A stretch of 64,000 bases of DNA from Brachyspira alvinipulli ATCC 51933 (GTDB lineage: Bacteria > Spirochaetota > Brachyspiria > Brachyspirales > Brachyspiraceae), in contig NZ_KI912403.1 in NCBI RefSeq assembly GCF_000518245.1, forward strand, positions 444,600 to 508,599, given 5' to 3'. Both the position numbers and the translations under genes were made by a program. The notes under the pieces were generated by a model, which did not search any database, was not told the origin of the DNA, and saw nothing but the letters and a program-made list of their open reading frames with translations. This document shows positions 1 through 64,000 of the stretch, piece by piece. Each line of letters opens with the position of its first letter. Positions within the stretch are counted from its first letter, which is position 1.

Positions 1-1709
1 TTCTTTTCTAAAATCATTCTTACAATAGGAAGTTTAGAATTTTCAGCAGCAATATGCAAAGCAGTATCTCCATATTTATCAACAGCATTCAAATCTACTT
101 TTTGAGATAATAATATTCTAGCTATATTTTCAGCTCCGCTTTTTGCTGCTATCATTAATGGAGTATAACTTGATATTCCTGCATAATTTATATCAGCACC
201 AGCTTCTACTAATATTTGAAGCAAATCAACATTATCATTATTAATAGCATATTCTATTAAACTCTCTCCATCCTTAGTTACAACGGAAAGATTAGCTTTA
301 TTAGCAATTAATAATTTTGTAAGCTCTGTATCATTATTCATAACAGCAACAGTTAAAGGACTAAGACCATTACTGTCTTCTACATTTATATTTGCTTTAT
401 TTTCTATCAAAAGATTTATCATATCATTTCTACTTGATTCTATAGGACTATTCATAGCATATAAAAGAGGAGTTTTCTCTTCATAACTTTTAGCATTAAC
501 ATTGGCTTTGTTTTCTATTAATAGTTTAGCAAGTTCAATATCTCCATTATTTGCTGCATACATTAAAGAAGTCCATCCGTCATTATCTGCAAAGTTAACA
601 TCTGCTCCATTTGTAAGAAGAACTTTTACAGTATCTATATATGAATTTCCTACAGCTATTATTAATGCATTTTTTCCATTAACGAGTCTATTTAATGTAT
701 TTTTATTTATATTTGTAATTATTTTTTCCATCACTTTGGCACTGTCTGCAGATTTCTGCTGCATTAATACTAAATCAACAGGAGATGAACTTGTATTATT
801 AAATTTAGAACCAGCTGCCGCCATTATTATATTTCCATATACATCGCTTTCCCCAGCCTCTTCTATTTTAGCACCTTTAGATATAAAATAATCTACTAAA
901 GCAGGATTAAGCGATAAAACTGCATTATAAAGTACTGTAGTTCCGTCAGCACTTTTATAATTAATATCCGCTCCATTATCTATTAAATAACGTACTATAC
1001 TCTCATCACTATTGTCAATCGCATAACTTAAAAGTAAAGGCTCTCTTTTCAAATCAAATGAATTATCTAAAAGAAGCTTTATCATAGTTTTATTAGTTTG
1101 AGAAACAGCATAATACATTGGATATCTATTAAAATTATTACCTGTATAAGAACCATATACATTAGCCTTACCTTCTTTTATAAGAAATTCAGCTATTTTT
1201 GTATTATTATTGCTTATAGCCAATATTAGAGGAGTAACTCCTGAATCATCAGCTATTTCTGCATCGGCTTTATTTTCTATTAAAAATTCTACAGCTTTCA
1301 TATTATTATTTTGTACTGCATGAAACAATGGGCTTTGATTATTATTATCTGTTTCATTAACATCAGCCGAATAATTATTAACCATTTCTTTAACAATTCT
1401 ATCGCCATATTTTTTCTTATATATTTCCTCGCTGTATATCTCATAATTTCCAACCATTTTCTCCATATCAGATTTACCCTTTATAAATAAGAATAAACCT
1501 ACAAGCAAACCAGCTCCCACAAGAAGAACAAATACAATAGCGCAAGCTACTACAGCTACTTTAAATATATATTTTTTATTTTCTTCTGCTTCTTTGGATC
1601 TATTTATTTTTTCTATAGCATTTTCATTATTATTAACTGAAATATCATTGCTTGATTCATTATTTATTGAATCGTTATTAAGTTCATTATTATTATCCAT
1701 ATTTTCCAT
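1..1709 (-). CDS. Membrane-anchored ankyrin-repeat protein (3' end beyond window)
   Basis: The frame is open from an ATG at 1709 to the window edge, so about 569 residues are visible and the C-terminus is missing. Residues 1-46 are Asn/Glu-rich and presumably cytoplasmic. About 49-76 form one hydrophobic membrane segment. From about 115 to the edge the protein is a chain of roughly 33-residue ankyrin repeats, recognisable by units such as DKYGDTALHIAAENSKLPIV and DDSGVTPLILA. Ankyrin repeats are protein-protein interaction scaffolds; the partner cannot be told from sequence. No enzymatic domain is visible. It lies just downstream of the binding-protein gene at 4398 on the same strand, after a gap of about 90 bases. 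A second, smaller ankyrin protein lies at 23903-24565. Confidence 0.9.
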   Translation of the reverse strand, partial: MENMDNNNELNNDSINNESSNDISVNNNENAIEKINRSKEAEENKKYIFKVAVVACAIVFVLLVGAGLLVGLFLFIKGKSDMEKMVGNYEIYSEEIYKKKYGDRIVKEMVNNYSADVNETDNNNQSPLFHAVQNNNMKAVEFLIENKADAEIADDSGVTPLILAISNNNTKIAEFLIKEGKANVYGSYTGNNFNRYPMYYAVSQTNKTMIKLLLDNSFDLKREPLLLSYAIDNSDESIVRYLIDNGADINYKSADGTTVLYNAVLSLNPALVDYFISKGAKIEEAGESDVYGNIIMAAAGSKFNNTSSSPVDLVLMQQKSADSAKVMEKIITNINKNTLNRLVNGKNALIIAVGNSYIDTVKVLLTNGADVNFADNDGWTSLMYAANNGDIELAKLLIENKANVNAKSYEEKTPLLYAMNSPIESSRNDMINLLIENKANINVEDSNGLSPLTVAVMNNDTELTKLLIANKANLSVVTKDGESLIEYAINNDNVDLLQILVEAGADINYAGISSYTPLMIAAKSGAENIARILLSQKVDLNAVDKYGDTALHIAAENSKLPIVRMILEK

Positions 1710-1800
1710 AACCGCACCTTAAACAAATTAAATTATGAAGTATAATAACATATTTTTTATAAATTAAAAGCAGTAAAATAAAAAAAATATATACCCCTAT

Positions 1801-4398
1801 CTACTGTAGTACAAAACTTCTAGTTTCTATATAAGGAGTCTCATCAGCAATATATGATTCTATAACAATAATATAATTTCCTTTAGGAAAAGATGTTAAT
1901 TCTTCTTTAGGTATAGTTAATTTGAATACATCATTTTCTAAAACTGCATTATATTCTTTTTCTCCTCCGTTTTGCAGCTGAAGCAACACTTTTACTTTAG
2001 TATTAATATCAGGCATTTCTAAAGCATTGTTCGGATAATTATACGAAGAAACATAAATATCTATATTCATATCACTATTTCTATTTACTATAGCAGGCAT
2101 TTCAATATCTTCAATCCTGCTCATTTTAGTTGATAATTTCTCAATCCAATATTCAGCAGTATAACTATAATCTTTAAAAGCTGTTAATTCTATATAATTA
2201 GCTTTTGAATCTATCCTTGAAATAAAGAAAGGTCCATTTGATATATAAGCATGTCCATATTTATCTATAAAATCAATAGCAGCCTGATATCTTTTAACAG
2301 CCTCTTCTTTTGTTATAAAATCTTCTATTCCTGCAGGTATATATTGAGAATCACGCATTTCTATTAATTTTTCTTTTATATCAGATACACAGGTTGGATT
2401 TTTCACATCTATTGAAGTTAAGGACTGATCCTGAGAAATGGTATAAACATTACCGGATTTAGAACCTTCAAGAACCATTTTCATTATAGCTTCATTTATT
2501 TCAAAAGGAATAACCGTATTTCTATTTGGATTACCTATTTTAGGACTAACAGCAGCAATAGCAATTTGTCTGTCCATATCCATAGGCCAATAATAGTTTC
2601 CGTATAAAGTAAAACTTCCGTCTTCATTTATAACACTTCCTACAGCTCCGTCCATTGCAGAAAGATATCTTCCAGCCATAGCAGAATCATAATATTTATC
2701 ATTCTCATTTGTCTTTGTTATAACATTTGCAATAAATACGCTTCCATACATCAAGTCAACTAAAGATGATTCTATACCATGATGCCATTTAAAATATCTA
2801 GGCTTAAAGTCGCATTTTACATAGGCTGTAATATTATCTGACTTCTTATAATCCAATTCTCCATTTTCATTCATTTTTACTATTAAACCTTCTTCCCATT
2901 TTTGAGTATAAGGATTGTACATCTTAGCATTCGTAGGAACTTCTATTGTACCTACTGGTATGCCGTTATTACCTGCTCTAACGCCTATTTCTAAACTGTT
3001 AGTGTCAGGCTCTCCCAACATAAATACCGTCTTAGCAGTAGAAGGAGATTCAAATGTAGCTCCGGCATCAGAACAAGGACCAATCATTATAGAAGAATAA
3101 GCATCAGAAAATCCGCCTACACCTACAGGATCCCATGGACTTATAAATAATGAACCTTGTGCGGAATGCTGAAGAACTCTTAATACTTTTTCTCCATTCC
3201 TATTAGGTTTTATATCTGCACTTCTTATAGACCAATCATTTATACCGTCTCCTACTCCGTAAAGCATTCTTCTGTTAAATCTTTCTTTATTAGCTACAAA
3301 AAATTGAGTCTGAGAGTTTAAATATATTCTAACAGCATCTTCAAGCCCTATTTCCTGCAAACGCATATTGCCATTCCAATATTCATCAGCAGTCAAAAAC
3401 CATCCGTTTGAATTTTTATCGCTTATTCTTGAAGCCTCTCTATTATCATAATTCCAAAACTCAGAAATATTTCCTCCAGGCATATAGTTGCCTTCTCTTA
3501 CATACATCTGTCTTAATGTAACATCCCACCAAGCACGAGTAGCACCTGCCCCCCAAGCCTCTGTTATAATATTCCATTCATAATCTTTAGGATCTGAACC
3601 ATATACAACCTGAGTAGATTTATTTCTATCATATAATAATTTTTCAACTTTTATACCTGTTTTTTCTATCAAATCAGATACAGCATTTCCTGCAGGAAGT
3701 CTTCCTGTAGGATCATCTACCCTTATAACGAATTTAAGAGTTACAACTTCTCCATTATATTTCCACCATCCGTTTTCCTTTTTTAATTTCCCTCTATTTT
3801 CCGGCAGATTAGCAGCTTTTTCCATTGCTTTATTTATATCATTAATAGCCTTTTCCTGATTACCATTCTCTGTCATACCCATTCTTGAAGGAATAAGATT
3901 ATATCTATAAGTACCCGGCTGCCCCGGTGTTGCCTGAGTAAATGAAGGCTGCCCTGCTCCTCTTAAAATTTCATCAACTAGTTTTTTTCTATCAATCAAA
4001 AAATTCATTGCAAATCTTACTTCTTTTATGGCCAAAGGATTAAAATGAGTTTTTCCATCTCTAGTGGTAACTGTATAAGGTGCTTTATTTGGCACAGGAT
4101 TAAATAATAAAGACCAAGAACCGGAAGGCACAGCATAAGTATCAAGTTTTTCTAAATCGTTTTCCCCTAATGATAAATATATTCCTCCGTCTATTCCGCT
4201 AGCCATTAAATCAGCTCTTCCATCTGCTACATCTTTAATAGCTATTGTCATATCCGTTCTCACTTCATATATTATTTTATCTATTAATGCACCGCCTCTG
4301 TCTATTTCTTTTTGTGCTATTTCTTCTTGATTATTTGAACATGAAGAAAATATTAATATTATAAAAATTGATAAAAAGAATTTATTAATAAATTTCAT
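1801..4398 (-). CDS. ABC transporter substrate-binding lipoprotein, family 5 (peptide/OppA type), long form
   Basis: 865 residues. A signal peptide ends in a lipobox at LIFSSC, so the mature protein is probably lipid-anchored in the periplasm or on the cell surface. The segment KEVRFAMNFLIDRKKLVDEI near residue 130 is typical of SBP_bac_5 proteins, which bind peptides or other solutes for ABC importers. Usual family length is 500-600 residues. The extra length lies in the middle and in a C-terminal region after about 760 that looks like a beta-sandwich. No permease or ATPase gene is adjacent, so any transporter partner is elsewhere. A Shine-Dalgarno-like GAGG lies 8-11 bases before the ATG, and a promoter is at 4438-4465. 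The substrate is unknown. Confidence 0.82.
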   Translation of the reverse strand: MKFINKFFLSIFIILIFSSCSNNQEEIAQKEIDRGGALIDKIIYEVRTDMTIAIKDVADGRADLMASGIDGGIYLSLGENDLEKLDTYAVPSGSWSLLFNPVPNKAPYTVTTRDGKTHFNPLAIKEVRFAMNFLIDRKKLVDEILRGAGQPSFTQATPGQPGTYRYNLIPSRMGMTENGNQEKAINDINKAMEKAANLPENRGKLKKENGWWKYNGEVVTLKFVIRVDDPTGRLPAGNAVSDLIEKTGIKVEKLLYDRNKSTQVVYGSDPKDYEWNIITEAWGAGATRAWWDVTLRQMYVREGNYMPGGNISEFWNYDNREASRISDKNSNGWFLTADEYWNGNMRLQEIGLEDAVRIYLNSQTQFFVANKERFNRRMLYGVGDGINDWSIRSADIKPNRNGEKVLRVLQHSAQGSLFISPWDPVGVGGFSDAYSSIMIGPCSDAGATFESPSTAKTVFMLGEPDTNSLEIGVRAGNNGIPVGTIEVPTNAKMYNPYTQKWEEGLIVKMNENGELDYKKSDNITAYVKCDFKPRYFKWHHGIESSLVDLMYGSVFIANVITKTNENDKYYDSAMAGRYLSAMDGAVGSVINEDGSFTLYGNYYWPMDMDRQIAIAAVSPKIGNPNRNTVIPFEINEAIMKMVLEGSKSGNVYTISQDQSLTSIDVKNPTCVSDIKEKLIEMRDSQYIPAGIEDFITKEEAVKRYQAAIDFIDKYGHAYISNGPFFISRIDSKANYIELTAFKDYSYTAEYWIEKLSTKMSRIEDIEMPAIVNRNSDMNIDIYVSSYNYPNNALEMPDINTKVKVLLQLQNGGEKEYNAVLENDVFKLTIPKEELTSFPKGNYIIVIESYIADETPYIETRSFVLQ

Positions 4399-4437
4399 TT
4401 AAGGCCTCATTTATATATTAAAAATACAACTTAACAT

Positions 4438-4465
4438 AATATATAACATAAGAAATAAATGTCAA
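4438..4465 (-). promoter_or_regulatory. Promoter of the 4398 binding-protein gene
   Basis: On the minus strand, TTGACA (4460-4465) is followed after 16 bases by TATATT (4438-4443), giving a leader of about 35 bases. Confidence 0.6.
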
Positions 4466-4483
4466 CAAAATGAATATGTAAAA

Positions 4484-5926
4484 TCACCCATTAATATAGT
4501 TGTTAATAATATTATATATTTTATTTCTTTCTTTTTCTATTTGTATATTAATTTTTTGCTGTTCTTTAATTTTATTATCAATTTCATCAACTATTTCTTG
4601 TTGTTTTTTTAATGGGATATTTGGTATTTTAAAGTTTTCAATTTCTTTCCATCTTAAATGGATTTGATTTGTAGTACCAGTAAAATCTCTTTCTATTTGA
4701 AAATATCCTAAAATACTTCTAAAAAAATATACAAAAAATAATTTATTATAATTAGTTATTCTTATGATAAAATTATCAACTGTGGTTATAGCATCTTCTT
4801 TATAGTTATATAAATCAATTTTTCCAAGTGATATTTTACCTGTTACACATAAAATAATATCATCATATTTTAATTTTTTATTATCAGATATTAAATTATA
4901 TTCCTCTTCCAAAATATATTCTGAATCATTAAAATCTATATAAGAATTTTTTAAATTTTGAATTTTTATAACCTGTATTTCTCCTTCAGAATTATAATTA
5001 GGCTGTATACCTTTTTCATATTCAAAAATTATATTTTTTACCTTTATTGTGTCAATATCATTCAATATATTCATTAATTTTTTAGTTGGAGTATTATGAA
5101 ATCTAGTTGAAAATCTCATTATATCGCTTTTAGAAAAATCAGTAAAATCAGTGTTAAATACTTTAAAAGTTTTATCATCTGCTATTTGAGTACTTGCAGT
5201 CATTCCCTTACCAAATTCATTATATAAATTCTCATCAAATCCAAATTCTCTAGCAAATACTTCATTAATAATTTTTTGCTCTGGTATAATAGTTTCTTTA
5301 AGGCTTTTTATTTTCTTTTCTATAGGTTCTATTAGAGAAACAATTTCATCTTGTTTTTGTTTGTCAATTAATGGAATTTTCATATTCAATAAATCTTCTT
5401 TTTTATAAGATGAAATTCCAATTCCTCTGTAAATATAATTATCAATAATATTCCTTATAATTTTAGTTCTTAATAAATATAGTATAAATTTCATATTATG
5501 ATTATTATTAACATCAAAAATATAAAAACCATTTGAAAATACATATTCAGATAGATTAATATTTTCAAATAATAAAGCAGGAGACTTAGCCAATCTTATA
5601 CTAGAAATTAGTAAATTATTATTTGAAATTTTATATTTAATTCTATTTGGATGTTCTTCATATGTAACTATTTGAAAATCCTTTATATATCCATCTTCGT
5701 CTATATAAGATTCTCCAGTAGGAATTCCTTTATATTCTTGCCCATAATCATACTCAAATATCTTATAATCAGATTTCAATATATTTCTTAATTTAATAGT
5801 TTCTTTGGCATAATTAAAAACATTCCAATTTAATTTAAATATAAAAGCATTATATTTAAAATCACATCTTAAATATAAATCATTAGAAAATTGTGAAAAA
5901 TCTATATTATAAACTTTTAATCCCAT
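4484..5926 (-). CDS. hsdS: Type I-style restriction-modification specificity subunit (HsdS)
   Basis: 480 residues, close to the usual HsdS length. It has two target-recognition halves, each ending in a conserved helix: IPLIDKQKQDEIVSLIEPIE near 190 and a second IP-L-KQQEIVDEIDNKI near 445. The segment VTGKISLGKI in the second half is typical of HsdS target-recognition domains. Each half normally reads one part of a split DNA target and the helices dock onto the methyltransferase. The start codon overlaps the 3' end of the methyltransferase gene by 10 bases, so the two are probably translated together. The sequence specificity cannot be deduced. The frame is intact. Confidence 0.93.
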   Translation of the reverse strand: MGLKVYNIDFSQFSNDLYLRCDFKYNAFIFKLNWNVFNYAKETIKLRNILKSDYKIFEYDYGQEYKGIPTGESYIDEDGYIKDFQIVTYEEHPNRIKYKISNNNLLISSIRLAKSPALLFENINLSEYVFSNGFYIFDVNNNHNMKFILYLLRTKIIRNIIDNYIYRGIGISSYKKEDLLNMKIPLIDKQKQDEIVSLIEPIEKKIKSLKETIIPEQKIINEVFAREFGFDENLYNEFGKGMTASTQIADDKTFKVFNTDFTDFSKSDIMRFSTRFHNTPTKKLMNILNDIDTIKVKNIIFEYEKGIQPNYNSEGEIQVIKIQNLKNSYIDFNDSEYILEEEYNLISDNKKLKYDDIILCVTGKISLGKIDLYNYKEDAITTVDNFIIRITNYNKLFFVYFFRSILGYFQIERDFTGTTNQIHLRWKEIENFKIPNIPLKKQQEIVDEIDNKIKEQQKINIQIEKERNKIYNIINNYING

Positions 5927-7698
5927 TTTATATCTCTTAAATAATCTAGTATTGTTTCTTTTTTATTGTCATCCACAATTATTTCGCCTTTATTATTCAT
6001 TCTATAAAGGTCATTAGGCATAATTTTTTCGCCTCTTTTGGTTCTTTTATAGCCTATATTTTCAGCCTCTGCCATTAATATACTATAATTCAATTCTTTA
6101 GATAATTCTCCAAAAACCCAATAAGAATTTACATAACCAAAGATATCTTTTGTATCATTATCATATTTGCAAATTTCTTTTAATTCATATTCATATTTTT
6201 TGGTTAATTCTAATATACTTAATGATTTATCATATTCTTCTATATAGTTTTTTAATAGTCTATATAATATATTTTTTCTTTCTTCTTCACTTAATTTATT
6301 GATAGATGTTAATTTAGCCTCACTCTTACCATTTATATAAACATCTATGATATTTTCTGCTCTAGTTTTTAATTTACTCCATTCATCTGAATATTTTTTC
6401 CAAACCTCATTCCACTGCTCTAATTCGTCTTTTGTTTTCTTTTGAGCAAATAATATACTAGTTTTTGTACTTGTAAAAGGTTCAAATGTAAGCTGAGGTA
6501 AACTAATAACTGCTTTTATTTTAAAATATTTATAAATAAAAATTCTAATATATTTATTTTCTGTAGTATCAAAAACACTTTCAGGTAATACAGCAGCAAA
6601 ACGTCCATTATTTTTTAATAACTGATACCATCTTTCTATAAATAAATTTTCTGAATTTTTTTTATCTCCAAATAAAAAACCATCTTTTAAATTATTTTTA
6701 GTATCATTATCTAAAGTAACACTAAAAGGCGGATTGGTAAGAATACAATCAAATTGTCCATTGACATTTTTATCATTATAGATTGAATCTTTATCATATT
6801 GTTTTAAATAATTTGGAGATTGTTCTTTACTGTAAAAATTAAAAGGAAGTAATCCATCTTTAACAAAAATATTGCTAGAACCATCTCCATGCAAAATCAT
6901 ATTTACTTTAGTAGCTGTTCCCAAATTAAAATTAGTTTCTATACCATATATAAAATCTTTTGCCCATTTATTTTCTCTATGATCTGGTTGAAACCATTGA
7001 GTAAATTTATCTTCTACATCTCTGCTTTTATTTAATTCATCAAAAAATCTTCTTTTTATGTTTTCTGTGATGAATTTCATATATTCAATTAAAAATGTAC
7101 CACTTCCTGCACTCGGGTCTATCATATAAGGTATTTCTAAATCATTATTTATTCTATCAATAGCTAATTTATCTATTTGTAATCCCCAAAGCATAAATTT
7201 AACTATATTTATATGTGTAAAAAATTGTCCTTTAGTCTGTTTAAATCCCTCTCTTATAATACCCTCAAAAAAATCTCCTAAGATATCTTTTCCTGTAAAG
7301 CTATTCTTACCATCTACAAAACTAAATCTTTCAATTTCTGAAACTGTATATTTTAATTTATTAAGAGAGAATTTATTTTCATCTATAACAAATGACTTTT
7401 TTAATTTATTTTCATCGTTTATATTTAATCTTTGCTTTAATGCTCTTCTATATAATTCATTTATTCTATTAAAAAGTCCCTCATCTGATTCAAAAGTATT
7501 TCCATCTTTATAAGAAAAAATCTGAAAATCATACTTCTCACCTTTTTTCTTTTCTGACTCATCTTGTATTTTTGATAATATTATATTGACCAACGAAGAA
7601 AAAACATCATTATCATCTGTGCTTCCTCCACCCCAAAGTACATTATGTAAATTTTTTCTTAAACTATCCAACTGCTCATGTGTAAAATTGGTATCCAA
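5917..7698 (-). CDS. hsdM: DNA adenine N6-methyltransferase part (HsdM-like)
   Basis: 593 residues if translation starts at the TTG at 7698. That TTG is simply a Leu codon inside the longer fused frame, and no Shine-Dalgarno sequence stands before it. The helical N6_N4-type N-terminal domain occupies about 5-135. The S-adenosylmethionine motif DPSAGSGTFL starts at 194 and the catalytic NPPF motif is at 322-325, as in type I M subunits and type IIG/IIB enzymes. Methylation could still work if this part is expressed. A lysine/glutamate-rich C-terminal region probably contacts HsdS, whose gene overlaps by 10 bases. Confidence 0.92.
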   Translation of the reverse strand: MDTNFTHEQLDSLRKNLHNVLWGGGSTDDNDVFSSLVNIILSKIQDESEKKKGEKYDFQIFSYKDGNTFESDEGLFNRINELYRRALKQRLNINDENKLKKSFVIDENKFSLNKLKYTVSEIERFSFVDGKNSFTGKDILGDFFEGIIREGFKQTKGQFFTHINIVKFMLWGLQIDKLAIDRINNDLEIPYMIDPSAGSGTFLIEYMKFITENIKRRFFDELNKSRDVEDKFTQWFQPDHRENKWAKDFIYGIETNFNLGTATKVNMILHGDGSSNIFVKDGLLPFNFYSKEQSPNYLKQYDKDSIYNDKNVNGQFDCILTNPPFSVTLDNDTKNNLKDGFLFGDKKNSENLFIERWYQLLKNNGRFAAVLPESVFDTTENKYIRIFIYKYFKIKAVISLPQLTFEPFTSTKTSILFAQKKTKDELEQWNEVWKKYSDEWSKLKTRAENIIDVYINGKSEAKLTSINKLSEEERKNILYRLLKNYIEEYDKSLSILELTKKYEYELKEICKYDNDTKDIFGYVNSYWVFGELSKELNYSILMAEAENIGYKRTKRGEKIMPNDLYRMNNKGEIIVDDNKKETILDYLRDIKWD

Positions 7699-7874
7699 AT
7701 CTTTTTTACCATTTTTTATATAAGGTTCTTTTTGTGCCTTTCCATATCGTTTAGGAATCTCATCACTAAAATTTCTTACTTCTTTCCAGTCATTAAAATT
7801 ACTATATTTTTCATAGTCTATAAGTATACATTTATCTTTTATTATATTATTTGTAATTTCAAAAGTATATAGAA

Positions 7875-8297
7875 CTAGATATTTAACTTTATGTCCTTGC
7901 CTTTTTCTTGAGAAGCTAAATTGAACAACTGTTTTTCTATTATTTCATCTTTATCTTTTTCATATTCTTCAGGACTTTTTAACTCCATATATAAAAAAGC
8001 ATTTTTTTCATCATCTCTTACTATAATGTCTATTCTAGGTTTATTTACTTTAGGTCTACCTATATCATATTGTTTTTCTATTTCAATGTTTTCTAATTTA
8101 TAACCTAACTCATTAACCAATTTGGACAATATATAAGCTCTAACGATTTCTTCATCACCTCTAAATTTATCTATCTTCCAACCACTAATTTTTTCTGAAT
8201 ATTTTACTTTTTTATTATCAAAATTATATTCTTCTACCACTCTTATATTTTGTATATCTAAATACTCTTTTATAAATACAATATCATCTTTATTCAT
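7875..8297 (-). CDS. HsdR_N-like nuclease domain fragment (PD-(D/E)xK)
   Basis: 140 residues, ending early at TAG because of the frameshift. PRID with Asp90, followed by FLYMELK with Glu105 and Lys107, matches the D...ExK catalytic core of the HsdR N-terminal / PF13588-type nuclease fold. The upstream helices containing REYILSKL-like residues (VRAYILSKLVNELGY at about 52-66) also fit. As a separate peptide it lacks the linker that normally joins it to the methyltransferase, so restriction is probably impaired. The ATG at 8297 has only a weak GGAT upstream. A good promoter lies at 8329-8357. Confidence 0.8.
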   Translation of the reverse strand: MNKDDIVFIKEYLDIQNIRVVEEYNFDNKKVKYSEKISGWKIDKFRGDEEIVRAYILSKLVNELGYKLENIEIEKQYDIGRPKVNKPRIDIIVRDDEKNAFLYMELKSPEEYEKDKDEIIEKQLFNLASQEKGKDIKLNI

Positions 8298-8328
8298 AAA
8301 TTAATCCATAATTATTTATATAAGCAAT

Positions 8329-8357
8329 AATATAATAGTATAAATAATAAATGTCAA
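8329..8357 (-). promoter_or_regulatory. Promoter of the restriction-modification operon
   Basis: Minus strand TTGACA (8352-8357), 17-base spacer, TATATT (8329-8334). Transcription would start about 25 bases before the ATG at 8297 and cover nuclease, methyltransferase and specificity genes. Confidence 0.65.
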
Positions 8358-8451
8358 TATAATTATATATAACTATATTTTGTAAAATGATTTTTGAAGT
8401 TTAGAATTAAACTATTTATAACAATCTTAATATTTTTATTAATTAGAAAAC

Positions 8452-8483
8452 AAAGAGCATACAAAATAAATTTGCATGCTCTT
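8452..8483 (-). terminator. Hairpin terminator after the 8500-9045 lipoprotein gene
   Basis: Nine-base arms AAAGAGCAT and ATGCTCTTT (8452-8460 and 8475-8483) lie just past the stop of the minus-strand gene. The stretch beyond is only moderately T-rich, so termination may be partial. Confidence 0.55.
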
Positions 8484-8499
8484 TATTATTTTATTTGAA

Positions 8500-9045
8500 T
8501 TACTTATTAGTATTATTTTTATGCCAATGTATAGATTTTATATAAAGTGATGAAAGATTAGTTAAATCTTTATCATCTTCAATCTTAGTTGATAAAGCAT
8601 AATAAATATCATCAACTCTCCACAATGTAAACTTTTCATTATTAGGAGTAATATTATATTCAACATTTATAGAATATTCATTTTCTATAAAATTTTTTCC
8701 GCTATTAGTATAATTACCATAAAATGATAATAAGTTATTTGAGTTTTTAGAAGCTCTGTAAATATAACTATTATTCATATAGTCAAAATTTACTTCTGCC
8801 ACATCCTTATTTACTACAAAATATTGAGCATTCTGTCCATGTTCAGGAGGTGCCACTGTTATTCCTATTCCTAAAGGTGCGAATGAGTTAGGAGAATCAA
8901 CCTGAACATAATCTAAAACTGCATCATTGGAAATAACCTCATTATTCTTTGATGCATTGCTTACTTCTGACTCATTTGATTTACTAGAGCATGAAACTAT
9001 AAACAATAAGCAGGAAATATATAAAGTAACAATAAATTTAATCAT
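8500..9045 (-). CDS. Hypothetical lipoprotein
   Basis: 181 residues. A signal peptide ends at the lipobox LFIVSC, followed by a Ser/Asn-rich linker to about residue 45. The mature part is probably a beta-rich domain (segments such as NSYIYRASKNSNNLLSFYGN) and resembles no family I can name. It stands as a single gene with a hairpin terminator of its own. The function is unknown; the location is probably the periplasmic face of a membrane or the cell surface. An AGG lies 7-9 bases before the ATG. Confidence 0.85.
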   Translation of the reverse strand: MIKFIVTLYISCLLFIVSCSSKSNESEVSNASKNNEVISNDAVLDYVQVDSPNSFAPLGIGITVAPPEHGQNAQYFVVNKDVAEVNFDYMNNSYIYRASKNSNNLLSFYGNYTNSGKNFIENEYSINVEYNITPNNEKFTLWRVDDIYYALSTKIEDDKDLTNLSSLYIKSIHWHKNNTNK

Positions 9046-9145
9046 CTTTTACCTCTGTTTTATTTTTTATTTGTTAGTTTAAACAGAAAATAATCATATA
9101 AATTAAAAATTCTCATTTAAACTAATAAATTATGTTTACTTAAAT

Positions 9146-9181
9146 AAAAAGCATGCATATAATTTAGATGCATGCTTTTTT
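9146..9181 (-). terminator. Strong hairpin terminator after the cupin gene
   Basis: A 13-base stem, AAAAAGCATGCAT against ATGCATGCTTTTT, with T runs on both outer sides. It follows the minus-strand cupin gene and could act in both directions. Confidence 0.8.
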
Positions 9182-9194
9182 AAACATTAAAAAA

Positions 9195-9713
9195 TTATTT
9201 TCCTGATAATACAGCAAAGAAAATTAAAGGAGTTGTTCCGCTGTTAGAAATAGCATGACTATGTCCTGAACGGCATATTGTCATATCGCCTTCTTTAACT
9301 TCATATTGGCTTCCATCTGTATCTGTATAAGTAGCAGTACCGGATACTATTAAATAGCTGTCTTCATTTCCTTCATGTCTATGTAATCCTACAGAATCAC
9401 CAGGCATTAAAGTCATATATCCCATTTCTTTTGTAGTATAATCTTTTGGAGCATTGTCTCTAACAAAAGCATATTTAACAATTAAATCTCCATTTCCACC
9501 TGCAACTTTATTTCTATTGGTAACTGGCAAATCAGCTAAACTATAAACAGCAGGTATAAAACTTTCATGTATCTCTTCTGTTGCCAATGTATCAGAAGTA
9601 GTATTAGTTGCTGCATTATCAACTACAGCAGATTCAGTTGTTGAAGATGTATTATTGCTGCAGGAAGCAAACATAAATAATAGCAATAATAACATAATAT
9701 TTCTTAATAACAT
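9195..9713 (-). CDS. Cupin-domain lipoprotein
   Basis: 172 residues. The signal peptide ends at LFMFASC. A Thr/Ser-rich linker follows, then a single cupin_2 barrel from about 95 to 170. The first metal motif is visible as GLHRHEGNEDSYLIVSG (two His and a Glu) and the second as CRSGHSHAISN, so a divalent metal site is likely. Cytoplasmic cupins of this kind are often sugar or oxygen-chemistry enzymes or sensors. An extracytoplasmic lipid-anchored one may bind a small ligand, but the substrate cannot be inferred. It stands alone, with a strong terminator behind it. The start is supported by GGGG about 6 bases before the ATG. Confidence 0.88.
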   Translation of the reverse strand: MLLRNIMLLLLLFMFASCSNNTSSTTESAVVDNAATNTTSDTLATEEIHESFIPAVYSLADLPVTNRNKVAGGNGDLIVKYAFVRDNAPKDYTTKEMGYMTLMPGDSVGLHRHEGNEDSYLIVSGTATYTDTDGSQYEVKEGDMTICRSGHSHAISNSGTTPLIFFAVLSGK

Positions 9714-9804
9714 ATTTCCCCCTATTTGTTATATTGCAATTATTCTAAATATAATCTTGAAAAAATCAATCCATATTTTATTAAATTAATTAAAAACATA
9801 TAAT

Positions 9805-9840
9805 AAAAAAGGAACAGCTTATTAATTAATAAGCTATTCC
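9805..9840 (-). terminator. Terminator after the broken outer-membrane gene
   Basis: Arms GGAACAGCTTATT and AATAAGCTATTCC (one mismatch) are followed on the minus strand by a T run. It survives although the gene before it (9886-10636) is broken. Confidence 0.7.
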
Positions 9841-9885
9841 AAATTGATGAATTATCTATATAAAATTATTATATAGCAAAATTAA

Positions 9886-10636
9886 TTAAGCTTTAGGACC
9901 AAATTTGAAGCCTAACTGTAAGCCTACATCAAAGCTTGAAAATCCCATACTATCAAATATTCCAGTTCCTGCAACAGATTCAAAAAATTTATCTGACATA
10001 TTCATACCAAAATCATATCCTGCATAAAGTCCCACATTCATAGCCATATTATCAGTAAAGAATATTGAATAATCGAAAGTAGCCTTAATATATCCTATAA
10101 CAGGAGTTTTAAAATTATCTTTTATATCTGATAAATTCGCTTTTACTGGAGAACCTATTATATTTTTACCATCATATTTTTGATACATTTTTCCAGATAA
10201 AGGTATTTTAACTCCTCCTCATATTCCTATAGCAAAAGCACCTATATTGAATTTAGGAAGAAGTCCAATCTGTATGCTTTCAAATGTAAAAGACTGTGTT
10301 ATTTTTTTTATCGCTTGCAAGTACAAAAGCATAAGAATCATGGCTGTATCCTATTTCACCTAAAACACTAATTCCAAAACCTTCTTTTACTTGGAACATA
10401 TAGCCTAACTGGGCTGTAACTCCTATATCGAAACCTACCCCGCTATTCTGTTTAGTAGATGGTTCAATATATTGTTTTATTGATTCTCCATATTTTGATA
10501 ATTTGTAATTGTGAAAACCTACACTCAATCCTATAGGCACATTAACTATAGCCTCAAATCCGCTTGCTGCAAATGCTGATACACTAAATACTGATATCAT
10601 CATCAATGTTAAAATAATTTTTTTAATGCTTCTCAT
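9886..10636 (-). pseudogene. Outer-membrane beta-barrel protein, broken by frameshift and stop
   Basis: Two ORFs (10280-10636, 118 residues with a signal peptide; 9886-10188, 100 residues) match successive parts of the intact paralogue at 54647-55405. The first lesion is a frameshift in the eight-base A tract of the coding strand (T8 at 10302-10309). After it the homologous frame resumes as TFESIQIGLLPKFNIGAFAIGI. The second is an in-frame TGA at 10219-10221, exactly where the paralogues have a Gly codon in GIGGGVKIP. With both repaired the protein would be about 250 residues ending DVGLQLGFKFGP. The A8 tract alone could suggest phase variation, but the nonsense codon argues for decay. The Shine-Dalgarno sequence AGGAG and the promoter are intact. 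Confidence 0.9.
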
Positions 10637-10728
10637 AAAGAAACTCCTAATAATGATTTTTTATTTATAACAAAATGAATATTGCTATTCAATAAGTTAT
10701 CAGGTAGGCTTGAAATACAAATAAATAA

Positions 10729-10763
10729 GTGATGCAAATATTTTAAAATAATATTTGCAACAC
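10729..10763 (-). ncRNA. Leader hairpin shared with the 55.4-kb outer-membrane gene
   Basis: In the minus-strand transcript, GTGTTGCAAATATT pairs with AATATTTGCATCAC (13 of 14 pairs, 7-base loop). It lies about 126 bases after the predicted start site and 92 bases before the ATG. The 19 bases 5' of the stem are nearly the same as at the second copy (55725-55758). Confidence 0.55.
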
Positions 10764-10895
10764 CAAAAGAAATATTGATTTTAATTAAAATATTATAAAT
10801 TGATATTATATAAAATTTAACAGAAAAAAGTTTTATTGAATTATTTAGAATGTGTGCTGTGTGCTGTGTTAAAAACTAAAGTACTCATAACCAGT

Positions 10896-10924
10896 ATGAT
10901 ATACTCATTTAATTTTTATGTCAA
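10896..10924 (-). promoter_or_regulatory. Promoter of the broken outer-membrane gene
   Basis: Minus strand TTGACA (10919-10924), 17-base spacer, TATCAT (10896-10901). It predicts an untranslated leader of about 250 bases. Confidence 0.65.
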
Positions 10925-10956
10925 TATTCTGTCTAAAAAAAGTAAAAAATTTAAAA

Positions 10957-10993
10957 TAAAATCGGCTTAAATCTAATAAAAGACATAAGCCGA
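10957..10993 (-). terminator. Terminator after the PepSY-like gene at 11026
   Basis: Arms TCGGCTTA and TAAGCCGA (10962-10969 and 10986-10993) are followed on the minus strand by TTTTATTTTAAA. Confidence 0.7.
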
Positions 10994-11025
10994 AAACTAT
11001 ATTAAAGAGATACAAATGAAAAAAC

Positions 11026-11409
11026 TTATGCTAATAATTCTCCGTTATAACCTATACATAAATCTAATGAATTACTTAATTTTACTCTATAAAAATTGAT
11101 TCTTTTATTAACTTCAAATACAAATACTTTTTTATCTTTATATTTTTTCATTATAGATTTAACTCTGTTAGCTATGTTTTTTGGTAAAGCATTTTCTGAT
11201 ATAGAGTCATCGCTGCTTATATAATTCCAATCTCCTCTTTTATCAAAGTTAATATAAGTTCCATTGTTTAATTTAACTTCGTATTCATCTTTAATTTTAT
11301 CAATATAAACTATTTTTGTTTTGCTGTAATTAGCATCTATAAATCTTCTAGCATTCTCTGGTAATTGGCTAGGTGTTACTTTTATAAAAAGGTTTAAAGT
11401 GTTTGTCAT
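11026..11409 (-). CDS. PepSY-like protein, cytoplasmic form
   Basis: 127 residues made of two PepSY-like (PF11396-type) beta-alpha repeats. The first covers LPENARRFIDANYSKTKI through NGTYINFDKRGDWNYI, the second LPKNIANRVKSIMKKYKDKK through YNGELLA. The paralogue at 49773-50204 has a clear signal peptide, but this copy begins MTNTLNLFIKVTPSQLPEN without one, so it should stay in the cytoplasm or have lost its export signal. A strong AAGGAG lies 7 bases before the ATG, so a longer start is unlikely. It shares an unusual operator with its paralogue (11434-11450). The molecular function of the family is not established. Confidence 0.82.
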   Translation of the reverse strand: MTNTLNLFIKVTPSQLPENARRFIDANYSKTKIVYIDKIKDEYEVKLNNGTYINFDKRGDWNYISSDDSISENALPKNIANRVKSIMKKYKDKKVFVFEVNKRINFYRVKLSNSLDLCIGYNGELLA

Positions 11410-11433
11410 AATGTATCTCCTTATAGGGTGTAT

Positions 11434-11450
11434 TGTAAAATCTCTTTACA
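11434..11450 (-). promoter_or_regulatory. Operator TGTAAA-N5-TTTACA of the PepSY-like gene
   Basis: A perfect dyad, extended to ATTGTAAA/TTTACAAT, lies 6 bases downstream of the -10 box and so over the start site, as expected for a repressor. The same dyad sits at the same distance before the paralogue (50238-50254). Confidence 0.6.
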
Positions 11451-11456
11451 ATTATT

Positions 11457-11484
11457 ATTATATCAGATTACCCATTTTATGCAA
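11457..11484 (-). promoter_or_regulatory. Promoter of the 11409 PepSY-like gene
   Basis: Minus strand TTGCAT (11479-11484), 16-base spacer, TATAAT (11457-11462). Confidence 0.6.
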
Positions 11485-11772
11485 TATTTTTTTACAATTA
11501 TTTTACAATTATTTTACATTTATTCTAAAAAATAAGATATATAAAATACATTTACTACATATACAGGTGTTATTGCAAATTTCATGTAAAGAAAATGCTA
11601 AAATTCATTGATTACAATATATAAATTTCAAAAACAAAGCATAATTTTATATAAAAAATAGAAAATAATACTCTATTGCAGACTTTTATAAAATATGTTA
11701 TCTTATTGCAAATTTTTATAACTATATATAGAAAACTTTTGATAAAAAATAATTGAATATGGATTTTGATGT

Positions 11773-13092
11773 ATGGAAATAGTGAATATAAATGACGCTC
11801 TCGATTATATATATTCTTTTATGGGGAAGAAAAACTTACATAAAGAAGGTTTTGACCATATAAATAATGTACGAAACATATTAAATACTTTAGGATATAA
11901 ACAAACATTTGAAGTAATACATATTACTGGAACTAAAGGAAAAGGATCTACTACATTAGTATTATCCCACATGTTAAAACATTCCGGATTTAAAACAGGT
12001 GCTTTTATATCTCCTCATATAATAGATGAAAGAGAAAGAATATCAATAAATGATGAATGGATTAGCGAAAAAGATTTTGTTTATATAACAAATAGAATAA
12101 AAAATATAGTAGATAATGATAATTATATATATGAGAATATTACTGTATTTGAAATATTTACAATAATAGGGTTATATTATTTCTATATGCAGGAAGTAGA
12201 TTATGCATGTGTAGAGGTTGGTATTGGAGGAAAATTAGACTGTACAAATGTAGTGGACTCTGCTATAAGTATATTAACATCAATATCTTATGATCATACT
12301 CAAATACTTGGAGATACAATAGAAAAAATAACAGAACAAAAAGCAGGAATAATTAAACCAAACTCAATTGTAATATCAGCGTATCAAGAAGAAAATTCAA
12401 TAAATATAATAAAAAATATATCAGAAAAACAAAACTCAAAATTATATATTTTTAAAAAAGATTTTGATGCAGAAATTATAAAAAACAGCAATGAAAATTT
12501 AGAGTTTATATATAAAGAAAATGATAAAGAATACACTTTTAATACAACATTATTAGGAGAGCATCAGGCAGAAAATATTTCATTATCATTTAAAGCATTT
12601 AGAATGCTATTGGAAAAAAGAAAAAACATAAAAAATACAGAAAAAATATATATAAGTGCCATTAATTCATTAAATACATTTGATATAAAAGCACGTCTTA
12701 CATTTATGCAAAGAAATCCAGACATAATAGTAGATGGTGCTCATAATGCAAAATCACTAGACAGAGTATTAAAAACGGTATATAAATGGTATAAGGATAT
12801 TATAATATTATTTGCTCCTTTAAGCGAAAAAGATGTTAATGGTATGTGCAATGTATTAAAACAGTATGATTCTATTATAATATTAAGTTCTTCAAACAAT
12901 ATAACTTATAAAGAAACAGATAGTTATAAAGTATATGAATATTTAAAAGACTATGATAATGTTAAGCATATACCTAATTTTAATGAGGCTATTGAATATA
13001 TGAAAAAACTTTCTAAAGAAAAAAGTATGCCGGCATTAGTTATAGGTTCATTATATGCAGCAAGCGACTTTATTAATACTTATAAAAAATGA
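11773..13092 (+). CDS. folC: Folylpolyglutamate synthase / dihydrofolate synthase
   Basis: 439 residues, normal length. A Mur-ligase-type ATP loop TGTKGKGST begins at residue 55, followed by SPHIIDERERISIN, which holds the FolC substrate-binding residues. VEVGIGGKLDCTNV (metal/ATP site) and SYDHTQILGDTIEKI are also typical. The enzyme joins glutamate to dihydropteroate or to folates in the cytoplasm, keeping folates inside the cell. The other folate genes are not nearby. It is a single gene ended by a hairpin terminator directly after the stop. There is only a weak GGAT before the ATG. Confidence 0.95.
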   Translation: MEIVNINDALDYIYSFMGKKNLHKEGFDHINNVRNILNTLGYKQTFEVIHITGTKGKGSTTLVLSHMLKHSGFKTGAFISPHIIDERERISINDEWISEKDFVYITNRIKNIVDNDNYIYENITVFEIFTIIGLYYFYMQEVDYACVEVGIGGKLDCTNVVDSAISILTSISYDHTQILGDTIEKITEQKAGIIKPNSIVISAYQEENSINIIKNISEKQNSKLYIFKKDFDAEIIKNSNENLEFIYKENDKEYTFNTTLLGEHQAENISLSFKAFRMLLEKRKNIKNTEKIYISAINSLNTFDIKARLTFMQRNPDIIVDGAHNAKSLDRVLKTVYKWYKDIIILFAPLSEKDVNGMCNVLKQYDSIIILSSSNNITYKETDSYKVYEYLKDYDNVKHIPNFNEAIEYMKKLSKEKSMPALVIGSLYAASDFINTYKK

Positions 13093-13125
13093 GGGATATA
13101 TTAATTAAAATAATATATCCCTTTA
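13093..13125 (+). terminator. Terminator after folC
   Basis: Arms GGGATATATTA and TAATATATCCC (13093-13103 and 13111-13121) start right after the folC stop codon and are followed by TTTATAAT. Confidence 0.7.
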
Positions 13126-13152
13126 TAATAAAACTTTTTTCGATATAAGATA

Positions 13153-13848
13153 TTAAATCTCTATAACTTCTTTTCTTTTAGAACCACCAAAATCAAATAA
13201 ATCTAAATGTATACCTAATTGAGCTCCTATATCTACAGAACCTAATTTTCCAGGATAATTATATCCATAACCTAAAGAACCCAAATTATTTTTTACTCCC
13301 ATATAAGGTATATCAAAATTAACATATAATGATAAACTAATAAATACTATATTTATTCCTGTATAAAGTCTAACATAAGGTATTAAAACATCATTGAACC
13401 TTCCAGAAAGACCTGATATTTTTCTATCAGTATCTCCTTCAGTATATTTACCTGAGAAAGGAATTTTCACACCGCCTCCAATACCTAATTGGAATAATAA
13501 AGGACGCCATTCTAAATTAAGCCCTGTCATAACACTGTCAAATTCATGGGTATAATTTCTAGAATCAGCTGTTATAAATTTAAATGTATCTCTATACCAG
13601 CCTACATCTAAACCCAAAGATATTGTATGAGTTCCGTCTCCTATATTAAAATTAACTCTAGGCTGAAATATAACACCAACTTCAAATGCAGTTTTAGGAC
13701 TAAATGACACACTTGGATCAACACTGCTTTCTGGATAAAAACTAGGGATACTTCCGCCTAATGGTATATACATTCCGATACCCAGTGAATGAGAATATGC
13801 TAATGATGATATCATTAGAAATAAACTAATTAATACAAACTTTTTCAT
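13153..13848 (-). CDS. Outer-membrane beta-barrel family protein (paralogue 2)
   Basis: 231 residues with a cleavable signal peptide ending near LAYSH. The rest alternates hydrophobic and polar residues as in a small outer-membrane barrel. It shares the family marks GIGGGVKIPFSGKY, LGYGYNYPGKLGSVDIG and a repeated Y-R-DTFKF strand with the neighbour at 14103-14798, and the GGGVKIP-SG motif with the proteins at 9886 and 54647. The C-terminus is a short charged tail (GGSKRKEVIEI), not the final aromatic residue usual for BamA substrates. The function is unknown. AAGGAGATAT precedes the ATG, and it has its own promoter. Confidence 0.8.
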   Translation of the reverse strand: MKKFVLISLFLMISSLAYSHSLGIGMYIPLGGSIPSFYPESSVDPSVSFSPKTAFEVGVIFQPRVNFNIGDGTHTISLGLDVGWYRDTFKFITADSRNYTHEFDSVMTGLNLEWRPLLFQLGIGGGVKIPFSGKYTEGDTDRKISGLSGRFNDVLIPYVRLYTGINIVFISLSLYVNFDIPYMGVKNNLGSLGYGYNYPGKLGSVDIGAQLGIHLDLFDFGGSKRKEVIEI

Positions 13849-13943
13849 ATATATCTCCTTGCCAATTTGTATAAAAAGATTAATAAGTTTATAAAGAAAA
13901 TAAGATTACTAAAAAATAGTGTAAACTTCATAAACTTTCTTCG

Positions 13944-13972
13944 AGAATAAAGTTTTTTTACATAAAAGTCAA
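13944..13972 (-). promoter_or_regulatory. Promoter of the 13848 outer-membrane gene
   Basis: Minus strand TTGACT (13967-13972), 17-base spacer, TATTCT (13944-13949). Confidence 0.65.
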
Positions 13973-14102
13973 TATGAAAATATCTTTTTTTTAAATAATA
14001 CAATACCTTAGTATAGCATAATAATATTGAAAAAACATACTATTCATAACTAAATTTATATAATAAATATTATAAAACTATTTCTTATAATTATTTATTT
14101 AA

Positions 14103-14798
14103 TTATATGGTAATCTCTGATTTACTTTCTCCAAATTCTAATAAAGGTAAATAAATACCTATCTGAACACCTACATCAAAAGCTGCAAGCTGACCAGGAT
14201 ATTTATATCCGTAACCTAATGAACTAATATTATCTTTTATCTGAACATAAGGTATATCAACATTCATGTATAATGATAAATTAACAAAATAGAAATTTAC
14301 ACCTGCGTAAAGTTTCAAATAAGGTATAATGACAGGAGTATTAAATCTTTCTGTTAACTTATCTCCGTTTAATTTAGTACCAATATCTCCTTCCAAATAT
14401 TTGCCGGAACAAGGAAATTTAACACCACCTCCAATACCTAATTGAAATAATGAAGGTCTCCATTCAATATTAAGTCCTGTCATAATACTGTCAAATTCAT
14501 GTTTAAATTTTTGTGAATTATTCTGAAATTTAAATGTATCTCTATACCAGCCAAAATCCAAAGATACAGCTATATAATGAAATTTACCTAATTCAAAATA
14601 AAGTCCAGGCTGAAATATAACACCCATTTCAAATGACCATTTTTCTTCTCCTATTGTAGCTGGTTCGTAAAGTTTATTGGGTAAGAAACCAGGTATACTT
14701 CCTCCTAACGGAACATACAAACCAATGCCAAAATAATGGGAATAAGCTAGAGCTGATGTCATTAGAAATAGACTAATTAGTATGATAATTTTTTTCAT
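14103..14798 (-). CDS. Outer-membrane beta-barrel family protein (paralogue 3)
   Basis: 231 residues, a tandem duplicate of the gene at 13153-13848 and clearly similar over its full length. It has a signal peptide ending at ALAYSH. Family marks are YVPLGGSIPGF, GGGVKFPCSGKY and LGYGYKYPGQLAAFDVG. It has one lone cysteine within the GGGVKFPCSG motif, where the paralogues have Phe, Val or Leu. It has a separate promoter (14959-14987), so the two copies can be controlled independently. The AAGGAAAA sequence before the ATG is a usable ribosome-binding site. The function is unknown. Confidence 0.8.
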   Translation of the reverse strand: MKKIIILISLFLMTSALAYSHYFGIGLYVPLGGSIPGFLPNKLYEPATIGEEKWSFEMGVIFQPGLYFELGKFHYIAVSLDFGWYRDTFKFQNNSQKFKHEFDSIMTGLNIEWRPSLFQLGIGGGVKFPCSGKYLEGDIGTKLNGDKLTERFNTPVIIPYLKLYAGVNFYFVNLSLYMNVDIPYVQIKDNISSLGYGYKYPGQLAAFDVGVQIGIYLPLLEFGESKSEITI

Positions 14799-14958
14799 AT
14801 TTTTTCCTTACAGACAATAAAAAATATTTAGGCATACAATAGAAATAATCTATATATAAAAAATAAATAAAATTTGAAAAAACGTATAAAAGATTTTTAA
14901 AAAAGAAATTTAAATATCTCATAAATTAATTCCACAAAGATTTCATAAACCTTATTTA

Positions 14959-14987
14959 AGTATAGATAATTTTTATACAAAAGTCAA
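14959..14987 (-). promoter_or_regulatory. Promoter of the 14798 outer-membrane gene
   Basis: Minus strand TTGACT (14982-14987), 17-base spacer, TATACT (14959-14964). The leader is about 155 bases. Confidence 0.7.
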
Positions 14988-15007
14988 TATAAGAATATAT
15001 ATTTTGA

Positions 15008-16270
15008 TTATACAATACCTTGGTATTTATTAATAATATTTATAGTCCTTTGAGAAGCTCCGTTATTTTGTCTTAACAGATTGTATGCTTTTTCAGATAA
15101 TTCATCTCTAAGTTCTTTATTTTTATATGCAAGCTCTATAGTTTCATGCAATTTATTTTTATCTTCACAAGTAAATACAGCATCTTTCATATACTCATAA
15201 ATTTCTATAAAATTATACATATACTTACCAACTATAACAGGCTTCTTAAAATATATAGCCTCTAATATATTATGGCCTCCTACATTTCCTATAAAAGTAC
15301 CGCCCATAATAACCAAATCAGATAATTTATACCAATTTAATAATTCACCTATAGTATCAATTATTATACCGTCTTCAGAACTATTTTCATAATCTGTATA
15401 AAGAGGTAAATCATATCCTAATTTGGAAGCAGTATTTTGTATATCTTCTCCTCGGTTAATATCTCTTGGAACTATTACAATATAAACATTATCTTTTATT
15501 CCAAGCATATCAATTGCTTTGAGTATTATATCTTCTTCATTAGAATGAGTACTTCCTGCTGTTATTACAAATTTGTTAACTGGTATTCTATTCTCTAAAT
15601 CATCTATTTTTTTCTCATTGGCATAATAATTTATATCATATTTTAAATTTCCTGTAACAGTTATAAGTCCCTCAGGCATTCCTATGCTAATCATATTTTC
15701 TTTATCTATATTGCTCTGAGCCAAAATCTTCGTATACATATTAAAATAAGGTTTAAAGAAAAATTTAAAATTTTTATATCCTTTTATTTCTTTCTTTCCA
15801 ATTCTTCCATTTATCATATAAAGAGGTATTAATTTTTTATGAAGCATATAAATAAATGTAGGCCATATCTCAATTTCAGCTATCATTACATATTCAGGAG
15901 ATATTAAATTAATAAGTTTATTTATCATATGAGGATAATCCAATGTTAAATAAAATAATTCAACTTTTTCCCCATAGTTTTTTTTAGCTATATCATATCC
16001 TCCAACTGTAGTAGTTGATAAATAAACACTATATCCTCTATCTATCAAAGTAAAAACTATTTCTTTTACAGCAACTATCTCACCCACGCTTACAGCATGT
16101 ATCCATACAGCATTTTTATTATTTTCTTTAGGATATATAAAACCTAATCTTGATAAAGCACCTTTTCTAATAGGTTTATTAAATATCATCATTATAGAAA
16201 AGCATATAAATATTATAGGATAAATAATATAACCAAATACAGTATATATAAACATTAAAATTCTTTGCAT
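15008..16270 (-). CDS. waaA: 3-deoxy-D-manno-octulosonic acid (Kdo) transferase
   Basis: 420 residues, the normal length. An N-terminal membrane helix (about 8-30) is followed by the GT30 signature: AVWIHAVSVGEIVAVKEIV, LTLDYPH, EIEIWPTFIY and NGRIGKKEIKGY, with the catalytic Glu in SVGE. The C-terminal half has GSTHSNEEDIILKA and GGTFIGNVGGHNILEA, the CMP-Kdo binding segments. The enzyme adds Kdo to lipid A at the inner face of the cytoplasmic membrane, so this organism makes a Kdo-containing lipooligosaccharide. It follows the small membrane protein gene (16288-16575) after 17 bases and is probably co-transcribed with it. Confidence 0.93.
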   Translation of the reverse strand: MQRILMFIYTVFGYIIYPIIFICFSIMMIFNKPIRKGALSRLGFIYPKENNKNAVWIHAVSVGEIVAVKEIVFTLIDRGYSVYLSTTTVGGYDIAKKNYGEKVELFYLTLDYPHMINKLINLISPEYVMIAEIEIWPTFIYMLHKKLIPLYMINGRIGKKEIKGYKNFKFFFKPYFNMYTKILAQSNIDKENMISIGMPEGLITVTGNLKYDINYYANEKKIDDLENRIPVNKFVITAGSTHSNEEDIILKAIDMLGIKDNVYIVIVPRDINRGEDIQNTASKLGYDLPLYTDYENSSEDGIIIDTIGELLNWYKLSDLVIMGGTFIGNVGGHNILEAIYFKKPVIVGKYMYNFIEIYEYMKDAVFTCEDKNKLHETIELAYKNKELRDELSEKAYNLLRQNNGASQRTINIINKYQGIV

Positions 16271-16287
16271 TTATAAAACCAAACCAT

Positions 16288-16575
16288 TTATATTATTATA
16301 GATATAACAGTCAACATAATTATAACAGCATATATCAAAAATGAAATAATAGCTTTCACAATAGCATGCTGTTTTCTAGTACCCCATTCACATTTTGAAG
16401 CTACAACCATAAAAGAAATAAATAATGCTATCTCTATTATATTTAAAATGATAAAAATAATACCATATACGCCGTTTCTAATATTATTATGTTCTATAAT
16501 ATAGTATGCTACTATTGGAAAAAGCATGATTATTGAAGCATTAATCAATTTATGTATTAAAAGGTATTTATTCAT
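16288..16575 (-). CDS. Small four-helix membrane protein
   Basis: 95 residues with about three to four hydrophobic helices and short loops, one holding SKCEWGTRKQHA. I recognise no family. It lies 17 bases upstream of waaA on the same strand, so a link to envelope glycolipid assembly is possible but only by position. The ATG at 16575 has no Shine-Dalgarno sequence. The -10 box of a good promoter ends 7 bases before it, so the mRNA may be leaderless. Confidence 0.75.
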   Translation of the reverse strand: MNKYLLIHKLINASIIMLFPIVAYYIIEHNNIRNGVYGIIFIILNIIEIALFISFMVVASKCEWGTRKQHAIVKAIISFLIYAVIIMLTVISIII

Positions 16576-16582
16576 AGTTTTA

Positions 16583-16610
16583 ATTATACTAAATAAATAT
16601 ATTATGTCAA
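16583..16610 (-). promoter_or_regulatory. Promoter giving a probably leaderless mRNA (16575 gene and waaA)
   Basis: Minus strand TTGACA (16605-16610), 16-base spacer, TATAAT (16583-16588). Start of transcription would fall at or within a base or two of the ATG at 16575. Confidence 0.65.
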
Positions 16611-16632
16611 TTAATTAATATAAAATAATAGA

Positions 16633-16662
16633 CTTTCTATTAATTATAAAACTAATAGAAAG
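16633..16662 (-). terminator. Hairpin after the 16863 gene
   Basis: Ten-base arms CTTTCTATTA and TAATAGAAAG, followed on the minus strand by an A/T-rich stretch. It lies about 200 bases past the stop, so it may be the first effective terminator. Confidence 0.5.
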
Positions 16663-16862
16663 CCCAAATTTGTGTAATGTATAATTAATTTATATAAAAA
16701 ATAAAAGCTATTTATACGCATACAAAATATAAACTTTATTTTCTGATAAAATATCATAATTTATATTATTAAAATTTCATTCTAATCTATATTAACCTAA
16801 CTGTTCCATTAGCTTTTTTTAGTATCCTCATAAAGTTTTGTAATATTATTATTCCATATATC

Positions 16863-17237
16863 CTATTTATAATGTAAATCAAATCCATAATCAGAAGAAC
16901 CATTCTCAGGAACACAATTTCTTGGAGCAAACCCTATATTTGATGTAGGATAACTAGATAATTCCATTTTATTAGCATCAAATTTAGGAACACTATTTCT
17001 GGATTTTTTCTTAATATAATAACTATATAATTTTTTATTCTTCTTTTTATCAAAAAAAGTTTCACCTTTAAATATGCAGTATGATTTCAAATCATCTTCT
17101 AAATGATCAAAAAATGAAACTATTTTTATGATATCATCTTTATTTGAAATCAAAAAATAATTTTCTATTCTAAAAAGAAAAGACTTACCTATAGGAATAT
17201 CTACTAAAAATATACTTCTATTTACATTGAAGTCCAT
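16863..17237 (-). CDS. Hypothetical protein
   Basis: 124 residues, no signal peptide or membrane segment. The N-terminal half looks globular (SIFLVDIPIGKSFLFRIENYF). The middle is lysine-rich (KKKNKKLYSYYIKKK) and the C-terminus is low in hydrophobic residues and probably disordered. No family is recognised. A promoter with good boxes lies at 17427-17455, giving a leader of about 180 bases, which supports real expression. The ATG at 17235-17237 has a poor ribosome-binding site. Confidence 0.55.
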   Translation of the reverse strand: MDFNVNRSIFLVDIPIGKSFLFRIENYFLISNKDDIIKIVSFFDHLEDDLKSYCIFKGETFFDKKKNKKLYSYYIKKKSRNSVPKFDANKMELSSYPTSNIGFAPRNCVPENGSSDYGFDLHYK

Positions 17238-17639
17238 AAAACATACTTAAAATTAAGTATAATATAATATTTTATTAAATTAAGATTTTTTAGAATAAAC
17301 TCACGGTTTATTTATGATTAAAATGTCTCGGGAAAGTAAAAATTCTGATTAAGATATGATAATATTGAACTACTTCCTAATAAATACATGTAATATATCC
17401 TGATAATTAATCACATAGATTGTGTTATAATAACATACAAATTTATTAATGTCAATATTTTCCGATAAACTTATAAATAATATAAAAAATTTTTAAATGA
17501 TATTATTATAATTTACTTAAAATATACATTATTGATATAAAACTAAAAAAATATGATACTATTTACTATTTTTAAATAATAATATATTATTTAATTATTT
17601 ACATTGTTAATTTTTGTTCAAATAAAAGGGGTCATCTTT
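17238..17639. other. Divergent intergenic region before the 17640 chemoreceptor
   Basis: It holds the promoter of the minus-strand 17237 gene. Towards the chemoreceptor there is only a weak TTGATA-N17-GATACT candidate (about 17532-17560) and the strong Shine-Dalgarno just before 17640. No further gene is seen. Confidence 0.45.
17427..17455 (-). promoter_or_regulatory. Promoter of the 17237 gene
   Basis: Minus strand TTGACA (17450-17455), 17-base spacer, TATTAT (17427-17432). Confidence 0.55.
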
Positions 17640-19457
17640 ATGTTAAAAAATAAAAAATATAGCTTAGTATTAAAATTTTTAATACCATATATGGCAGCAC
17701 TATTTATAATATGCAGTAGTATTTATATAATGTATATTCCGCAATATAAAACAAGATTTATAAATTCAAATAAATACAATATAACTGATATATCATCCAA
17801 ATTAGAAAATAATATAGAGTCTATATATGGAAGAATAAATATATTTTGTTCTTATGTTGAAAAAGAAACAGATCACAATAAACTATTAGAAGTGTTTGCC
17901 AATGTTCTAAAAAATGAAGAAGATTTAATGAATATTTTTTATGCAGATACTATACCATATAAAGATGGTGGAATCGTATTAAATACCTTGGGACAACTGC
18001 CAGGCGATTATGATCAAACTACTAAAGAATGGTATAAAAAAGCATTAGCTTCACAGGAAATTGTTATCTCTGAACCTTACATAGATGCAGTTACAGGAAA
18101 TATAGTAATAACATTTTCAAAGGCTATGTATATTAATGGTGAGTTGTATGGAATACTTGGAATTGATGTAGATTTTATAAAAACAATTAGTGACATATTG
18201 GAACAAAGTAAAAATTATAATTATGATATTAGTATAATAAATGACACAGGACTATATTTGTTTAATAAAAATGAAAGCTATATGTTAAAAGAAAATATAT
18301 TTAGTGATAATAAAATATCAATATATAAAAATGATATATTAAATAATAAAAACTACTATTGGATAGAAAAAGCTAATTCTTATATTACATCTAAAATAGG
18401 AAATACCAAATGGAATTTAATAGTAATTGCCAATAATGATGAATTAAAATCATCATTATTAAAGTTGCTTATATTAGTTATAGCTGTATTTATAGTATTA
18501 TCAGCTATAGAAACTATATTAGTTCTTTTAATAGCAATTCCTATATCAAGCACATTAGACAATACTATATCAATAATAAATGATATGTCTATGGGGAATT
18601 TTAATACATCATTTGACCAAAAAGAGTTAAATAAGAAAGATCAAACAGGAGATGTTGTAAGAGCCTTAAATAATATGCAGGAGAAACTTGGAGATATAAT
18701 ATTCAATATGAAAGATGAAATAAATGGTATTAATAATGCAGTTAATATCATTACAAATGGAAATATAAACCTATCTGATAGAGCCAATGCTCAAGCTAGT
18801 TCATTAGAAGAGTTAACAAGATCTATAGAATTTGTATTTTCATCTTTGAAGGACACTGCTGACAATGCTGGAAATGCCAAAAAAATGAGTGAAAATGTTT
18901 CTACTTCTACACAAAATGGTGTAAATGCTATAAATTCAACATCTGAAAGTATGTCAGAAATATCTGAAGCAAGTAAAAAAATATCTGATATTACAAAAAT
19001 AATAGAATCCATTGCTTTGCAAACTAATATATTGGCATTAAATGCTTCTGTAGAGGCTGCACGTGCAGGAGATCAAGGAAAAGGATTTGCTGTTGTAGCA
19101 TCTGAGGTTAGAAACTTAGCAATTAATGTAGGAAATGCTGCAAAAGACATAACAAGCATAGCAAATGAAACAGTAGAAAAAATACAAAATGGAAGTGCTG
19201 CTGTTCAAGCATCATCATATATATTAAATCAAATAGAATCATCTGTTAATGATGTGCTCACTTTATTAACTGAAATATCAGATGCTATCATAGAAGAAGA
19301 AAACAGTATATCTCAAATAAATACAGCTGTTATAGAAATAAACAGAATAACTCAGGATACATCAAAAATAGCTAATGAAGGAGCCAATGCAAGTAAAGAT
19401 GTATTAGATAAATCTAATAATATAGTTTCACAGGTTTCATATTTTAATTTTAATTAA
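17640..19457 (+). CDS. Methyl-accepting chemotaxis protein with dCache sensor
   Basis: 605 residues from the ATG at 17640, chosen because AAAGGGG lies 9 bases before it; a TTG further upstream has no such site. Membrane helix 1 is at about 12-32. A periplasmic dCache-type sensor ([30 protein letters not shown]) is followed by helix 2 at about 272-300, a HAMP linker, and the cytoplasmic signalling coiled coil. The conserved hairpin tip, [20 protein letters not shown], begins near 457; it is the contact site for CheW and CheA. The ligand is unknown, but this sensor type often binds amino acids. The broken receptor at 39162-40919 is its nearest relative here. Confidence 0.95.
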
Positions 19458-19467
19458 AGCATTGATT

Positions 19468-20505
19468 TTATATTTTTGTTATTAATTTTGATGCTATAAT
19501 AGAAGCATCCAAGTTTTCAATACATATATGATTATTAGGACAGTTTTTTCTTTTATAGCATCTAGCACATTCTAAATTTTCAACTCTTATAGTCTCTGAA
19601 TTTTTTGCTATAGGTCCTACTCTAACTTCACTGGTAGGTCCGAATAATGCTATAAGAGGCTTTTGAAATGCACATCCTGTATGCATTGGAAAAGAATCTA
19701 CAGTAACCATGCCTTTAGAATTCTTTATTAAATATGCAAGCTCAGGTAAATTAAAAAGCCCAGAACTATTTAACACATTATCAAACCCTTTAACTATCTC
19801 CAAACATTTTTCATTATAATCAGATGTAGCGGAAACTATTATCTGTATATCTCTTAATTTTTGTATCTCTTTAATTATTTCTCTTGATTTATTTACAGAC
19901 AAATCTTTTGTATCCCATCTTGAAAATGGAGATAAAACTATATATTCTTTTCTTATATCAAAATTACTTTCAATGTTATATTTTATATGTTCTATTTTTT
20001 TATTGAAATCTTCTTCTATAGTTTTAGGCAAAAAATAATCCAAATCAGTACCATCATCAGGACAATTAATAAATTTTAAAAAAGATATAAGACCAACTAT
20101 AGCATTTATATCCTTATAATAATTACTTTTAAATCCAAACCATTTTCCTTTAGCATATTTTTCTTTAGCATGACATAAATACAAAAAAATTACACTTCTT
20201 TCAAGTCCTTGCAAATCCATAGCTATATCATAATGCTCTTTTCTCACATCTTTTATATGAGATAAAAATTCTCTTATAGTTGAAAAAAACATCAATGGAG
20301 ATTTAAAAATTTCATTTTCATATTTATATATATCCAATACATAAAGTTTATTTATATATGGATTATTCTCAAGTATTCCTAAAGCACGTTTATCAGTTAC
20401 TATATCTATAGTGCAATCAGGTTTCCATTTTTTTAATGCTCTTATAACAGGAGTCATATGAAGAACATCTCCAAGTGAAGTTTGCTTTATTAAAAGTACT
20501 TTCAT
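19468..20505 (-). CDS. Glycosyltransferase family 9 (heptosyltransferase-like)
   Basis: 345 residues from the ATG at 20505, where MKVLLIKQTSLGDVLHMTPV is the classical GT9 N-terminus; the upstream extension from a TTG looks untranslated. The C-terminal domain has VTVDSFPMHTGCAFQKPLIALFGPTS, with the DS-P-H--A motif for the nucleotide sugar. It ends in a Cys cluster (CARCYKRKNCPNNHICIENL) seen in many family members. These enzymes add heptose or a related sugar to the lipooligosaccharide core in the cytoplasm. waaA (15008) and a GmhA-like isomerase (22794) lie nearby, which supports this role. The exact acceptor is unknown. Confidence 0.88.
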   Translation of the reverse strand: MKVLLIKQTSLGDVLHMTPVIRALKKWKPDCTIDIVTDKRALGILENNPYINKLYVLDIYKYENEIFKSPLMFFSTIREFLSHIKDVRKEHYDIAMDLQGLERSVIFLYLCHAKEKYAKGKWFGFKSNYYKDINAIVGLISFLKFINCPDDGTDLDYFLPKTIEEDFNKKIEHIKYNIESNFDIRKEYIVLSPFSRWDTKDLSVNKSREIIKEIQKLRDIQIIVSATSDYNEKCLEIVKGFDNVLNSSGLFNLPELAYLIKNSKGMVTVDSFPMHTGCAFQKPLIALFGPTSEVRVGPIAKNSETIRVENLECARCYKRKNCPNNHICIENLDASIIASKLITKI

Positions 20506-20588
20506 TATAACTAAACCTACATCATTATTAATATAAATAATAATATACATTTTTTTATAATATATCAACAATAATAAAAAATAAAAAA

Positions 20589-20649
20589 ATTACTACAAAA
20601 AGTATTGACAAAAATTACTTTACATAGTAATATTACTACATAAAGTAAT
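20589..20649 (+). promoter_or_regulatory. Three operator boxes ATTACT-N6-AGTAAT before the TrpX-like gene
   Basis: Boxes at 20589-20606 (last arm AGTATT, one mismatch), 20614-20631 and 20632-20649. The last two abut and cover the -10 box, and the first overlaps the start of the -35 box. A dimeric repressor bound here would block the promoter. Confidence 0.7.
20605..20633 (+). promoter_or_regulatory. Promoter of the TrpX-like binding-protein gene
   Basis: TTGACA (20605-20610), 17-base spacer, TATA-like TAATAT (20628-20633). It is embedded in the operator boxes. Confidence 0.75.
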
Positions 20650-20680
20650 TAAACTAACAATTTTAAAAAAGGACAAAATT

Positions 20681-21643
20681 ATGAAAAGGAATATTATTAT
20701 AATATTAGTTATTGTATTGATTACAACTTTTAGTATAAGCAAAGCAAATATAGGAAAGTCAAAAAATGAAGATATAATCAAAATAGGAATAAGCCAAATG
20801 ATAGAACATGAGGCATTAGATTTAATTTATAAAGGTATAGAAGATGAACTAAATCTATACTATAAAAACAGCAATAAAAAAATAGTTATAGATTATCAAA
20901 ATGCCCAGGGAGAACAGGCAAACTGTACTACAATAGCACAGAAATTTGTAAATGATAAAAAAGATATAATAATAGCAATAGGCACTCCTTCAGCTCAATC
21001 AGCAGTAAATTTAACTAAAGATATACCAATAATAGTTTCTGGTATAGGAGATCCTATAGGAGCAAAATTAGTTACAAATTTAAATAAACCTAATGTTAAT
21101 GTAACTGGAACAATAAACCTTCCGCCTATAGAAAAACAAATAGAGCTTATGCATACATTAATGCCTAATGCTAAAAAAATAGGACTTTTATACTGCTCAA
21201 GTGAAATTAATTCTTCATATCAAATAAAGCTAGCAAAAGAAAAATTAGATTCTTTAGGAATTGAATATGTTGACTTAACAGTAGCAAATGCCAATGAAAT
21301 ACAGCAAATAATGCTTAGTGCTGTTAATAAAGTAGATGCTATATTTTCACCAACAGACAATATCATAGCAAGCAGTATGGCTAATGTTGCTATGATAGAA
21401 GAAAGTGAAAAACTACCTGTTGTATGTGCTGATGCTTCAATGACAAAAATAGGAGGTACTGTAACTTATTCTGTAGATTATTATGAAATGGGTAAGGTTA
21501 CTGCCAAAAAAACAATAGAAGTTTTAGAAGGAACAAAAGACATAAAAAACATACCACTAGAAACTGTTGATAGTTATAATTTTATAGTTAATACTAATAT
21601 GATAACTAAATTAGGATTAAGCATACCAAATAATATTTACTAA
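20681..21643 (+). CDS. ABC transporter substrate-binding protein, TrpX-like (ABC_sub_bind)
   Basis: 320 residues. An N-terminal signal sequence lacks a lipobox Cys (TTFSISKA), so the protein is probably periplasmic and soluble or tethered by an uncleaved helix. The body is the PF04392 family: GISQMIEHEALDLIYKGIED, AIGTPSAQSAVN, PIIVSGIGDPIGAKLV, NVTGTINLPP and FSPTDNIIASSM. Known members bind tryptophan or other aromatic amino acids (TrpX) for a TrpXYZ importer. No permease or ATPase gene follows here; the gene is monocistronic with a terminator at 21696. Three tandem operator boxes cover its promoter. AAAGGA lies 8 bases before the ATG. The ligand is inferred from family membership only. Confidence 0.88.
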   Translation: MKRNIIIILVIVLITTFSISKANIGKSKNEDIIKIGISQMIEHEALDLIYKGIEDELNLYYKNSNKKIVIDYQNAQGEQANCTTIAQKFVNDKKDIIIAIGTPSAQSAVNLTKDIPIIVSGIGDPIGAKLVTNLNKPNVNVTGTINLPPIEKQIELMHTLMPNAKKIGLLYCSSEINSSYQIKLAKEKLDSLGIEYVDLTVANANEIQQIMLSAVNKVDAIFSPTDNIIASSMANVAMIEESEKLPVVCADASMTKIGGTVTYSVDYYEMGKVTAKKTIEVLEGTKDIKNIPLETVDSYNFIVNTNMITKLGLSIPNNIY

Positions 21644-21695
21644 TAAGCTAATATATAAAAATAATTCCATATTTAGAATTCTACTACATAATATT

Positions 21696-21727
21696 GGGCT
21701 TGTAATTATATTAATTATTACAAGCCC
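21696..21727. terminator. Bidirectional terminator between converging genes
   Basis: Arms GGGCTTGTAAT and ATTACAAGCCC form an 11-base perfect stem between the 21643 and 21737 stop codons, serving both strands. Confidence 0.75.
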
Positions 21728-21736
21728 ATAAATATA

Positions 21737-22669
21737 TTACTGTTCTAATAATTTTAATGTAGCAATTACAGGTAAATGATCACTTACAGAAGTCCATTCA
21801 ACTCCATCTGCTTCCGCAGAATTTTCTTTATTAGGTATATAAACATCAGCCTCCCATACTTGAGCTTTACTTGTAAATATATAATCTAATCCAATTTCAG
21901 GATTCTCAGAAGGCCAGGTTCTATTATCTATTGAAGAAGGTATTTCACATTTCCAATATCTCTCTAAACGTTTAATTGTATCAGAATTAATAGTATCATT
22001 AAAATCTCCGCACATTATTTTTATACCTCTTACATCCAATAAATATTCATCTATTGCATATATTTGAGACATACGAGTTTCTGGATTTTCATGCCAATCT
22101 GTATGAGTATTAATAAATGTTATAGGCACATCAAAATTTGGAACATCTATTTTAGTTATTAAAGCTACTCTTTGTTCATCACTTGAAGGCAACTGTAAAA
22201 CATGAGTATATATTATTGGATATTTTGAAAGTATAGCTATTCCGTAATCTCCTCCATCAAACTCTATAGTTTTGGCAAAATATGAATAATATCCTGTAAT
22301 TTCTGATATTATTTTTATTTGATCCACATTTCCGCTTCTAGCAGTATTAACATCTACTTCTTGTAATGCTACCAAATCAGGAGATACCTTTTTTATAGCT
22401 GCAGCAGTATTGCTTGCATCTATCTTTAAAGTCTTAGCACCTGATGCCATATTATAGGTCATAATTTTAATAGTTGGATTATTCTCTCTTATAATCTTAT
22501 TATGCAATACTTTCTTTAATAATGGATTATCCATATCATTTGTATTGCTTTGCTGTGAAGAAGTAGAAGATTGATTAGTATCCGATGTTTTAGTATCTGA
22601 AGTATTATTATTACATGAAAAAACAAATAAAAAAACTAAAATTAATAGAGTATAAAAACACTTATTCAT
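21737..22669 (-). CDS. Endonuclease/exonuclease/phosphatase-family lipoprotein
   Basis: 310 residues from the ATG at 22669, which has AGGA 8 bases upstream and starts a signal peptide with lipobox VFSC. The Mg-dependent EEP fold is clear: TYNMASG, VALQEVDVNTARSG, the THTDWH segment, CGDFND and SDHLPVIATL hold the catalytic Glu, Asp, Asn and His. Members cut phosphodiesters in DNA, lipids or sugars. A lipid-anchored extracytoplasmic enzyme may attack phospholipids or host molecules, but the substrate is not determined by these motifs. A promoter lies at 22698-22725. Confidence 0.88.
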   Translation of the reverse strand: MNKCFYTLLILVFLFVFSCNNNTSDTKTSDTNQSSTSSQQSNTNDMDNPLLKKVLHNKIIRENNPTIKIMTYNMASGAKTLKIDASNTAAAIKKVSPDLVALQEVDVNTARSGNVDQIKIISEITGYYSYFAKTIEFDGGDYGIAILSKYPIIYTHVLQLPSSDEQRVALITKIDVPNFDVPITFINTHTDWHENPETRMSQIYAIDEYLLDVRGIKIMCGDFNDTINSDTIKRLERYWKCEIPSSIDNRTWPSENPEIGLDYIFTSKAQVWEADVYIPNKENSAEADGVEWTSVSDHLPVIATLKLLEQ

Positions 22670-22697
22670 AAATAAATCCTTAAAATTATTTGTAAAA

Positions 22698-22725
22698 ATA
22701 GTAATACAAAAAAAATATTTGTCAA
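22698..22725 (-). promoter_or_regulatory. Promoter of the EEP lipoprotein gene
   Basis: Minus strand TTGACA (22720-22725), 16-base spacer, TACTAT (22698-22703). Confidence 0.6.
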
Positions 22726-22793
22726 TCAAATTTTAGAAAACATTTAAAACATTATTAATATCTTTCAAATTTTAAGAGATAAACATTAAGAAA

Positions 22794-23420
22794 TTATCTA
22801 TTTTCTTTAAAAAAGTGTTCTTCTACTCTTATACAAATTTCATGGTATATTACTTCATGATATTCCTGAGATATATGGGTTTCTTTTGCAGGTGCTTTAA
22901 TTGCAATATCAGCCATTTCTGCAAGTTTTCCTCCATTTTCATTTGTAAAAGATATAACTTTTATTCCCATAGCCTTAGCAAGTTTAACAGCATAAATAAT
23001 ATTCTTAGCATTTCCAGATGTACTTATAGCAATAAAAATATCCCCTTTATCTCCAAAACCTAATAACTGCTGTGCAAACACCAAATAAGGTTCTTTATCA
23101 TTAAGATATGCACTTGAAAGTCCAAGATGAGAAGTTAAAGCAACAGCTCTTAATGGAGATTCCAAATTATCAGCTATATATTCTCCGTCATCTATTTTTA
23201 AAAGCTCTTTTCTTATATCTTCTTTTATAGGACGTTTCTTTAGAAAACTTTTTAATAGCTCTCCTGCTATATGCTCGCTGTCGCATGCACTTCCTCCATT
23301 TCCAGCTATTAAAACTTTTCCTCCATTCTCATAACATTTTATTATCTCATCTATAGCATTTTCTATAGCTTTTTTCATAGGCTCTAATTTAGGCACTCTT
23401 TCAATTAATTGTTCTATCAT
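22794..23420 (-). CDS. gmhA: SIS-domain phosphosugar isomerase, GmhA-like
   Basis: 208 residues. The sugar-phosphate isomerase fold shows VLIAGNGGSACDSEHIAGEL near 37, a loop rich in charged residues, then FIAISTSGNAKNI and the C-terminal SQEYHEVIYHEICIRVEEHF. The Ser-Thr-Ser motif and the paired His/Glu residues match GmhA, which makes D-glycero-D-manno-heptose 7-phosphate for the lipooligosaccharide core. An extra 20-25 residues after the first motif (KKRPIKEDIRKELLKIDDGE) are also seen in some GmhA/DiaA relatives. The heptosyltransferase-like gene is 2.3 kb away. DiaA-type roles cannot be excluded. AAGGAAA precedes the ATG. Confidence 0.82.
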   Translation of the reverse strand: MIEQLIERVPKLEPMKKAIENAIDEIIKCYENGGKVLIAGNGGSACDSEHIAGELLKSFLKKRPIKEDIRKELLKIDDGEYIADNLESPLRAVALTSHLGLSSAYLNDKEPYLVFAQQLLGFGDKGDIFIAISTSGNAKNIIYAVKLAKAMGIKVISFTNENGGKLAEMADIAIKAPAKETHISQEYHEVIYHEICIRVEEHFFKENR

Positions 23421-23462
23421 TCTAATTTCCTTAAATTAATATCAATAAATTATATACAAGTT

Positions 23463-23903
23463 TTATATTTTAACAAGTAAATTATACTTAATATCATTAT
23501 ATATATCTTCTTTACTTACAGTATCGATACTTTCATAAAATCTAGCCTGTTTTTCAAAAGGATTATCAATATAACCATATTTTATACTGTACAAAATATA
23601 TAAAAATAAAAATTTAATAAATCCTAAATATTCTATTTGATATATATGTATAAGCTCATGTCTGAATAAATTACTGCTGCAATCAATATTGTCAAAAATA
23701 TATCTAGTTTTTACATGTATTCTTTTTGTAAATGGATTTGTTATAGCTATAAAATCTATATTGGAAATCCTGCTTGAAATCACTAAACTTAAACTTAGCA
23801 ATGAATTAAAAACATAAATAACATCGCCTACTTTTTTAGTTTTCTTTATTAGTGTATAATATATAATAATTATTAACACAAATAATATTATAATATATAA
23901 CAC
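23463..23903 (-). CDS. Membrane-anchored HExxH protein, putative metalloprotease
   Basis: 146 residues. An N-terminal membrane helix (about 1-18) leads to a domain containing LFRHELIHIYQIEYLG, an HExxH zinc motif, followed 25-30 residues later by YGYIDNPFEKQARFYE. This spacing of HExxH and a NPFE-xx-A segment is like the small zinc-dependent domains found near DUF4157-type proteins. Activity is not proven. A second hydrophobic stretch follows the motif (FIKFLFLYILYSIKYGY), so the catalytic part lies close to the membrane. It starts with GTG overlapping the TAG of the ankyrin gene by one base, implying translational coupling. Confidence 0.7.
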   Translation of the reverse strand: MLYIIILFVLIIIIYYTLIKKTKKVGDVIYVFNSLLSLSLVISSRISNIDFIAITNPFTKRIHVKTRYIFDNIDCSSNLFRHELIHIYQIEYLGFIKFLFLYILYSIKYGYIDNPFEKQARFYESIDTVSKEDIYNDIKYNLLVKI

Positions 23904-24565
23904 TATTCTATAGCACCATAACCGTTTAAAAACTCTACTAAACTGTCAGGCTTTTTATAATTTTCTTTAACATAGGAAAGAGCAGTTCTTCCATTTTTAT
24001 CTTTGGCATTAACATTAATACCATTATCGCATAATATCTTAGCTACAGGAAGCATATTCTCGCTTTTATCAGCAGACATAAAAACCATAATTAAAGCATT
24101 ATCACCATCATTATTTACAGCATTAATATTAACCTTATAATCAATTAAAGTTTTAACTACATCAGGATAAAGCTTATATGAAGCAACATGTAAGGAAGTT
24201 TCACCATACATATTAGATGAATTTACATCAGCACCATTTTTAAGCAGCATTTTTACAATATCATTGAAACCACCTGAAGCAGCCATTATCAAAGCATTAT
24301 AACCCACTTTATCAGAGATATTAACATTTGCTTTAGAATTTACAAGCAGTCTTGCAACAGCAGTATGTCCATGATGAGATGCAAGCATTAAACCGGTTAC
24401 TCCGTCCTCAGTTATAGCATCAATATTAACTTTCTTATTAATAAGAGAAACAACTGTTTCATATTGCCCTTCTTCGCATGCTTTTAAAAATTTTGTTTCA
24501 TTATCTGTTAACGGATAAAGAATGGAACAAAACAAAAATAAAAAAATAAAAATTATATTCTTCAT
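23903..24565 (-). CDS. Secreted ankyrin-repeat protein
   Basis: 220 residues from the ATG at 24565; a TTG two codons upstream is less likely because the ATG has AGGT 7 bases before it. A signal peptide (about 1-19, ending ILYPLTD) is followed by about six ankyrin repeats (for example TEDGVTGLMLASHHGHTAVA, DKVGYNALIMAASGGFNDIV) to the C-terminus. It has no lipobox, so it should be periplasmic or secreted. Its stop overlaps the start of the HExxH membrane gene. An ankyrin scaffold coupled to a membrane metalloprotease suggests partner or inhibitor roles, but that is inference. Confidence 0.87.
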   Translation of the reverse strand: MKNIIFIFLFLFCSILYPLTDNETKFLKACEEGQYETVVSLINKKVNIDAITEDGVTGLMLASHHGHTAVARLLVNSKANVNISDKVGYNALIMAASGGFNDIVKMLLKNGADVNSSNMYGETSLHVASYKLYPDVVKTLIDYKVNINAVNNDGDNALIMVFMSADKSENMLPVAKILCDNGINVNAKDKNGRTALSYVKENYKKPDSLVEFLNGYGAIE

Positions 24566-24761
24566 AAACAACCTATATACTATAATCTAATGCATATAAA
24601 ATATAATTAAAACGATATTTGTAAAAAAATTTTAATTATATTCTTTAATAAAACCTCAATATTGTAAATACATACCCTAAATAAAAATATATTACAAAAT
24701 CAATAATAATTAATGCATCATTTATAATATATAAAAAATTTTTTTTTAATCAAATATTTTA

Positions 24762-25418
24762 TTATGATAAATATTTTTGTTCAAAAAATTTCAGAGGTTT
24801 ATTAATTTGTCTTGCTATAAATCCAACGCATACAGCAGCAACCAAAGTTCCTTCCCTTACTCCTTCTAAATGTCCTAAACAAATCAAAACAGTAGTTATA
24901 GAAATTAACACCAAACTAACATCAAAAGCTATTTTTATATTACCAAATTTTACTGGAAATACCTGACATATTGCAAGAACTACACCCTCTCCAGGAGTTG
25001 TAACTAATTTAGCCATTACTTCTATACTAATACCTAAAGCAACTAAAAATATACCTAAAAAACATATAATCCATTGCTGAAAATAATTTTCATATACCAT
25101 ATCTTTTATCAAAAATTGAGAAAAATCTATCATAATACCAAATATAAACAGTGCAGGTATTTGAAGAAGTTGAAACAAATTATATTTTTTTCTCAAAATA
25201 AGAATCTGCATAATTATAAATACTATATTAACAATAATAGTTGTTTCTCCAACAGATAACCCTGAAATACTGCTTGTAACATAAGGCACACTTGATATAG
25301 GAGAAGTTCCCAAAGATGCCTTTATTGATAATGCTATACCTAAAGACATTATAGCAAGACCTATCAGTAAAATAAGGATCCTTTTTAATAAATGATCTTT
25401 TAATATTTTTTTATCCAT
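24762..25418 (-). CDS. YczE/YitT-type integral membrane protein
   Basis: 218 residues from the ATG at 25418, with GGAG 6 bases before it. About five to six membrane helices are visible. ALSIKASLGTSPISSVPYV and IEVMAKLVTTPGEGVVLAIC are typical of the YczE (DUF6198-like) family, whose members are thought to be transporters or sensors of unknown substrate. The ATG lies within the 3' end of the marR gene (8-base overlap), so the two form a translationally coupled operon and this protein is probably what the MarR regulator controls. Confidence 0.82.
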   Translation of the reverse strand: MDKKILKDHLLKRILILLIGLAIMSLGIALSIKASLGTSPISSVPYVTSSISGLSVGETTIIVNIVFIIMQILILRKKYNLFQLLQIPALFIFGIMIDFSQFLIKDMVYENYFQQWIICFLGIFLVALGISIEVMAKLVTTPGEGVVLAICQVFPVKFGNIKIAFDVSLVLISITTVLICLGHLEGVREGTLVAAVCVGFIARQINKPLKFFEQKYLS

Positions 25419-25848
25419 TTTCCACTCCGTTTTTATTATTTGATAAATTTTCATATATTTTTAGTAATAATGTTTTTAATAATATAATTTCATCATCAGA
25501 TAATTTCTCTATAGCTCTGCTCTCAACTTTATTAAAAATCATTTGCATTTTATCGGCAGCTTCAATCCCCTTCTCAGTTAAAGAAACATAAAGAGAACGT
25601 CTATTTCCTTCATGCTGTTTTCTCACAATTAAGCCCGCATTCTCCATACCAAGTAAAATACTTCCAACTGTAGCCTGTTCTATTTCACAATAATTGGCTA
25701 TTGTCTTTTGATCCATTTCCCTAAATTTTGATAAACAATACAAAATTTTAGGCTGTCCGGATGTAAGTCCTATCTTATTCGCATTAAACATTACATTTTT
25801 AACAAATATAGAATTTGATTTCATCAGTAAATAATGTAAGCTCTCCAC
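25411..25848 (-). CDS. MarR-family transcriptional regulator
   Basis: 145 residues, a typical length, starting with GTG at 25848 after GGGAGC. The winged helix-turn-helix spans about 30-100: SGQPKILYCLSKFREMDQKT, NYCEIEQATVGSILLGMENA and GLIVRKQHEGNRRSLYVSLT, the last being the wing. MarR proteins bind DNA as dimers and are usually released by small aromatic or toxic ligands. A perfect 30-bp palindrome over its own -10 box (25873-25902) points to autorepression. It shares an operon with the YczE-type membrane protein downstream. Confidence 0.93.
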   Translation of the reverse strand: MESLHYLLMKSNSIFVKNVMFNANKIGLTSGQPKILYCLSKFREMDQKTIANYCEIEQATVGSILLGMENAGLIVRKQHEGNRRSLYVSLTEKGIEAADKMQMIFNKVESRAIEKLSDDEIILLKTLLLKIYENLSNNKNGVENG

Positions 25849-25872
25849 TAATAAGCTCCCTTATAATAAGAA

Positions 25873-25902
25873 TTAATATAATAAGATACCTTATTATATT
25901 AA
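25873..25902 (-). promoter_or_regulatory. MarR operator palindrome
   Basis: Arms TTAATATAATAAG and CTTATTATATTAA are perfect, with a 4-base spacer. It overlaps the marR -10 box. A second short palindrome CTTATAATAAG (25860-25870) lies between it and the start codon and could be an extra site. Confidence 0.75.
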
Positions 25903-25921
25903 AAAATTTAAAATAAGTCAA
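25893..25921 (-). promoter_or_regulatory. Promoter of marR-yczE
   Basis: Minus strand TTGACT (25916-25921), 17-base spacer, TATAAT (25893-25898) inside the operator. Confidence 0.75.
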
Positions 25922-25965
25922 TAAAAAATACCCTGTCCTTGTATATTAAAAAAATAAAAAAGTTA

Positions 25966-25993
25966 TTGACTTTTAAGAAAGTTCGATTATACT
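25966..25993 (+). promoter_or_regulatory. Promoter of trxA
   Basis: TTGACT (25966-25971), 16-base spacer, TATACT (25988-25993). GAGGA (26014-26018) serves as ribosome-binding site. Confidence 0.7.
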
Positions 25994-26027
25994 AAAAAGT
26001 ATAAATAATAAATGAGGATGAACAAAT

Positions 26028-26345
26028 ATGTCAGTATTAGAATTAAAAACAGATAATTTTGAACAAGCTATATCTGGAGATAAAGCTATATTAGTAGACT
26101 TTTTTGCAGAATGGTGCGGACCTTGTAAAATGCAGACTCCTGTATTACATAAAGTAGCAGAAGAATATGCTGATAAAATGGGATTTGGTGCTGTTAATGT
26201 TGATGATTGTGAAGATATAGCAGCAAAATATGGCGTTCAGTCTATACCTACTTTATTAGTATTCAAAAACGGAAAAGTTGCTAAGAGAGCCGAAGGAATG
26301 AAAAATGAGGCTCAATTAAAAGAATGGTTAAAAGAATATCTATAA
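26028..26345 (+). CDS. trxA: Thioredoxin
   Basis: 105 residues, the standard size. The active site WCGPC is at 29-33, preceded by ILVDFFAE and followed by the cis-proline segment SIPTLLVFKNGK. It reduces protein disulfides in the cytoplasm, taking electrons from thioredoxin reductase, whose gene is not in this window. A single gene with its own promoter and a strong terminator (26370-26406). Confidence 0.97.
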   Translation: MSVLELKTDNFEQAISGDKAILVDFFAEWCGPCKMQTPVLHKVAEEYADKMGFGAVNVDDCEDIAAKYGVQSIPTLLVFKNGKVAKRAEGMKNEAQLKEWLKEYL

Positions 26346-26369
26346 TTTTTTAATTGCAAAGTAATTTTT

Positions 26370-26406
26370 AAGCCTAATTTTATTATAAATTAGGCTTTTT
26401 TTTATT
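26370..26406 (+). terminator. Strong terminator after trxA
   Basis: Arms AAGCCTAATTT and AAATTAGGCTT followed by eight T and TATT. Confidence 0.88.
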
Positions 26407-26458
26407 CTAAATTGATATATAATAAGAACATGTTTTGAAAATAAATTATGGGTGAAAC

Positions 26459-28285
26459 ATGTTTATAAACAATAATAAATTAATAGAAAATATTTCAAAC
26501 GAATTTAATATAAAAAAAGAAGAAGTCAATAATATAATAAATAACCTGTTCGGAAATATATCTCTCTCTATACTTAATGGTAAAAAATTTTATATGGATA
26601 AGTTAGGTGTAATAAGTATAGATGATAATTTAAATGTAGTTTTATCAAATAATGAAGAAAATTTTGATGAATCACTAGAATCCATCGATGTAAAAAACAA
26701 TGATATTAAAAACATATTTTTAGAAAAATCCATATATAAAAGCATATTTAAAAACATAAAAGATATTTCCAAAGAAGAAGAAGTACATATAGAAAATTTT
26801 GGATATTTTCATAGTTCTTCAATATCATTTAAAATAGATCCTATTCTTCAAAACATAATATCTATTAAATTTAATAAAGATGATAAGGATAATTCAAATA
26901 TCAATAATGATGATTTAATAAAAAAATTAGATACAACTTTAGAAGATATATGTAATAAGGAAAAAGGAACTAGTAATAATGAAAACAAAGAAGTAGTCGA
27001 AGATATATTAGATGAATTAGACAATAAAGTAAATATAGAAAATACCAATGAAAATTATGAAGAAGATATAGAAGAAATTGTTGATGATAATAATGATATC
27101 GATGATAACAATGATAACAGCTATAATGAAGAAAATGACGATTCAATAGATAATAATGTAATAGGAAATATATGGAAAAATCAATCTTGTCAATCTAACA
27201 TTGAAAATAATAATGAAAAATATAGCAATAATTATACAATAGATGATATAATAAATAGTAATGAAGATAATAATATAGAAGATAATATAATAGAAATAGA
27301 AGAAGATAGTATAAAAGATAAAGAAGAGATAGAAAATGATCATCCTACAATGAAAGAATATACAAAAGAAGAGTTATTAGATATAAATAATTTTGATAGT
27401 TCAGATTTAAAAAATATTAATGAAGGAAGGGTTGAAGAAACAATGGGAGAAAATATGGAAAAAGATATAAATGAAAAAATATCTTCACAAGAAGAATTAT
27501 TAAATGTTACTAGTGGTAGTGAAGATTTACTAGAAACTTCTAAAAGAGAAAGTTTGGAAGTATTAAATAAATATGAAAATGAAATAAAAAATGTTCAGCA
27601 ATCAAATACAGACAATAAAAAAAATAATATTCAAAAAAATTCTTCAAGCCTATTTGGCGGAATTCTAAAAGTCGTTTGCATAATAATATTTATATTAATA
27701 GTAGGTGTAATTATATCTAATTATTATAATAAAAGCAGCAACATTTCAGCAAGTAATAATGTAGAAAATCAAAAGTTATATGATATAGTTAATACATATT
27801 TTAATGGAATAAATTCTACTAGTTTATCATATATAACTTCTAAGGATATGTATTATTGGGATATAGCTAAATCCTTATATGGTGATGCTACTTATTGGCC
27901 TTTAATATATTCTTATAATAGCGGAGAATATAAAATAAGTAATGTAATAAAAAAAGGCAGCAGTATTTCATATAAAAATTTACAGAAACCTACTTCTACA
28001 AAAGATATAAAATTATTAAATAATACATTATCAAAATCTTATATATCAATTTATCCTATATTAGTTAATGATAAAAAACTTAGCCACGCATTATGGGCTT
28101 TAAAATTATCTGCATATTATGATATAGATGTATTTAAAAATAATGCTTCAATTATGCCGGAACAGACATATAATGATATTCTAAAAGAAAATAATGGTAT
28201 AAAAAACATATATAACGATATGGTAAATAATGAAAATGTATTTGTCTCATTTATTGAAAACATCAAACAAAAACTAGGAATTTAA
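26459..28285 (+). CDS. HU-like double domain, membrane helix and LysM protein
   Basis: 608 residues. Residues 5-60 (KLIENISNEFNIKKEEVNNI, then a GKKFYMDKLGVISI beta-arm start) and about 78-140 (ENFGYFHSS) look like two diverged HU/IHF-type domains. A long Asp/Glu/Asn-rich, probably disordered stretch covers about 145-390. One membrane helix lies at 402-421. Outside it, about 462-508 reads YYWDIAKSLYGDATYWPLIY, a LysM-like peptidoglycan-binding domain. The predicted topology puts the HU part in the cytoplasm and LysM in the periplasm. Similar HU-CCDC81-type fusions exist in other bacteria. It may link DNA or another partner to the cell wall. The ATG has GGGTG upstream; nnr follows 2 bases later. 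Confidence 0.75.
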   Translation: MFINNNKLIENISNEFNIKKEEVNNIINNLFGNISLSILNGKKFYMDKLGVISIDDNLNVVLSNNEENFDESLESIDVKNNDIKNIFLEKSIYKSIFKNIKDISKEEEVHIENFGYFHSSSISFKIDPILQNIISIKFNKDDKDNSNINNDDLIKKLDTTLEDICNKEKGTSNNENKEVVEDILDELDNKVNIENTNENYEEDIEEIVDDNNDIDDNNDNSYNEENDDSIDNNVIGNIWKNQSCQSNIENNNEKYSNNYTIDDIINSNEDNNIEDNIIEIEEDSIKDKEEIENDHPTMKEYTKEELLDINNFDSSDLKNINEGRVEETMGENMEKDINEKISSQEELLNVTSGSEDLLETSKRESLEVLNKYENEIKNVQQSNTDNKKNNIQKNSSSLFGGILKVVCIIIFILIVGVIISNYYNKSSNISASNNVENQKLYDIVNTYFNGINSTSLSYITSKDMYYWDIAKSLYGDATYWPLIYSYNSGEYKISNVIKKGSSISYKNLQKPTSTKDIKLLNNTLSKSYISIYPILVNDKKLSHALWALKLSAYYDIDVFKNNASIMPEQTYNDILKENNGIKNIYNDMVNNENVFVSFIENIKQKLGI

Positions 28286-28287
28286 AA

Positions 28288-29829
28288 ATGAAAGTTGTAA
28301 CAACAGATGATTTAATAAATATAGATAAAAAAACTATTGAAAAAATTCCATCTATACTTCTTATGGAGCATGTTGCAAGTGAAATATTTTACCTCTTATT
28401 AAGAAGACATAGAAAATTATTATACAATAAAACTGTATACATATTCTCGTCTGTAGGAGGAAATGGAGGGGACGGACTTGCTATAGCTAGGTATTTAATA
28501 AAAAATGGATATAATGTTAATATTTATATTACAGGAAATCTTGACAGAGTAAATAAAGATACTTATGCTAATTTTAATATACTAAAATCAATGAACGCTG
28601 ATATAACATATTTAAATAGCGAAGAAACTGTAAGAGAAGCAGTCGAATCCATAGAAAAAAAATCTATAGTTCTCGATTCATTATTTGGAACAGGAGGAAA
28701 CAGACCTCTTGAAGGAATACAAAAATTATTAATAGATAAACTTAATGATCTTGATGTAATTAGAATAGCTATAGATATGCCTTCAGGGTTAGCTTCTAAA
28801 ATTAATGACAATGAAAATATTTATTCATGTTTTAAAGCTCATGAAACTTACACAGTATGTTTTGCCAAAGATATATTCTTCTTATATAGAACTAGAGAAT
28901 ATATAGGAAAATTATTTATAATAAAATCAGTATTTCCAGATCATATATTGGATAGCTGGGGATATAAAGCTAAATTAATAGATTATAACGAAAAAATAAA
29001 TATAAATAGAAATGCATTTTTCAGCAAAAGAGAACAGGGGATGCTTGCTATTATAGCAGGCAGCGGCAATTATATAGGTGCTGCAATATTATCAGCACAT
29101 GCTGCTTATAGATTAGGTGTAGGATACATAAGACTATATGTACCTAATGGAATAGTAAAAAATATAAGAGATGCAGTAATGTCAACAATGCCGGAAATAG
29201 TTATCATAGGCGTAGGACAAGAAAATCAAATGTATTTTACAGAAAATGATGTAGATATAGTAAATGATATAAACAAAAACGATGCATGTATAATAGGTTC
29301 CGGTATAGGAAGAGAGATGCCTACAGAAGTTTTTGTAAATAGTGTTATCAAGCAAATAAATATACCTACTGTTATAGATGCGGATGCTTTATATTTAATG
29401 TTTGAAAGCACTCTTCATGAACTTAATCACAATTTTATACTTACACCTCATATATATGAATTTGAAAAATTAACAAGAATAAATCATATAGAAGCATTAG
29501 AAAATCCTTATGATGCATTATTAAAATACAGACAAAAAACAAATGCTGCTTTAATTTTAAAAGATGCTGTAAGTTTTTTAATGCATTATGATGATATATA
29601 TATAAATTATAATCCAAATGTTTCTATGGGTAAGGCAGGAATGGGAGATGTTCTTGCTGGATTTATAGGAGCCTTGCTTGCTAGAAGATTAAATGAATTA
29701 GACGCCTCTAAACTAGCATTAATTATACAAGCAAAATCTTTTAAAATATTATCAAAAAAACTAGGCAATGATTATATTCAGCCTAGCGACTTAGCAGATA
29801 TTTCATATAGAATACTCAAAAGGATATAA
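28288..29829 (+). CDS. nnr: Bifunctional NAD(P)HX epimerase / ADP-dependent dehydratase
   Basis: 513 residues, the usual length for the two-domain enzyme. The N-terminal epimerase (YjeF_N) domain shows SSVGGNGGDGLAIARYL and LDSLFGTGGNRPLEG. The C-terminal ribokinase-like dehydratase shows IAGSGNYIGAAILSAHAAYR, DADALY and KAGMGDVLAGFIGALLA, the nucleotide-binding segment. The enzyme repairs hydrated NADH and NADPH in the cytoplasm. It follows the HU-LysM gene by 2 bases and precedes a small membrane-protein gene by 5, so the three genes form one operon without an obvious common function. Confidence 0.95.
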   Translation: MKVVTTDDLINIDKKTIEKIPSILLMEHVASEIFYLLLRRHRKLLYNKTVYIFSSVGGNGGDGLAIARYLIKNGYNVNIYITGNLDRVNKDTYANFNILKSMNADITYLNSEETVREAVESIEKKSIVLDSLFGTGGNRPLEGIQKLLIDKLNDLDVIRIAIDMPSGLASKINDNENIYSCFKAHETYTVCFAKDIFFLYRTREYIGKLFIIKSVFPDHILDSWGYKAKLIDYNEKININRNAFFSKREQGMLAIIAGSGNYIGAAILSAHAAYRLGVGYIRLYVPNGIVKNIRDAVMSTMPEIVIIGVGQENQMYFTENDVDIVNDINKNDACIIGSGIGREMPTEVFVNSVIKQINIPTVIDADALYLMFESTLHELNHNFILTPHIYEFEKLTRINHIEALENPYDALLKYRQKTNAALILKDAVSFLMHYDDIYINYNPNVSMGKAGMGDVLAGFIGALLARRLNELDASKLALIIQAKSFKILSKKLGNDYIQPSDLADISYRILKRI

Positions 29830-29834
29830 TAAAG

Positions 29835-30392
29835 TTGCCTAGAGAAGTTTATGACCCTCAAAAACCTGAATTAGAATTTCATGCTAATAGAAAAGCAAAG
29901 CCTCCAGCTCCAAAGAGAGAGGTTAGCATATTTGCGAGAAGATGGTTTATGTTTTTATACGGTACATTCTTAACTGTTGCCGTAATTGGTATTTTATTAT
30001 ACAAGAGAGGATTTTTTAATGATTTGCCTATATTTGCTGCATTAAGAGTTAATACTGCAATAGAAGTAAAAATAAATAAAGTTGAATTTTATGATGATGG
30101 TGCTATTATAACCACAATAGAAGTAGAAAATATTAATTATACTAACAGCGGCAGCATAAAAAATCTTAAAGCTAATTTATCACTTTATAAAAATAAAAAA
30201 TTGATATTTTCAGGCAATGATTCATTTTATAATGTAAATTTTCCATTGGGACAAAGAATAGGATTTCAAATGCCTTTTGATAAAAGATACTGGATGGAAG
30301 CAAATAATTTACAAGTTGTACTTTATATAGATACTAATTTAACAACCACAAATTATATCAATATAAGCAAAATGAAAAAGCCTACATCATAA
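29835..30392 (+). CDS. Single-pass membrane protein of unknown function
   Basis: 185 residues, starting with TTG at 29835 because AGGA lies 10 bases before it and no earlier ATG fits. A proline-rich basic cytoplasmic head (PQKPELEFHANRKAKPPAPK) is followed by one membrane helix at about 36-57. The rest is an external beta-sandwich-like domain (VKINKVEFYDDGAIITTIEV, NYTNSGSIKNLKANLSLYKN) that resembles LEA/FxLYD-type domains. It is the last gene of the operon with nnr. The function is unknown. Confidence 0.75.
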   Translation: MPREVYDPQKPELEFHANRKAKPPAPKREVSIFARRWFMFLYGTFLTVAVIGILLYKRGFFNDLPIFAALRVNTAIEVKINKVEFYDDGAIITTIEVENINYTNSGSIKNLKANLSLYKNKKLIFSGNDSFYNVNFPLGQRIGFQMPFDKRYWMEANNLQVVLYIDTNLTTTNYINISKMKKPTS

Positions 30393-30423
30393 AAATAAAA
30401 TCAATACTTAAAATATTATATAA

Positions 30424-30792
30424 TTAATTAGAAGTACCTATATTAGTATTATTAGTAGATATAATATTACTAGATTCTAATGGCTGAGTTTGATTACTTG
30501 TAGTCTGAGGTGCTGTTTGTGTTTGCTGAGATGCAGTATCTGTTGTAACATTTTCAAAAGCTGTTTTCTGACTGCTTATAGCAACAGATATTAATAAAGC
30601 ACCTACTACAAATATAGTAGATAGAAAAGTAGTAGCCTTTGTTAAGGCATTTCCTCTTTGGCTTCCTAATACATTGGCCTGAGCATTTGAGAATAAACCT
30701 TCAGCTTTACCACCCTGTATGATGATAATTAATATTAATAATACGCAAACGATAGAATAAACTATTATTCCAAGAGTTAGTAAAGCATTCAT
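30424..30792 (-). CDS. secG: Preprotein translocase subunit SecG
   Basis: 122 residues. Two membrane helices (about 3-24 and 55-75) flank the conserved loop GGKAEGLFSNAQANVLGSQRG, typical of SecG, which assists SecYE in protein export. The C-terminal 40 residues are Thr/Gln/Asn-rich and probably disordered, longer than in most bacteria. AAGGAA lies 9 bases before the ATG. It follows hydE on the same strand after about 80 bases. Confidence 0.95.
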   Translation of the reverse strand: MNALLTLGIIVYSIVCVLLILIIIIQGGKAEGLFSNAQANVLGSQRGNALTKATTFLSTIFVVGALLISVAISSQKTAFENVTTDTASQQTQTAPQTTSNQTQPLESSNIISTNNTNIGTSN

Positions 30793-30870
30793 AAAGATAT
30801 ATTCCTTAAATATAATTAATTTTTTATTTTAATTGTGTAATTATATCATTTATAAAATTTTTTTCAAGTA

Positions 30871-32001
30871 TTAATTAATATTAATTCTTCTGTTTATATC
30901 AAAATCTCCACGCATACCTGTAAGAATATAGCCTATATCTTGCATATTTTTTTTAAGACTCTCTACACCTTCAGCAGATTCAGTTCCAGTTGCTATTTTA
31001 TCATTATAAAGCAAATATTTTTTTCTTACATCCATAGGCGATAAATTAGGCATAACAACATTAGAACCATGAAGTATACCAAGCTCTCTTCCTCCTTCTT
31101 TAATAGTTCCAAGTGCAGTAGTAGCTGGTATCAGTGCTAATGGAAAAACTAAACGAAGTATTGATATGAGTATTAAAGTAAGCTCCAATTCTCCTTTTTT
31201 TTCATTTGCAAAAGGTGTGTCTTTATGAGGCAAAAAAGGTCCTATACCTATCATCTCTGGTTTTATTTCCTGCATAAAAACAAAATCATCAGCAATATTC
31301 TCCAAAGTTTGATAAGGGCTTCCAACCATTATACCTGTACCTGTTTGATAGCCTAGTTTTTTTAAAGTTCTTAAACATTCTTTTCTATTTTCTAAACTCA
31401 TATATGCAGGGTGAAGTTTTGAATAGTGAATATTATCAGAAGTTTCATGTCTAAGTAAAAATCTGTTAGCACCTTTTTCTTTTAATGCTTTATAATACTC
31501 TTCTTCTTTTTCGCCTATTGATAATGTTAAAGCACAATCCGGATATTTTGTTTTAATAGCCTCAACTATATCAGACATAATTTCTAAATTATAATAAGGA
31601 TCTTCACCTCCCTGAAGTACAAAGGTTCTAAATCCTATTTCATAACCAAGTTCGCAGCATGATAAAATATCTTCTTTATCCAGTCTATATCTTTCTGCAT
31701 TTTTATTGCTTTTTCTTATTCCGCAATATATACAGTCATTCTTACAATAATTAGTAAACTCTATAAGTCCACGCATAAAAACATATTTGCCGAATACTTT
31801 ATCAGCTTTTTCTCTTGCCTTTACTCTTAAATATTCTTTTAAATTTTTTACTTCTTCTTTTTCTTCATCATTTAATTTTTTTATATTAATATTATTATCA
31901 TATTCAAAAGATGATAAAAGAGTAACAGCATCTTCTTTTGATATTTTTTCTTCTATTTCTATTCTGTTAATAATTTCTTTTGCTTTATTTATATTAATCA
32001 A
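30871..32001 (-). CDS. hydE: [FeFe]-hydrogenase maturation radical SAM enzyme HydE
   Basis: 376 residues, starting with TTG at 32001 after AAAGGAAA. The radical SAM motif CX3CX2C is in NYCKNDCIYCGIRKSN near residue 85, followed by LQGGEDPYY and the GTGIMVGSPYQT segment. HydE takes part in building the diiron dithiolate bridge of the hydrogenase H-cluster together with HydG and HydF. It is the last gene of the maturation operon; the hydrogenase structural gene is not in the window. Confidence 0.95.
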   Translation of the reverse strand: MININKAKEIINRIEIEEKISKEDAVTLLSSFEYDNNINIKKLNDEEKEEVKNLKEYLRVKAREKADKVFGKYVFMRGLIEFTNYCKNDCIYCGIRKSNKNAERYRLDKEDILSCCELGYEIGFRTFVLQGGEDPYYNLEIMSDIVEAIKTKYPDCALTLSIGEKEEEYYKALKEKGANRFLLRHETSDNIHYSKLHPAYMSLENRKECLRTLKKLGYQTGTGIMVGSPYQTLENIADDFVFMQEIKPEMIGIGPFLPHKDTPFANEKKGELELTLILISILRLVFPLALIPATTALGTIKEGGRELGILHGSNVVMPNLSPMDVRKKYLLYNDKIATGTESAEGVESLKKNMQDIGYILTGMRGDFDINRRININ

Positions 32002-32028
32002 ATTTATATTTCCTTTATTTAAAATAAA

Positions 32029-33213
32029 TTATATATATTGAACACTATTAATTTTTGCTATAGTCATACCGTAATTAGTTATAGGTACATTCTGCTCTTC
32101 GCATATTCTTATTCTATTTAAAATATGTTTTCTAGTACCCATACAGCCGCCGCAATGTATAACTAAATCATATTTTGACAAATCGATTGGAAAATCATTA
32201 CCTGCCACATAATCTATATCAAACTCAAAACCAAATTTCTTTTTTAATAGATTAGGAATTTTTACTCTTCCTATATCTCCTTCCAATGGTATATGAGTGC
32301 AGCTTTCTGCTATTAATATTTTACTATCATTTGTTAAATTATCTATAAAATCAGCACCTCTTTTATATATTTCTTCATCTCCTTTATAACGGGCAAATAA
32401 TACAGAAAATGAAGTTAATAAACTTTCTTTAGGTTTTAATTTTTCTACTTCTTTAAAAACTTGAGAATCTGTTATTATTACTTTAGGTGCTTTGCTTAAA
32501 GCTTTTAATGCATTTTCAAATTTATCGAATGTTGAAGCCATTATAACAGCTTTATTATCTAAAATATCTCTTATAGTTTGAACTTGAGGAAGGATAAGTC
32601 TGCCTTTAGGAGCTTGGATATCCTGAGGCATAACAAGCATTACTATATCATCTTCTTTTATTATATGTCCTGTTATACTTATTTCTTCTGTTTTTGGAAT
32701 TGTTAATTTTATAGCATCAATTAATTTATCTATATTAATTTTATTATCAGCACTTATTGAAACAGTTTCTAAATTAAAAATTTCTTTTATATTGTTTTCT
32801 GTTTTTTTATAATCAGCATTTAAATCTATTTTATTTAAAACAGCTATAATTGGTATCTCTAAACTTTCAAGTTTATTTTTCCATTTCAGTTCTAATGAAT
32901 AATCATTATTTATAAAACTAGCATCAAAAACAAGTAAAGCTATATCAGATGACTCCATTATTTTTTTTGTTCTTTCTATTCTTAAAGCTCCAAGCTCTCC
33001 ATCATCATCGAAACCAGCAGTATCTACTATAACACATGCACCTATACCATTTATTTCTATAGCTTTTTTAACAGGGTCTGTAGTTGTACCAGCAGTATTA
33101 GAAACTATTGCTATATCCTGATTTGATATTGCATTTATAATACTAGATTTACCTGCATTTCTTCTTCCAAATATTGCAATATGAGTTCTATTTGAATTCG
33201 GTGTATCATTCAT
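32029..33213 (-). CDS. hydF: [FeFe]-hydrogenase maturation GTPase HydF
   Basis: 394 residues from the ATG at 33213, chosen for the AGGAAA 7 bases upstream; in-frame starts further upstream at 33237 and 33288 lack a site. The N-terminal G domain has the Walker A loop GRRNAGKSS, TAGTTTDPV, DTAGFDDDG and NKID. The C-terminal domain has the iron-sulfur ligands as CTH followed 45 residues later by HCGGC, the known CxHx(44-53)HCx2C pattern of HydF. HydF is the scaffold on which the diiron cluster is assembled before transfer to HydA. It lies between hydG and hydE. Confidence 0.96.
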   Translation of the reverse strand: MNDTPNSNRTHIAIFGRRNAGKSSIINAISNQDIAIVSNTAGTTTDPVKKAIEINGIGACVIVDTAGFDDDGELGALRIERTKKIMESSDIALLVFDASFINNDYSLELKWKNKLESLEIPIIAVLNKIDLNADYKKTENNIKEIFNLETVSISADNKINIDKLIDAIKLTIPKTEEISITGHIIKEDDIVMLVMPQDIQAPKGRLILPQVQTIRDILDNKAVIMASTFDKFENALKALSKAPKVIITDSQVFKEVEKLKPKESLLTSFSVLFARYKGDEEIYKRGADFIDNLTNDSKILIAESCTHIPLEGDIGRVKIPNLLKKKFGFEFDIDYVAGNDFPIDLSKYDLVIHCGGCMGTRKHILNRIRICEEQNVPITNYGMTIAKINSVQYI

Positions 33214-33327
33214 ATTTTTTCCTAATATTCTATTCATAAATAAAATCAATTCAGCTTTCTTAATGAATGTATATTTTATTACAAACAATTAAGAAAACTG
33301 AATCAATTATAAAATGAGTAGCCCTAA

Positions 33328-34752
33328 TTAAAATTTAAAATCTCTCCTTCCTTCATCTATGCCTTTTAAAGAATCTACTAATTTAGACTTTACCTTTTCA
33401 TTAGGTACTTTTTCTATTTCATTTATTATAACTTTATCTATAGATTTTCTTGTTTCTGCTTTGGCATAATCATTCTCATATTCTTTTAAAGTTATTATAG
33501 CATTAGCCTGACAGAAATTTTTTATTTGTCCGCTTTTAGCAAATGCCATAAATCTGTCACCTGTTCTTCCTTCTCTATAACAAGCTGTACAGAAACTAGG
33601 AAGATAATCTATATCAGAAAGCCATTTTATAATATCATCAAGAGAACGGTTATCTGAAATTTCAAACTGTTTAGAATTCTCTTCTTCCTCTTCAACATAT
33701 CCTCCAACACTTGTTCTTGATCCTCCGCTTATTTGAGAAACTCCAACTTCTAAAGCTTCCTCTCTTGATTTCTGACTTTCTCTTGTAGAAACTATTATTC
33801 CAGTATAAGGAACAGCAATTCTTAAAACAGCTACTATTTTTTTGAATAAACTATCAGTAATAGCATTAGGAAAACTTTTAACATCAACATCATCAGCAGG
33901 TCTTATTCTTGGTACACTTATAGTATGAGGCCCGCATCCAAAAGTATCTTCCAAATGTTTAGCATGATAAAGCATAGCAGTAAAATCATATTTATAATCA
34001 TAAAGCCCAAATAATACTCCTATACCTACATCATCAATTCCGCCTTCCATAGCTCTATCCATTGCCTCTGTATGATATTCATAATTACTTTTTGGACCAC
34101 TCGGGTGAACTTTCTCATAAGTTGGTTTATGATATGTCTCTTGGAATAATACATAAGTACCAATGCCGGCATCTTTTAACTTCTTATAATTTTCTACCGT
34201 AGTTGCAGCAATATTAACATTAACCCTTCTAATTGCTCCGTTTTTATGCTTTATACTATATATTGTTTTTATAGACTCAAGTAAATATTCCATACTAGCA
34301 TAATCAGGGTCTTCTCCTGTTTCTAATGCAAGTCTTTTATGTCCCATATCCTGCAATGCTATAACTTCTGCTCTAATCTCATCTTGAGTTAATTGCTTTC
34401 TAGCTATATGTTTATTTTTAGCATGATAAGGACAATAAACACATCCATTAATACAATAATTTGATAAATAAAGAGGAGCAAATAAAACTATTCTTTTTCC
34501 GTATATTTCAAGTTTTATTTTCTTTGCTATTTCAAACATTTCATTTTCTACATCTTTGTCATTGCAAAGAAGCAAAGCCAATGCCTCATTAGGTTCAAGG
34601 CCTTTCATCTCTTTAGCTTTATCCAATATATCTCTTATATTGTAATTTCCGCTTTCCACTTGAGATATGGTTTTTAAAATCTCTTCATCATTAATAAATT
34701 CATTTGCATTTCTTGATTTTGAATCATATTTAAATAAAGTAGTTGAAGACAT
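33328..34752 (-). CDS. hydG: [FeFe]-hydrogenase maturation radical SAM tyrosine lyase HydG
   Basis: 474 residues, normal length. The radical SAM motif CX3CX2C lies in NYCINGCVYCPYHAKNKH. The second cluster motif is CTACYREGRTGDRFM with a third Cys 22 residues after the second (CX2CX22C), exactly as in HydG. The enzyme cleaves tyrosine to give the CO and cyanide ligands of the H-cluster. TAGGAG precedes the ATG. The gene stands between the TM1266-like gene (37 bases upstream) and hydF. Confidence 0.97.
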   Translation of the reverse strand: MSSTTLFKYDSKSRNANEFINDEEILKTISQVESGNYNIRDILDKAKEMKGLEPNEALALLLCNDKDVENEMFEIAKKIKLEIYGKRIVLFAPLYLSNYCINGCVYCPYHAKNKHIARKQLTQDEIRAEVIALQDMGHKRLALETGEDPDYASMEYLLESIKTIYSIKHKNGAIRRVNVNIAATTVENYKKLKDAGIGTYVLFQETYHKPTYEKVHPSGPKSNYEYHTEAMDRAMEGGIDDVGIGVLFGLYDYKYDFTAMLYHAKHLEDTFGCGPHTISVPRIRPADDVDVKSFPNAITDSLFKKIVAVLRIAVPYTGIIVSTRESQKSREEALEVGVSQISGGSRTSVGGYVEEEEENSKQFEISDNRSLDDIIKWLSDIDYLPSFCTACYREGRTGDRFMAFAKSGQIKNFCQANAIITLKEYENDYAKAETRKSIDKVIINEIEKVPNEKVKSKLVDSLKGIDEGRRDFKF

Positions 34753-34789
34753 AATATAAACTCCTAATAATTAAACTGTTTAATATAAA

Positions 34790-35041
34790 TTATTTTTTAC
34801 CAGCATAAAGTGCTTTTGCTGAAACACCTTCAATCATACCCAGTTTACCAGTTAAACTATTAATTTTATCATTAGGAGCATTTAAAACTATACTGATTAT
34901 ATTTATATTCTCTTCTCTATACGGAATACCCATTCTTCCTATAATAAAATCGCTGTAATCATGTAAAATTTCATTCACCTTTGAAACTCCATCAGTGTCT
35001 TCAATTATAATACCTACAACAGCAATTCTACTATTTTCCAT
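34790..35041 (-). CDS. TM1266-like hydrogenase-associated regulator
   Basis: 83 residues with one ACT/NikR-like domain: SRIAVVGIIIEDTDGVSKVN, GRMGIPYREENINIISIVLN and the C-terminal LGMIEGVSAKALYAGKK. This small family is almost always found next to hydEFG and has been annotated as an iron-only hydrogenase system regulator; the mechanism is unproven and the protein lacks a DNA-binding part. It is the first gene of the maturation operon, with a promoter at 35112-35140 and a poor ribosome-binding site. Confidence 0.9.
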   Translation of the reverse strand: MENSRIAVVGIIIEDTDGVSKVNEILHDYSDFIIGRMGIPYREENINIISIVLNAPNDKINSLTGKLGMIEGVSAKALYAGKK

Positions 35042-35111
35042 AAATAAAACAAATATAAAATAAAATTACCTTTATGATAAACATTAATAATTATTCACTT
35101 AGGTTAATAAT

Positions 35112-35140
35112 ATTATAGTAATTATTCTTAATTTTGTAAA
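35112..35140 (-). promoter_or_regulatory. Promoter of the hydrogenase maturation operon
   Basis: Minus strand TTTACA (35135-35140), 17-base spacer, TATAAT (35112-35117). Confidence 0.6.
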
Positions 35141-35163
35141 TAGCTTTTAATTAATAAAACATA

Positions 35164-37005
35164 TTATTTTTCTATACTAAAGAAACTTACAACTGATTGT
35201 AATTCTTTAATTTCATTAAATAATGATATAGATGAAGCCGTAGATTCCTCCACTAATGCTGCATTCTCCTGAGTAATGGTATCCATTTCCATAACAGCTT
35301 TATTAACTTGAGCAACACCTGACTGCTGTTCTAATGCTGCAGAACTTATATCCTTAATTATATTTGCTGTTTCTTCTATATCATTTTTGATACCTATAAA
35401 TAGCTGTTCCTGACTTTCTACTATTTTATTTGCTACATTAATTTTTTCATATACCTGATTAACTAATTCTGTAATATCTTTAGCTGAATCCTGACTGTTC
35501 TGTGCTAAACTTCTTACTTCACTAGCTACAACAGCAAATCCCTTTCCCTGCTCGCCTGCTCTTGCTGCTTCTACTGCTGCATTAAGTGCTAATATATTAG
35601 TTTGAAAAGCAATACCCTCTATAACTTTAATAATATCTTTTATCTTCTCACTATAATTACTAACCTCATGCATACTATTTACTGTTTCTGATACAACTAA
35701 AGAGGCATTCTCCACTGATTCTTTACAGTTATTCATCATTTGATTACCTTTAACTGAATTATTAGTTGACATAGATATTGCAGAAGATATTTCTTCCATA
35801 GAAGAAGCTGTTTCTTCAAGATTAGCTGCAGTATTTTCTGCTTTACGGGCTAAATCTTTATTACCTGAAGCAAGATGATTAGCTGCTTGAGCCATTTTAT
35901 CCGTATTATGCAAAGTAGTTTCTATTACTTCTATAAGTTTATATTTCATAACATGAAAAGAATGTGATAGTTCTCCTAATTCATCTTTTCTATTTATTTT
36001 TCTCTTATGCATAATAAGTTTACCGGATGCTATCTCTTTAGCCTCTTCTACAATGATATTAAGAGGTTTTATGATACTTTTAGTGAAAATAAATACTACT
36101 AATGTCATAAGTAGCATAGATATTATACCAATAATCACACTTGTTATTATTATGGATTTATTAATCTCATAAATCTCTTTTTCATCCATTGCATAGGCAA
36201 CTATCCATGGCTGAACTCTCATCTTCTTATAATATCCAGCTCTTATATGATTATTAAAAGAATATTTCAATTCGCCTTCTTCCAAACCGCTTTCAATAAT
36301 TCTGGTATATTCATCAGGTGCTTGATTATTGATTTCTGTAGGATCAGTATCCATAGTAACTACAGAATTTTCATTTACAGTTATTATTCTTCCAGTTCTT
36401 CCCAATTTAACATGTGCAAAATATTGCTGATGTATAATAGCACCTTGTATAACAATTATTAAATATCCTATAATATTATTTTCAAAATCAAGAACTTCTA
36501 TACCCATAGCTAAAGTAAGTTCTCCAGTTGTAGGTGATACTGTAAGATTTCTGCCGAAAGCATATTCTTCACCACTCTTCAATCTTTCCCATAAATAAGG
36601 TCTGTACTGAGATATGTTTTGACCATATAAAGTACTATTTCTATCTAAAACTATATTTCCATTAATATCTGATACATAAATATTTTCTACATATGGATTT
36701 CTTTTAACAAATAAATCTAAATCAACTAATCCTGCTCTTTTGTAAATATCATCATTGGATATTAAAAAATTTCTAATGTTTGCACTACTGGCATAAGATA
36801 CCGAAACCATAACTTGAGCATCTAATATAGAATCAAATAAATTAGCATATCCTTCTGCTGTATTCTGAAAACCTGTACTTATACTTTTAGTTATACCCTT
36901 ATTAGAAAAATATATTGATGCTGCAAGTAAAAAGCCTAGCATTAATATGGCCATAAAACTAATTGTTACCGGAAGCTTAAAAGATAAACTATGAATTTTA
37001 CTCAT
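35164..37005 (-). CDS. Methyl-accepting chemotaxis protein
   Basis: 613 residues from the ATG at 37005 with TTGGAG 7 bases before it. Membrane helix 1 (about 14-35) and helix 2 (about 281-305) enclose a dCache-like sensor ([38 protein letters not shown]). A HAMP domain follows, then the signalling coiled coil with its tip [20 protein letters not shown]. Sensor and signalling domains are close to those of the receptor at 37170, so the two arose by tandem duplication. Both have separate promoters. Ligand unknown. Confidence 0.95.
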
Positions 37006-37076
37006 AATAAACTCCAATTATTATTAGCGGGCAATAATAAACAACAAAAATCGACAAAACCCTAATTCTGTATATT

Positions 37077-37104
37077 AGTATAATCAAAAAAAATCAATTG
37101 TCAA
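37077..37104 (-). promoter_or_regulatory. Promoter of the 37005 chemoreceptor
   Basis: Minus strand TTGACA (37099-37104), 16-base spacer, TATACT (37077-37082). Confidence 0.7.
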
Positions 37105-37169
37105 TAAAAATTTATTATTTATATTTATAAACAATAAATTTTTATTGGTATATGGATTGATATAAAATA

Positions 37170-39008
37170 TCATTTTTCTATTTTAAAGAAACTAATAAGC
37201 TCCTGTAAATGCATAGCATCATTATATAATGATATAGAAGATGCTGTAGATTCTTCAACAAGTGCGGCATTTTCCTGTGTTAATGTATCCATTTGCATAA
37301 CTGCATTATTAACCTGTGATACTCCTTCTTTTTGTTCCACTGCTGCTTCAGTAATACTCTTTATAGTATCAGCTGTTTCCTCTATTTGTTCTTTTATTCC
37401 TACAAATAATTGTTCCTGACTTCCTACTATTTGATTTGCTTTATTAATTTTTTCATATACCTGATTGATTAACTCTGTTATATCTTTAGCTGAATCCTGA
37501 CTGCTTTGTGCTAAACTTCTTACTTCACTTGCTACTACAGCAAAACCTTTTCCTTGATCTCCAGCACGTGCTGCCTCTACTGCAGCATTAAGTGCCAATA
37601 TATTAGTTTGGAATGCTATTCCTTCTATAACTTTAATAATATTTTTTATTTTTTCACTATCAGCATTAACCTCGCTTATACTTTTTACAGTTTCTTCTAC
37701 TACTGATGCTGCATTTTCTATGGCTACTTTACAATCATTCATCATCTCATTTCCTTTTACGGAATTATTGATAGATACAGTGATTGCAGCCGCGATCTCT
37801 TCCATAAATGATCCTGTTTCTTCAAGATTGCCTGCTGTACTTTCTGCTTTTTCTGCTAAATCTTTATTTCCAGTTGCAAGACTATTAGCAGCCTGTGCCA
37901 TTTTATTGGATTCATTCAAAGAAGTTTCTATTATATCTATAAGCTTATATTTCATGTTATGGAAAGATCTTGATAATTCGCCAATCTCATCTTTTCTATT
38001 TACCTTTCTTCCATGCATAATAAGCCTGCCCTCTTCTATTTCTTTTGCCTCTTCAACAATTATACGAAGAGGTTTTGCAATCCTTCTAGCATACATAAAC
38101 ATAAATATAACCAAAACAATTATGGAAAAAATAGCAACTAAAACACCTATAAATACAGTAGTTCTTGTCTGTTCAAATATCTCATCTTCATTCATAGCAT
38201 AAGTTACTATCCAAGGCTGAACATCCATTTTCTTATAGTATCCCATTCTTAATATATTACCATTTTTATAACTATAAGGGCCTTCATCTATAGCATTATT
38301 AAATATATTTTTGTATTCGGCAGGTGCAGGCTTATTAATATTAGCAGGATCCATATCCATAGTAACTATAAAATTTTCATTAACAGCAACTATTCTTCCT
38401 GTTCTTCCTAATTTAACTTTTGAAAAATAATTATCATGTATAACTGAACCTTTAATAGTAGTAACCAAATAACCTATTGTATTATTTGTGAAGTCTGTAA
38501 CTATAGATCCAACCCCCAATGTTATTTCTCCTGAAACTGGGGATTCTCTAGGACTTCCAAATGCAACTTTTTCTCCTGATGAAAGTTTACTCCATAAATG
38601 AGGTCTTATATCAGCCATATTTCTATTTTTTAAAGCTTCTGATGTGGTAAGTAAAACATTTCCATTTATATCTGTTAAATAAATACTTTCTACATAGTTA
38701 TTTTTTTCTATAAAATTAGTCATATCTCTTCCGCTATATACGCTGTAAACATCATCTCTAAAAATCATATAGTTTCTGATATTAGCATCACTTGCATAAG
38801 AGTTTGCAAGCAGCATTTGTGCTTCTGTTAAAGCATCTAACAAATAAGCATACCCTTCTACTGTATTTCTAAATCCGACACTTATTGATTCTGTAATACC
38901 TTTACTTGAGAAAAATAACGAAATTACTAAGAGTATAATTATTATTATGCTACTTATACAACTAATTGATAAAGGCATTTTAAATGCTAAACTATTTAAT
39001 TTCTTCAT
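37170..39008 (-). CDS. Methyl-accepting chemotaxis protein
   Basis: 612 residues; AAGGGGATC stands before the ATG. The layout is the same as in the neighbour at 35164-37005: membrane helix, dCache-like periplasmic sensor ([35 protein letters not shown]), second helix near 280-305, HAMP, and the coiled coil with [20 protein letters not shown]. The periplasmic parts differ more than the cytoplasmic ones, so the two receptors may sense different but related ligands. Its promoter is at 39066-39094. Confidence 0.95.
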
Positions 39009-39065
39009 AGTTATGATCCCCTTAATAATTCTTTATAATAGATGTTAAAATATGATACATCCTAT

Positions 39066-39094
39066 AATATAGTAAAAATTATCAACATTGTCAA
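39066..39094 (-). promoter_or_regulatory. Promoter of the 39008 chemoreceptor
   Basis: Minus strand TTGACA (39089-39094), 17-base spacer, TATATT (39066-39071). Confidence 0.7.
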
Positions 39095-39161
39095 ATTATA
39101 TTACAATAATTAGACTTTTATATGATAAAATATAAATACCATATATCACAATAAATAAAAA

Positions 39162-40919
39162 TTAATTTTTTAATTTAAAATATGATATGTTTTCTGCTAT
39201 ATTTTCTGTTTTATTTAATATTTCTTTACTTGATAAAGCACTATCATTTGCAAGCGAACTATTCCTTTGTGTTATATCACTAATAGAAGAAACGCTAACA
39301 TTAATTTGCTCTATGTTATCCTTTTCTTCCTCTGCCGCATTTGATATATTTACTAATGCCTCTGAAACATCTGTTACTAAATTATTTATTTCATTTAATA
39401 ATGATGAAGATTCAGCGACAGTTTCATATCCGGAATTTATTTTTTGAATTGTACTTTCAACTATAGCAGTTATATCATCTGCCGCTTTAGAAGAAGTTTG
39501 TGCAAGATTTCTTACCTCACTAGCTACAACAGCAAAACCTTTACCTTGATCTCCGGCTCTTGCTGCTTCAACTGCTGCATTAAGTGCTAAAATATTAGTT
39601 TGAAATGCTATTGATTGTATCATTATTCCAATGCTTTTTTACTTACTTCCTTAGCATTATTTGTATTATTATAGGTGTCAGCAATAGCAGATGAAAGAAA
39701 TTCTATTGAGCTTGCTAATTCATTAATTGATGACGATTGAGAAATAGTTTTATCTGATAAATCATTATTTACAAAAGATATTTTCTCCATTTCATCATTA
39801 ATGGAATCTATATCCAATTTTAAGTTATAAATCACTGAGCTGATGTTTTTCTGCATATTATCTATAGATGATGACAATGCATAAGCTATATTATTACGGT
39901 TTTGTGCAATATTTTCTTTGGTATCAAAATTACCTAAAGCCATCTTTTCTATATGACTTATGGCACTATTTAAAGTGTTTGTTATAGGCATAGTAATAAA
40001 AGTTACCAAAACTGTTTCTAATGCAATAAATAAGATTATAAAAAATACAATATAAATTATTAATCTATTTACTTTATCATTAAGCTTATCTATATTTCCA
40101 TTTGCTGCCACATACCATGGAAATCCTTCTATTTGTTTAAGCACATACCATTTTTTCCTATATATAGAAATAGCTTCTCCATTACTATCTAAACTATTTT
40201 TTAAATTCATAAATTCAGGTATATTAAATATTAAATATCTATCATTGAGCAAGTATTCTTTATTAGTATGAGACATATATTTTCCGTTTGATAAAACCAT
40301 ATAAAATTCATAACCGCTGCTGTCTTTTTTTAAATTCATTAATTCATTAATTTTTGAAGCCAAAACATCAAGTCCTGCTACACCTTTCAAACTTCCATCT
40401 GGATTTTTAATTGCTTTGGAAAGTGTTACTACAAGAGAAGATGTAAAAATATCAATATAAGGGTCTGTTATAAAAACATCATTAGTATTTACTGCACCTA
40501 TATACCATTCTCTGCTAGTCTGATCATAGTTTTCAGGAAATGAATCAGGTAATGCTGTAGCAAATACACCGCCCTGATTATATGGAATTGTATTGCCGAA
40601 ATATACATCTACAAATTCTTTAGCATGATTTTTCATTAGAACAGGCAGTATTCATATTATTCAAAGACATATCTACATTAAAAAAATTACACATTATGTC
40701 TATTCTCAATTTATATTCGGATATCCATTTAGACATATCTACAGCAATATTATTAATAATATCTGATGTTGTATATAAAAAATTTTCTTTATAAGTATTA
40801 TAATAATATGTGTAAATAAGAACGGATACAAATACTATAAAAATAGTGTATGGAATTAAAAATTTTAATATTATAGAACGTTTTTTTATATGCTTAGTAT
40901 TATTTTCTAAACTCTTCAT
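39162..40919 (-). pseudogene. Chemoreceptor broken by a frameshift and an internal deletion
   Basis: Three ORFs follow one another: 40620-40919 (membrane helix and start of the sensor), 39623-40636 (rest of the sensor, helix 2, HAMP) and 39162-39623 (signalling tip and C-terminus). Together they parallel the intact receptor at 17640-19457. Near 40625-40640 the frame changes by one base: the first ORF ends NTACSNEKSC while the sensor goes on as MKNHAKEFVDVYFGN in the next frame. At 39623 the second ORF stops (TAA inside TAATG) just before [14 protein letters not shown]. About 45 residues of coiled coil present in the 17640 receptor are missing there, so a deletion of roughly 130 bases joined two frames. 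The promoter is intact. A working receptor is not expected. Confidence 0.88.
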
Positions 40920-40948
40920 AATTTTACCCTAAAATAATTTATATATTA

Positions 40949-40976
40949 ATTATAATCAAAAAAATATTATAGTCAA
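40949..40976 (-). promoter_or_regulatory. Promoter of the broken chemoreceptor
   Basis: Minus strand TTGACT (40971-40976), 16-base spacer, TATAAT (40949-40954), nearly the same design as the promoter at 37077. Confidence 0.65.
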
Positions 40977-41262
40977 TAAATAACTATTATTTTATTATAA
41001 AAAATAATGTATAAAATCTATAAAACAATAAAGTTATTTTCAACTACATCATATAGAAAAATCATATCCAATATATAATGAAAATGATTTTTAATTATAA
41101 TATTTTTAGTTTAAATATTATAATAAACATTATTAAAGTTATTATACCTAACATAATTACATAGACATTATTACAGCGTAATACATATATAAAAATACCA
41201 ATAAACAATAAAGCTTTATAGAATGAAATCAATGGACTATATATTATAAAATTCAATATCGT

Positions 41263-41290
41263 TTGACTAATTATTTTTTTATTATAGAAT
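41263..41290 (+). promoter_or_regulatory. Promoter of pbpC, probably leaderless
   Basis: TTGACT (41263-41268), 16-base spacer, TAGAAT (41285-41290). The ATG follows only 8 bases later and has no Shine-Dalgarno sequence. Confidence 0.55.
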
Positions 41291-41298
41291 ATTTTTAT

Positions 41299-43905
41299 AT
41301 GGAAAAAATCATTAGAAGAATAGCATTAACTATAATATATACTTTGTTATTATCTATAATGGCAGTTTCAATTATATTTATACCAAAAGGCTATAATTTT
41401 TATAAATACTGCAAAGAATATATCAATAAACCTTTTTCAGAAAATGAATTGCATATAAATGAAGAACGTGCTTTAAAAATATATGATAGAAACTCAATAC
41501 TTATATCAACAATATTTCCAGAGCATGGAGGATTCTTTGAAGAAGTAAAATATAATGATTTATCAACAAATTTAATAAATGCTGTAGTAAGTGCTGAAGA
41601 TAAAAATTTCTTTAATCATAATGGAATAGATTATAAAGCTATAATAAGAGCATTTTTATCAAATTTAATAAGCGGTAAAGTAGTATCAGGCGGAAGCACT
41701 ATAACTCAGCAGCTTGCGAAAAATATTATCCCCCGTGAAAGAACATATATAAATAAATTCTATGAAGCACTTGATGCAATAAGATTAGAAAGAAATCTCA
41801 CAAAAGAAGAAATAATTACAGAATATTTAAATAGAGTATTCTTTGGAAATAACTGTTATGGTGTAGGTGCAGCAAGTGATTTGTACTTCCATAAAAAATC
41901 AAAAGATTTAAACAACAATGAATCTGCAATGCTTGCCTCCATAATAAAATCAGGTACAAAATTTAACCCATATAAATATGAAGAAAGATTAAAATCAAGA
42001 AGAATATATGTACTTGGAGAAATGAAGAATAATAATTTTATAACAGAAGAAAATTATAATAAATATACAAATGAAAAATTAAAAATTTATAATGATAAAG
42101 ATAAATACACTTTCAAAACTCCTCACTTCACAATGTATGCAAAAGAATCATTAGAGCAATTAAAATATACTGGAGTAACCGAATTAAGAACAACATTAGA
42201 TTATAATATGCAAAAAGAAGCAGTATTAGTTATAAGCAATTCCAGTCAGTCGCTTCATACATTTAATGTAAGAAATATATCATGTGTAATACTTAATGCT
42301 AAAACAGGCGAAGTACTTTCAATGATAGGCTCTATGGATTATTTTGATGCTGAAACTCATGGTGCTGTTAATGGAGCTACAGCATTAAGACAGGCAGGAA
42401 GTACTTTAAAACCTTTTATGTATGCATATCTATTTGATAAAGGAGAAACTCCAGCATCTGTTATAGCAGATATTAAAACATATATCAATTCACCTGGGGG
42501 AGATTATATACCTGAAAACTTTGATCATAAATACAGAGGTCCTGTTACCATAAGAGATGCTTTAGCCAATTCACTTAATATACCTGCTGTTAAATGGCTT
42601 GCAAGATACAGTATAAGAGATTTCCAAAATATACTTTTAAAATCAGGTTTAAGCTCTATAGATAAAAACCCGGATCATTATGGATATTCTTTGGTTTTGG
42701 GAAGTGCTGAAGTGCGTTTAGTTGATTTAGCATCTGCATATACTATATTTCCAAATTCAGGAACATTCATAAATAATTATTCTATAACTTCATTAAAAAA
42801 AGCAAATGGAGAAGTTATAACTCTTCCTAAAAAAACTACAAGAAAAGTAATATCCGAAGAAAGTGCATATTTAATAACAAGCATACTTTCTGACAGAAAT
42901 GCAAGAATGGGATCTTTTAGAAGCTATAAAGGAATAGTTTATCCATTTTCAGTAGCTATAAAAACCGGAACTTCAAAAGGCTCAAGAGATGCTTGGGCTA
43001 TAGGATATACAAAAGATTATATAGTAGGATTATGGCTTGGAGATTTTGCCGGAAGCGAAATGATAAATATTACAGGCGGAAATGGTGCTGTACCTATACT
43101 TTATGATTTATTCACTATGCTTAATAAAAGCCAAAAAGAAACTAAATGGGATAGACCTAATACTATTATAAAAAGAGAAATATGTCTTATAAGCGGAAAA
43201 CTTAGAGGGGAATTCTGTAAAGAAACAAGAATAGAAGAGTTTTCACATATAAGCGTCCCTAAAGAAGAATGTGATGTACATAACTTATATATAAAAACCA
43301 ATTCTGATGGTTCTATTAGCGAAAAAGTTTTTGTTAACCTTCCTAGCGAATATAATGGCTGGATTAAGGAACAGCAATTAGAACGTCCTACTTTAGAATG
43401 GACAAAAGTTAATAACATATATGCATATAATAGGATGAAAAATGCTATAAACACCCAAAATATTAATTTTGAAACTCATACTGAGAATATTACAGAAAAT
43501 ATTAATGTAGAAAATAGTTTAGCATATAATTATAGTGAAAGACCTCAAATGAATTTAAATACTTTAAATACACCTTTAGCATCATCTGATAGAAATATTA
43601 ATAATAATGTAAACAATATAAGAGAAAGACTTTCAATAAAAGAGCCTACTGACAATTCTGTATATAAAATTGATTCTACCATTCCTATGGAATATCAAAA
43701 TATATTCATATCTTCATATATACCTAAAAATGTTGTAAGTGCTTCTTTATATTGTAACAAAGAAATAATAGCAAATATTGATGATTTAAAAAAAGAATAT
43801 ATAAAATGGAATTTAAAACATGGAGATTATACCTTTTATATAGAAGCTGAAACAGAAGAAGGTAAAATAATAAAAAGTTCTACTGTAAAAATATATGTAC
43901 AGTAA
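41299..43905 (+). CDS. pbpC: Penicillin-binding protein 1C (transglycosylase/transpeptidase)
   Basis: 868 residues from the ATG at 41299; the upstream TTG at 41263 is better read as the -35 box. A membrane helix at about 7-27 is followed by the GT51 glycosyltransferase domain: AEDKNFFNHNGIDY from 99, GGSTITQQLAKN from 131, and RVFFGNNCYGVGAAS. The penicillin-binding domain has STLK (Ser368, Lys371), SLN (425-427) and KTGTS (from 555). A C-terminal BiPBP_C-like domain occupies about 785-868, after an Asn-rich linker. It builds and cross-links periplasmic peptidoglycan. The linker is longer than usual. Confidence 0.93.
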   Translation: MEKIIRRIALTIIYTLLLSIMAVSIIFIPKGYNFYKYCKEYINKPFSENELHINEERALKIYDRNSILISTIFPEHGGFFEEVKYNDLSTNLINAVVSAEDKNFFNHNGIDYKAIIRAFLSNLISGKVVSGGSTITQQLAKNIIPRERTYINKFYEALDAIRLERNLTKEEIITEYLNRVFFGNNCYGVGAASDLYFHKKSKDLNNNESAMLASIIKSGTKFNPYKYEERLKSRRIYVLGEMKNNNFITEENYNKYTNEKLKIYNDKDKYTFKTPHFTMYAKESLEQLKYTGVTELRTTLDYNMQKEAVLVISNSSQSLHTFNVRNISCVILNAKTGEVLSMIGSMDYFDAETHGAVNGATALRQAGSTLKPFMYAYLFDKGETPASVIADIKTYINSPGGDYIPENFDHKYRGPVTIRDALANSLNIPAVKWLARYSIRDFQNILLKSGLSSIDKNPDHYGYSLVLGSAEVRLVDLASAYTIFPNSGTFINNYSITSLKKANGEVITLPKKTTRKVISEESAYLITSILSDRNARMGSFRSYKGIVYPFSVAIKTGTSKGSRDAWAIGYTKDYIVGLWLGDFAGSEMINITGGNGAVPILYDLFTMLNKSQKETKWDRPNTIIKREICLISGKLRGEFCKETRIEEFSHISVPKEECDVHNLYIKTNSDGSISEKVFVNLPSEYNGWIKEQQLERPTLEWTKVNNIYAYNRMKNAINTQNINFETHTENITENINVENSLAYNYSERPQMNLNTLNTPLASSDRNINNNVNNIRERLSIKEPTDNSVYKIDSTIPMEYQNIFISSYIPKNVVSASLYCNKEIIANIDDLKKEYIKWNLKHGDYTFYIEAETEEGKIIKSSTVKIYVQ

Positions 43906-43980
43906 TAAAAATAGTATTGAAAATAATTTTTATACCGATTATATTAATAGTGTGATATGTATTTTTGACGGAGTTTATTT

Positions 43981-44736
43981 ATGAACAAGAAAATTATTTC
44001 CATATTATTAATAGTTTCTATGGCTTTGACTTTACAATCAGCTTATAAAACAAATCAATACATGAAAGTTGTTGAAGTTAAAGGAAAAGTAAAAATATCT
44101 TCTCAAAAAGCTATAGTAAAACCTGCACAAAATGGGGACTTATTATTTACTAAAGATAATATATCCACTGAAAAAAATTCTTCTCTAACTTCATATTTAG
44201 AAAGCAATAATATTTTTAAAGTAAAAGAAAACTCTTCATTAAATATAGATGAATCATATGATAAAACAGGCAATACAAAGTTATCATTAAATACTGGAGA
44301 TTTTATAATTGTAGTTTCATCAAATGTAAAACCTGACAGCATAACTGTATTAACTCCTAATGCAAATCTTGCTGTTAATGGAACTGCTCTAATTTCATAT
44401 ACAAATGGAAATACTAAAGCACAGTTTTTATATGGAAATGGAAAAGTTAATGGAACTAATGTTAATCAATTCAGTGAAGTAAATATAGATAGTGCAAATC
44501 AATTATCCATAACAAATATAGAAGTAAATGCTTCATTGACTAATACTATTAACGAAATAGCAGCTATGCCTTATATAGAAACTATAGTACCTGATGCTGC
44601 AAAAATAAAAAATTACTATAATAGTAATAATACCCCTGTATCAGAAACTAATACTATAGTGGAAATTGAAGCAGATTATTCTGCAAACACTAATGAAAAC
44701 AGAACTACTTTTATTATAACTAATCAAACAAAATAA
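43981..44736 (+). CDS. FecR-domain secreted protein
   Basis: 251 residues with a signal peptide (about 1-22). The FecR-like beta domain spans about 30-160: KVVEVKGKVKISSQ, GDLLFTKDNISTEKNSSLTS, LSLNTGDFIIVVS and VLTPNANLAVNGTALISYTN. In spirochaetes such domains often occur in periplasmic structural or sensing proteins rather than in iron signalling. The rest is Thr/Asn-rich. GGAG lies 8 bases before the ATG. It follows pbpC by 75 bases and could be read from the same transcript. No partner sigma factor is nearby. Confidence 0.82.
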   Translation: MNKKIISILLIVSMALTLQSAYKTNQYMKVVEVKGKVKISSQKAIVKPAQNGDLLFTKDNISTEKNSSLTSYLESNNIFKVKENSSLNIDESYDKTGNTKLSLNTGDFIIVVSSNVKPDSITVLTPNANLAVNGTALISYTNGNTKAQFLYGNGKVNGTNVNQFSEVNIDSANQLSITNIEVNASLTNTINEIAAMPYIETIVPDAAKIKNYYNSNNTPVSETNTIVEIEADYSANTNENRTTFIITNQTK

Positions 44737-44773
44737 TAAAATACCTACATTTAATATGTCATTTATAAAAACT

Positions 44774-44801
44774 TTGACAAATAAAAAATAGAGTATATAA
44801 T
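44774..44801 (+). promoter_or_regulatory. Promoter of the TetR-comEC pair
   Basis: TTGACA (44774-44779), 16-base spacer, TATAAT (44796-44801). Confidence 0.7.
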
Positions 44802-44837
44802 ATAATTAAATATTTCTTTGTTAAAGGTAAATAATAA

Positions 44838-45407
44838 ATGACTGCACGAGAACAAATAGTAAATGCTGGTAAGAAATTGTTTAAGAAATATGGTTTTAAA
44901 AAAGCATCAATGAGCGATATTGCTTTAATGGTTCATAAATCTAAAAGCAGCATATATCATTATTTCAAAAGCAAAGAGGAGATATTTTTTGCAATAGCTG
45001 AAAATGAGGCAAATGATTTAAAAAGAGAACTATATGAAGCTATCAAAAAAGAAGATACAGCAGAAGCAAAATTAAGAGCATATATATTAACAAGACAAAA
45101 AGGATATATAAAACTTGCAAATCTATATGAAGCATTACATAGTGAAATATTTGAAGACTTTACTCTTATAGAACATATGAGAGCACAGTATCATAAAGAA
45201 GAATATGACACTATAAAAATGATACTTAGAAACGGAATGAAAAAAGGTTTATTCAATATAGATTTAAGACTGGCTACAGAATCTATTTTAGCTATAATAA
45301 AAGGCTTTGAAGTGGAATGGGCTAAAAATAAAAATCCAGAAAATTATGAAAAAGATTTATATACTATGATAAACATTATATTCTATGGTATAGTTAAAAG
45401 AGATTAA
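44838..45407 (+). CDS. TetR/AcrR-family transcriptional regulator
   Basis: 189 residues, typical length. The N-terminal helix-turn-helix is REQIVNAGKKLFKKYGFKKA, then MSDIALMVHKSKSSIYHYFK and SKEEIFFAIAENEAN. The C-terminal ligand and dimer domain is all-helical. Such proteins repress nearby genes until a small ligand binds. comEC starts 10 bases after its stop, so both share a transcript, and regulation of comEC is possible. AAAGG precedes the ATG. No clear palindrome is seen at its promoter. Confidence 0.93.
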   Translation: MTAREQIVNAGKKLFKKYGFKKASMSDIALMVHKSKSSIYHYFKSKEEIFFAIAENEANDLKRELYEAIKKEDTAEAKLRAYILTRQKGYIKLANLYEALHSEIFEDFTLIEHMRAQYHKEEYDTIKMILRNGMKKGLFNIDLRLATESILAIIKGFEVEWAKNKNPENYEKDLYTMINIIFYGIVKRD

Positions 45408-45417
45408 TAATTTTATA

Positions 45418-47025
45418 ATGAAAAAACTTTTTATATACCCTCTTACATATATAGTTTATATAACAATATTATTTGCTATTGGAATATCATTAGCATTTAT
45501 AATAAAAAACTTCACATTTATTTATATTTCATCAATAATATCATTCATACTTATTATAATTTCTATAATACTAGCACTAAACAATAAAAATAACATATCA
45601 ATAATAATATTAATATTATCATGCATATTTATAGGCTATAGCTATACTATGATACGATATTATGATATATTAAAAAATCCTCTTAATAAATTTGATAAAG
45701 AAATAAAAGCATACAATGCAAAAATATTACAATATGAAGGTGTTATAGGGTTTAGAGATAGATATATTGCTTATGTAGATAAAGTTTATGATGGTACTAA
45801 TTGGTACAATTATTCTGGTAATATAAGACTTTATAACAGCTCATTAAAGCCATTATACATAAATGATGAAATAACAGTATCTTCAAAATTAAATCTATAT
45901 AAAAACATATTAACTAATGATGATATTTACGATTCTAAACTAATAACAGAAATTCTTGCTGATAGAATGCTTTACGGAGTTGCAAGTATATACCAATACA
46001 ATAATTTTGTAATTCAAAAAGAAGGTTTCTCAGTAATTAACTATATAAATAATTATGCTCTAAAAGTTAGAAATACTGCCAAAAAATCATTAGGTGCTAA
46101 TATAAAAGCTATACCTTATACTGTGGCACAAGGAATAGTTATAGGTGATAAAAATATAATACCATATCATATAAGAAAGTATTTTATAGATTCTGGTATA
46201 TCTCATATATTATCAATATCAGGACTTCATATTTCTATGGTGCTTTCTATATTATTTTTATTATTATCATTTTTCCCTATAAATTTTTATAATAGAATAT
46301 TAATATCAACAATAATAACCGTTATAATATATCCACCTATTACACTATTTTCTGTTTCTATAGTAAGGTCAAGCATTATGGCTATATGCTTACTTATATC
46401 ATATTATTTTGATAGAAATAGAAATTCTATTAATGCATTATTTTTATCAGGACTCATAATTTTAATAATGAATCCAAATTCAATAAAAGATATTAGTTTT
46501 CAATTTTCATTTTTAGCTACACTTGGAATCATACTCTATTATCCGATATTTAATTCATGCATTATAAAAAATATAATGAACATAAAAACAAATAATGAAA
46601 TTACTAATATAATAAAAAATTTAATAATTAAAATACTAGCATTTTTATCTATAAATATATTTGCACTTATAACGGTAATTCCTCTTAGCATACATCACTT
46701 TTCAATATTAAATATTACTTCTGTAATAGCAAATATATTCGCCGTGCCGTTATCATTTATAATATTATCATCATCATTGATAACAATAATAACATATCAA
46801 ATATATACCCCATTATCTGTTTATCCGTCAGCATCAACAGAATTTTTTACCAATATATTAATAGAATTATCACAAAAATTCAGTAATATAAGTTTTCTTA
46901 AATATGAATTATCATTAAATTTGCATACTGCAATATTAATTACTTTTGTCTTAATATTAATAGGTATAATTATAAGAATTAAAATAAATAATGATAAAAA
47001 TAAAAAAGCGTACCTAAAAAATTAG
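45418..47025 (+). CDS. comEC: ComEC/Rec2-family DNA uptake membrane protein
   Basis: 535 residues with about ten membrane helices. The competence core is clear: VAQGIVIGDKNIIPYHIRKY, GISHILSISGLHISMV and SVSIVRSSIMAICLLISYYF. ComEC forms the channel that lets one DNA strand cross the cytoplasmic membrane. Full-size ComEC is 700-800 residues; this one lacks the C-terminal metallo-beta-lactamase domain and ends shortly after the last helices with a lysine-rich tail. Other spirochaete homologues are also short. Whether it serves DNA uptake is unproven. The ATG has a poor ribosome-binding site and follows tetR by 10 bases. Confidence 0.88.
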   Translation: MKKLFIYPLTYIVYITILFAIGISLAFIIKNFTFIYISSIISFILIIISIILALNNKNNISIIILILSCIFIGYSYTMIRYYDILKNPLNKFDKEIKAYNAKILQYEGVIGFRDRYIAYVDKVYDGTNWYNYSGNIRLYNSSLKPLYINDEITVSSKLNLYKNILTNDDIYDSKLITEILADRMLYGVASIYQYNNFVIQKEGFSVINYINNYALKVRNTAKKSLGANIKAIPYTVAQGIVIGDKNIIPYHIRKYFIDSGISHILSISGLHISMVLSILFLLLSFFPINFYNRILISTIITVIIYPPITLFSVSIVRSSIMAICLLISYYFDRNRNSINALFLSGLIILIMNPNSIKDISFQFSFLATLGIILYYPIFNSCIIKNIMNIKTNNEITNIIKNLIIKILAFLSINIFALITVIPLSIHHFSILNITSVIANIFAVPLSFIILSSSLITIITYQIYTPLSVYPSASTEFFTNILIELSQKFSNISFLKYELSLNLHTAILITFVLILIGIIIRIKINNDKNKKAYLKN

Positions 47026-47032
47026 ATACGCT
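47001..47032 (-). terminator. Terminator of the FMN-binding gene inside the comEC 3' end
   Basis: Arms AGCGTACCTAA and TTAGATACGCT (one mismatch) are followed on the minus strand by a T run. The hairpin spans the comEC stop codon. Confidence 0.65.
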
Positions 47033-47052
47033 CATAACTTACCTAAATCTAA

Positions 47053-47409
47053 TTACTTAGCAGGAGTTAATTTAGTTAATGCATCTTCAACTAATGCAAC
47101 CCAAGTAGCACCGCTAACACCATCAACATAAATATTGTTAGCTTTAATCATTTTGTCATAAGCAGCTTTTCCTCTAGCAGGTCCAGTGCTATGTGCACAT
47201 TTTGTTAATACAACTTTTGTTAATTTACCGCCAGCAACAGTAACTTTAGCTTGATAGTCACCTTGTTTTGTTTTGTAAGTAGCTTTGTAATTGCCTAAAT
47301 ATGTGCCATCAGGTACTTTAGCTAAATTAACTTTACCTTGAGCAAATAGGAACATACTAGCTGAGAAAACAACAACAGCAACCAAAACCATGATTTTTTT
47401 AAGGCTCAT
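47053..47409 (-). CDS. Secreted FMN-binding-domain protein
   Basis: 118 residues with a signal peptide (about 1-23, ending FLFAQG). The FMN_bind domain shows VPDGTYLGNYKATYKTKQGD, an AGGKLTKVVLT strand and DGVSGATWVA near residue 98. The Thr of SGAT is where ApbE attaches FMN in this family, so it is probably a periplasmic covalent flavoprotein in an electron-transfer chain. No ApbE or Rnf-type genes lie nearby. GGGG stands before the ATG, giving strong translation. Confidence 0.9.
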   Translation of the reverse strand: MSLKKIMVLVAVVVFSASMFLFAQGKVNLAKVPDGTYLGNYKATYKTKQGDYQAKVTVAGGKLTKVVLTKCAHSTGPARGKAAYDKMIKANNIYVDGVSGATWVALVEDALTKLTPAK

Positions 47410-47481
47410 ATGATTTCCCCTTTTTTAATATAGTTGTATAATAAAACTTAAATACTATAAAAAAGTAAAATAAGTGTAAAA

Positions 47482-47901
47482 TTAATTGAGAATTTTTTTA
47501 ATATTACCTTCTCTAAGTAAAGAAAGTAAATTATCATATTCTATAGCTGTTTTAATTTGATAATATCTGTCATCTATAAAATTTGAATATTCTATTTTTA
47601 TATACTTTTCTACTACATCTTTCAAATCGTTAATATCATTATTTTTATTTGGTAATTCTTTAGCAAAAGCATTTTCTATCTTAACTTTAGATAAAGCTAA
47701 AGCTGCATTAAAAGCACTGTCTTTTGCATCTTCTTTATTAATAGAAAAACCATTTGGATATCCTATGGATGTTGTTACAAATTTATCTTCATTAATCCAT
47801 CCCTCATTAAAATTAATATTTAATGCTGTTTGTGAATTTTTTTCTACAGATTTACAAGACATAATAAAGAAAAGCATCATAACAACATAAAAATATTTCA
47901 T
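47482..47901 (-). CDS. LPP20-like lipoprotein
   Basis: 139 residues with lipobox IMSC. The segment GYPNGFSINKEDAKDSAFNA and the following Ala-rich helix resemble the LPP20 family of outer-membrane-associated lipoproteins. The C-terminal part has an amphipathic helix and a strand pair (DDRYYQIKTAIEYDNLLSLL). The function is unknown. TAGGAG precedes the ATG by 5 bases. It is separate from the FMN-binding gene by 72 bases on the same strand. Confidence 0.8.
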   Translation of the reverse strand: MKYFYVVMMLFFIMSCKSVEKNSQTALNINFNEGWINEDKFVTTSIGYPNGFSINKEDAKDSAFNAALALSKVKIENAFAKELPNKNNDINDLKDVVEKYIKIEYSNFIDDRYYQIKTAIEYDNLLSLLREGNIKKILN

Positions 47902-48042
47902 ATTTACTCCTATATGATTATACTGTTAAAATATTCGTCAAATTTTAATTTTTTTTAACTATATAATTTTACATAATTATTAATTTTAGAGTATAATTGT
48001 TCCGATTATATAAAAAATATATCAATTTTACCAGGAACTATT

Positions 48043-49668
48043 ATGAAAAGATTATACATTATATCTATTATCTTTCTTTCATTATATGTAAGAGCATTTA
48101 GCCAAATATATACATTACAAAATGGAGAGAAGTTAACAAACTCATATATATTATCAGAAACAAACTACGCTATAGTTTTAGAAAAAAATACTGCTAATGA
48201 AGGCAGAACATATGATATTTTATATAAAAATACAAGATTAACAGGATATAAAGATGCAGGTATAATAAGAATTCTACCTAATGGTACATTAGTTGCAACA
48301 ATGCTTAAAAATTCGCTTGCTAAAGATATGTGGGTTATAATATATGGAAATATAGAACAGGAATTCGATTCCATAGAAAGAGAGATATTTTCAAGCAATA
48401 ATTCAATAATATTTGCAAGATTAATGGATTATGGTGTCGCTGTTATAAATGGAGAAGCAAAGATACAATACTCTGAATTATTTGACAGTGTTATAAATGA
48501 TAATAATTATGCCTTTTCATATTCAAGAGACGGACAATATTTCGTAAATATTAACGGAGAAGAAAAACAGGTAATTGCTAAAGTAGATAAATTAAAATTT
48601 TCTAGTGATGGAAAAAATATAGTATATGTTATAGATGCAGAAGAAAATGCTGTTATATTTAATGGAGTTAATGACAGTGAAAGTTTTAAATTAGTTGATG
48701 ATTTAGCATCATATAATGACAATAGTATGGCTTATGCTGTAAAAATGATGCCTCAGGCAGATACAAATATGATAGATACTAATAATATGACTAATACTAA
48801 TATTATTAATACAAATAACACCACTAATACTAATGAAATTCAAACTGATGTTGTAACAAATGTTTCTACAATAACAAATTACAATTTATCAAATGTAAGT
48901 ATTTATACAAATGAAGAGGGTATCACTGTTAAAGGACAATCAAATACAATAGCATTAATGATGGTAACAAATGTGATAACAAATATAAGATATAATGAGC
49001 TTCCATCTTTACCTCCTGCTGCTAATGCAACAAATATAATAATTACTAATGAATTTATAATGACAAGTGTTATTGCAAATGGCAGAAATTATGGAGAATT
49101 TAATATGGTTACTAATATGTCTTTTTCTCCAAATGGAAAAACTTTAGTATTTATAAATGTAAATACAAATAATACCATGCAGTTGTATGTAGGCGGAAAT
49201 ATGACTACCAATTATGATGTAATACATAATTATAAATATTCTGATGACAGTAAATTATTAGCATATGGCGCTCAAACTAATGGAGTATCTTTTGTTGTTC
49301 TTAATGGAAGAAGACTACCTAGAAATTATGAAAAAATAAATGATTTCTATTTCTCAACAAATAACAGCTTGATTTATAATGCCACTAAAAATAATAGAGA
49401 ATTTATAATAGGAGATGACTTTGAAAGTCCTTCATACAATAGAATTACATCTTTCAAATTTTTAGGTGAATCATTTGCATTTACTGCTGAGAGACTTGGA
49501 AAATATTATTATTTCATATTAAATAAAAATGCCTCATTAAGAAAAGAATTAGGCGGATATGATTATATTTCAGCTATGGATAATAATCAGGAATCAGCAA
49601 TATCAATAGTATCCGATAGTAAAAATATATATATTATTAAAGACGGCGTAATAATGACTAACCAATAA
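48043..49668 (+). CDS. Secreted protein with beta-propeller-like repeats and a Thr/Asn linker
   Basis: 541 residues with a signal peptide (1-20, ending FSQ). Most of the protein is repeated 40-50 residue strands such as YSRDGQYFVNINGEEKQVIA, FSSDGKNIVYVIDAEEN and FSPNGKTLVFINVNTNN, typical of WD40/TolB-like propellers. Between about 240 and 285 lies a low-complexity stretch of repeated TNT, NTN and NTT units that probably forms a flexible linker. The function is unknown; it is probably periplasmic. CCAGGA precedes the ATG. The gene has its own terminator. Confidence 0.75.
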   Translation: MKRLYIISIIFLSLYVRAFSQIYTLQNGEKLTNSYILSETNYAIVLEKNTANEGRTYDILYKNTRLTGYKDAGIIRILPNGTLVATMLKNSLAKDMWVIIYGNIEQEFDSIEREIFSSNNSIIFARLMDYGVAVINGEAKIQYSELFDSVINDNNYAFSYSRDGQYFVNINGEEKQVIAKVDKLKFSSDGKNIVYVIDAEENAVIFNGVNDSESFKLVDDLASYNDNSMAYAVKMMPQADTNMIDTNNMTNTNIINTNNTTNTNEIQTDVVTNVSTITNYNLSNVSIYTNEEGITVKGQSNTIALMMVTNVITNIRYNELPSLPPAANATNIIITNEFIMTSVIANGRNYGEFNMVTNMSFSPNGKTLVFINVNTNNTMQLYVGGNMTTNYDVIHNYKYSDDSKLLAYGAQTNGVSFVVLNGRRLPRNYEKINDFYFSTNNSLIYNATKNNREFIIGDDFESPSYNRITSFKFLGESFAFTAERLGKYYYFILNKNASLRKELGGYDYISAMDNNQESAISIVSDSKNIYIIKDGVIMTNQ

Positions 49669-49684
49669 AACTCCATTCTATATG

Positions 49685-49715
49685 ATGCGTAAATCTTTTG
49701 GTTTACGCATTTTTT
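49685..49715 (+). terminator. Terminator after the 48043 gene
   Basis: Arms ATGCGTAAA and TTTACGCAT followed by TTTTT. Confidence 0.85.
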
Positions 49716-49723
49716 ATATATAA

Positions 49724-49758
49724 AAAAACGACAGGTTCATAACTGACCTGCCGTTTTT
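49724..49758 (-). terminator. Terminator of the secreted PepSY-like gene
   Basis: Arms AAAAACGACAGGT and ACCTGCCGTTTTT (one mismatch); the T run follows on the minus strand. Confidence 0.85.
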
Positions 49759-49772
49759 CATAATTCTAAAAA

Positions 49773-50204
49773 TTAATCGTCAAATTTTTGTCCCATTAAT
49801 TGTCCGCTTCCGGATACAACAAGTTCCATCATATTATTCAATTTTAGTTTATAGTTTCCCCATTCTTTTTCAGCATCTATTATAGCTGCTTGAGGATGTG
49901 CACTTTTTACTGCTCTAATTACAGCAGCTGGAAAAGCACTTTCAGGTATAGGTGTATATTCACTGTCTATATTAACCCACTCTCCATTAGGTAAAAAGTC
50001 TACTGATACACCATTAGACAATTTAACATCAAATTTTCTTCCGTCTCTTTCAACTTTCCATATATCAACACCTGGAAATGTTTTTTGTATGAAACTTTTA
50101 GCATTTGCTGGTAATGATGATACTGGAACTACAAAATCATCAGCAAATAAATTTGAAATGGATAATACCATTAATGATATAAATAAAACAAATAATTTTC
50201 TCAT
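49773..50204 (-). CDS. Secreted PepSY-like protein
   Basis: 143 residues with a signal peptide (about 1-21, ending NLFAD). Two PepSY-like repeats follow: LPANAKSFIQKTFPGVDIWK through VDFLPNGEWVNID, and FPAAVIRAVKSAHPQAAIID through LVVSGSGQLMG. These PF11396-type domains are secreted and often accompany two-component systems, but their biochemical role is not settled. The cytoplasmic paralogue at 11026-11409 has the same promoter layout, including the TGTAAA-N5-TTTACA dyad (50238-50254). AAGGAG lies 6 bases before the ATG. Confidence 0.88.
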   Translation of the reverse strand: MRKLFVLFISLMVLSISNLFADDFVVPVSSLPANAKSFIQKTFPGVDIWKVERDGRKFDVKLSNGVSVDFLPNGEWVNIDSEYTPIPESAFPAAVIRAVKSAHPQAAIIDAEKEWGNYKLKLNNMMELVVSGSGQLMGQKFDD

Positions 50205-50237
50205 GATTACTCTCCTTAATTTTTATTATTTGTTATA

Positions 50238-50254
50238 TGTAAATTATCTTTACA
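50238..50254 (-). promoter_or_regulatory. Operator TGTAAA-N5-TTTACA of the secreted PepSY-like gene
   Basis: A perfect dyad 6 bases downstream of the -10 box, the same place as before the gene at 11409. Confidence 0.6.
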
Positions 50255-50260
50255 ATAATA

Positions 50261-50288
50261 AGTATAATATATTTTTTATAAATGTCAA
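50261..50288 (-). promoter_or_regulatory. Promoter of the 50204 PepSY-like gene
   Basis: Minus strand TTGACA (50283-50288), 16-base spacer, TATACT (50261-50266). Confidence 0.7.
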
Positions 50289-50371
50289 GTTTTTTTACAA
50301 AAAATTTACTATTTATTTACAAATTAATATATACACTTAGATATTATACAAATAAGTATATAAAAATAACA

Positions 50372-51403
50372 TTAATTATCAAGATTTGATTGTATTATTT
50401 TTGCAATAAGTTTTTTTAAGTCTTTAGAAATAGGAGCTTTTACTTTAACATATTCATTTGTAATAGGATGAGGAAATTCCAGCTTGTATGCATGCAAAGC
50501 CTGTCTATTAAAAAAACCCTCTGGAATAATATTCTTTTCTATAAAATCATCAAAAACTTTAGGCCCATATTTTCCATATATTTTATCACCGACCATAAAA
50601 AGTCCTTTAGAATACAGATGAACTCTAATCTGATGCATTCTTCCTGTATAAAGCCTAGCCATAACAATAGCATAATCCCCTATTCTTTTTACTGTTTTAA
50701 ATGCTGTTTTTGAATATTTAGCACCTTCTAATTTTTCTTTGTGTAATGTTTGAAATCTCCTATAATATTTATGTCCGCTTTCAAGCATATATCCTTCTAC
50801 AGTAAATTTATCTTCAATATTTTCTGCATTTTCTACTATGGCAATATAAGTTTTTTTAATATGTCTTTTTTTATTATCATTAAATATTTTTCTTCCAGCA
50901 ATCATAGCACAAAATTTAGAAGCTACATTAGAACTTCTTGAAAGCACAACACATCCGCTAGTTTCCCTATCAATTCTATTAAGCATATTTATATCGCATC
51001 CAAGCATTTGCTTTACAATAGTGTGCAATGTATTATGATAATATTTTCCAGAAGGTATAACAGGTAAATTGGCAGGTTTATTAGCTATTATCAAATCTCC
51101 ATCATCGTATATTATAGTTACATCTCTATCAACTTCAGGCTCTTTCATCCCTATAATGTGATAGGTTATTTCATCACCCTTTTTAACGGTTCTAGTATAC
51201 TTTATTCTTTGTCCATTAAGTAATACGAGACCTTGTCCTATTAAATCCTGCCACTTGTTTCTAGAATAATAAGAAAATCTATCTCCCATATATTTATCAA
51301 GTCTAATATTATCAATATCTTCTTCTATACGGCATTTCCTTATAACAGATTTTTGATACATCTCTTCAATATTTGAATGCAATTTATTCTTAGCTTTTTT
51401 CAT
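50372..51403 (-). CDS. RluA-family 23S rRNA/tRNA pseudouridine synthase
   Basis: 343 residues. An S4 RNA-binding domain covers about 25-90 (NIRLDKYMGDRF, LVLLNGQRIKYTRTVKKGDE). The synthase domain follows with DLIIANKPANLPVIPSGKYY, the catalytic-Asp motif MLNRIDRETSGCVVLSR and RLYTGRMHQIRVHLYSKGLF. Compared with the usual HRLDRDTSG the motif has N and I in place of H and L, but the Asp is kept. The RNA target is not certain (RluD- or RluC-like). The ATG has no Shine-Dalgarno, and the -10 box ends 8 bases upstream, so the mRNA may be leaderless. Confidence 0.92.
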   Translation of the reverse strand: MKKAKNKLHSNIEEMYQKSVIRKCRIEEDIDNIRLDKYMGDRFSYYSRNKWQDLIGQGLVLLNGQRIKYTRTVKKGDEITYHIIGMKEPEVDRDVTIIYDDGDLIIANKPANLPVIPSGKYYHNTLHTIVKQMLGCDINMLNRIDRETSGCVVLSRSSNVASKFCAMIAGRKIFNDNKKRHIKKTYIAIVENAENIEDKFTVEGYMLESGHKYYRRFQTLHKEKLEGAKYSKTAFKTVKRIGDYAIVMARLYTGRMHQIRVHLYSKGLFMVGDKIYGKYGPKVFDDFIEKNIIPEGFFNRQALHAYKLEFPHPITNEYVKVKAPISKDLKKLIAKIIQSNLDN

Positions 51404-51411
51404 AGATGATT

Positions 51412-51439
51412 ATTATACTAATATAATAAAAATTGTCAA
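51412..51439 (-). promoter_or_regulatory. Promoter of the pseudouridine synthase gene, probably leaderless
   Basis: Minus strand TTGACA (51434-51439), 16-base spacer, TATAAT (51412-51417); the ATG at 51403 follows 8 bases later. Confidence 0.65.
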
Positions 51440-51449
51440 AAAATAATCA

Positions 51450-51476
51450 TGGGCAGAAGAATTAATCCCCTGCCCA
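51450..51476 (-). terminator. Terminator after glgC
   Basis: Arms TGGGCAG and CTGCCCA, followed on the minus strand by ATTATTTTTTGACA. The T run merges into the -35 box of the next gene. Confidence 0.65.
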
Positions 51477-51503
51477 CAACAAACAAACTTACCAACAAAC
51501 TAA

Positions 51504-52790
51504 TTAGATTACAGTCCCACTTTTAATTACTGTATTTTTAGGAAGTATTACTATACCATCCCTAATACAATAAAATTCACTATCCTGATGTTGTATTTTT
51601 TTCTTATTTGTGATAATAACATCATTACCTATTCTTACATTCTTATCTATTATAACGTTTTTTAGTGTACATTTCTTACCGATTCCTATTTTAGGAAGAT
51701 GCTTAACATTTAGTCTTTCAATATCATCACTGTCTTCATAATAGTCGCTACCCATCATAATAACCCTTTCTAAAGTAGATCCGGTTTGAACAACAGAACG
51801 TACACCTATAACACATTCTTTTATAGTAGCATTTTCAATCCTACATCCGTCAGCTATTATACTTGAAGTTACTGTAGCTTTTTCAACTTTAGAAGGAGAC
51901 AAATAACGTACATGTGTATATATAGGAGCATTTTCATCATAAAAATCAAAAGGAGGATTCTTACTTCCAAAAGATATATTAGCTTCAAAATATGCTTTAA
52001 TAGTTCCTACATCTTCCCAATATCCCTGAAAAGCATAACTGAACACTTTATATTTCTTTATTGCTTCTGGTATAATATCTTTACCAAAATCTATCATAGA
52101 ACCATCAGATAAAATTTCTTTAAGTACATTACGTCTAAATACATATATACCCATAGAAGCAAGATATTCTTTTTTTGGATCTTCTATGTTGAACATTTTC
52201 TTTTGATCCTCTGTTAATTTCAAAGAATTAAGTACTTCATCTTCCTTAGGCTTTTCATGGAAGTTAGTAATTTGTCCTCTTTTATTAACAAGCATTACTC
52301 CGAAACCCTTAGCATCTTCTCTAACAACAGGAACAGTTCCAACAATTATATCTGCTCCCGTCTCAAGCATATGCTGAAGCATTACATTATAATTCATACG
52401 GTAAACTTGGTCTCCTGAAAGTATCACAACATTGTTAACAAATTCACTATCAAAATGTTCCCAATTTTTTCTAACCGCATCAGCAGTACCTTGATACCAA
52501 TCTATATTAGTATCTGTCTGTTCTGCAGCAAGTATACTTACATGCCCGCCTGAAAAGTTATCAAATCTATAAGCATTATATATATGATTATTTAAAGAAG
52601 CACTATTAAATTGTGTAATAACATATATGTTTCTGAACCCACTATTAATACAATTAGATACTGGTATATCTATCATTCTATATTGACCACCTAAAGATAC
52701 AGCAGGTTTGGAACGTGCTTTTACTAATGGATAAAGCCTTGTTCCTCTTCCTCCTCCGAGTATCAAAGCAACAGTATTAAATGATCTCAT
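51504..52790 (-). CDS. glgC: Glucose-1-phosphate adenylyltransferase
   Basis: 428 residues from the ATG at 52790, with TTGGAG 7 bases before it. The nucleotidyltransferase domain has GGGRGTRLYPLVKARSKPAV and YRMIDIPVSNCINSGF. GTADAVRKN and the Asp-containing LSGDQVYRMNY follow, and the C-terminal left-handed beta-helix carries repeated IEN/IGNDV hexads. It makes ADP-glucose, the donor for glycogen synthesis, in the cytoplasm. It has a promoter (52838-52866) and a terminator and is a single gene. HAD phosphatases upstream may or may not act on sugar phosphates. Confidence 0.95.
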   Translation of the reverse strand: MRSFNTVALILGGGRGTRLYPLVKARSKPAVSLGGQYRMIDIPVSNCINSGFRNIYVITQFNSASLNNHIYNAYRFDNFSGGHVSILAAEQTDTNIDWYQGTADAVRKNWEHFDSEFVNNVVILSGDQVYRMNYNVMLQHMLETGADIIVGTVPVVREDAKGFGVMLVNKRGQITNFHEKPKEDEVLNSLKLTEDQKKMFNIEDPKKEYLASMGIYVFRRNVLKEILSDGSMIDFGKDIIPEAIKKYKVFSYAFQGYWEDVGTIKAYFEANISFGSKNPPFDFYDENAPIYTHVRYLSPSKVEKATVTSSIIADGCRIENATIKECVIGVRSVVQTGSTLERVIMMGSDYYEDSDDIERLNVKHLPKIGIGKKCTLKNVIIDKNVRIGNDVIITNKKKIQHQDSEFYCIRDGIVILPKNTVIKSGTVI

Positions 52791-52837
52791 AAAAAACTCC
52801 AATAAATTTTTCTAAAAACTAAATGATTATATTATTA

Positions 52838-52866
52838 AGTATAGTAAAAAAATAAGGGTTTTTCAA
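52838..52866 (-). promoter_or_regulatory. Promoter of glgC
   Basis: Minus strand TTGAAA (52861-52866), 17-base spacer, TATACT (52838-52843). Confidence 0.6.
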
Positions 52867-52886
52867 GAATCAATAATTATAGTATT

Positions 52887-53672
52887 TTATATTATATTGA
52901 AATGTTTTAAAGCCTTGTATACGCCATCATTATCAACATCATCTGTTACATAATCAGATATATTCTTCACACTTTCATTAGCATTACCCATAGCAACACC
53001 TATAGCAGCATGCTTAATCATACTTATATCATTACCGCCATCTCCAAAAGCCATTGTTTCTGATATATTTATATTATAATATTCTATAATCTTATCTATA
53101 CCTATATGTTTGCCGCCGCCTTTTGTATTAACATCTGTAAATAATGGGTGCCATCTATTTGATTCACAATTTTTAAATATTTTTGCCATTAATTCTTTTT
53201 CTTTTTCTTCGCATACAAATAAATTGATTTGAAGAATATTATCAATATTCTCTTCCAAAAAGTTATAATAATTATCTACAACCGGTATTGGAAGATTTAT
53301 AGATTTAGAAACTTTTTCAACTTCATCCGTCTTATAATTTATAAATATACCGCTGTTCATCATAACAGAACATGGAAACTGCTCTTCATTTTTAAGATAA
53401 TTAATTAATGAATATATTTCTTCTCTTTGTATTCCATTTTTATATATTTCTTTATCTCCTATAAAGCAGTTGCATCCATTAGCTGTTATATATCCATCAA
53501 ACTCCAAATTATCCAAATTATTTATATGTGTCTTTATTCTACCTGTAGCTATAAAAAGTTTAATTCCTTTTTCTCTTAATAATTTCATAGCTTCTTTTGA
53601 AGAATCTGAAACTTTATGTGTATTAAAACTAACTAAAGTACCGTCTATATCAAAAAATACTGCCTTTATCAT
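52887..53672 (-). CDS. HAD-superfamily phosphatase, Cof type
   Basis: 261 residues. Motif I FFDIDGTLVSFN at 7-18 holds the nucleophile Asp. FIATGRIKTH follows, then the Cof-type (type IIB) cap, a Lys near KHIGIDKI, and motif IV AFGDGGNDISMIKHA. Such enzymes remove phosphate from small sugars, nucleotides or cofactors. It is a tandem duplicate of the gene at 53691-54494, which ends 18 bases upstream, and they share a transcript. The substrates have probably diverged through the cap domain. Confidence 0.92.
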   Translation of the reverse strand: MIKAVFFDIDGTLVSFNTHKVSDSSKEAMKLLREKGIKLFIATGRIKTHINNLDNLEFDGYITANGCNCFIGDKEIYKNGIQREEIYSLINYLKNEEQFPCSVMMNSGIFINYKTDEVEKVSKSINLPIPVVDNYYNFLEENIDNILQINLFVCEEKEKELMAKIFKNCESNRWHPLFTDVNTKGGGKHIGIDKIIEYYNINISETMAFGDGGNDISMIKHAAIGVAMGNANESVKNISDYVTDDVDNDGVYKALKHFNII

Positions 53673-53690
53673 ACTAAATATCCTAAAAAA

Positions 53691-54494
53691 TTAATCTATT
53701 AAATTAAAATGTTTCAATGCTTTATAAATACCGTCCTCATCAACACTATCTGTTACATAGTCTGCAACTTCTTTTACATCATCATTAGAATTATCCATAG
53801 CAACACCTATAGCAGCATGCTTAATCATACTTATGTCATTACCGCCATCTCCAAAAGCTATTGTTTCTGATATATCTATATTATAATACTCTATAATCTT
53901 ATCTATACCTACATTTTTACCGCTGCATTTAGGATTTACATCAGCAAATGAAAAATGCCATCTGCTTGCTACAGAATTTTTTAAAACATTATTCATTATA
54001 TCCTTTTCTCTTTTATCATCTACAAAAATATTTAACTGTAATATATCCTTATAATTATTAGTTATATAAGAATCAAAATCTACAGCTTTAGGAGGTTTTA
54101 CATTTGCCATACCATAAAGCATATTAATTATATCATCTATGTAATTAATATATACAGAATTGCTTGTTACTACAGAGCATGGAAATTTATTTTTCTCATC
54201 TTTAACATAATTCATTAGAGAAAATAAGTCTTCTTTATCGAAAGATACCCTAAAAATTTCTTTTAAATCTTCACCCTCTTTAACAAAACAGCATCCGCCA
54301 TTAACTGTTATGTATCCATCTAATTCAATATCTTCTAAATTATCTATTTGAAATAATGCCCTTCCGCTTGCAACAAATACTTTTACACCTTTTTCACGAA
54401 GCTTCTTTATAGCCTCTTTAGAAAATTCAGAAATTTTATGGGTATTAAAGCTTACTAAAGTGCCATCTATATCAAAAAATGCTGCTTTTATCAT
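53691..54494 (-). CDS. HAD-superfamily phosphatase, Cof type (tandem copy)
   Basis: 267 residues. The same motifs as its neighbour: FFDIDGTLVSFN, VASGRALFQIDN, the Lys region KNVGIDKI and AFGDGGNDISMIKHA. The catalytic core is nearly unchanged between the two copies, while the cap region (about 85-190) has drifted. It is the first gene of the pair, with a promoter at 54537-54564 (TTGAAA, 16 bases, TATAAT) and GAGAG before the ATG. Confidence 0.92.
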   Translation of the reverse strand: MIKAAFFDIDGTLVSFNTHKISEFSKEAIKKLREKGVKVFVASGRALFQIDNLEDIELDGYITVNGGCCFVKEGEDLKEIFRVSFDKEDLFSLMNYVKDEKNKFPCSVVTSNSVYINYIDDIINMLYGMANVKPPKAVDFDSYITNNYKDILQLNIFVDDKREKDIMNNVLKNSVASRWHFSFADVNPKCSGKNVGIDKIIEYYNIDISETIAFGDGGNDISMIKHAAIGVAMDNSNDDVKEVADYVTDSVDEDGIYKALKHFNLID

Positions 54495-54536
54495 TATTTA
54501 ACTCTCAATATATTTTTTTATTTTTATAATGTATAG

Positions 54537-54564
54537 ATTATATATCTAAAAATATTATTTTCAA
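54537..54564 (-). promoter_or_regulatory. Promoter of the HAD phosphatase pair
   Basis: Minus strand TTGAAA, 16-base spacer, TATAAT (54537-54542). Confidence 0.55.
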
Positions 54565-54581
54565 TTATTCTAATTATGAAT

Positions 54582-54618
54582 AAAAAAAAGATACCCTAAA
54601 TTAATTAAGGTATCTTTT
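54582..54618 (-). terminator. Terminator after the 54647 outer-membrane gene
   Basis: Arms AAAAGATACC and GGTATCTTTT (54586-54595 and 54609-54618), with a T run on the minus strand. Confidence 0.8.
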
Positions 54619-54646
54619 CTATTTACATCATTTTATACTTTTATAT

Positions 54647-55405
54647 TTACTTTGTACTAGGTCCGAATTTAAATCCTAACTGCAAACCTATATCAAAACT
54701 TGAATAAGAAACTTCATCAACTATTAATCTAGTACCAGTCATTACTGCATTATTAATAGTATATAAATTAGGTTCTACACCAAAATCATATCCTAAATAT
54801 AGACCTATATTAAATGCCAATTTTTCAGTAAAGAAAATAGAATAATCAAAAGTAAATTTCAAATATGGTATTATTGTAGATCTAAAATTTCTTTTCATAT
54901 AATCAGAATCCATCTTTGTATCAGTTGTAATAGAACCTGCTTTGTAATGTAAATTTCCAGATACAGGAATTTTAACACCTCCGCCAATACCTACAGCAAA
55001 ATTATAAAAATTAAATTTAGGAAGCAATCCTAGCTGTATACTGTCAAAGGAATATGTTTCAGATATATTTTTACTAAGTTTATTAATATAAGAATAAGTA
55101 TCATGGCTGTAACCTATTTCACCGAGAACACTCAATCCAAGATTACCTGTAAACTTAAACATATAACCAAGTTGTGCAGTTACTCCTATATCAAAACCTA
55201 TTCCGCTATTTCTTCCAACTACATTACGTATACCACCATTCAAAATTATATCCTGATTCTCACCATAATCAGTTAAATCATAATCATAAATACCAACACT
55301 CATTCCAATAGGAACATTTAATATAAATTCAAATCCTCCGTCAATAGCAAAAGATGTTGCACTTATAGCTACAAAGGCAAAAATATAAAGTATTATTTTT
55401 CTCAT
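54647..55405 (-). CDS. Outer-membrane beta-barrel family protein (intact paralogue)
   Basis: 252 residues with a signal peptide (about 1-20, ending SFAIDGG). It reads as a small barrel: alternating strands, GEIGYSHDTYSY, GIGGGVKIPVSGNLHYK, TFDYSIFFTEKLAFNIGLYL, and a C-terminal SFDIGLQLGFKFGP. The broken gene at 9886-10636 is its closest relative in the window, and those at 13153 and 14103 are more distant. The function is unknown; surface exposure is plausible. Its ATG is preceded by GGAG. The leader is exceptionally long (about 480 bases) and carries the conserved hairpin (55725-55758). Confidence 0.82.
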   Translation of the reverse strand: MRKIILYIFAFVAISATSFAIDGGFEFILNVPIGMSVGIYDYDLTDYGENQDIILNGGIRNVVGRNSGIGFDIGVTAQLGYMFKFTGNLGLSVLGEIGYSHDTYSYINKLSKNISETYSFDSIQLGLLPKFNFYNFAVGIGGGVKIPVSGNLHYKAGSITTDTKMDSDYMKRNFRSTIIPYLKFTFDYSIFFTEKLAFNIGLYLGYDFGVEPNLYTINNAVMTGTRLIVDEVSYSSFDIGLQLGFKFGPSTK

Positions 55406-55724
55406 AATATTTTCAACTCCAATATGATATTTTTTATATAATAATACTTTAACACTAAAAATATAATTAACAATAGTAAAATTATAATTATTGTAAAATA
55501 ATACTTAAAAAAACCAAAAAAATTTACAAAAAATGCAATAAAAATGAACCTTGTTCAATTTTAGCGTTAAAAAATAAATATTTCAGTTTTAAATTTAATA
55601 GAGTTTTCAAATTTAAATAATCCCAATTTACTAAAAGATTATAAACTAATTATGTATTTAATAATGTCTTTCATAATATTATTTTTTAATAAATTGCATG
55701 TTAAGTAGTAATTAAAATTAAAGC

Positions 55725-55758
55725 GTGCTGCAAATATAAAAAACAATACCCGCAGCAC
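55725..55758 (-). ncRNA. Leader hairpin, second copy
   Basis: In the minus-strand transcript GTGCTGCGGGTAT pairs with ATATTTGCAGCAC: 13 pairs, three of them G-U. On the plus strand the same positions would be A-C mismatches, so the structure favours RNA made from the minus strand. It lies about 128 bases after the predicted start site. Confidence 0.6.
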
Positions 55759-55892
55759 AAAAAGAAACACTGATTTTATCAAAAGACATAGTAAGGTTCT
55801 ATATTTAATTAATAATATAGATATAGAAAAATTATAGACTGATAAATAATTAACAGCATAACTCCTATACTATTATAACTATAATTATGATT

Positions 55893-55920
55893 ACTATATA
55901 ATAAATTTTAAAAATGTCAA
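55893..55920 (-). promoter_or_regulatory. Promoter of the 55405 outer-membrane gene
   Basis: Minus strand TTGACA (55915-55920), 16-base spacer, TATAGT (55893-55898). Confidence 0.6.
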
Positions 55921-56017
55921 TAAAATATATTATAAAAAATAAATTTATATAATTATATTTGTACTTATTTATATAGATTAATTAAATTATGTAAAAAATA
56001 TATTATAAATATGATAC

Positions 56018-56045
56018 TTGACAATTTATTATTTTATAGTATAAA
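56018..56045 (+). promoter_or_regulatory. Promoter of the 56093 methyltransferase gene
   Basis: TTGACA (56018-56023), 16-base spacer, TATAAA (56040-56045). AAAGGAAG precedes the ATG. Confidence 0.65.
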
Positions 56046-56092
56046 GATTTCCATAATACAAAATCCATATAATATGTCCTAAAGGAAGCTGA

Positions 56093-56926
56093 ATGAAAAA
56101 AGGTAAAAAATCAGAAATAAAAAAACTGAGAGTCAAAACACATAAAAACCTTTTATTAGTTAAAGGAAACACTGAAGAAGATAACAAAAAATTAGAAATA
56201 ATAAGAGATATATTAATAAATGATGAAAATAAAGATAAAGCAGATTTACATAATTATTTTTTAGAAAATAAAGGAGAAGCTATTTTTAAACATCTGCCAT
56301 TCTTTGATATATATGAAAGGCATTTTTCTAAATATAGAGGAAAAGATATTAATATGATGGAAATTGGTGTAGGAAGCGGCGGTGCTGTAAAGATGTGGCG
56401 AGAATATTTTAGAAACAACAACAGCAAAGCTAATGTCAATATATATGCTATAGATAAGAATCCTAAATGTAAGCAATTTGAACAAGATAATATAAAAATA
56501 TTTATAGGCTCTCAAGATGACAGAGATTTTTTAAAAGAAGTAAAAAACCAAATTCCAAAATTAGATATATTAATAGATGACGGCGGACATAGAATGAATC
56601 AGCAGATAATTACATTTGAAGAGATGTATGAGCATATAAAAGATGACGGTATTTATTTATGCGAAGATGTTTATACTTCATATTGGCCTAATTTCGGAGG
56701 AGGATATAAAAATCCTAATTCATATATAGAATACACAAAAAATTTAATAGATTATCTTAATGCATATTGGTCTACAGTAGAAGATGATCTGTATCCTAAT
56801 AGTTTTACTGACAGCACCTACTCTATTCACTATTATGACGGAATTGTAGTTATAGAAAAAAGAAAAAGAGATACAAGGTACAATGATATATGTCAGCAGG
56901 CTATTATAGGTAAAACTAAAGAATAA
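56093..56926 (+). CDS. Class I SAM-dependent methyltransferase
   Basis: 277 residues. The Rossmann motif I is MMEIGVGSGGAVKMW near 100, with the ribose-binding acid in YAIDKNP, then LDILIDDGGHRMNQQIITFE and GIYLCEDVYTSYWPNFGGGY. The DDGGH segment occurs in the macrocin/mycinamicin O-methyltransferase and CmcI-type group, where the acidic residues hold a metal; these methylate sugars or similar hydroxyls. A role in surface glycans is possible but the substrate is open. The first 60 residues are lysine-rich. Single gene, converging with znuB. Confidence 0.85.
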   Translation: MKKGKKSEIKKLRVKTHKNLLLVKGNTEEDNKKLEIIRDILINDENKDKADLHNYFLENKGEAIFKHLPFFDIYERHFSKYRGKDINMMEIGVGSGGAVKMWREYFRNNNSKANVNIYAIDKNPKCKQFEQDNIKIFIGSQDDRDFLKEVKNQIPKLDILIDDGGHRMNQQIITFEEMYEHIKDDGIYLCEDVYTSYWPNFGGGYKNPNSYIEYTKNLIDYLNAYWSTVEDDLYPNSFTDSTYSIHYYDGIVVIEKRKRDTRYNDICQQAIIGKTKE

Positions 56927-56955
56927 AAATAATTCTTTTAACAAAGCAAATATAT

Positions 56956-57765
56956 TTACTTTTTAAAATGTAAGAATAAAGACTTAAATAATATTATTAT
57001 TACAAAAGCTATTATACTTATTAAAACTATAGTTGCACCTGGTTTAAGTCCTTCATAATAAGAAATAAATATTCCAAGTATAGTAAAAAATAAATTAAAC
57101 AACACAGCATATATAATAGTCTTTTTATAACTTCCTGCTATCTGCATAGAACAAGCAACAGGAACAACCATCATTGAAGATACAATTAAAGCACCTACAG
57201 CCCTTGCTGATATTGATACTGTAACAGCTGTAAGTATAGTAAAAATAAAGTTTATTCTATTGACAGGAACTCCAGAAAGTTTTGCAAGTCTTTCATTAAA
57301 TATGATATAAAAAATCTCTTTATATAAAAATATAAAAACAAGTATAGATATCAAACTTATAAGTATAACTAATCTAAGTTCAAAATCGCTTACAGCAACT
57401 ATGCTTCCAAATAAAAAACTATTAAAATTTGAATTATTTGACACAAAACCAGAAAGTATACCAGCTAAACCAATGGACAATGACATTATAATAGATATAG
57501 ACATCTCTCCATATTTAGCAATTTTTTTTCTTATAAACTCAATAGAAAGAGCAGCCAATATACAAAATATAATAGAAGCTAATATTGGATTTATATTAAA
57601 TACAAGACCGAATGTAACTCCTGCAAGAGAAGTATGCGATATAGCATCCCCTATCATAGAAAGCCTTTTTAATACAACGACAACTCCAATGCAAGGTATA
57701 ATTACAGCAAGCATAATACCTACTATAAAAGCCTTACGCATAAAATCATATTGAAATATTTCCAT
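56956..57765 (-). CDS. znuB: Zinc/manganese ABC transporter permease
   Basis: 269 residues with eight to nine membrane helices; the ABC-3 family marks are GDAISHTSLAGVTFGLVFN near 35-55 and GALIVSSMMVVPVACSMQIA near 190. It forms the metal channel in the cytoplasmic membrane with the ATPase and binding-protein genes upstream. The genes are ordered A, C, B with gaps of 5 and 9 bases, so they form one operon controlled by the palindrome at 59424-59465. Confidence 0.94.
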   Translation of the reverse strand: MEIFQYDFMRKAFIVGIMLAVIIPCIGVVVVLKRLSMIGDAISHTSLAGVTFGLVFNINPILASIIFCILAALSIEFIRKKIAKYGEMSISIIMSLSIGLAGILSGFVSNNSNFNSFLFGSIVAVSDFELRLVILISLISILVFIFLYKEIFYIIFNERLAKLSGVPVNRINFIFTILTAVTVSISARAVGALIVSSMMVVPVACSMQIAGSYKKTIIYAVLFNLFFTILGIFISYYEGLKPGATIVLISIIAFVIIILFKSLFLHFKK

Positions 57766-57774
57766 TTATAAATA

Positions 57775-58536
57775 TTACTCCATATTATTAAAAAAACAGC
57801 AAGAACAGACATCATTATTATGAGGATGTTTATGCTTATGAGAAAGTTCTATATCTATTTGTTTTTTGGCAAGCTCAACTAAAGTTCCATCTTCAAAACA
57901 AAATATTCTATTTGATATTTTTGATACTCTTTCCACATCATGCGTAACCATTACTATAGATACTTTTTCATTTTTATTTAAGTCCTGCAGTATATTATAT
58001 ATTAAATCTATAGTTTCCGCATCCACTCCGTTTGTAGGCTCATCAAGAACAAGTAAATTAGGATTAGATATTAAAGTTCTGGCTAAAAAAACTCTCTGTA
58101 TTTGTCCGCCGGAAAGTTTAGATATCATTCTGTCTTTATATTTATCCATACCCAAAAGCTGTAATACATTCATAACTTTATCTTTATGCTTCTTATTTGG
58201 AAATTTAAATAAACCAATATCAGCAAAATTATTCGACATTACTATTTCATAAACTGTAGCTGGAAAATTTGCAATTTTAGAATATGCATTCTGCTCTAAA
58301 TATCCTACCTTTCTCCAATCTTTAAATTTACTTATATCCTCTTCATATAGTTTTATACTTCCTCTATATTGATGAAGCTCTCCTAAAATAAGTTTTAATA
58401 TAGTACTTTTTCCAGCTCCGTTTGAACCTATTATGGATACAAAATCTCCGCTGTTAATATCAAAACTTACACATCTTAGTATATCAACTGATGTATATCC
58501 AAAATGCACATTTTTAAATTCTACAACTTTACTCAT
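57775..58536 (-). CDS. znuC: Zinc/manganese ABC transporter ATPase
   Basis: 253 residues. Walker A GSNGAGKST, signature LSGGQIQR, Walker B LLVLDEPTNGVD and the switch His in VTHDVERV are all present. The C-terminus is unusual: a His-rich run HKHKHPH is followed by VCSCC, a tail that could bind zinc or sense metal inside the cell. ZnuC-type proteins often carry such His tails. It drives metal import with ZnuB. Confidence 0.94.
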   Translation of the reverse strand: MSKVVEFKNVHFGYTSVDILRCVSFDINSGDFVSIIGSNGAGKSTILKLILGELHQYRGSIKLYEEDISKFKDWRKVGYLEQNAYSKIANFPATVYEIVMSNNFADIGLFKFPNKKHKDKVMNVLQLLGMDKYKDRMISKLSGGQIQRVFLARTLISNPNLLVLDEPTNGVDAETIDLIYNILQDLNKNEKVSIVMVTHDVERVSKISNRIFCFEDGTLVELAKKQIDIELSHKHKHPHNNDVCSCCFFNNME

Positions 58537-58541
58537 ATATT

Positions 58542-59408
58542 TTAATTAAGTCCATTAGTTAAAGATAAAAAGTTTTTTTCCATTATAGAAAAATAATCCT
58601 CTCCCGCATTAATATATTCTTCACTTAAAGACTCTATAGGATTTAATGTATATATTTTAGCTCCTGACTCTTTAGCTATAGAATCTACTAATCTGGAACT
58701 TGAAAAATCTTCATAGAATATAGCTTTTATATTATTATTTTTTATGAAAGATATTGTTTCAGACATGGCTTTAGGATCTGCCTCATCTCTTGCAATGGCA
58801 ACCTGATTTAAAGAATATTCTTTGCAAAAATGACCGAATGCAGGATGAGTTACAACCAAATTAGTATTTTTAACATTGGATAAATAATTTCTAAAAGTAT
58901 TATCCAATTCATCTAAACGTATTGCATATATATTGTAATTAGAATTATAATAATCAGCATTGGCAGAATCTGCTTCTATAAAGGCATTTTTTATATTTTC
59001 CATTTGTTTTTTTGCTTTAATTGGAGAAAGCCAAAAATGAGGGTCAGATTCTTCATTAATAATTCCAGAAGAAGCTTCAACATATTTGATATCTTTTATA
59101 CTATTTTTAACAGTATCAACCCAATGCTCCATACCTCCGCCATTATATATAAAAAGATTAGCCTTAGTTAAATTCGCCATATCTTTAGAAGTTATTTCAA
59201 AATCATGAGGCTCTGCACCAGCAGAAGTCATATTATAAATATCTGCTTTTTCTCCGCCTATCTTTTTAGCAAAATCATAAATAGGATATATACTTGCATA
59301 TACTTGAATTTTATTATCTGCTTTATTAGCTATATTATTATTTGTAGTATTACTATTACAACTAATAATTAAAAATGCACTAATTATGATTGTTAGAATT
59401 TTTTTCAT
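58542..59408 (-). CDS. znuA: Zinc/manganese ABC transporter binding lipoprotein
   Basis: 288 residues with lipobox LIISC (Cys17). The metal ligands of cluster A-I binding proteins are visible: His68 in EPHDFE, His124 in DPHFWLSP, a His in THPAFGHF and an acidic residue in FYEDFSSS. The His-rich loop usual in ZnuA is absent, so zinc and manganese cannot be told apart from this protein alone. The His-rich tail of the ATPase and the Fur-type operator favour zinc. AAGGA stands before the ATG. First gene of the operon. Confidence 0.93.
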   Translation of the reverse strand: MKKILTIIISAFLIISCNSNTTNNNIANKADNKIQVYASIYPIYDFAKKIGGEKADIYNMTSAGAEPHDFEITSKDMANLTKANLFIYNGGGMEHWVDTVKNSIKDIKYVEASSGIINEESDPHFWLSPIKAKKQMENIKNAFIEADSANADYYNSNYNIYAIRLDELDNTFRNYLSNVKNTNLVVTHPAFGHFCKEYSLNQVAIARDEADPKAMSETISFIKNNNIKAIFYEDFSSSRLVDSIAKESGAKIYTLNPIESLSEEYINAGEDYFSIMEKNFLSLTNGLN

Positions 59409-59423
59409 ATTGTATAAAATCCT

Positions 59424-59465
59424 TTATTAAAGTATTATAATTTTAATATTATAATACTTTAATAA
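59424..59465 (-). promoter_or_regulatory. Fur/Zur-type operator of znuACB
   Basis: A 42-base perfect palindrome: arms TTATTAAAGTATTATAAT and its complement, spacer of 6. It contains two TATTATAAT boxes, close to known Zur sites, and covers the -10 box and start site. Confidence 0.75.
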
Positions 59466-59476
59466 TCAAATTTCAA
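59448..59476 (-). promoter_or_regulatory. Promoter of znuACB
   Basis: Minus strand TTGAAA (59471-59476), 17-base spacer, TATAAT (59448-59453) within the operator. Confidence 0.7.
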
Positions 59477-59579
59477 TCTGTTTTATTATACTAACATTTT
59501 AATAATATATGAAAATACATTATTAAATATAAGAACTTTTTACCGAAAATATTAATAGTATTATATTATTAGGATAATT

Positions 59580-59975
59580 ATGAAATATATTGTAGGATTT
59601 TTAGCTGCTGCGGTATTCATAGTTTCATGTGCTACAGCACCAATAGCTCAATCACATGAAAATAATCTTCATGGCAAGAAATACAAACTTGTAAGCATGT
59701 ACCCAGAGATGAATATTACTATAGAATTCACATCAGATACAATTTCTGGATTTTCTGCTGTAAATAATTATTCATCTTCATATATGATTGACGGAGATAT
59801 TTTCAATGTACTGTCTATAGTAACAACAAGAAAGTTAGGCTCTGACGAAGAAAATAGTGCTGAAAAAAAATACCTTGAAATGCTTAAATCAGCCACTTCA
59901 TATAAGATTAGCGGTAAAAATCTAATAATATATACATTGTTATCAAGTGAAAATTTAATTTTTGAAGAGATTTAG
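59580..59975 (+). CDS. META-domain lipoprotein 1
   Basis: 131 residues with lipobox FIVSC. The META/HslJ-like domain is seen in HGKKYKLVSMYPEMNITIEF, GFSAVNNYSSSY and YLEMLKSATSYKISGKNLII. It is short for the family. These domains have no proven enzymatic role and often sit in stress-related secreted proteins. The next gene, nine bases on, is a paralogue, and the permease and ATPase genes follow in the same operon. TTAGGA precedes the ATG. Confidence 0.82.
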   Translation: MKYIVGFLAAAVFIVSCATAPIAQSHENNLHGKKYKLVSMYPEMNITIEFTSDTISGFSAVNNYSSSYMIDGDIFNVLSIVTTRKLGSDEENSAEKKYLEMLKSATSYKISGKNLIIYTLLSSENLIFEEI

Positions 59976-59984
59976 AGTATTGTA

Positions 59985-60395
59985 ATGATAAGAAAAGTTA
60001 TAGCATCAGCATTATTTATTATTATATTCCTTATAATTTCATGTACTTCAACCAGCAAATCAATAGCTATATCTACAAGTACGCTTAATGGAAAAACATT
60101 CCAGCTTACTAATATGTTTGAAGGAAGAGGCATAACAATATCCTTTTATAATGAAGAGTTTTATGGATACAGCGGATTCAATACGTATCTAGGCGAATAT
60201 GAAATGAGAAGAGGAAACATAATAATATTAAAAAATATGGCTGTAACAAAAATGGGTGGAACATCTGAAGCAGTTGAAATAGAAAAGCAATATATAGAAT
60301 TATTAAGCAAAGCCTCATCAATAGAACTTACAAGCAATACCCTAACAATAATAACATTAGATGATGAAAGACTAGAGTTTAAAAGAATAAAATAA
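59985..60395 (+). CDS. META-domain lipoprotein 2
   Basis: 136 residues with lipobox IISC, a tandem paralogue of the gene before it: LNGKTFQLTNMFEGRGITIS, GYSGFNTYLGEYEM and QYIELLSKASSIELTSNTLT. The pair presumably arose by duplication. No Shine-Dalgarno is obvious, so its translation may depend on coupling to the first gene. It ends 8 bases before the permease gene. Confidence 0.82.
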   Translation: MIRKVIASALFIIIFLIISCTSTSKSIAISTSTLNGKTFQLTNMFEGRGITISFYNEEFYGYSGFNTYLGEYEMRRGNIIILKNMAVTKMGGTSEAVEIEKQYIELLSKASSIELTSNTLTIITLDDERLEFKRIK

Positions 60396-60403
60396 TATAA
60401 AAA

Positions 60404-61132
60404 ATGAAAAATAAAAAAATCATATATTTTATAATAGGTATAATTATATTTATTGCATTATGGTCTTTTATTTCTATAAAAATTAATTCAGAAATAATAT
60501 TCCCAAATATACAAAGCATATTAAAAAAATTATTAGAAATAGTATCAGAAAAATCATTTTATAAAGATTTAATCTCCAGTATGGCAAGAGTATTAATAAC
60601 ATTTGCATTGTCATTTTTATTAGCATTAGTTTTTGGAATAATATCAGGCATATTCAAAAATATTAGATATATATTAATGCCTATAATAAATTTTATACGT
60701 ACAATACCAACTATACCATTAATATTAGTTGCTGTAATATGGTTTGATAATAATACAGTTCCTATATTTGTATCTATGCTTGTAATATTTCCAATAATGT
60801 ATGATTCGGTATGCAATGGAATAATCAATGTCGATAAAAATTTAATAGATATGTCTTTATCTTACAATGTATCTTTAAAAACTCAAATAATCAATCTATA
60901 TATACCATTTATAAAACCATACATATTAACTGGGATATCTCAATCTATGGGTATAACTTGGAAAAGCATATTAGCTGCAGAAATACTTGCAATTCCAACT
61001 CTAGGTATAGGAACAAAATTATATGAATCTCATTTATATTTAGATACTATTTCATTGTTTGCATATTGTCTTATAGCTGTTATATTTAATGGAATATTTG
61101 AAATTGTTATAAGGATTAACAATGACAGATAA
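60404..61132 (+). CDS. ABC transporter permease, SsuC/TauC-like
   Basis: 242 residues with six membrane helices. The BPD-transporter loop reads LSYNVSLKTQIINLYIPFIK and ends with GISQSMGITWKSILAAEILA, typical of nitrate/sulfonate/taurine-type permeases. It makes the membrane channel with the ATPase encoded next, whose start overlaps by 11 bases. No matching binding-protein gene is present; two META lipoproteins occupy the usual position. The substrate is unknown. Confidence 0.88.
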   Translation: MKNKKIIYFIIGIIIFIALWSFISIKINSEIIFPNIQSILKKLLEIVSEKSFYKDLISSMARVLITFALSFLLALVFGIISGIFKNIRYILMPIINFIRTIPTIPLILVAVIWFDNNTVPIFVSMLVIFPIMYDSVCNGIINVDKNLIDMSLSYNVSLKTQIINLYIPFIKPYILTGISQSMGITWKSILAAEILAIPTLGIGTKLYESHLYLDTISLFAYCLIAVIFNGIFEIVIRINNDR

Positions 61133-61808
61133 TAATATATTTAAATTAGAAAATATAAATCTATCATATAATGATTTAATAATATTTCAAAATTTCAGTA
61201 TAGAATTTCATTTAAATAAAATAAATATAATATTAGGTTCATCAGGATGCGGTAAAACTTCTCTTTTAAATATAATATCATCAAAAATAGACAAAAAAGA
61301 TCAGGCATTCGTATATCAGGAACCTAGATTATTAAATTTTTTCAATTCCTATAAAAATATAGAATACATTTTAAAAGATAAAATAAAAGATAAAAAAGAA
61401 AGAGAGAAAAAAATAATATCATCATTAGAGATAGTCGGACTTGAAAAAAATATATACTCGAAACCAGAAGAACTCAGCGGCGGAATGAAGCAAAGATTAT
61501 CATTGGCAAGAGCTTTAGCTTATGATTCAAGTTTTATACTAATGGATGAGCCACTTCAAGGACAAGATATAAAAAGAAAAAAAGAACTTCTTGATATAAT
61601 CAAGCAAATACAATTAAAAACAAATAAAACATTTTTTTATGTTACGCATGATGTATCAGAAGCTGTTATACTAGGAGATTATATATACATATTATCAAAC
61701 CAAAATAACAGCACTAAATTAATATTTAATACCCATATAGAAGAGAATGAGTTAAATAATAAATTGGAATTACAATCATCACTTACAAATATATTAATTA
61801 ATAATTAA
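61122..61808 (+). CDS. ABC transporter ATPase, SsuB/TauB-like
   Basis: 228 residues. Walker A GSSGCGKTS, Q-loop YQEPRLLNFF, signature LSGGMKQRLS, Walker B FILMDEPLQGQD and the switch His in VTHDVSEAV are present. It is slightly shorter than usual at the C-terminus. It starts inside the permease gene, so both are translated together. No binding protein is found next to it. Confidence 0.92.
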   Translation: MTDNNIFKLENINLSYNDLIIFQNFSIEFHLNKINIILGSSGCGKTSLLNIISSKIDKKDQAFVYQEPRLLNFFNSYKNIEYILKDKIKDKKEREKKIISSLEIVGLEKNIYSKPEELSGGMKQRLSLARALAYDSSFILMDEPLQGQDIKRKKELLDIIKQIQLKTNKTFFYVTHDVSEAVILGDYIYILSNQNNSTKLIFNTHIEENELNNKLELQSSLTNILINN

Positions 61809-61829
61809 ATATATTAAGCAATATTATTA

Positions 61830-63224
61830 CTATTTATTAATAAAAAATCTATTAATATAGTCTATAACAAATATAGCCAACACTATAAAAGGCAAAATAT
61901 AAGTTACATAAAATCTAGCCCATTTAGGAAACTTGATACCCTTTCCTATATCTGCTTCTTTAATAAAATTATCCCATCCCCAGCCGAATTCTCTTGTACA
62001 GAATATAAGTATAATTATACCTCCGATTGGAAGAAAATTATTACTTACTAAAAAATCAAGTCCGTCAGCTATTGTGCTGCCCTCTCCAAGAGGTTTTATA
62101 AATGATAGTATATTGAATCCTAAAGCTGTAGGCAAACTTAATATAAATATGCTTACAGCAACTATTATAGTAGTTTTTTTACGGGGCATTTTAGTTTCAG
62201 ACATAGTAAATGCAATAATATTTTCAAATACTGCTATTATAGTTGTTAATGCCGCCATTGATAAGAATAAAAAGAATAATGCTCCCCATAATCTTCCTAA
62301 AACCATAGAATTAAATATATTAGGTAAAGTCAAAAATACTAATCCTGCTCCTTCACCTGGATTAATCCCAAAAGAAAATGTTGTAGGAAATATAACAAGA
62401 CCTGATAAAAATGCTATTAAAGTATCAAGCCCCATAACCATTACAGATTCTCCCGTAAGAGAATATGTTTTATCTATATAGCTTCCAAATATGGTCATAG
62501 CTCCTATTCCAAGACTCAAAGTAAAGAATGACTGTCCTATAGCAGCATAGGCAACGGAGAAAAACCCTTTAATACCTCCGCTGAACATTTTATCCAAATC
62601 AGGAAGCAAATAAAATTTAAGACCTTCTTTGGCATTAGGCAATGTTACAGCTCTTATTATAAGAACAAAAAGAACTAATAAAAGAAGCGTCATCATAACT
62701 TTAGTAACCTTTTCAACTCCATTTTCAAGACCCATCATACATACAAATGTTGCTATTACAACAGTTATAGTCATCCATAATATTAAAGTAGAAGGAGAAG
62801 CTAAAACAGAATTAAAAAACTCCCCTACCTGCTGAGGATTAAGACCTTGAAGTTTTCCCATAGCCATAAAATAACAATATGATAAACACCATCCTGCTAT
62901 AGTAGTATAAAACATCATAAGAAGTACGCATCCAAATAATTGTATATATCCTACTATATGCCATTTATATCCTTTTTTCTGCAAAGCTCTATAAGAACCT
63001 GCTAAATCTCTTTTACCTGCTCTTCCTACAGAAAATTCCATTACAAGTATAGGAAGCCCCAATATTACAAGGGATATCAAATAAAGAAGCACAAAAAGAG
63101 CACCGCCGTACTTTCCTGTAATATAAGGAAATCTCCATACATTACCTAAGCCTATAGCACATCCTGCTGAAACTAATAAAAATCCTAATCTGCTTGAAAG
63201 TTTTTCTCTATCGTTATTATGCAT
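61830..63224 (-). CDS. Sodium-dependent transporter, SNF/NSS family
   Basis: 464 residues with about twelve membrane helices. The neurotransmitter:sodium symporter signature GCAIGLGNVWRFPYITGKYG near 20 is followed by the second sodium-site helix. SLGIGAMTIFGSYIDKTYSL and NPGEGAGLVFLTLP are also typical. It imports an amino acid or a related solute with sodium. The substrate cannot be read from these motifs; bacterial members such as TnaT, MhsT and LeuT take hydrophobic amino acids. Single gene converging with the ABC ATPase gene. Confidence 0.93.
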   Translation of the reverse strand: MHNNDREKLSSRLGFLLVSAGCAIGLGNVWRFPYITGKYGGALFVLLYLISLVILGLPILVMEFSVGRAGKRDLAGSYRALQKKGYKWHIVGYIQLFGCVLLMMFYTTIAGWCLSYCYFMAMGKLQGLNPQQVGEFFNSVLASPSTLILWMTITVVIATFVCMMGLENGVEKVTKVMMTLLLLVLFVLIIRAVTLPNAKEGLKFYLLPDLDKMFSGGIKGFFSVAYAAIGQSFFTLSLGIGAMTIFGSYIDKTYSLTGESVMVMGLDTLIAFLSGLVIFPTTFSFGINPGEGAGLVFLTLPNIFNSMVLGRLWGALFFLFLSMAALTTIIAVFENIIAFTMSETKMPRKKTTIIVAVSIFILSLPTALGFNILSFIKPLGEGSTIADGLDFLVSNNFLPIGGIIILIFCTREFGWGWDNFIKEADIGKGIKFPKWARFYVTYILPFIVLAIFVIDYINRFFINK

Positions 63225-63297
63225 ATCACATACCTATAATTTATTTTAAATAATAATTAATAATAATTAAAAAATATAAAAATAATATTTAGAATAT

Positions 63298-63945
63298 TTA
63301 ATTATTAGAAATTTTCAAATTGTTTATATAATTAGTATATATATTTATATCATTAGTGTTTTCTATTAAAATAAAATTAACTCTTCTGTTTTCTTCATTA
63401 TTTGTATATATATTTAATGAATCCTTTAGAGCATAATTTGTAAATTTAGATAAATTAGATGATTTCATATTAAAATATACTGTTTCGCATCTCTTATATG
63501 ATAAATCTTCTATAGTTTTTCTATTATAAAGAAACAATATATCATCCTTTTTATTTTCTAAAAACTGATTTTCATTATAAGATATATGTCCCTCTATAAT
63601 TATATTCATAATGTTAGTATCTTGAGATAAACTGCTCACATAATTTATAGTATCATCATATTTATTTAAATCTAAATAACTGCTATTTGATGTAAACAAA
63701 ATAGCATGAGGTACTACCAATAATTTTCCTCTATCTGTTACAATATATTGATATTTTGTTTTATTGGTTTCAGGAGTAGGAATTCCTTTAGGAACTTCAG
63801 GTTCAGGTTTAGATTCTACCTCTACTTCAACTTTTGGAGGTTCTGTTTTTTTGGCAGTTGATATAACTATTGCCCCATAAGAATTCAAAACTATTAATAA
63901 TAATATAGCTAATATAGTAATAAATGATTTTCTTTTTTTAAACAT
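63298..63945 (-). CDS. OmpA-like peptidoglycan-binding protein
   Basis: 215 residues. An N-terminal hydrophobic segment (about 8-28) anchors or exports it. A Pro/Glu-rich spacer (PPKVEVEVESKPEPEVPKG) follows, then an OmpA-like domain from about 75 to 200: ILFTSNSSYLDLNKYDD, IMNIIIEGHI, RKTIEDLSYKRCETVYFNM and NEENRRVNFILIE. The last has the Arg pair expected at the peptidoglycan-binding site. It probably links a membrane to the cell wall. The usual GHTDNxG loop is altered to GHISYNE. Confidence 0.82.
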   Translation of the reverse strand: MFKKRKSFITILAILLLIVLNSYGAIVISTAKKTEPPKVEVEVESKPEPEVPKGIPTPETNKTKYQYIVTDRGKLLVVPHAILFTSNSSYLDLNKYDDTINYVSSLSQDTNIMNIIIEGHISYNENQFLENKKDDILFLYNRKTIEDLSYKRCETVYFNMKSSNLSKFTNYALKDSLNIYTNNEENRRVNFILIENTNDINIYTNYINNLKISNN

Positions 63946-64000
63946 ATAAAAAACCTTTCAAATCATATTATACAATATATTAAAAAAATTTAAATATTGT

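Follow-up and report, generated by a model that had tools for sequence, protein, structure and literature searches.

A 13-bp stem-loop on the minus strand at positions 55725-55758 of the window, by which is meant the whole 64,000-nt stretch of Brachyspira DNA analysed here, has been preserved in four Brachyspira species through changes that are effective in the sense RNA alone. Such a pattern suggests a small RNA element with a regulatory role, most probably of an unremarkable type. The reading that we favour on balance is that of a cis-acting stem-loop derived from the leader of an outer-membrane protein gene (gene B), acting as a weak attenuator or a leader stabiliser and forming, at the window locus, a short upstream unit before a related gene (gene A). 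If this is correct, a structured RNA element would control surface-protein expression in Brachyspira, an intestinal spirochaete.

Structure of the stem-loop

The following features were recognised in the predicted transcript:

55725..55758, minus strand: stem-loop, with the 5' arm at 55758-55746, an 8-nt loop at 55745-55738 and the 3' arm at 55737-55725
55797..55828, minus strand: second helix, A+U-rich (TTCTATAT/ATATAGAA), found by alignment folding in the same predicted transcript as the main stem

Read on the minus strand, 55758-55725 is GTGCTGCGGGTAT-TGTTTTTT-ATATTTGCAGCAC and forms 13 contiguous pairs, three of them G-U (14 pairs if 55759/55724 is counted). The folding energy of the sense RNA is -18.9 kcal/mol (z -4.3). 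On the plus strand it is -11.7 kcal/mol, and the inner pairs open there. Each of the three G-U pairs is replaced on that strand by an A-C mismatch, exactly as the initial annotation had described. Strong folding with the same sense-strand asymmetry was found in the window copy and in those of genomes G020 and G018, and the stem formed with a probability of at least 0.91 in the leaders folded. In the second helix one C-G pair is replaced by U-G in G018; the support for this helix is weaker than that for the main stem.

Strong stems, defined by at least 13 contiguous pairs, at least 5 G-C pairs and a loop of at most 10 nt, occur at three places in the 64-kb window, all on the minus strand (55725-55758, 51446-51480 and 49724-49758), and at none in 40 dinucleotide shuffles. 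The stem at 51446-51480 contains five G-U pairs and is located between the genes at 50372-51403 and 51504-52802. That at 49724-49758 (AAAAACGGCAGGTCAG...CCTGTCGTTTTT), between 49668 and 49773, has the look of an ordinary terminator.

Genes adjoining the two copies in the window

54647..55405, minus strand: gene A, outer-membrane beta-barrel-like, 252 aa, downstream of the stem
56093-56926, plus strand: methyltransferase-like gene, divergent from gene A
9886..10636, minus strand: gene B, a paralogous outer-membrane gene, here a pseudogene with a frameshift and one in-frame TGA
10729..10763, minus strand: first copy of the stem-loop (w1), with one U-U mismatch, in the leader of gene B

The hairpin sits in the 687-nt gap separating gene A from the divergent methyltransferase-like gene, 319 nt from the gene A start codon. 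Gene A gave only sub-threshold matches to DUF5723 and TDE1717; the match to the TDE1717 family (NCBIfam) extends over the full length with 20.6 bits and E 3.4e-4, below the curated cut-off of 135 bits. The family to which genes A and B belong is large, with 31 matches in this genome, and gene B is open in G006, G018 and G020. A conserved promoter-like block of gene A's own lies just upstream of gene A, and the core TGTTAAA of the second conserved block, nearer to the start codon than the stem, was present in most of the gene A homologues inspected (L039-L052). Since this second block is nearer to gene A, the stem need not be on the main transcript of gene A; the promoter-like site of the hairpin's own and the drop of conservation past the stem add to the doubt whether the hairpin belongs to the mRNA leader of the gene at 54647-55405.

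The first copy was located at 10763-10729 of the minus strand (GTGTTGCAAATAT...ATATTTGCATCAC), and with this placement the differences listed in the initial annotation, three A-U pairs against G-U and one U-U against C-G, are exact. The two copies belong to separate loci 45 kb apart and do not form a pair of hairpins in a single leader. The direction of change given earlier holds for the three G-U pairs, which did arise at the gene A locus, because most gene B copies have A-U at pairs 8-10. It is reversed for pair 4, where C-G is common to the intact copies of the other species and so is ancestral. The U-U mismatch arose by decay in w1, the sole copy before a broken gene, in keeping with relaxed selection there.

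Distribution and history of the element

Gene A homologues were collected from 17 other Brachyspira genomes and their leaders were read (the G012 contig extends upstream of the gene for only 40 nt). When the entire intergenic sequence served as a DNA query against the genus, many A+T-rich chance matches were returned, and only the top hits were used. Seven copies then served as input to a covariance model, with which 26 Brachyspira genomes were searched. The seven were recovered at E <= 2e-11, values that are theirs by construction as the model was built from them, and the next match had an E-value of 0.008; the search of the 26 genomes yielded no further strong copies. The seven copies are from four species and every one is upstream of gene A or gene B: the stem precedes gene A in the window, G020 and G018, an open gene B in G006, G018 and G020, and the broken gene B in the window (w1). 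In G006 the order is stem, open gene B and then gene A directly. A leader element common to the whole genus was rejected, as the gene A orthologues of G025, G008, G024, G022, G014, G017, G021, G009, G007 and G015 have no stem upstream.

The gene A tree places G000, G020 and G018 together and G006 with G025, G008, G024 and G022, and the last four are without the element. The simplest account would be an ancestral order of promoter, stem, gene B and gene A, from which gene B was lost between the stem and gene A in the window lineage; by the same account the cassette would have been lost in the G025 group. Transfer may be an alternative history, because the small gene B tree departs from the gene A tree.

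Promoter-like sites and conservation upstream of the stem

55893..55920, minus strand: sigma-70-type promoter-like site, TTGACA-16-TATAGT, 11 of 12 matches and the best in the region, ending 134 nt upstream of the stem
10896..10924, minus strand: promoter-like site, TTGACA-17-TATCAT, 11 of 12 matches, upstream of w1

In five scanned copies a site of the TTGACA/TATAAT type precedes the stem, with 11/12 matches at the window gene A locus, w1, G020 and G006 and 12/12 in G018; those of G020 and G018 are at the position equivalent to that in the window. Promoter-like sites are frequent by chance in this A+T-rich DNA; those given here are the best-scoring ones and recur at a like relative place. For gene B of G018, TTGACA-17-TATAAT was read by eye close to the beginning of contig C1. 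This contig apparently continues C34 across a repeat, the join having been inferred. A comparison of the window with G020 gives mostly 92-100% identity from promoter to stem. Over the 50 nt past the stem the identity is 36-44%, and it then recovers toward gene A.

Strand-specific preservation of pairing

Each of the seven copies was scored at the 13 pairs, giving 91 cells. Standard pairs in the sense RNA fill 88 of these (96.7%); 12 cells are paired in the sense strand only, as G-U, and none in the antisense strand only. The three non-pairing cells are all U-U; one is in w1, and the others, in G018b and G020b, are close to the loop. At the window locus in three species, with the gene B copies as outgroup, six stem substitutions were counted (5'-arm positions 4, 7, 8, 9, and 10 twice), and sense pairing was kept in six of six. 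The local substitution spectrum was taken from the gene A region of the window and G020 (62 transitions, 38 transversions), and under it a random stem substitution retains sense pairing with a probability of 0.36. Six compatible changes out of six therefore have P about 0.002, and the 9/11 across all copies also P about 0.002; both counts come from a hand-made parsimony reconstruction and the test was devised after the data were seen. A shuffle control added no independent support. No change was seen in the 3' arm at the window locus in the three species, and the chance that all six compatible changes would be in the 5' arm (P about 0.007) suggests that the 3' arm may be under an extra constraint.

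None of the main-stem pairs in the seven copies showed a two-sided (compensatory) change, so that the pattern is one of wobble compensation and not of full covariation. It had been claimed from the two window copies that the compensation was strand-specific, as selection on an RNA structure would leave it, and a covariation test on homologous Brachyspira leaders had been proposed. The homologues bear this out in part. The changes are indeed strand-specific with pairing kept, in 96.7% of the cells; they consist of one-sided wobble only, amount to some 8-9 independent events, and one of the two copies first compared is that of a pseudogene. A strand-specific wobble signal spotted by eye in two paralogues can thus survive the addition of homologues.

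These counts bear on the view that the hairpin is a functionless fossil of the gene B leader at the window locus, its wobble-compatible changes being due to luck and transition bias. Gene B is absent there, the events are few and a random stem substitution would be compatible with sense pairing in about 36% of cases anyway; the six compatible changes out of six nevertheless speak against a fossil, as does the retention of promoter and stem in three species although the adjacent spacer diverges. We consider this view improbable, and somewhat more so than that of a stand-alone RNA discussed below.

The pairing data are harder still to reconcile with a DNA operator, that is, an inverted repeat for a dimeric regulator. 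In the window copy the outer arms GTGCTGC/GCAGCAC do form a perfect DNA inverted repeat. Both G020 (GTGTTGC) and G018 (GTGCTGT) lack this symmetry and retain the RNA pairing by way of G-U, and an operator is accordingly very unlikely. A small coding region across the stem (frame MSFDKISVSFCAAGIVFYICSTL*), which is open with an ATG on the minus strand in the window, was rejected as the least credible of all, since the frame is interrupted by a one-base insertion in G020 and has no ATG in G018.

Tail of the stem and possible leader pairing of gene B

10646..10704, minus strand: possible gene B leader pairing, CCTGATAA (10704-10697) with TTATTAGG (10653-10646), which would mask the Shine-Dalgarno sequence

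The tail that follows the stem is U-rich and interrupted in most copies; that of the window is CTTTAATTTT. A terminator scan at the stem was positive in the window and G006 and negative in G020a, G018a, G018b and w1 (six copies scanned). Clear terminators were found after genes A and B, with uninterrupted T runs unlike the tail of the stem. In the gene B leaders the CCTGATAA/TTATTAGG pairing is possible in most copies. Folding z-scores were weak (-0.4 to -2.1), and covariation gives no support because the segment is almost invariant across the four species. The predicted pairing hints that translational control might operate besides, through the Shine-Dalgarno sequence in gene B leaders.

Proposed function

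The hairpin would have originated in the 5' leader of the Brachyspira outer-membrane beta-barrel gene B. The RNA is predicted to begin at the conserved upstream TTGACA/TATAAT promoter, with the stem folding as polymerase passes. Most likely the stem either lowers or tunes downstream expression, as a weak intrinsic attenuator made up of the stem and its interrupted U-rich tail, or shields the leader from decay. At the window locus, from which gene B has apparently been lost, the promoter and stem-loop would persist as a short upstream transcription unit before gene A, where selection for pairing would continue.

In the main rival reading, the hairpin would close the 3' end of a short, sRNA-like transcript of about 170 nt that stands alone and is detached from the gene A mRNA. 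Such an RNA would account for a near-consensus promoter of its own, for the end of conservation right past the stem, for the U-rich tail of the window copy and for the separate conserved block nearer the gene A start codon. Against it, the tail of G018a is poor, the upstream portion of the RNA at the gene A loci is not conserved at those of gene B, and at the gene B loci the stem is in mid-leader. A point against the favoured reading is that the drop of conservation past the stem could be a trace left by the deletion of gene B and not a functional RNA end. The cis-acting leader stem is favoured, with the stand-alone RNA, a distinctly less probable reading, as its chief competitor.

Comparison with known leader RNAs

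Stem-loops occur in the 5' leaders of outer-membrane-protein mRNAs, an example being the stabilising stem-loop of the enterobacterial ompA leader. Like these, the Brachyspira element is a strong stem-loop in an untranslated leader, its structure kept more than its sequence; it differs in that the stem is not 5'-terminal, the predicted RNA start being considerably more than 100 nt away, and no family relation is expected. Intrinsic-terminator attenuators share with it a stable stem with a U-rich stretch behind it, placed between promoter and gene; in Brachyspira, by contrast, the U tail is interrupted, the terminator scan was positive in two of the six copies and no antiterminator has been demonstrated.

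The whole window gave no match to Rfam (release 15) at the gathering threshold; the best sub-threshold match, the S15-Flavobacteria leader (E 3.9, 20.9 bits versus a gathering score of 46.5), was at chance level. No description of a regulatory leader RNA of Brachyspira was found in the open-access literature. We regard the element as real and modest, one more instance of a type already well known, and in no curated Rfam family.

The CAGCACA repeat

In G018 an array of a 7-base repeat, CAGCACA, separates the promoter from the stem in the leader of the open gene B, with about ten copies at each of the two contig ends (start of C1, end of C34). In the window about two and a half copies are present at 10851-10869. 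The array is likely a slippage-variable tract. Its core CAGCAC is complementary to GTGCTG of the 5' arm, and when the natural RNA of G018 gene B was folded as ending before the 3' arm, the 5' arm paired upstream with a probability of 0.86. That the number of copies tunes stem formation, which would make this a slippage-tuned RNA attenuator of the outer-membrane protein, is a highly speculative suggestion drawn from the folding model. CAGCACA was also found in another open frame, among its first few codons, at G009:C1:559992-560025 (ATGAAAAAACCACACAGCAC...), where a change in copy number would shift the frame, making phase variation possible.
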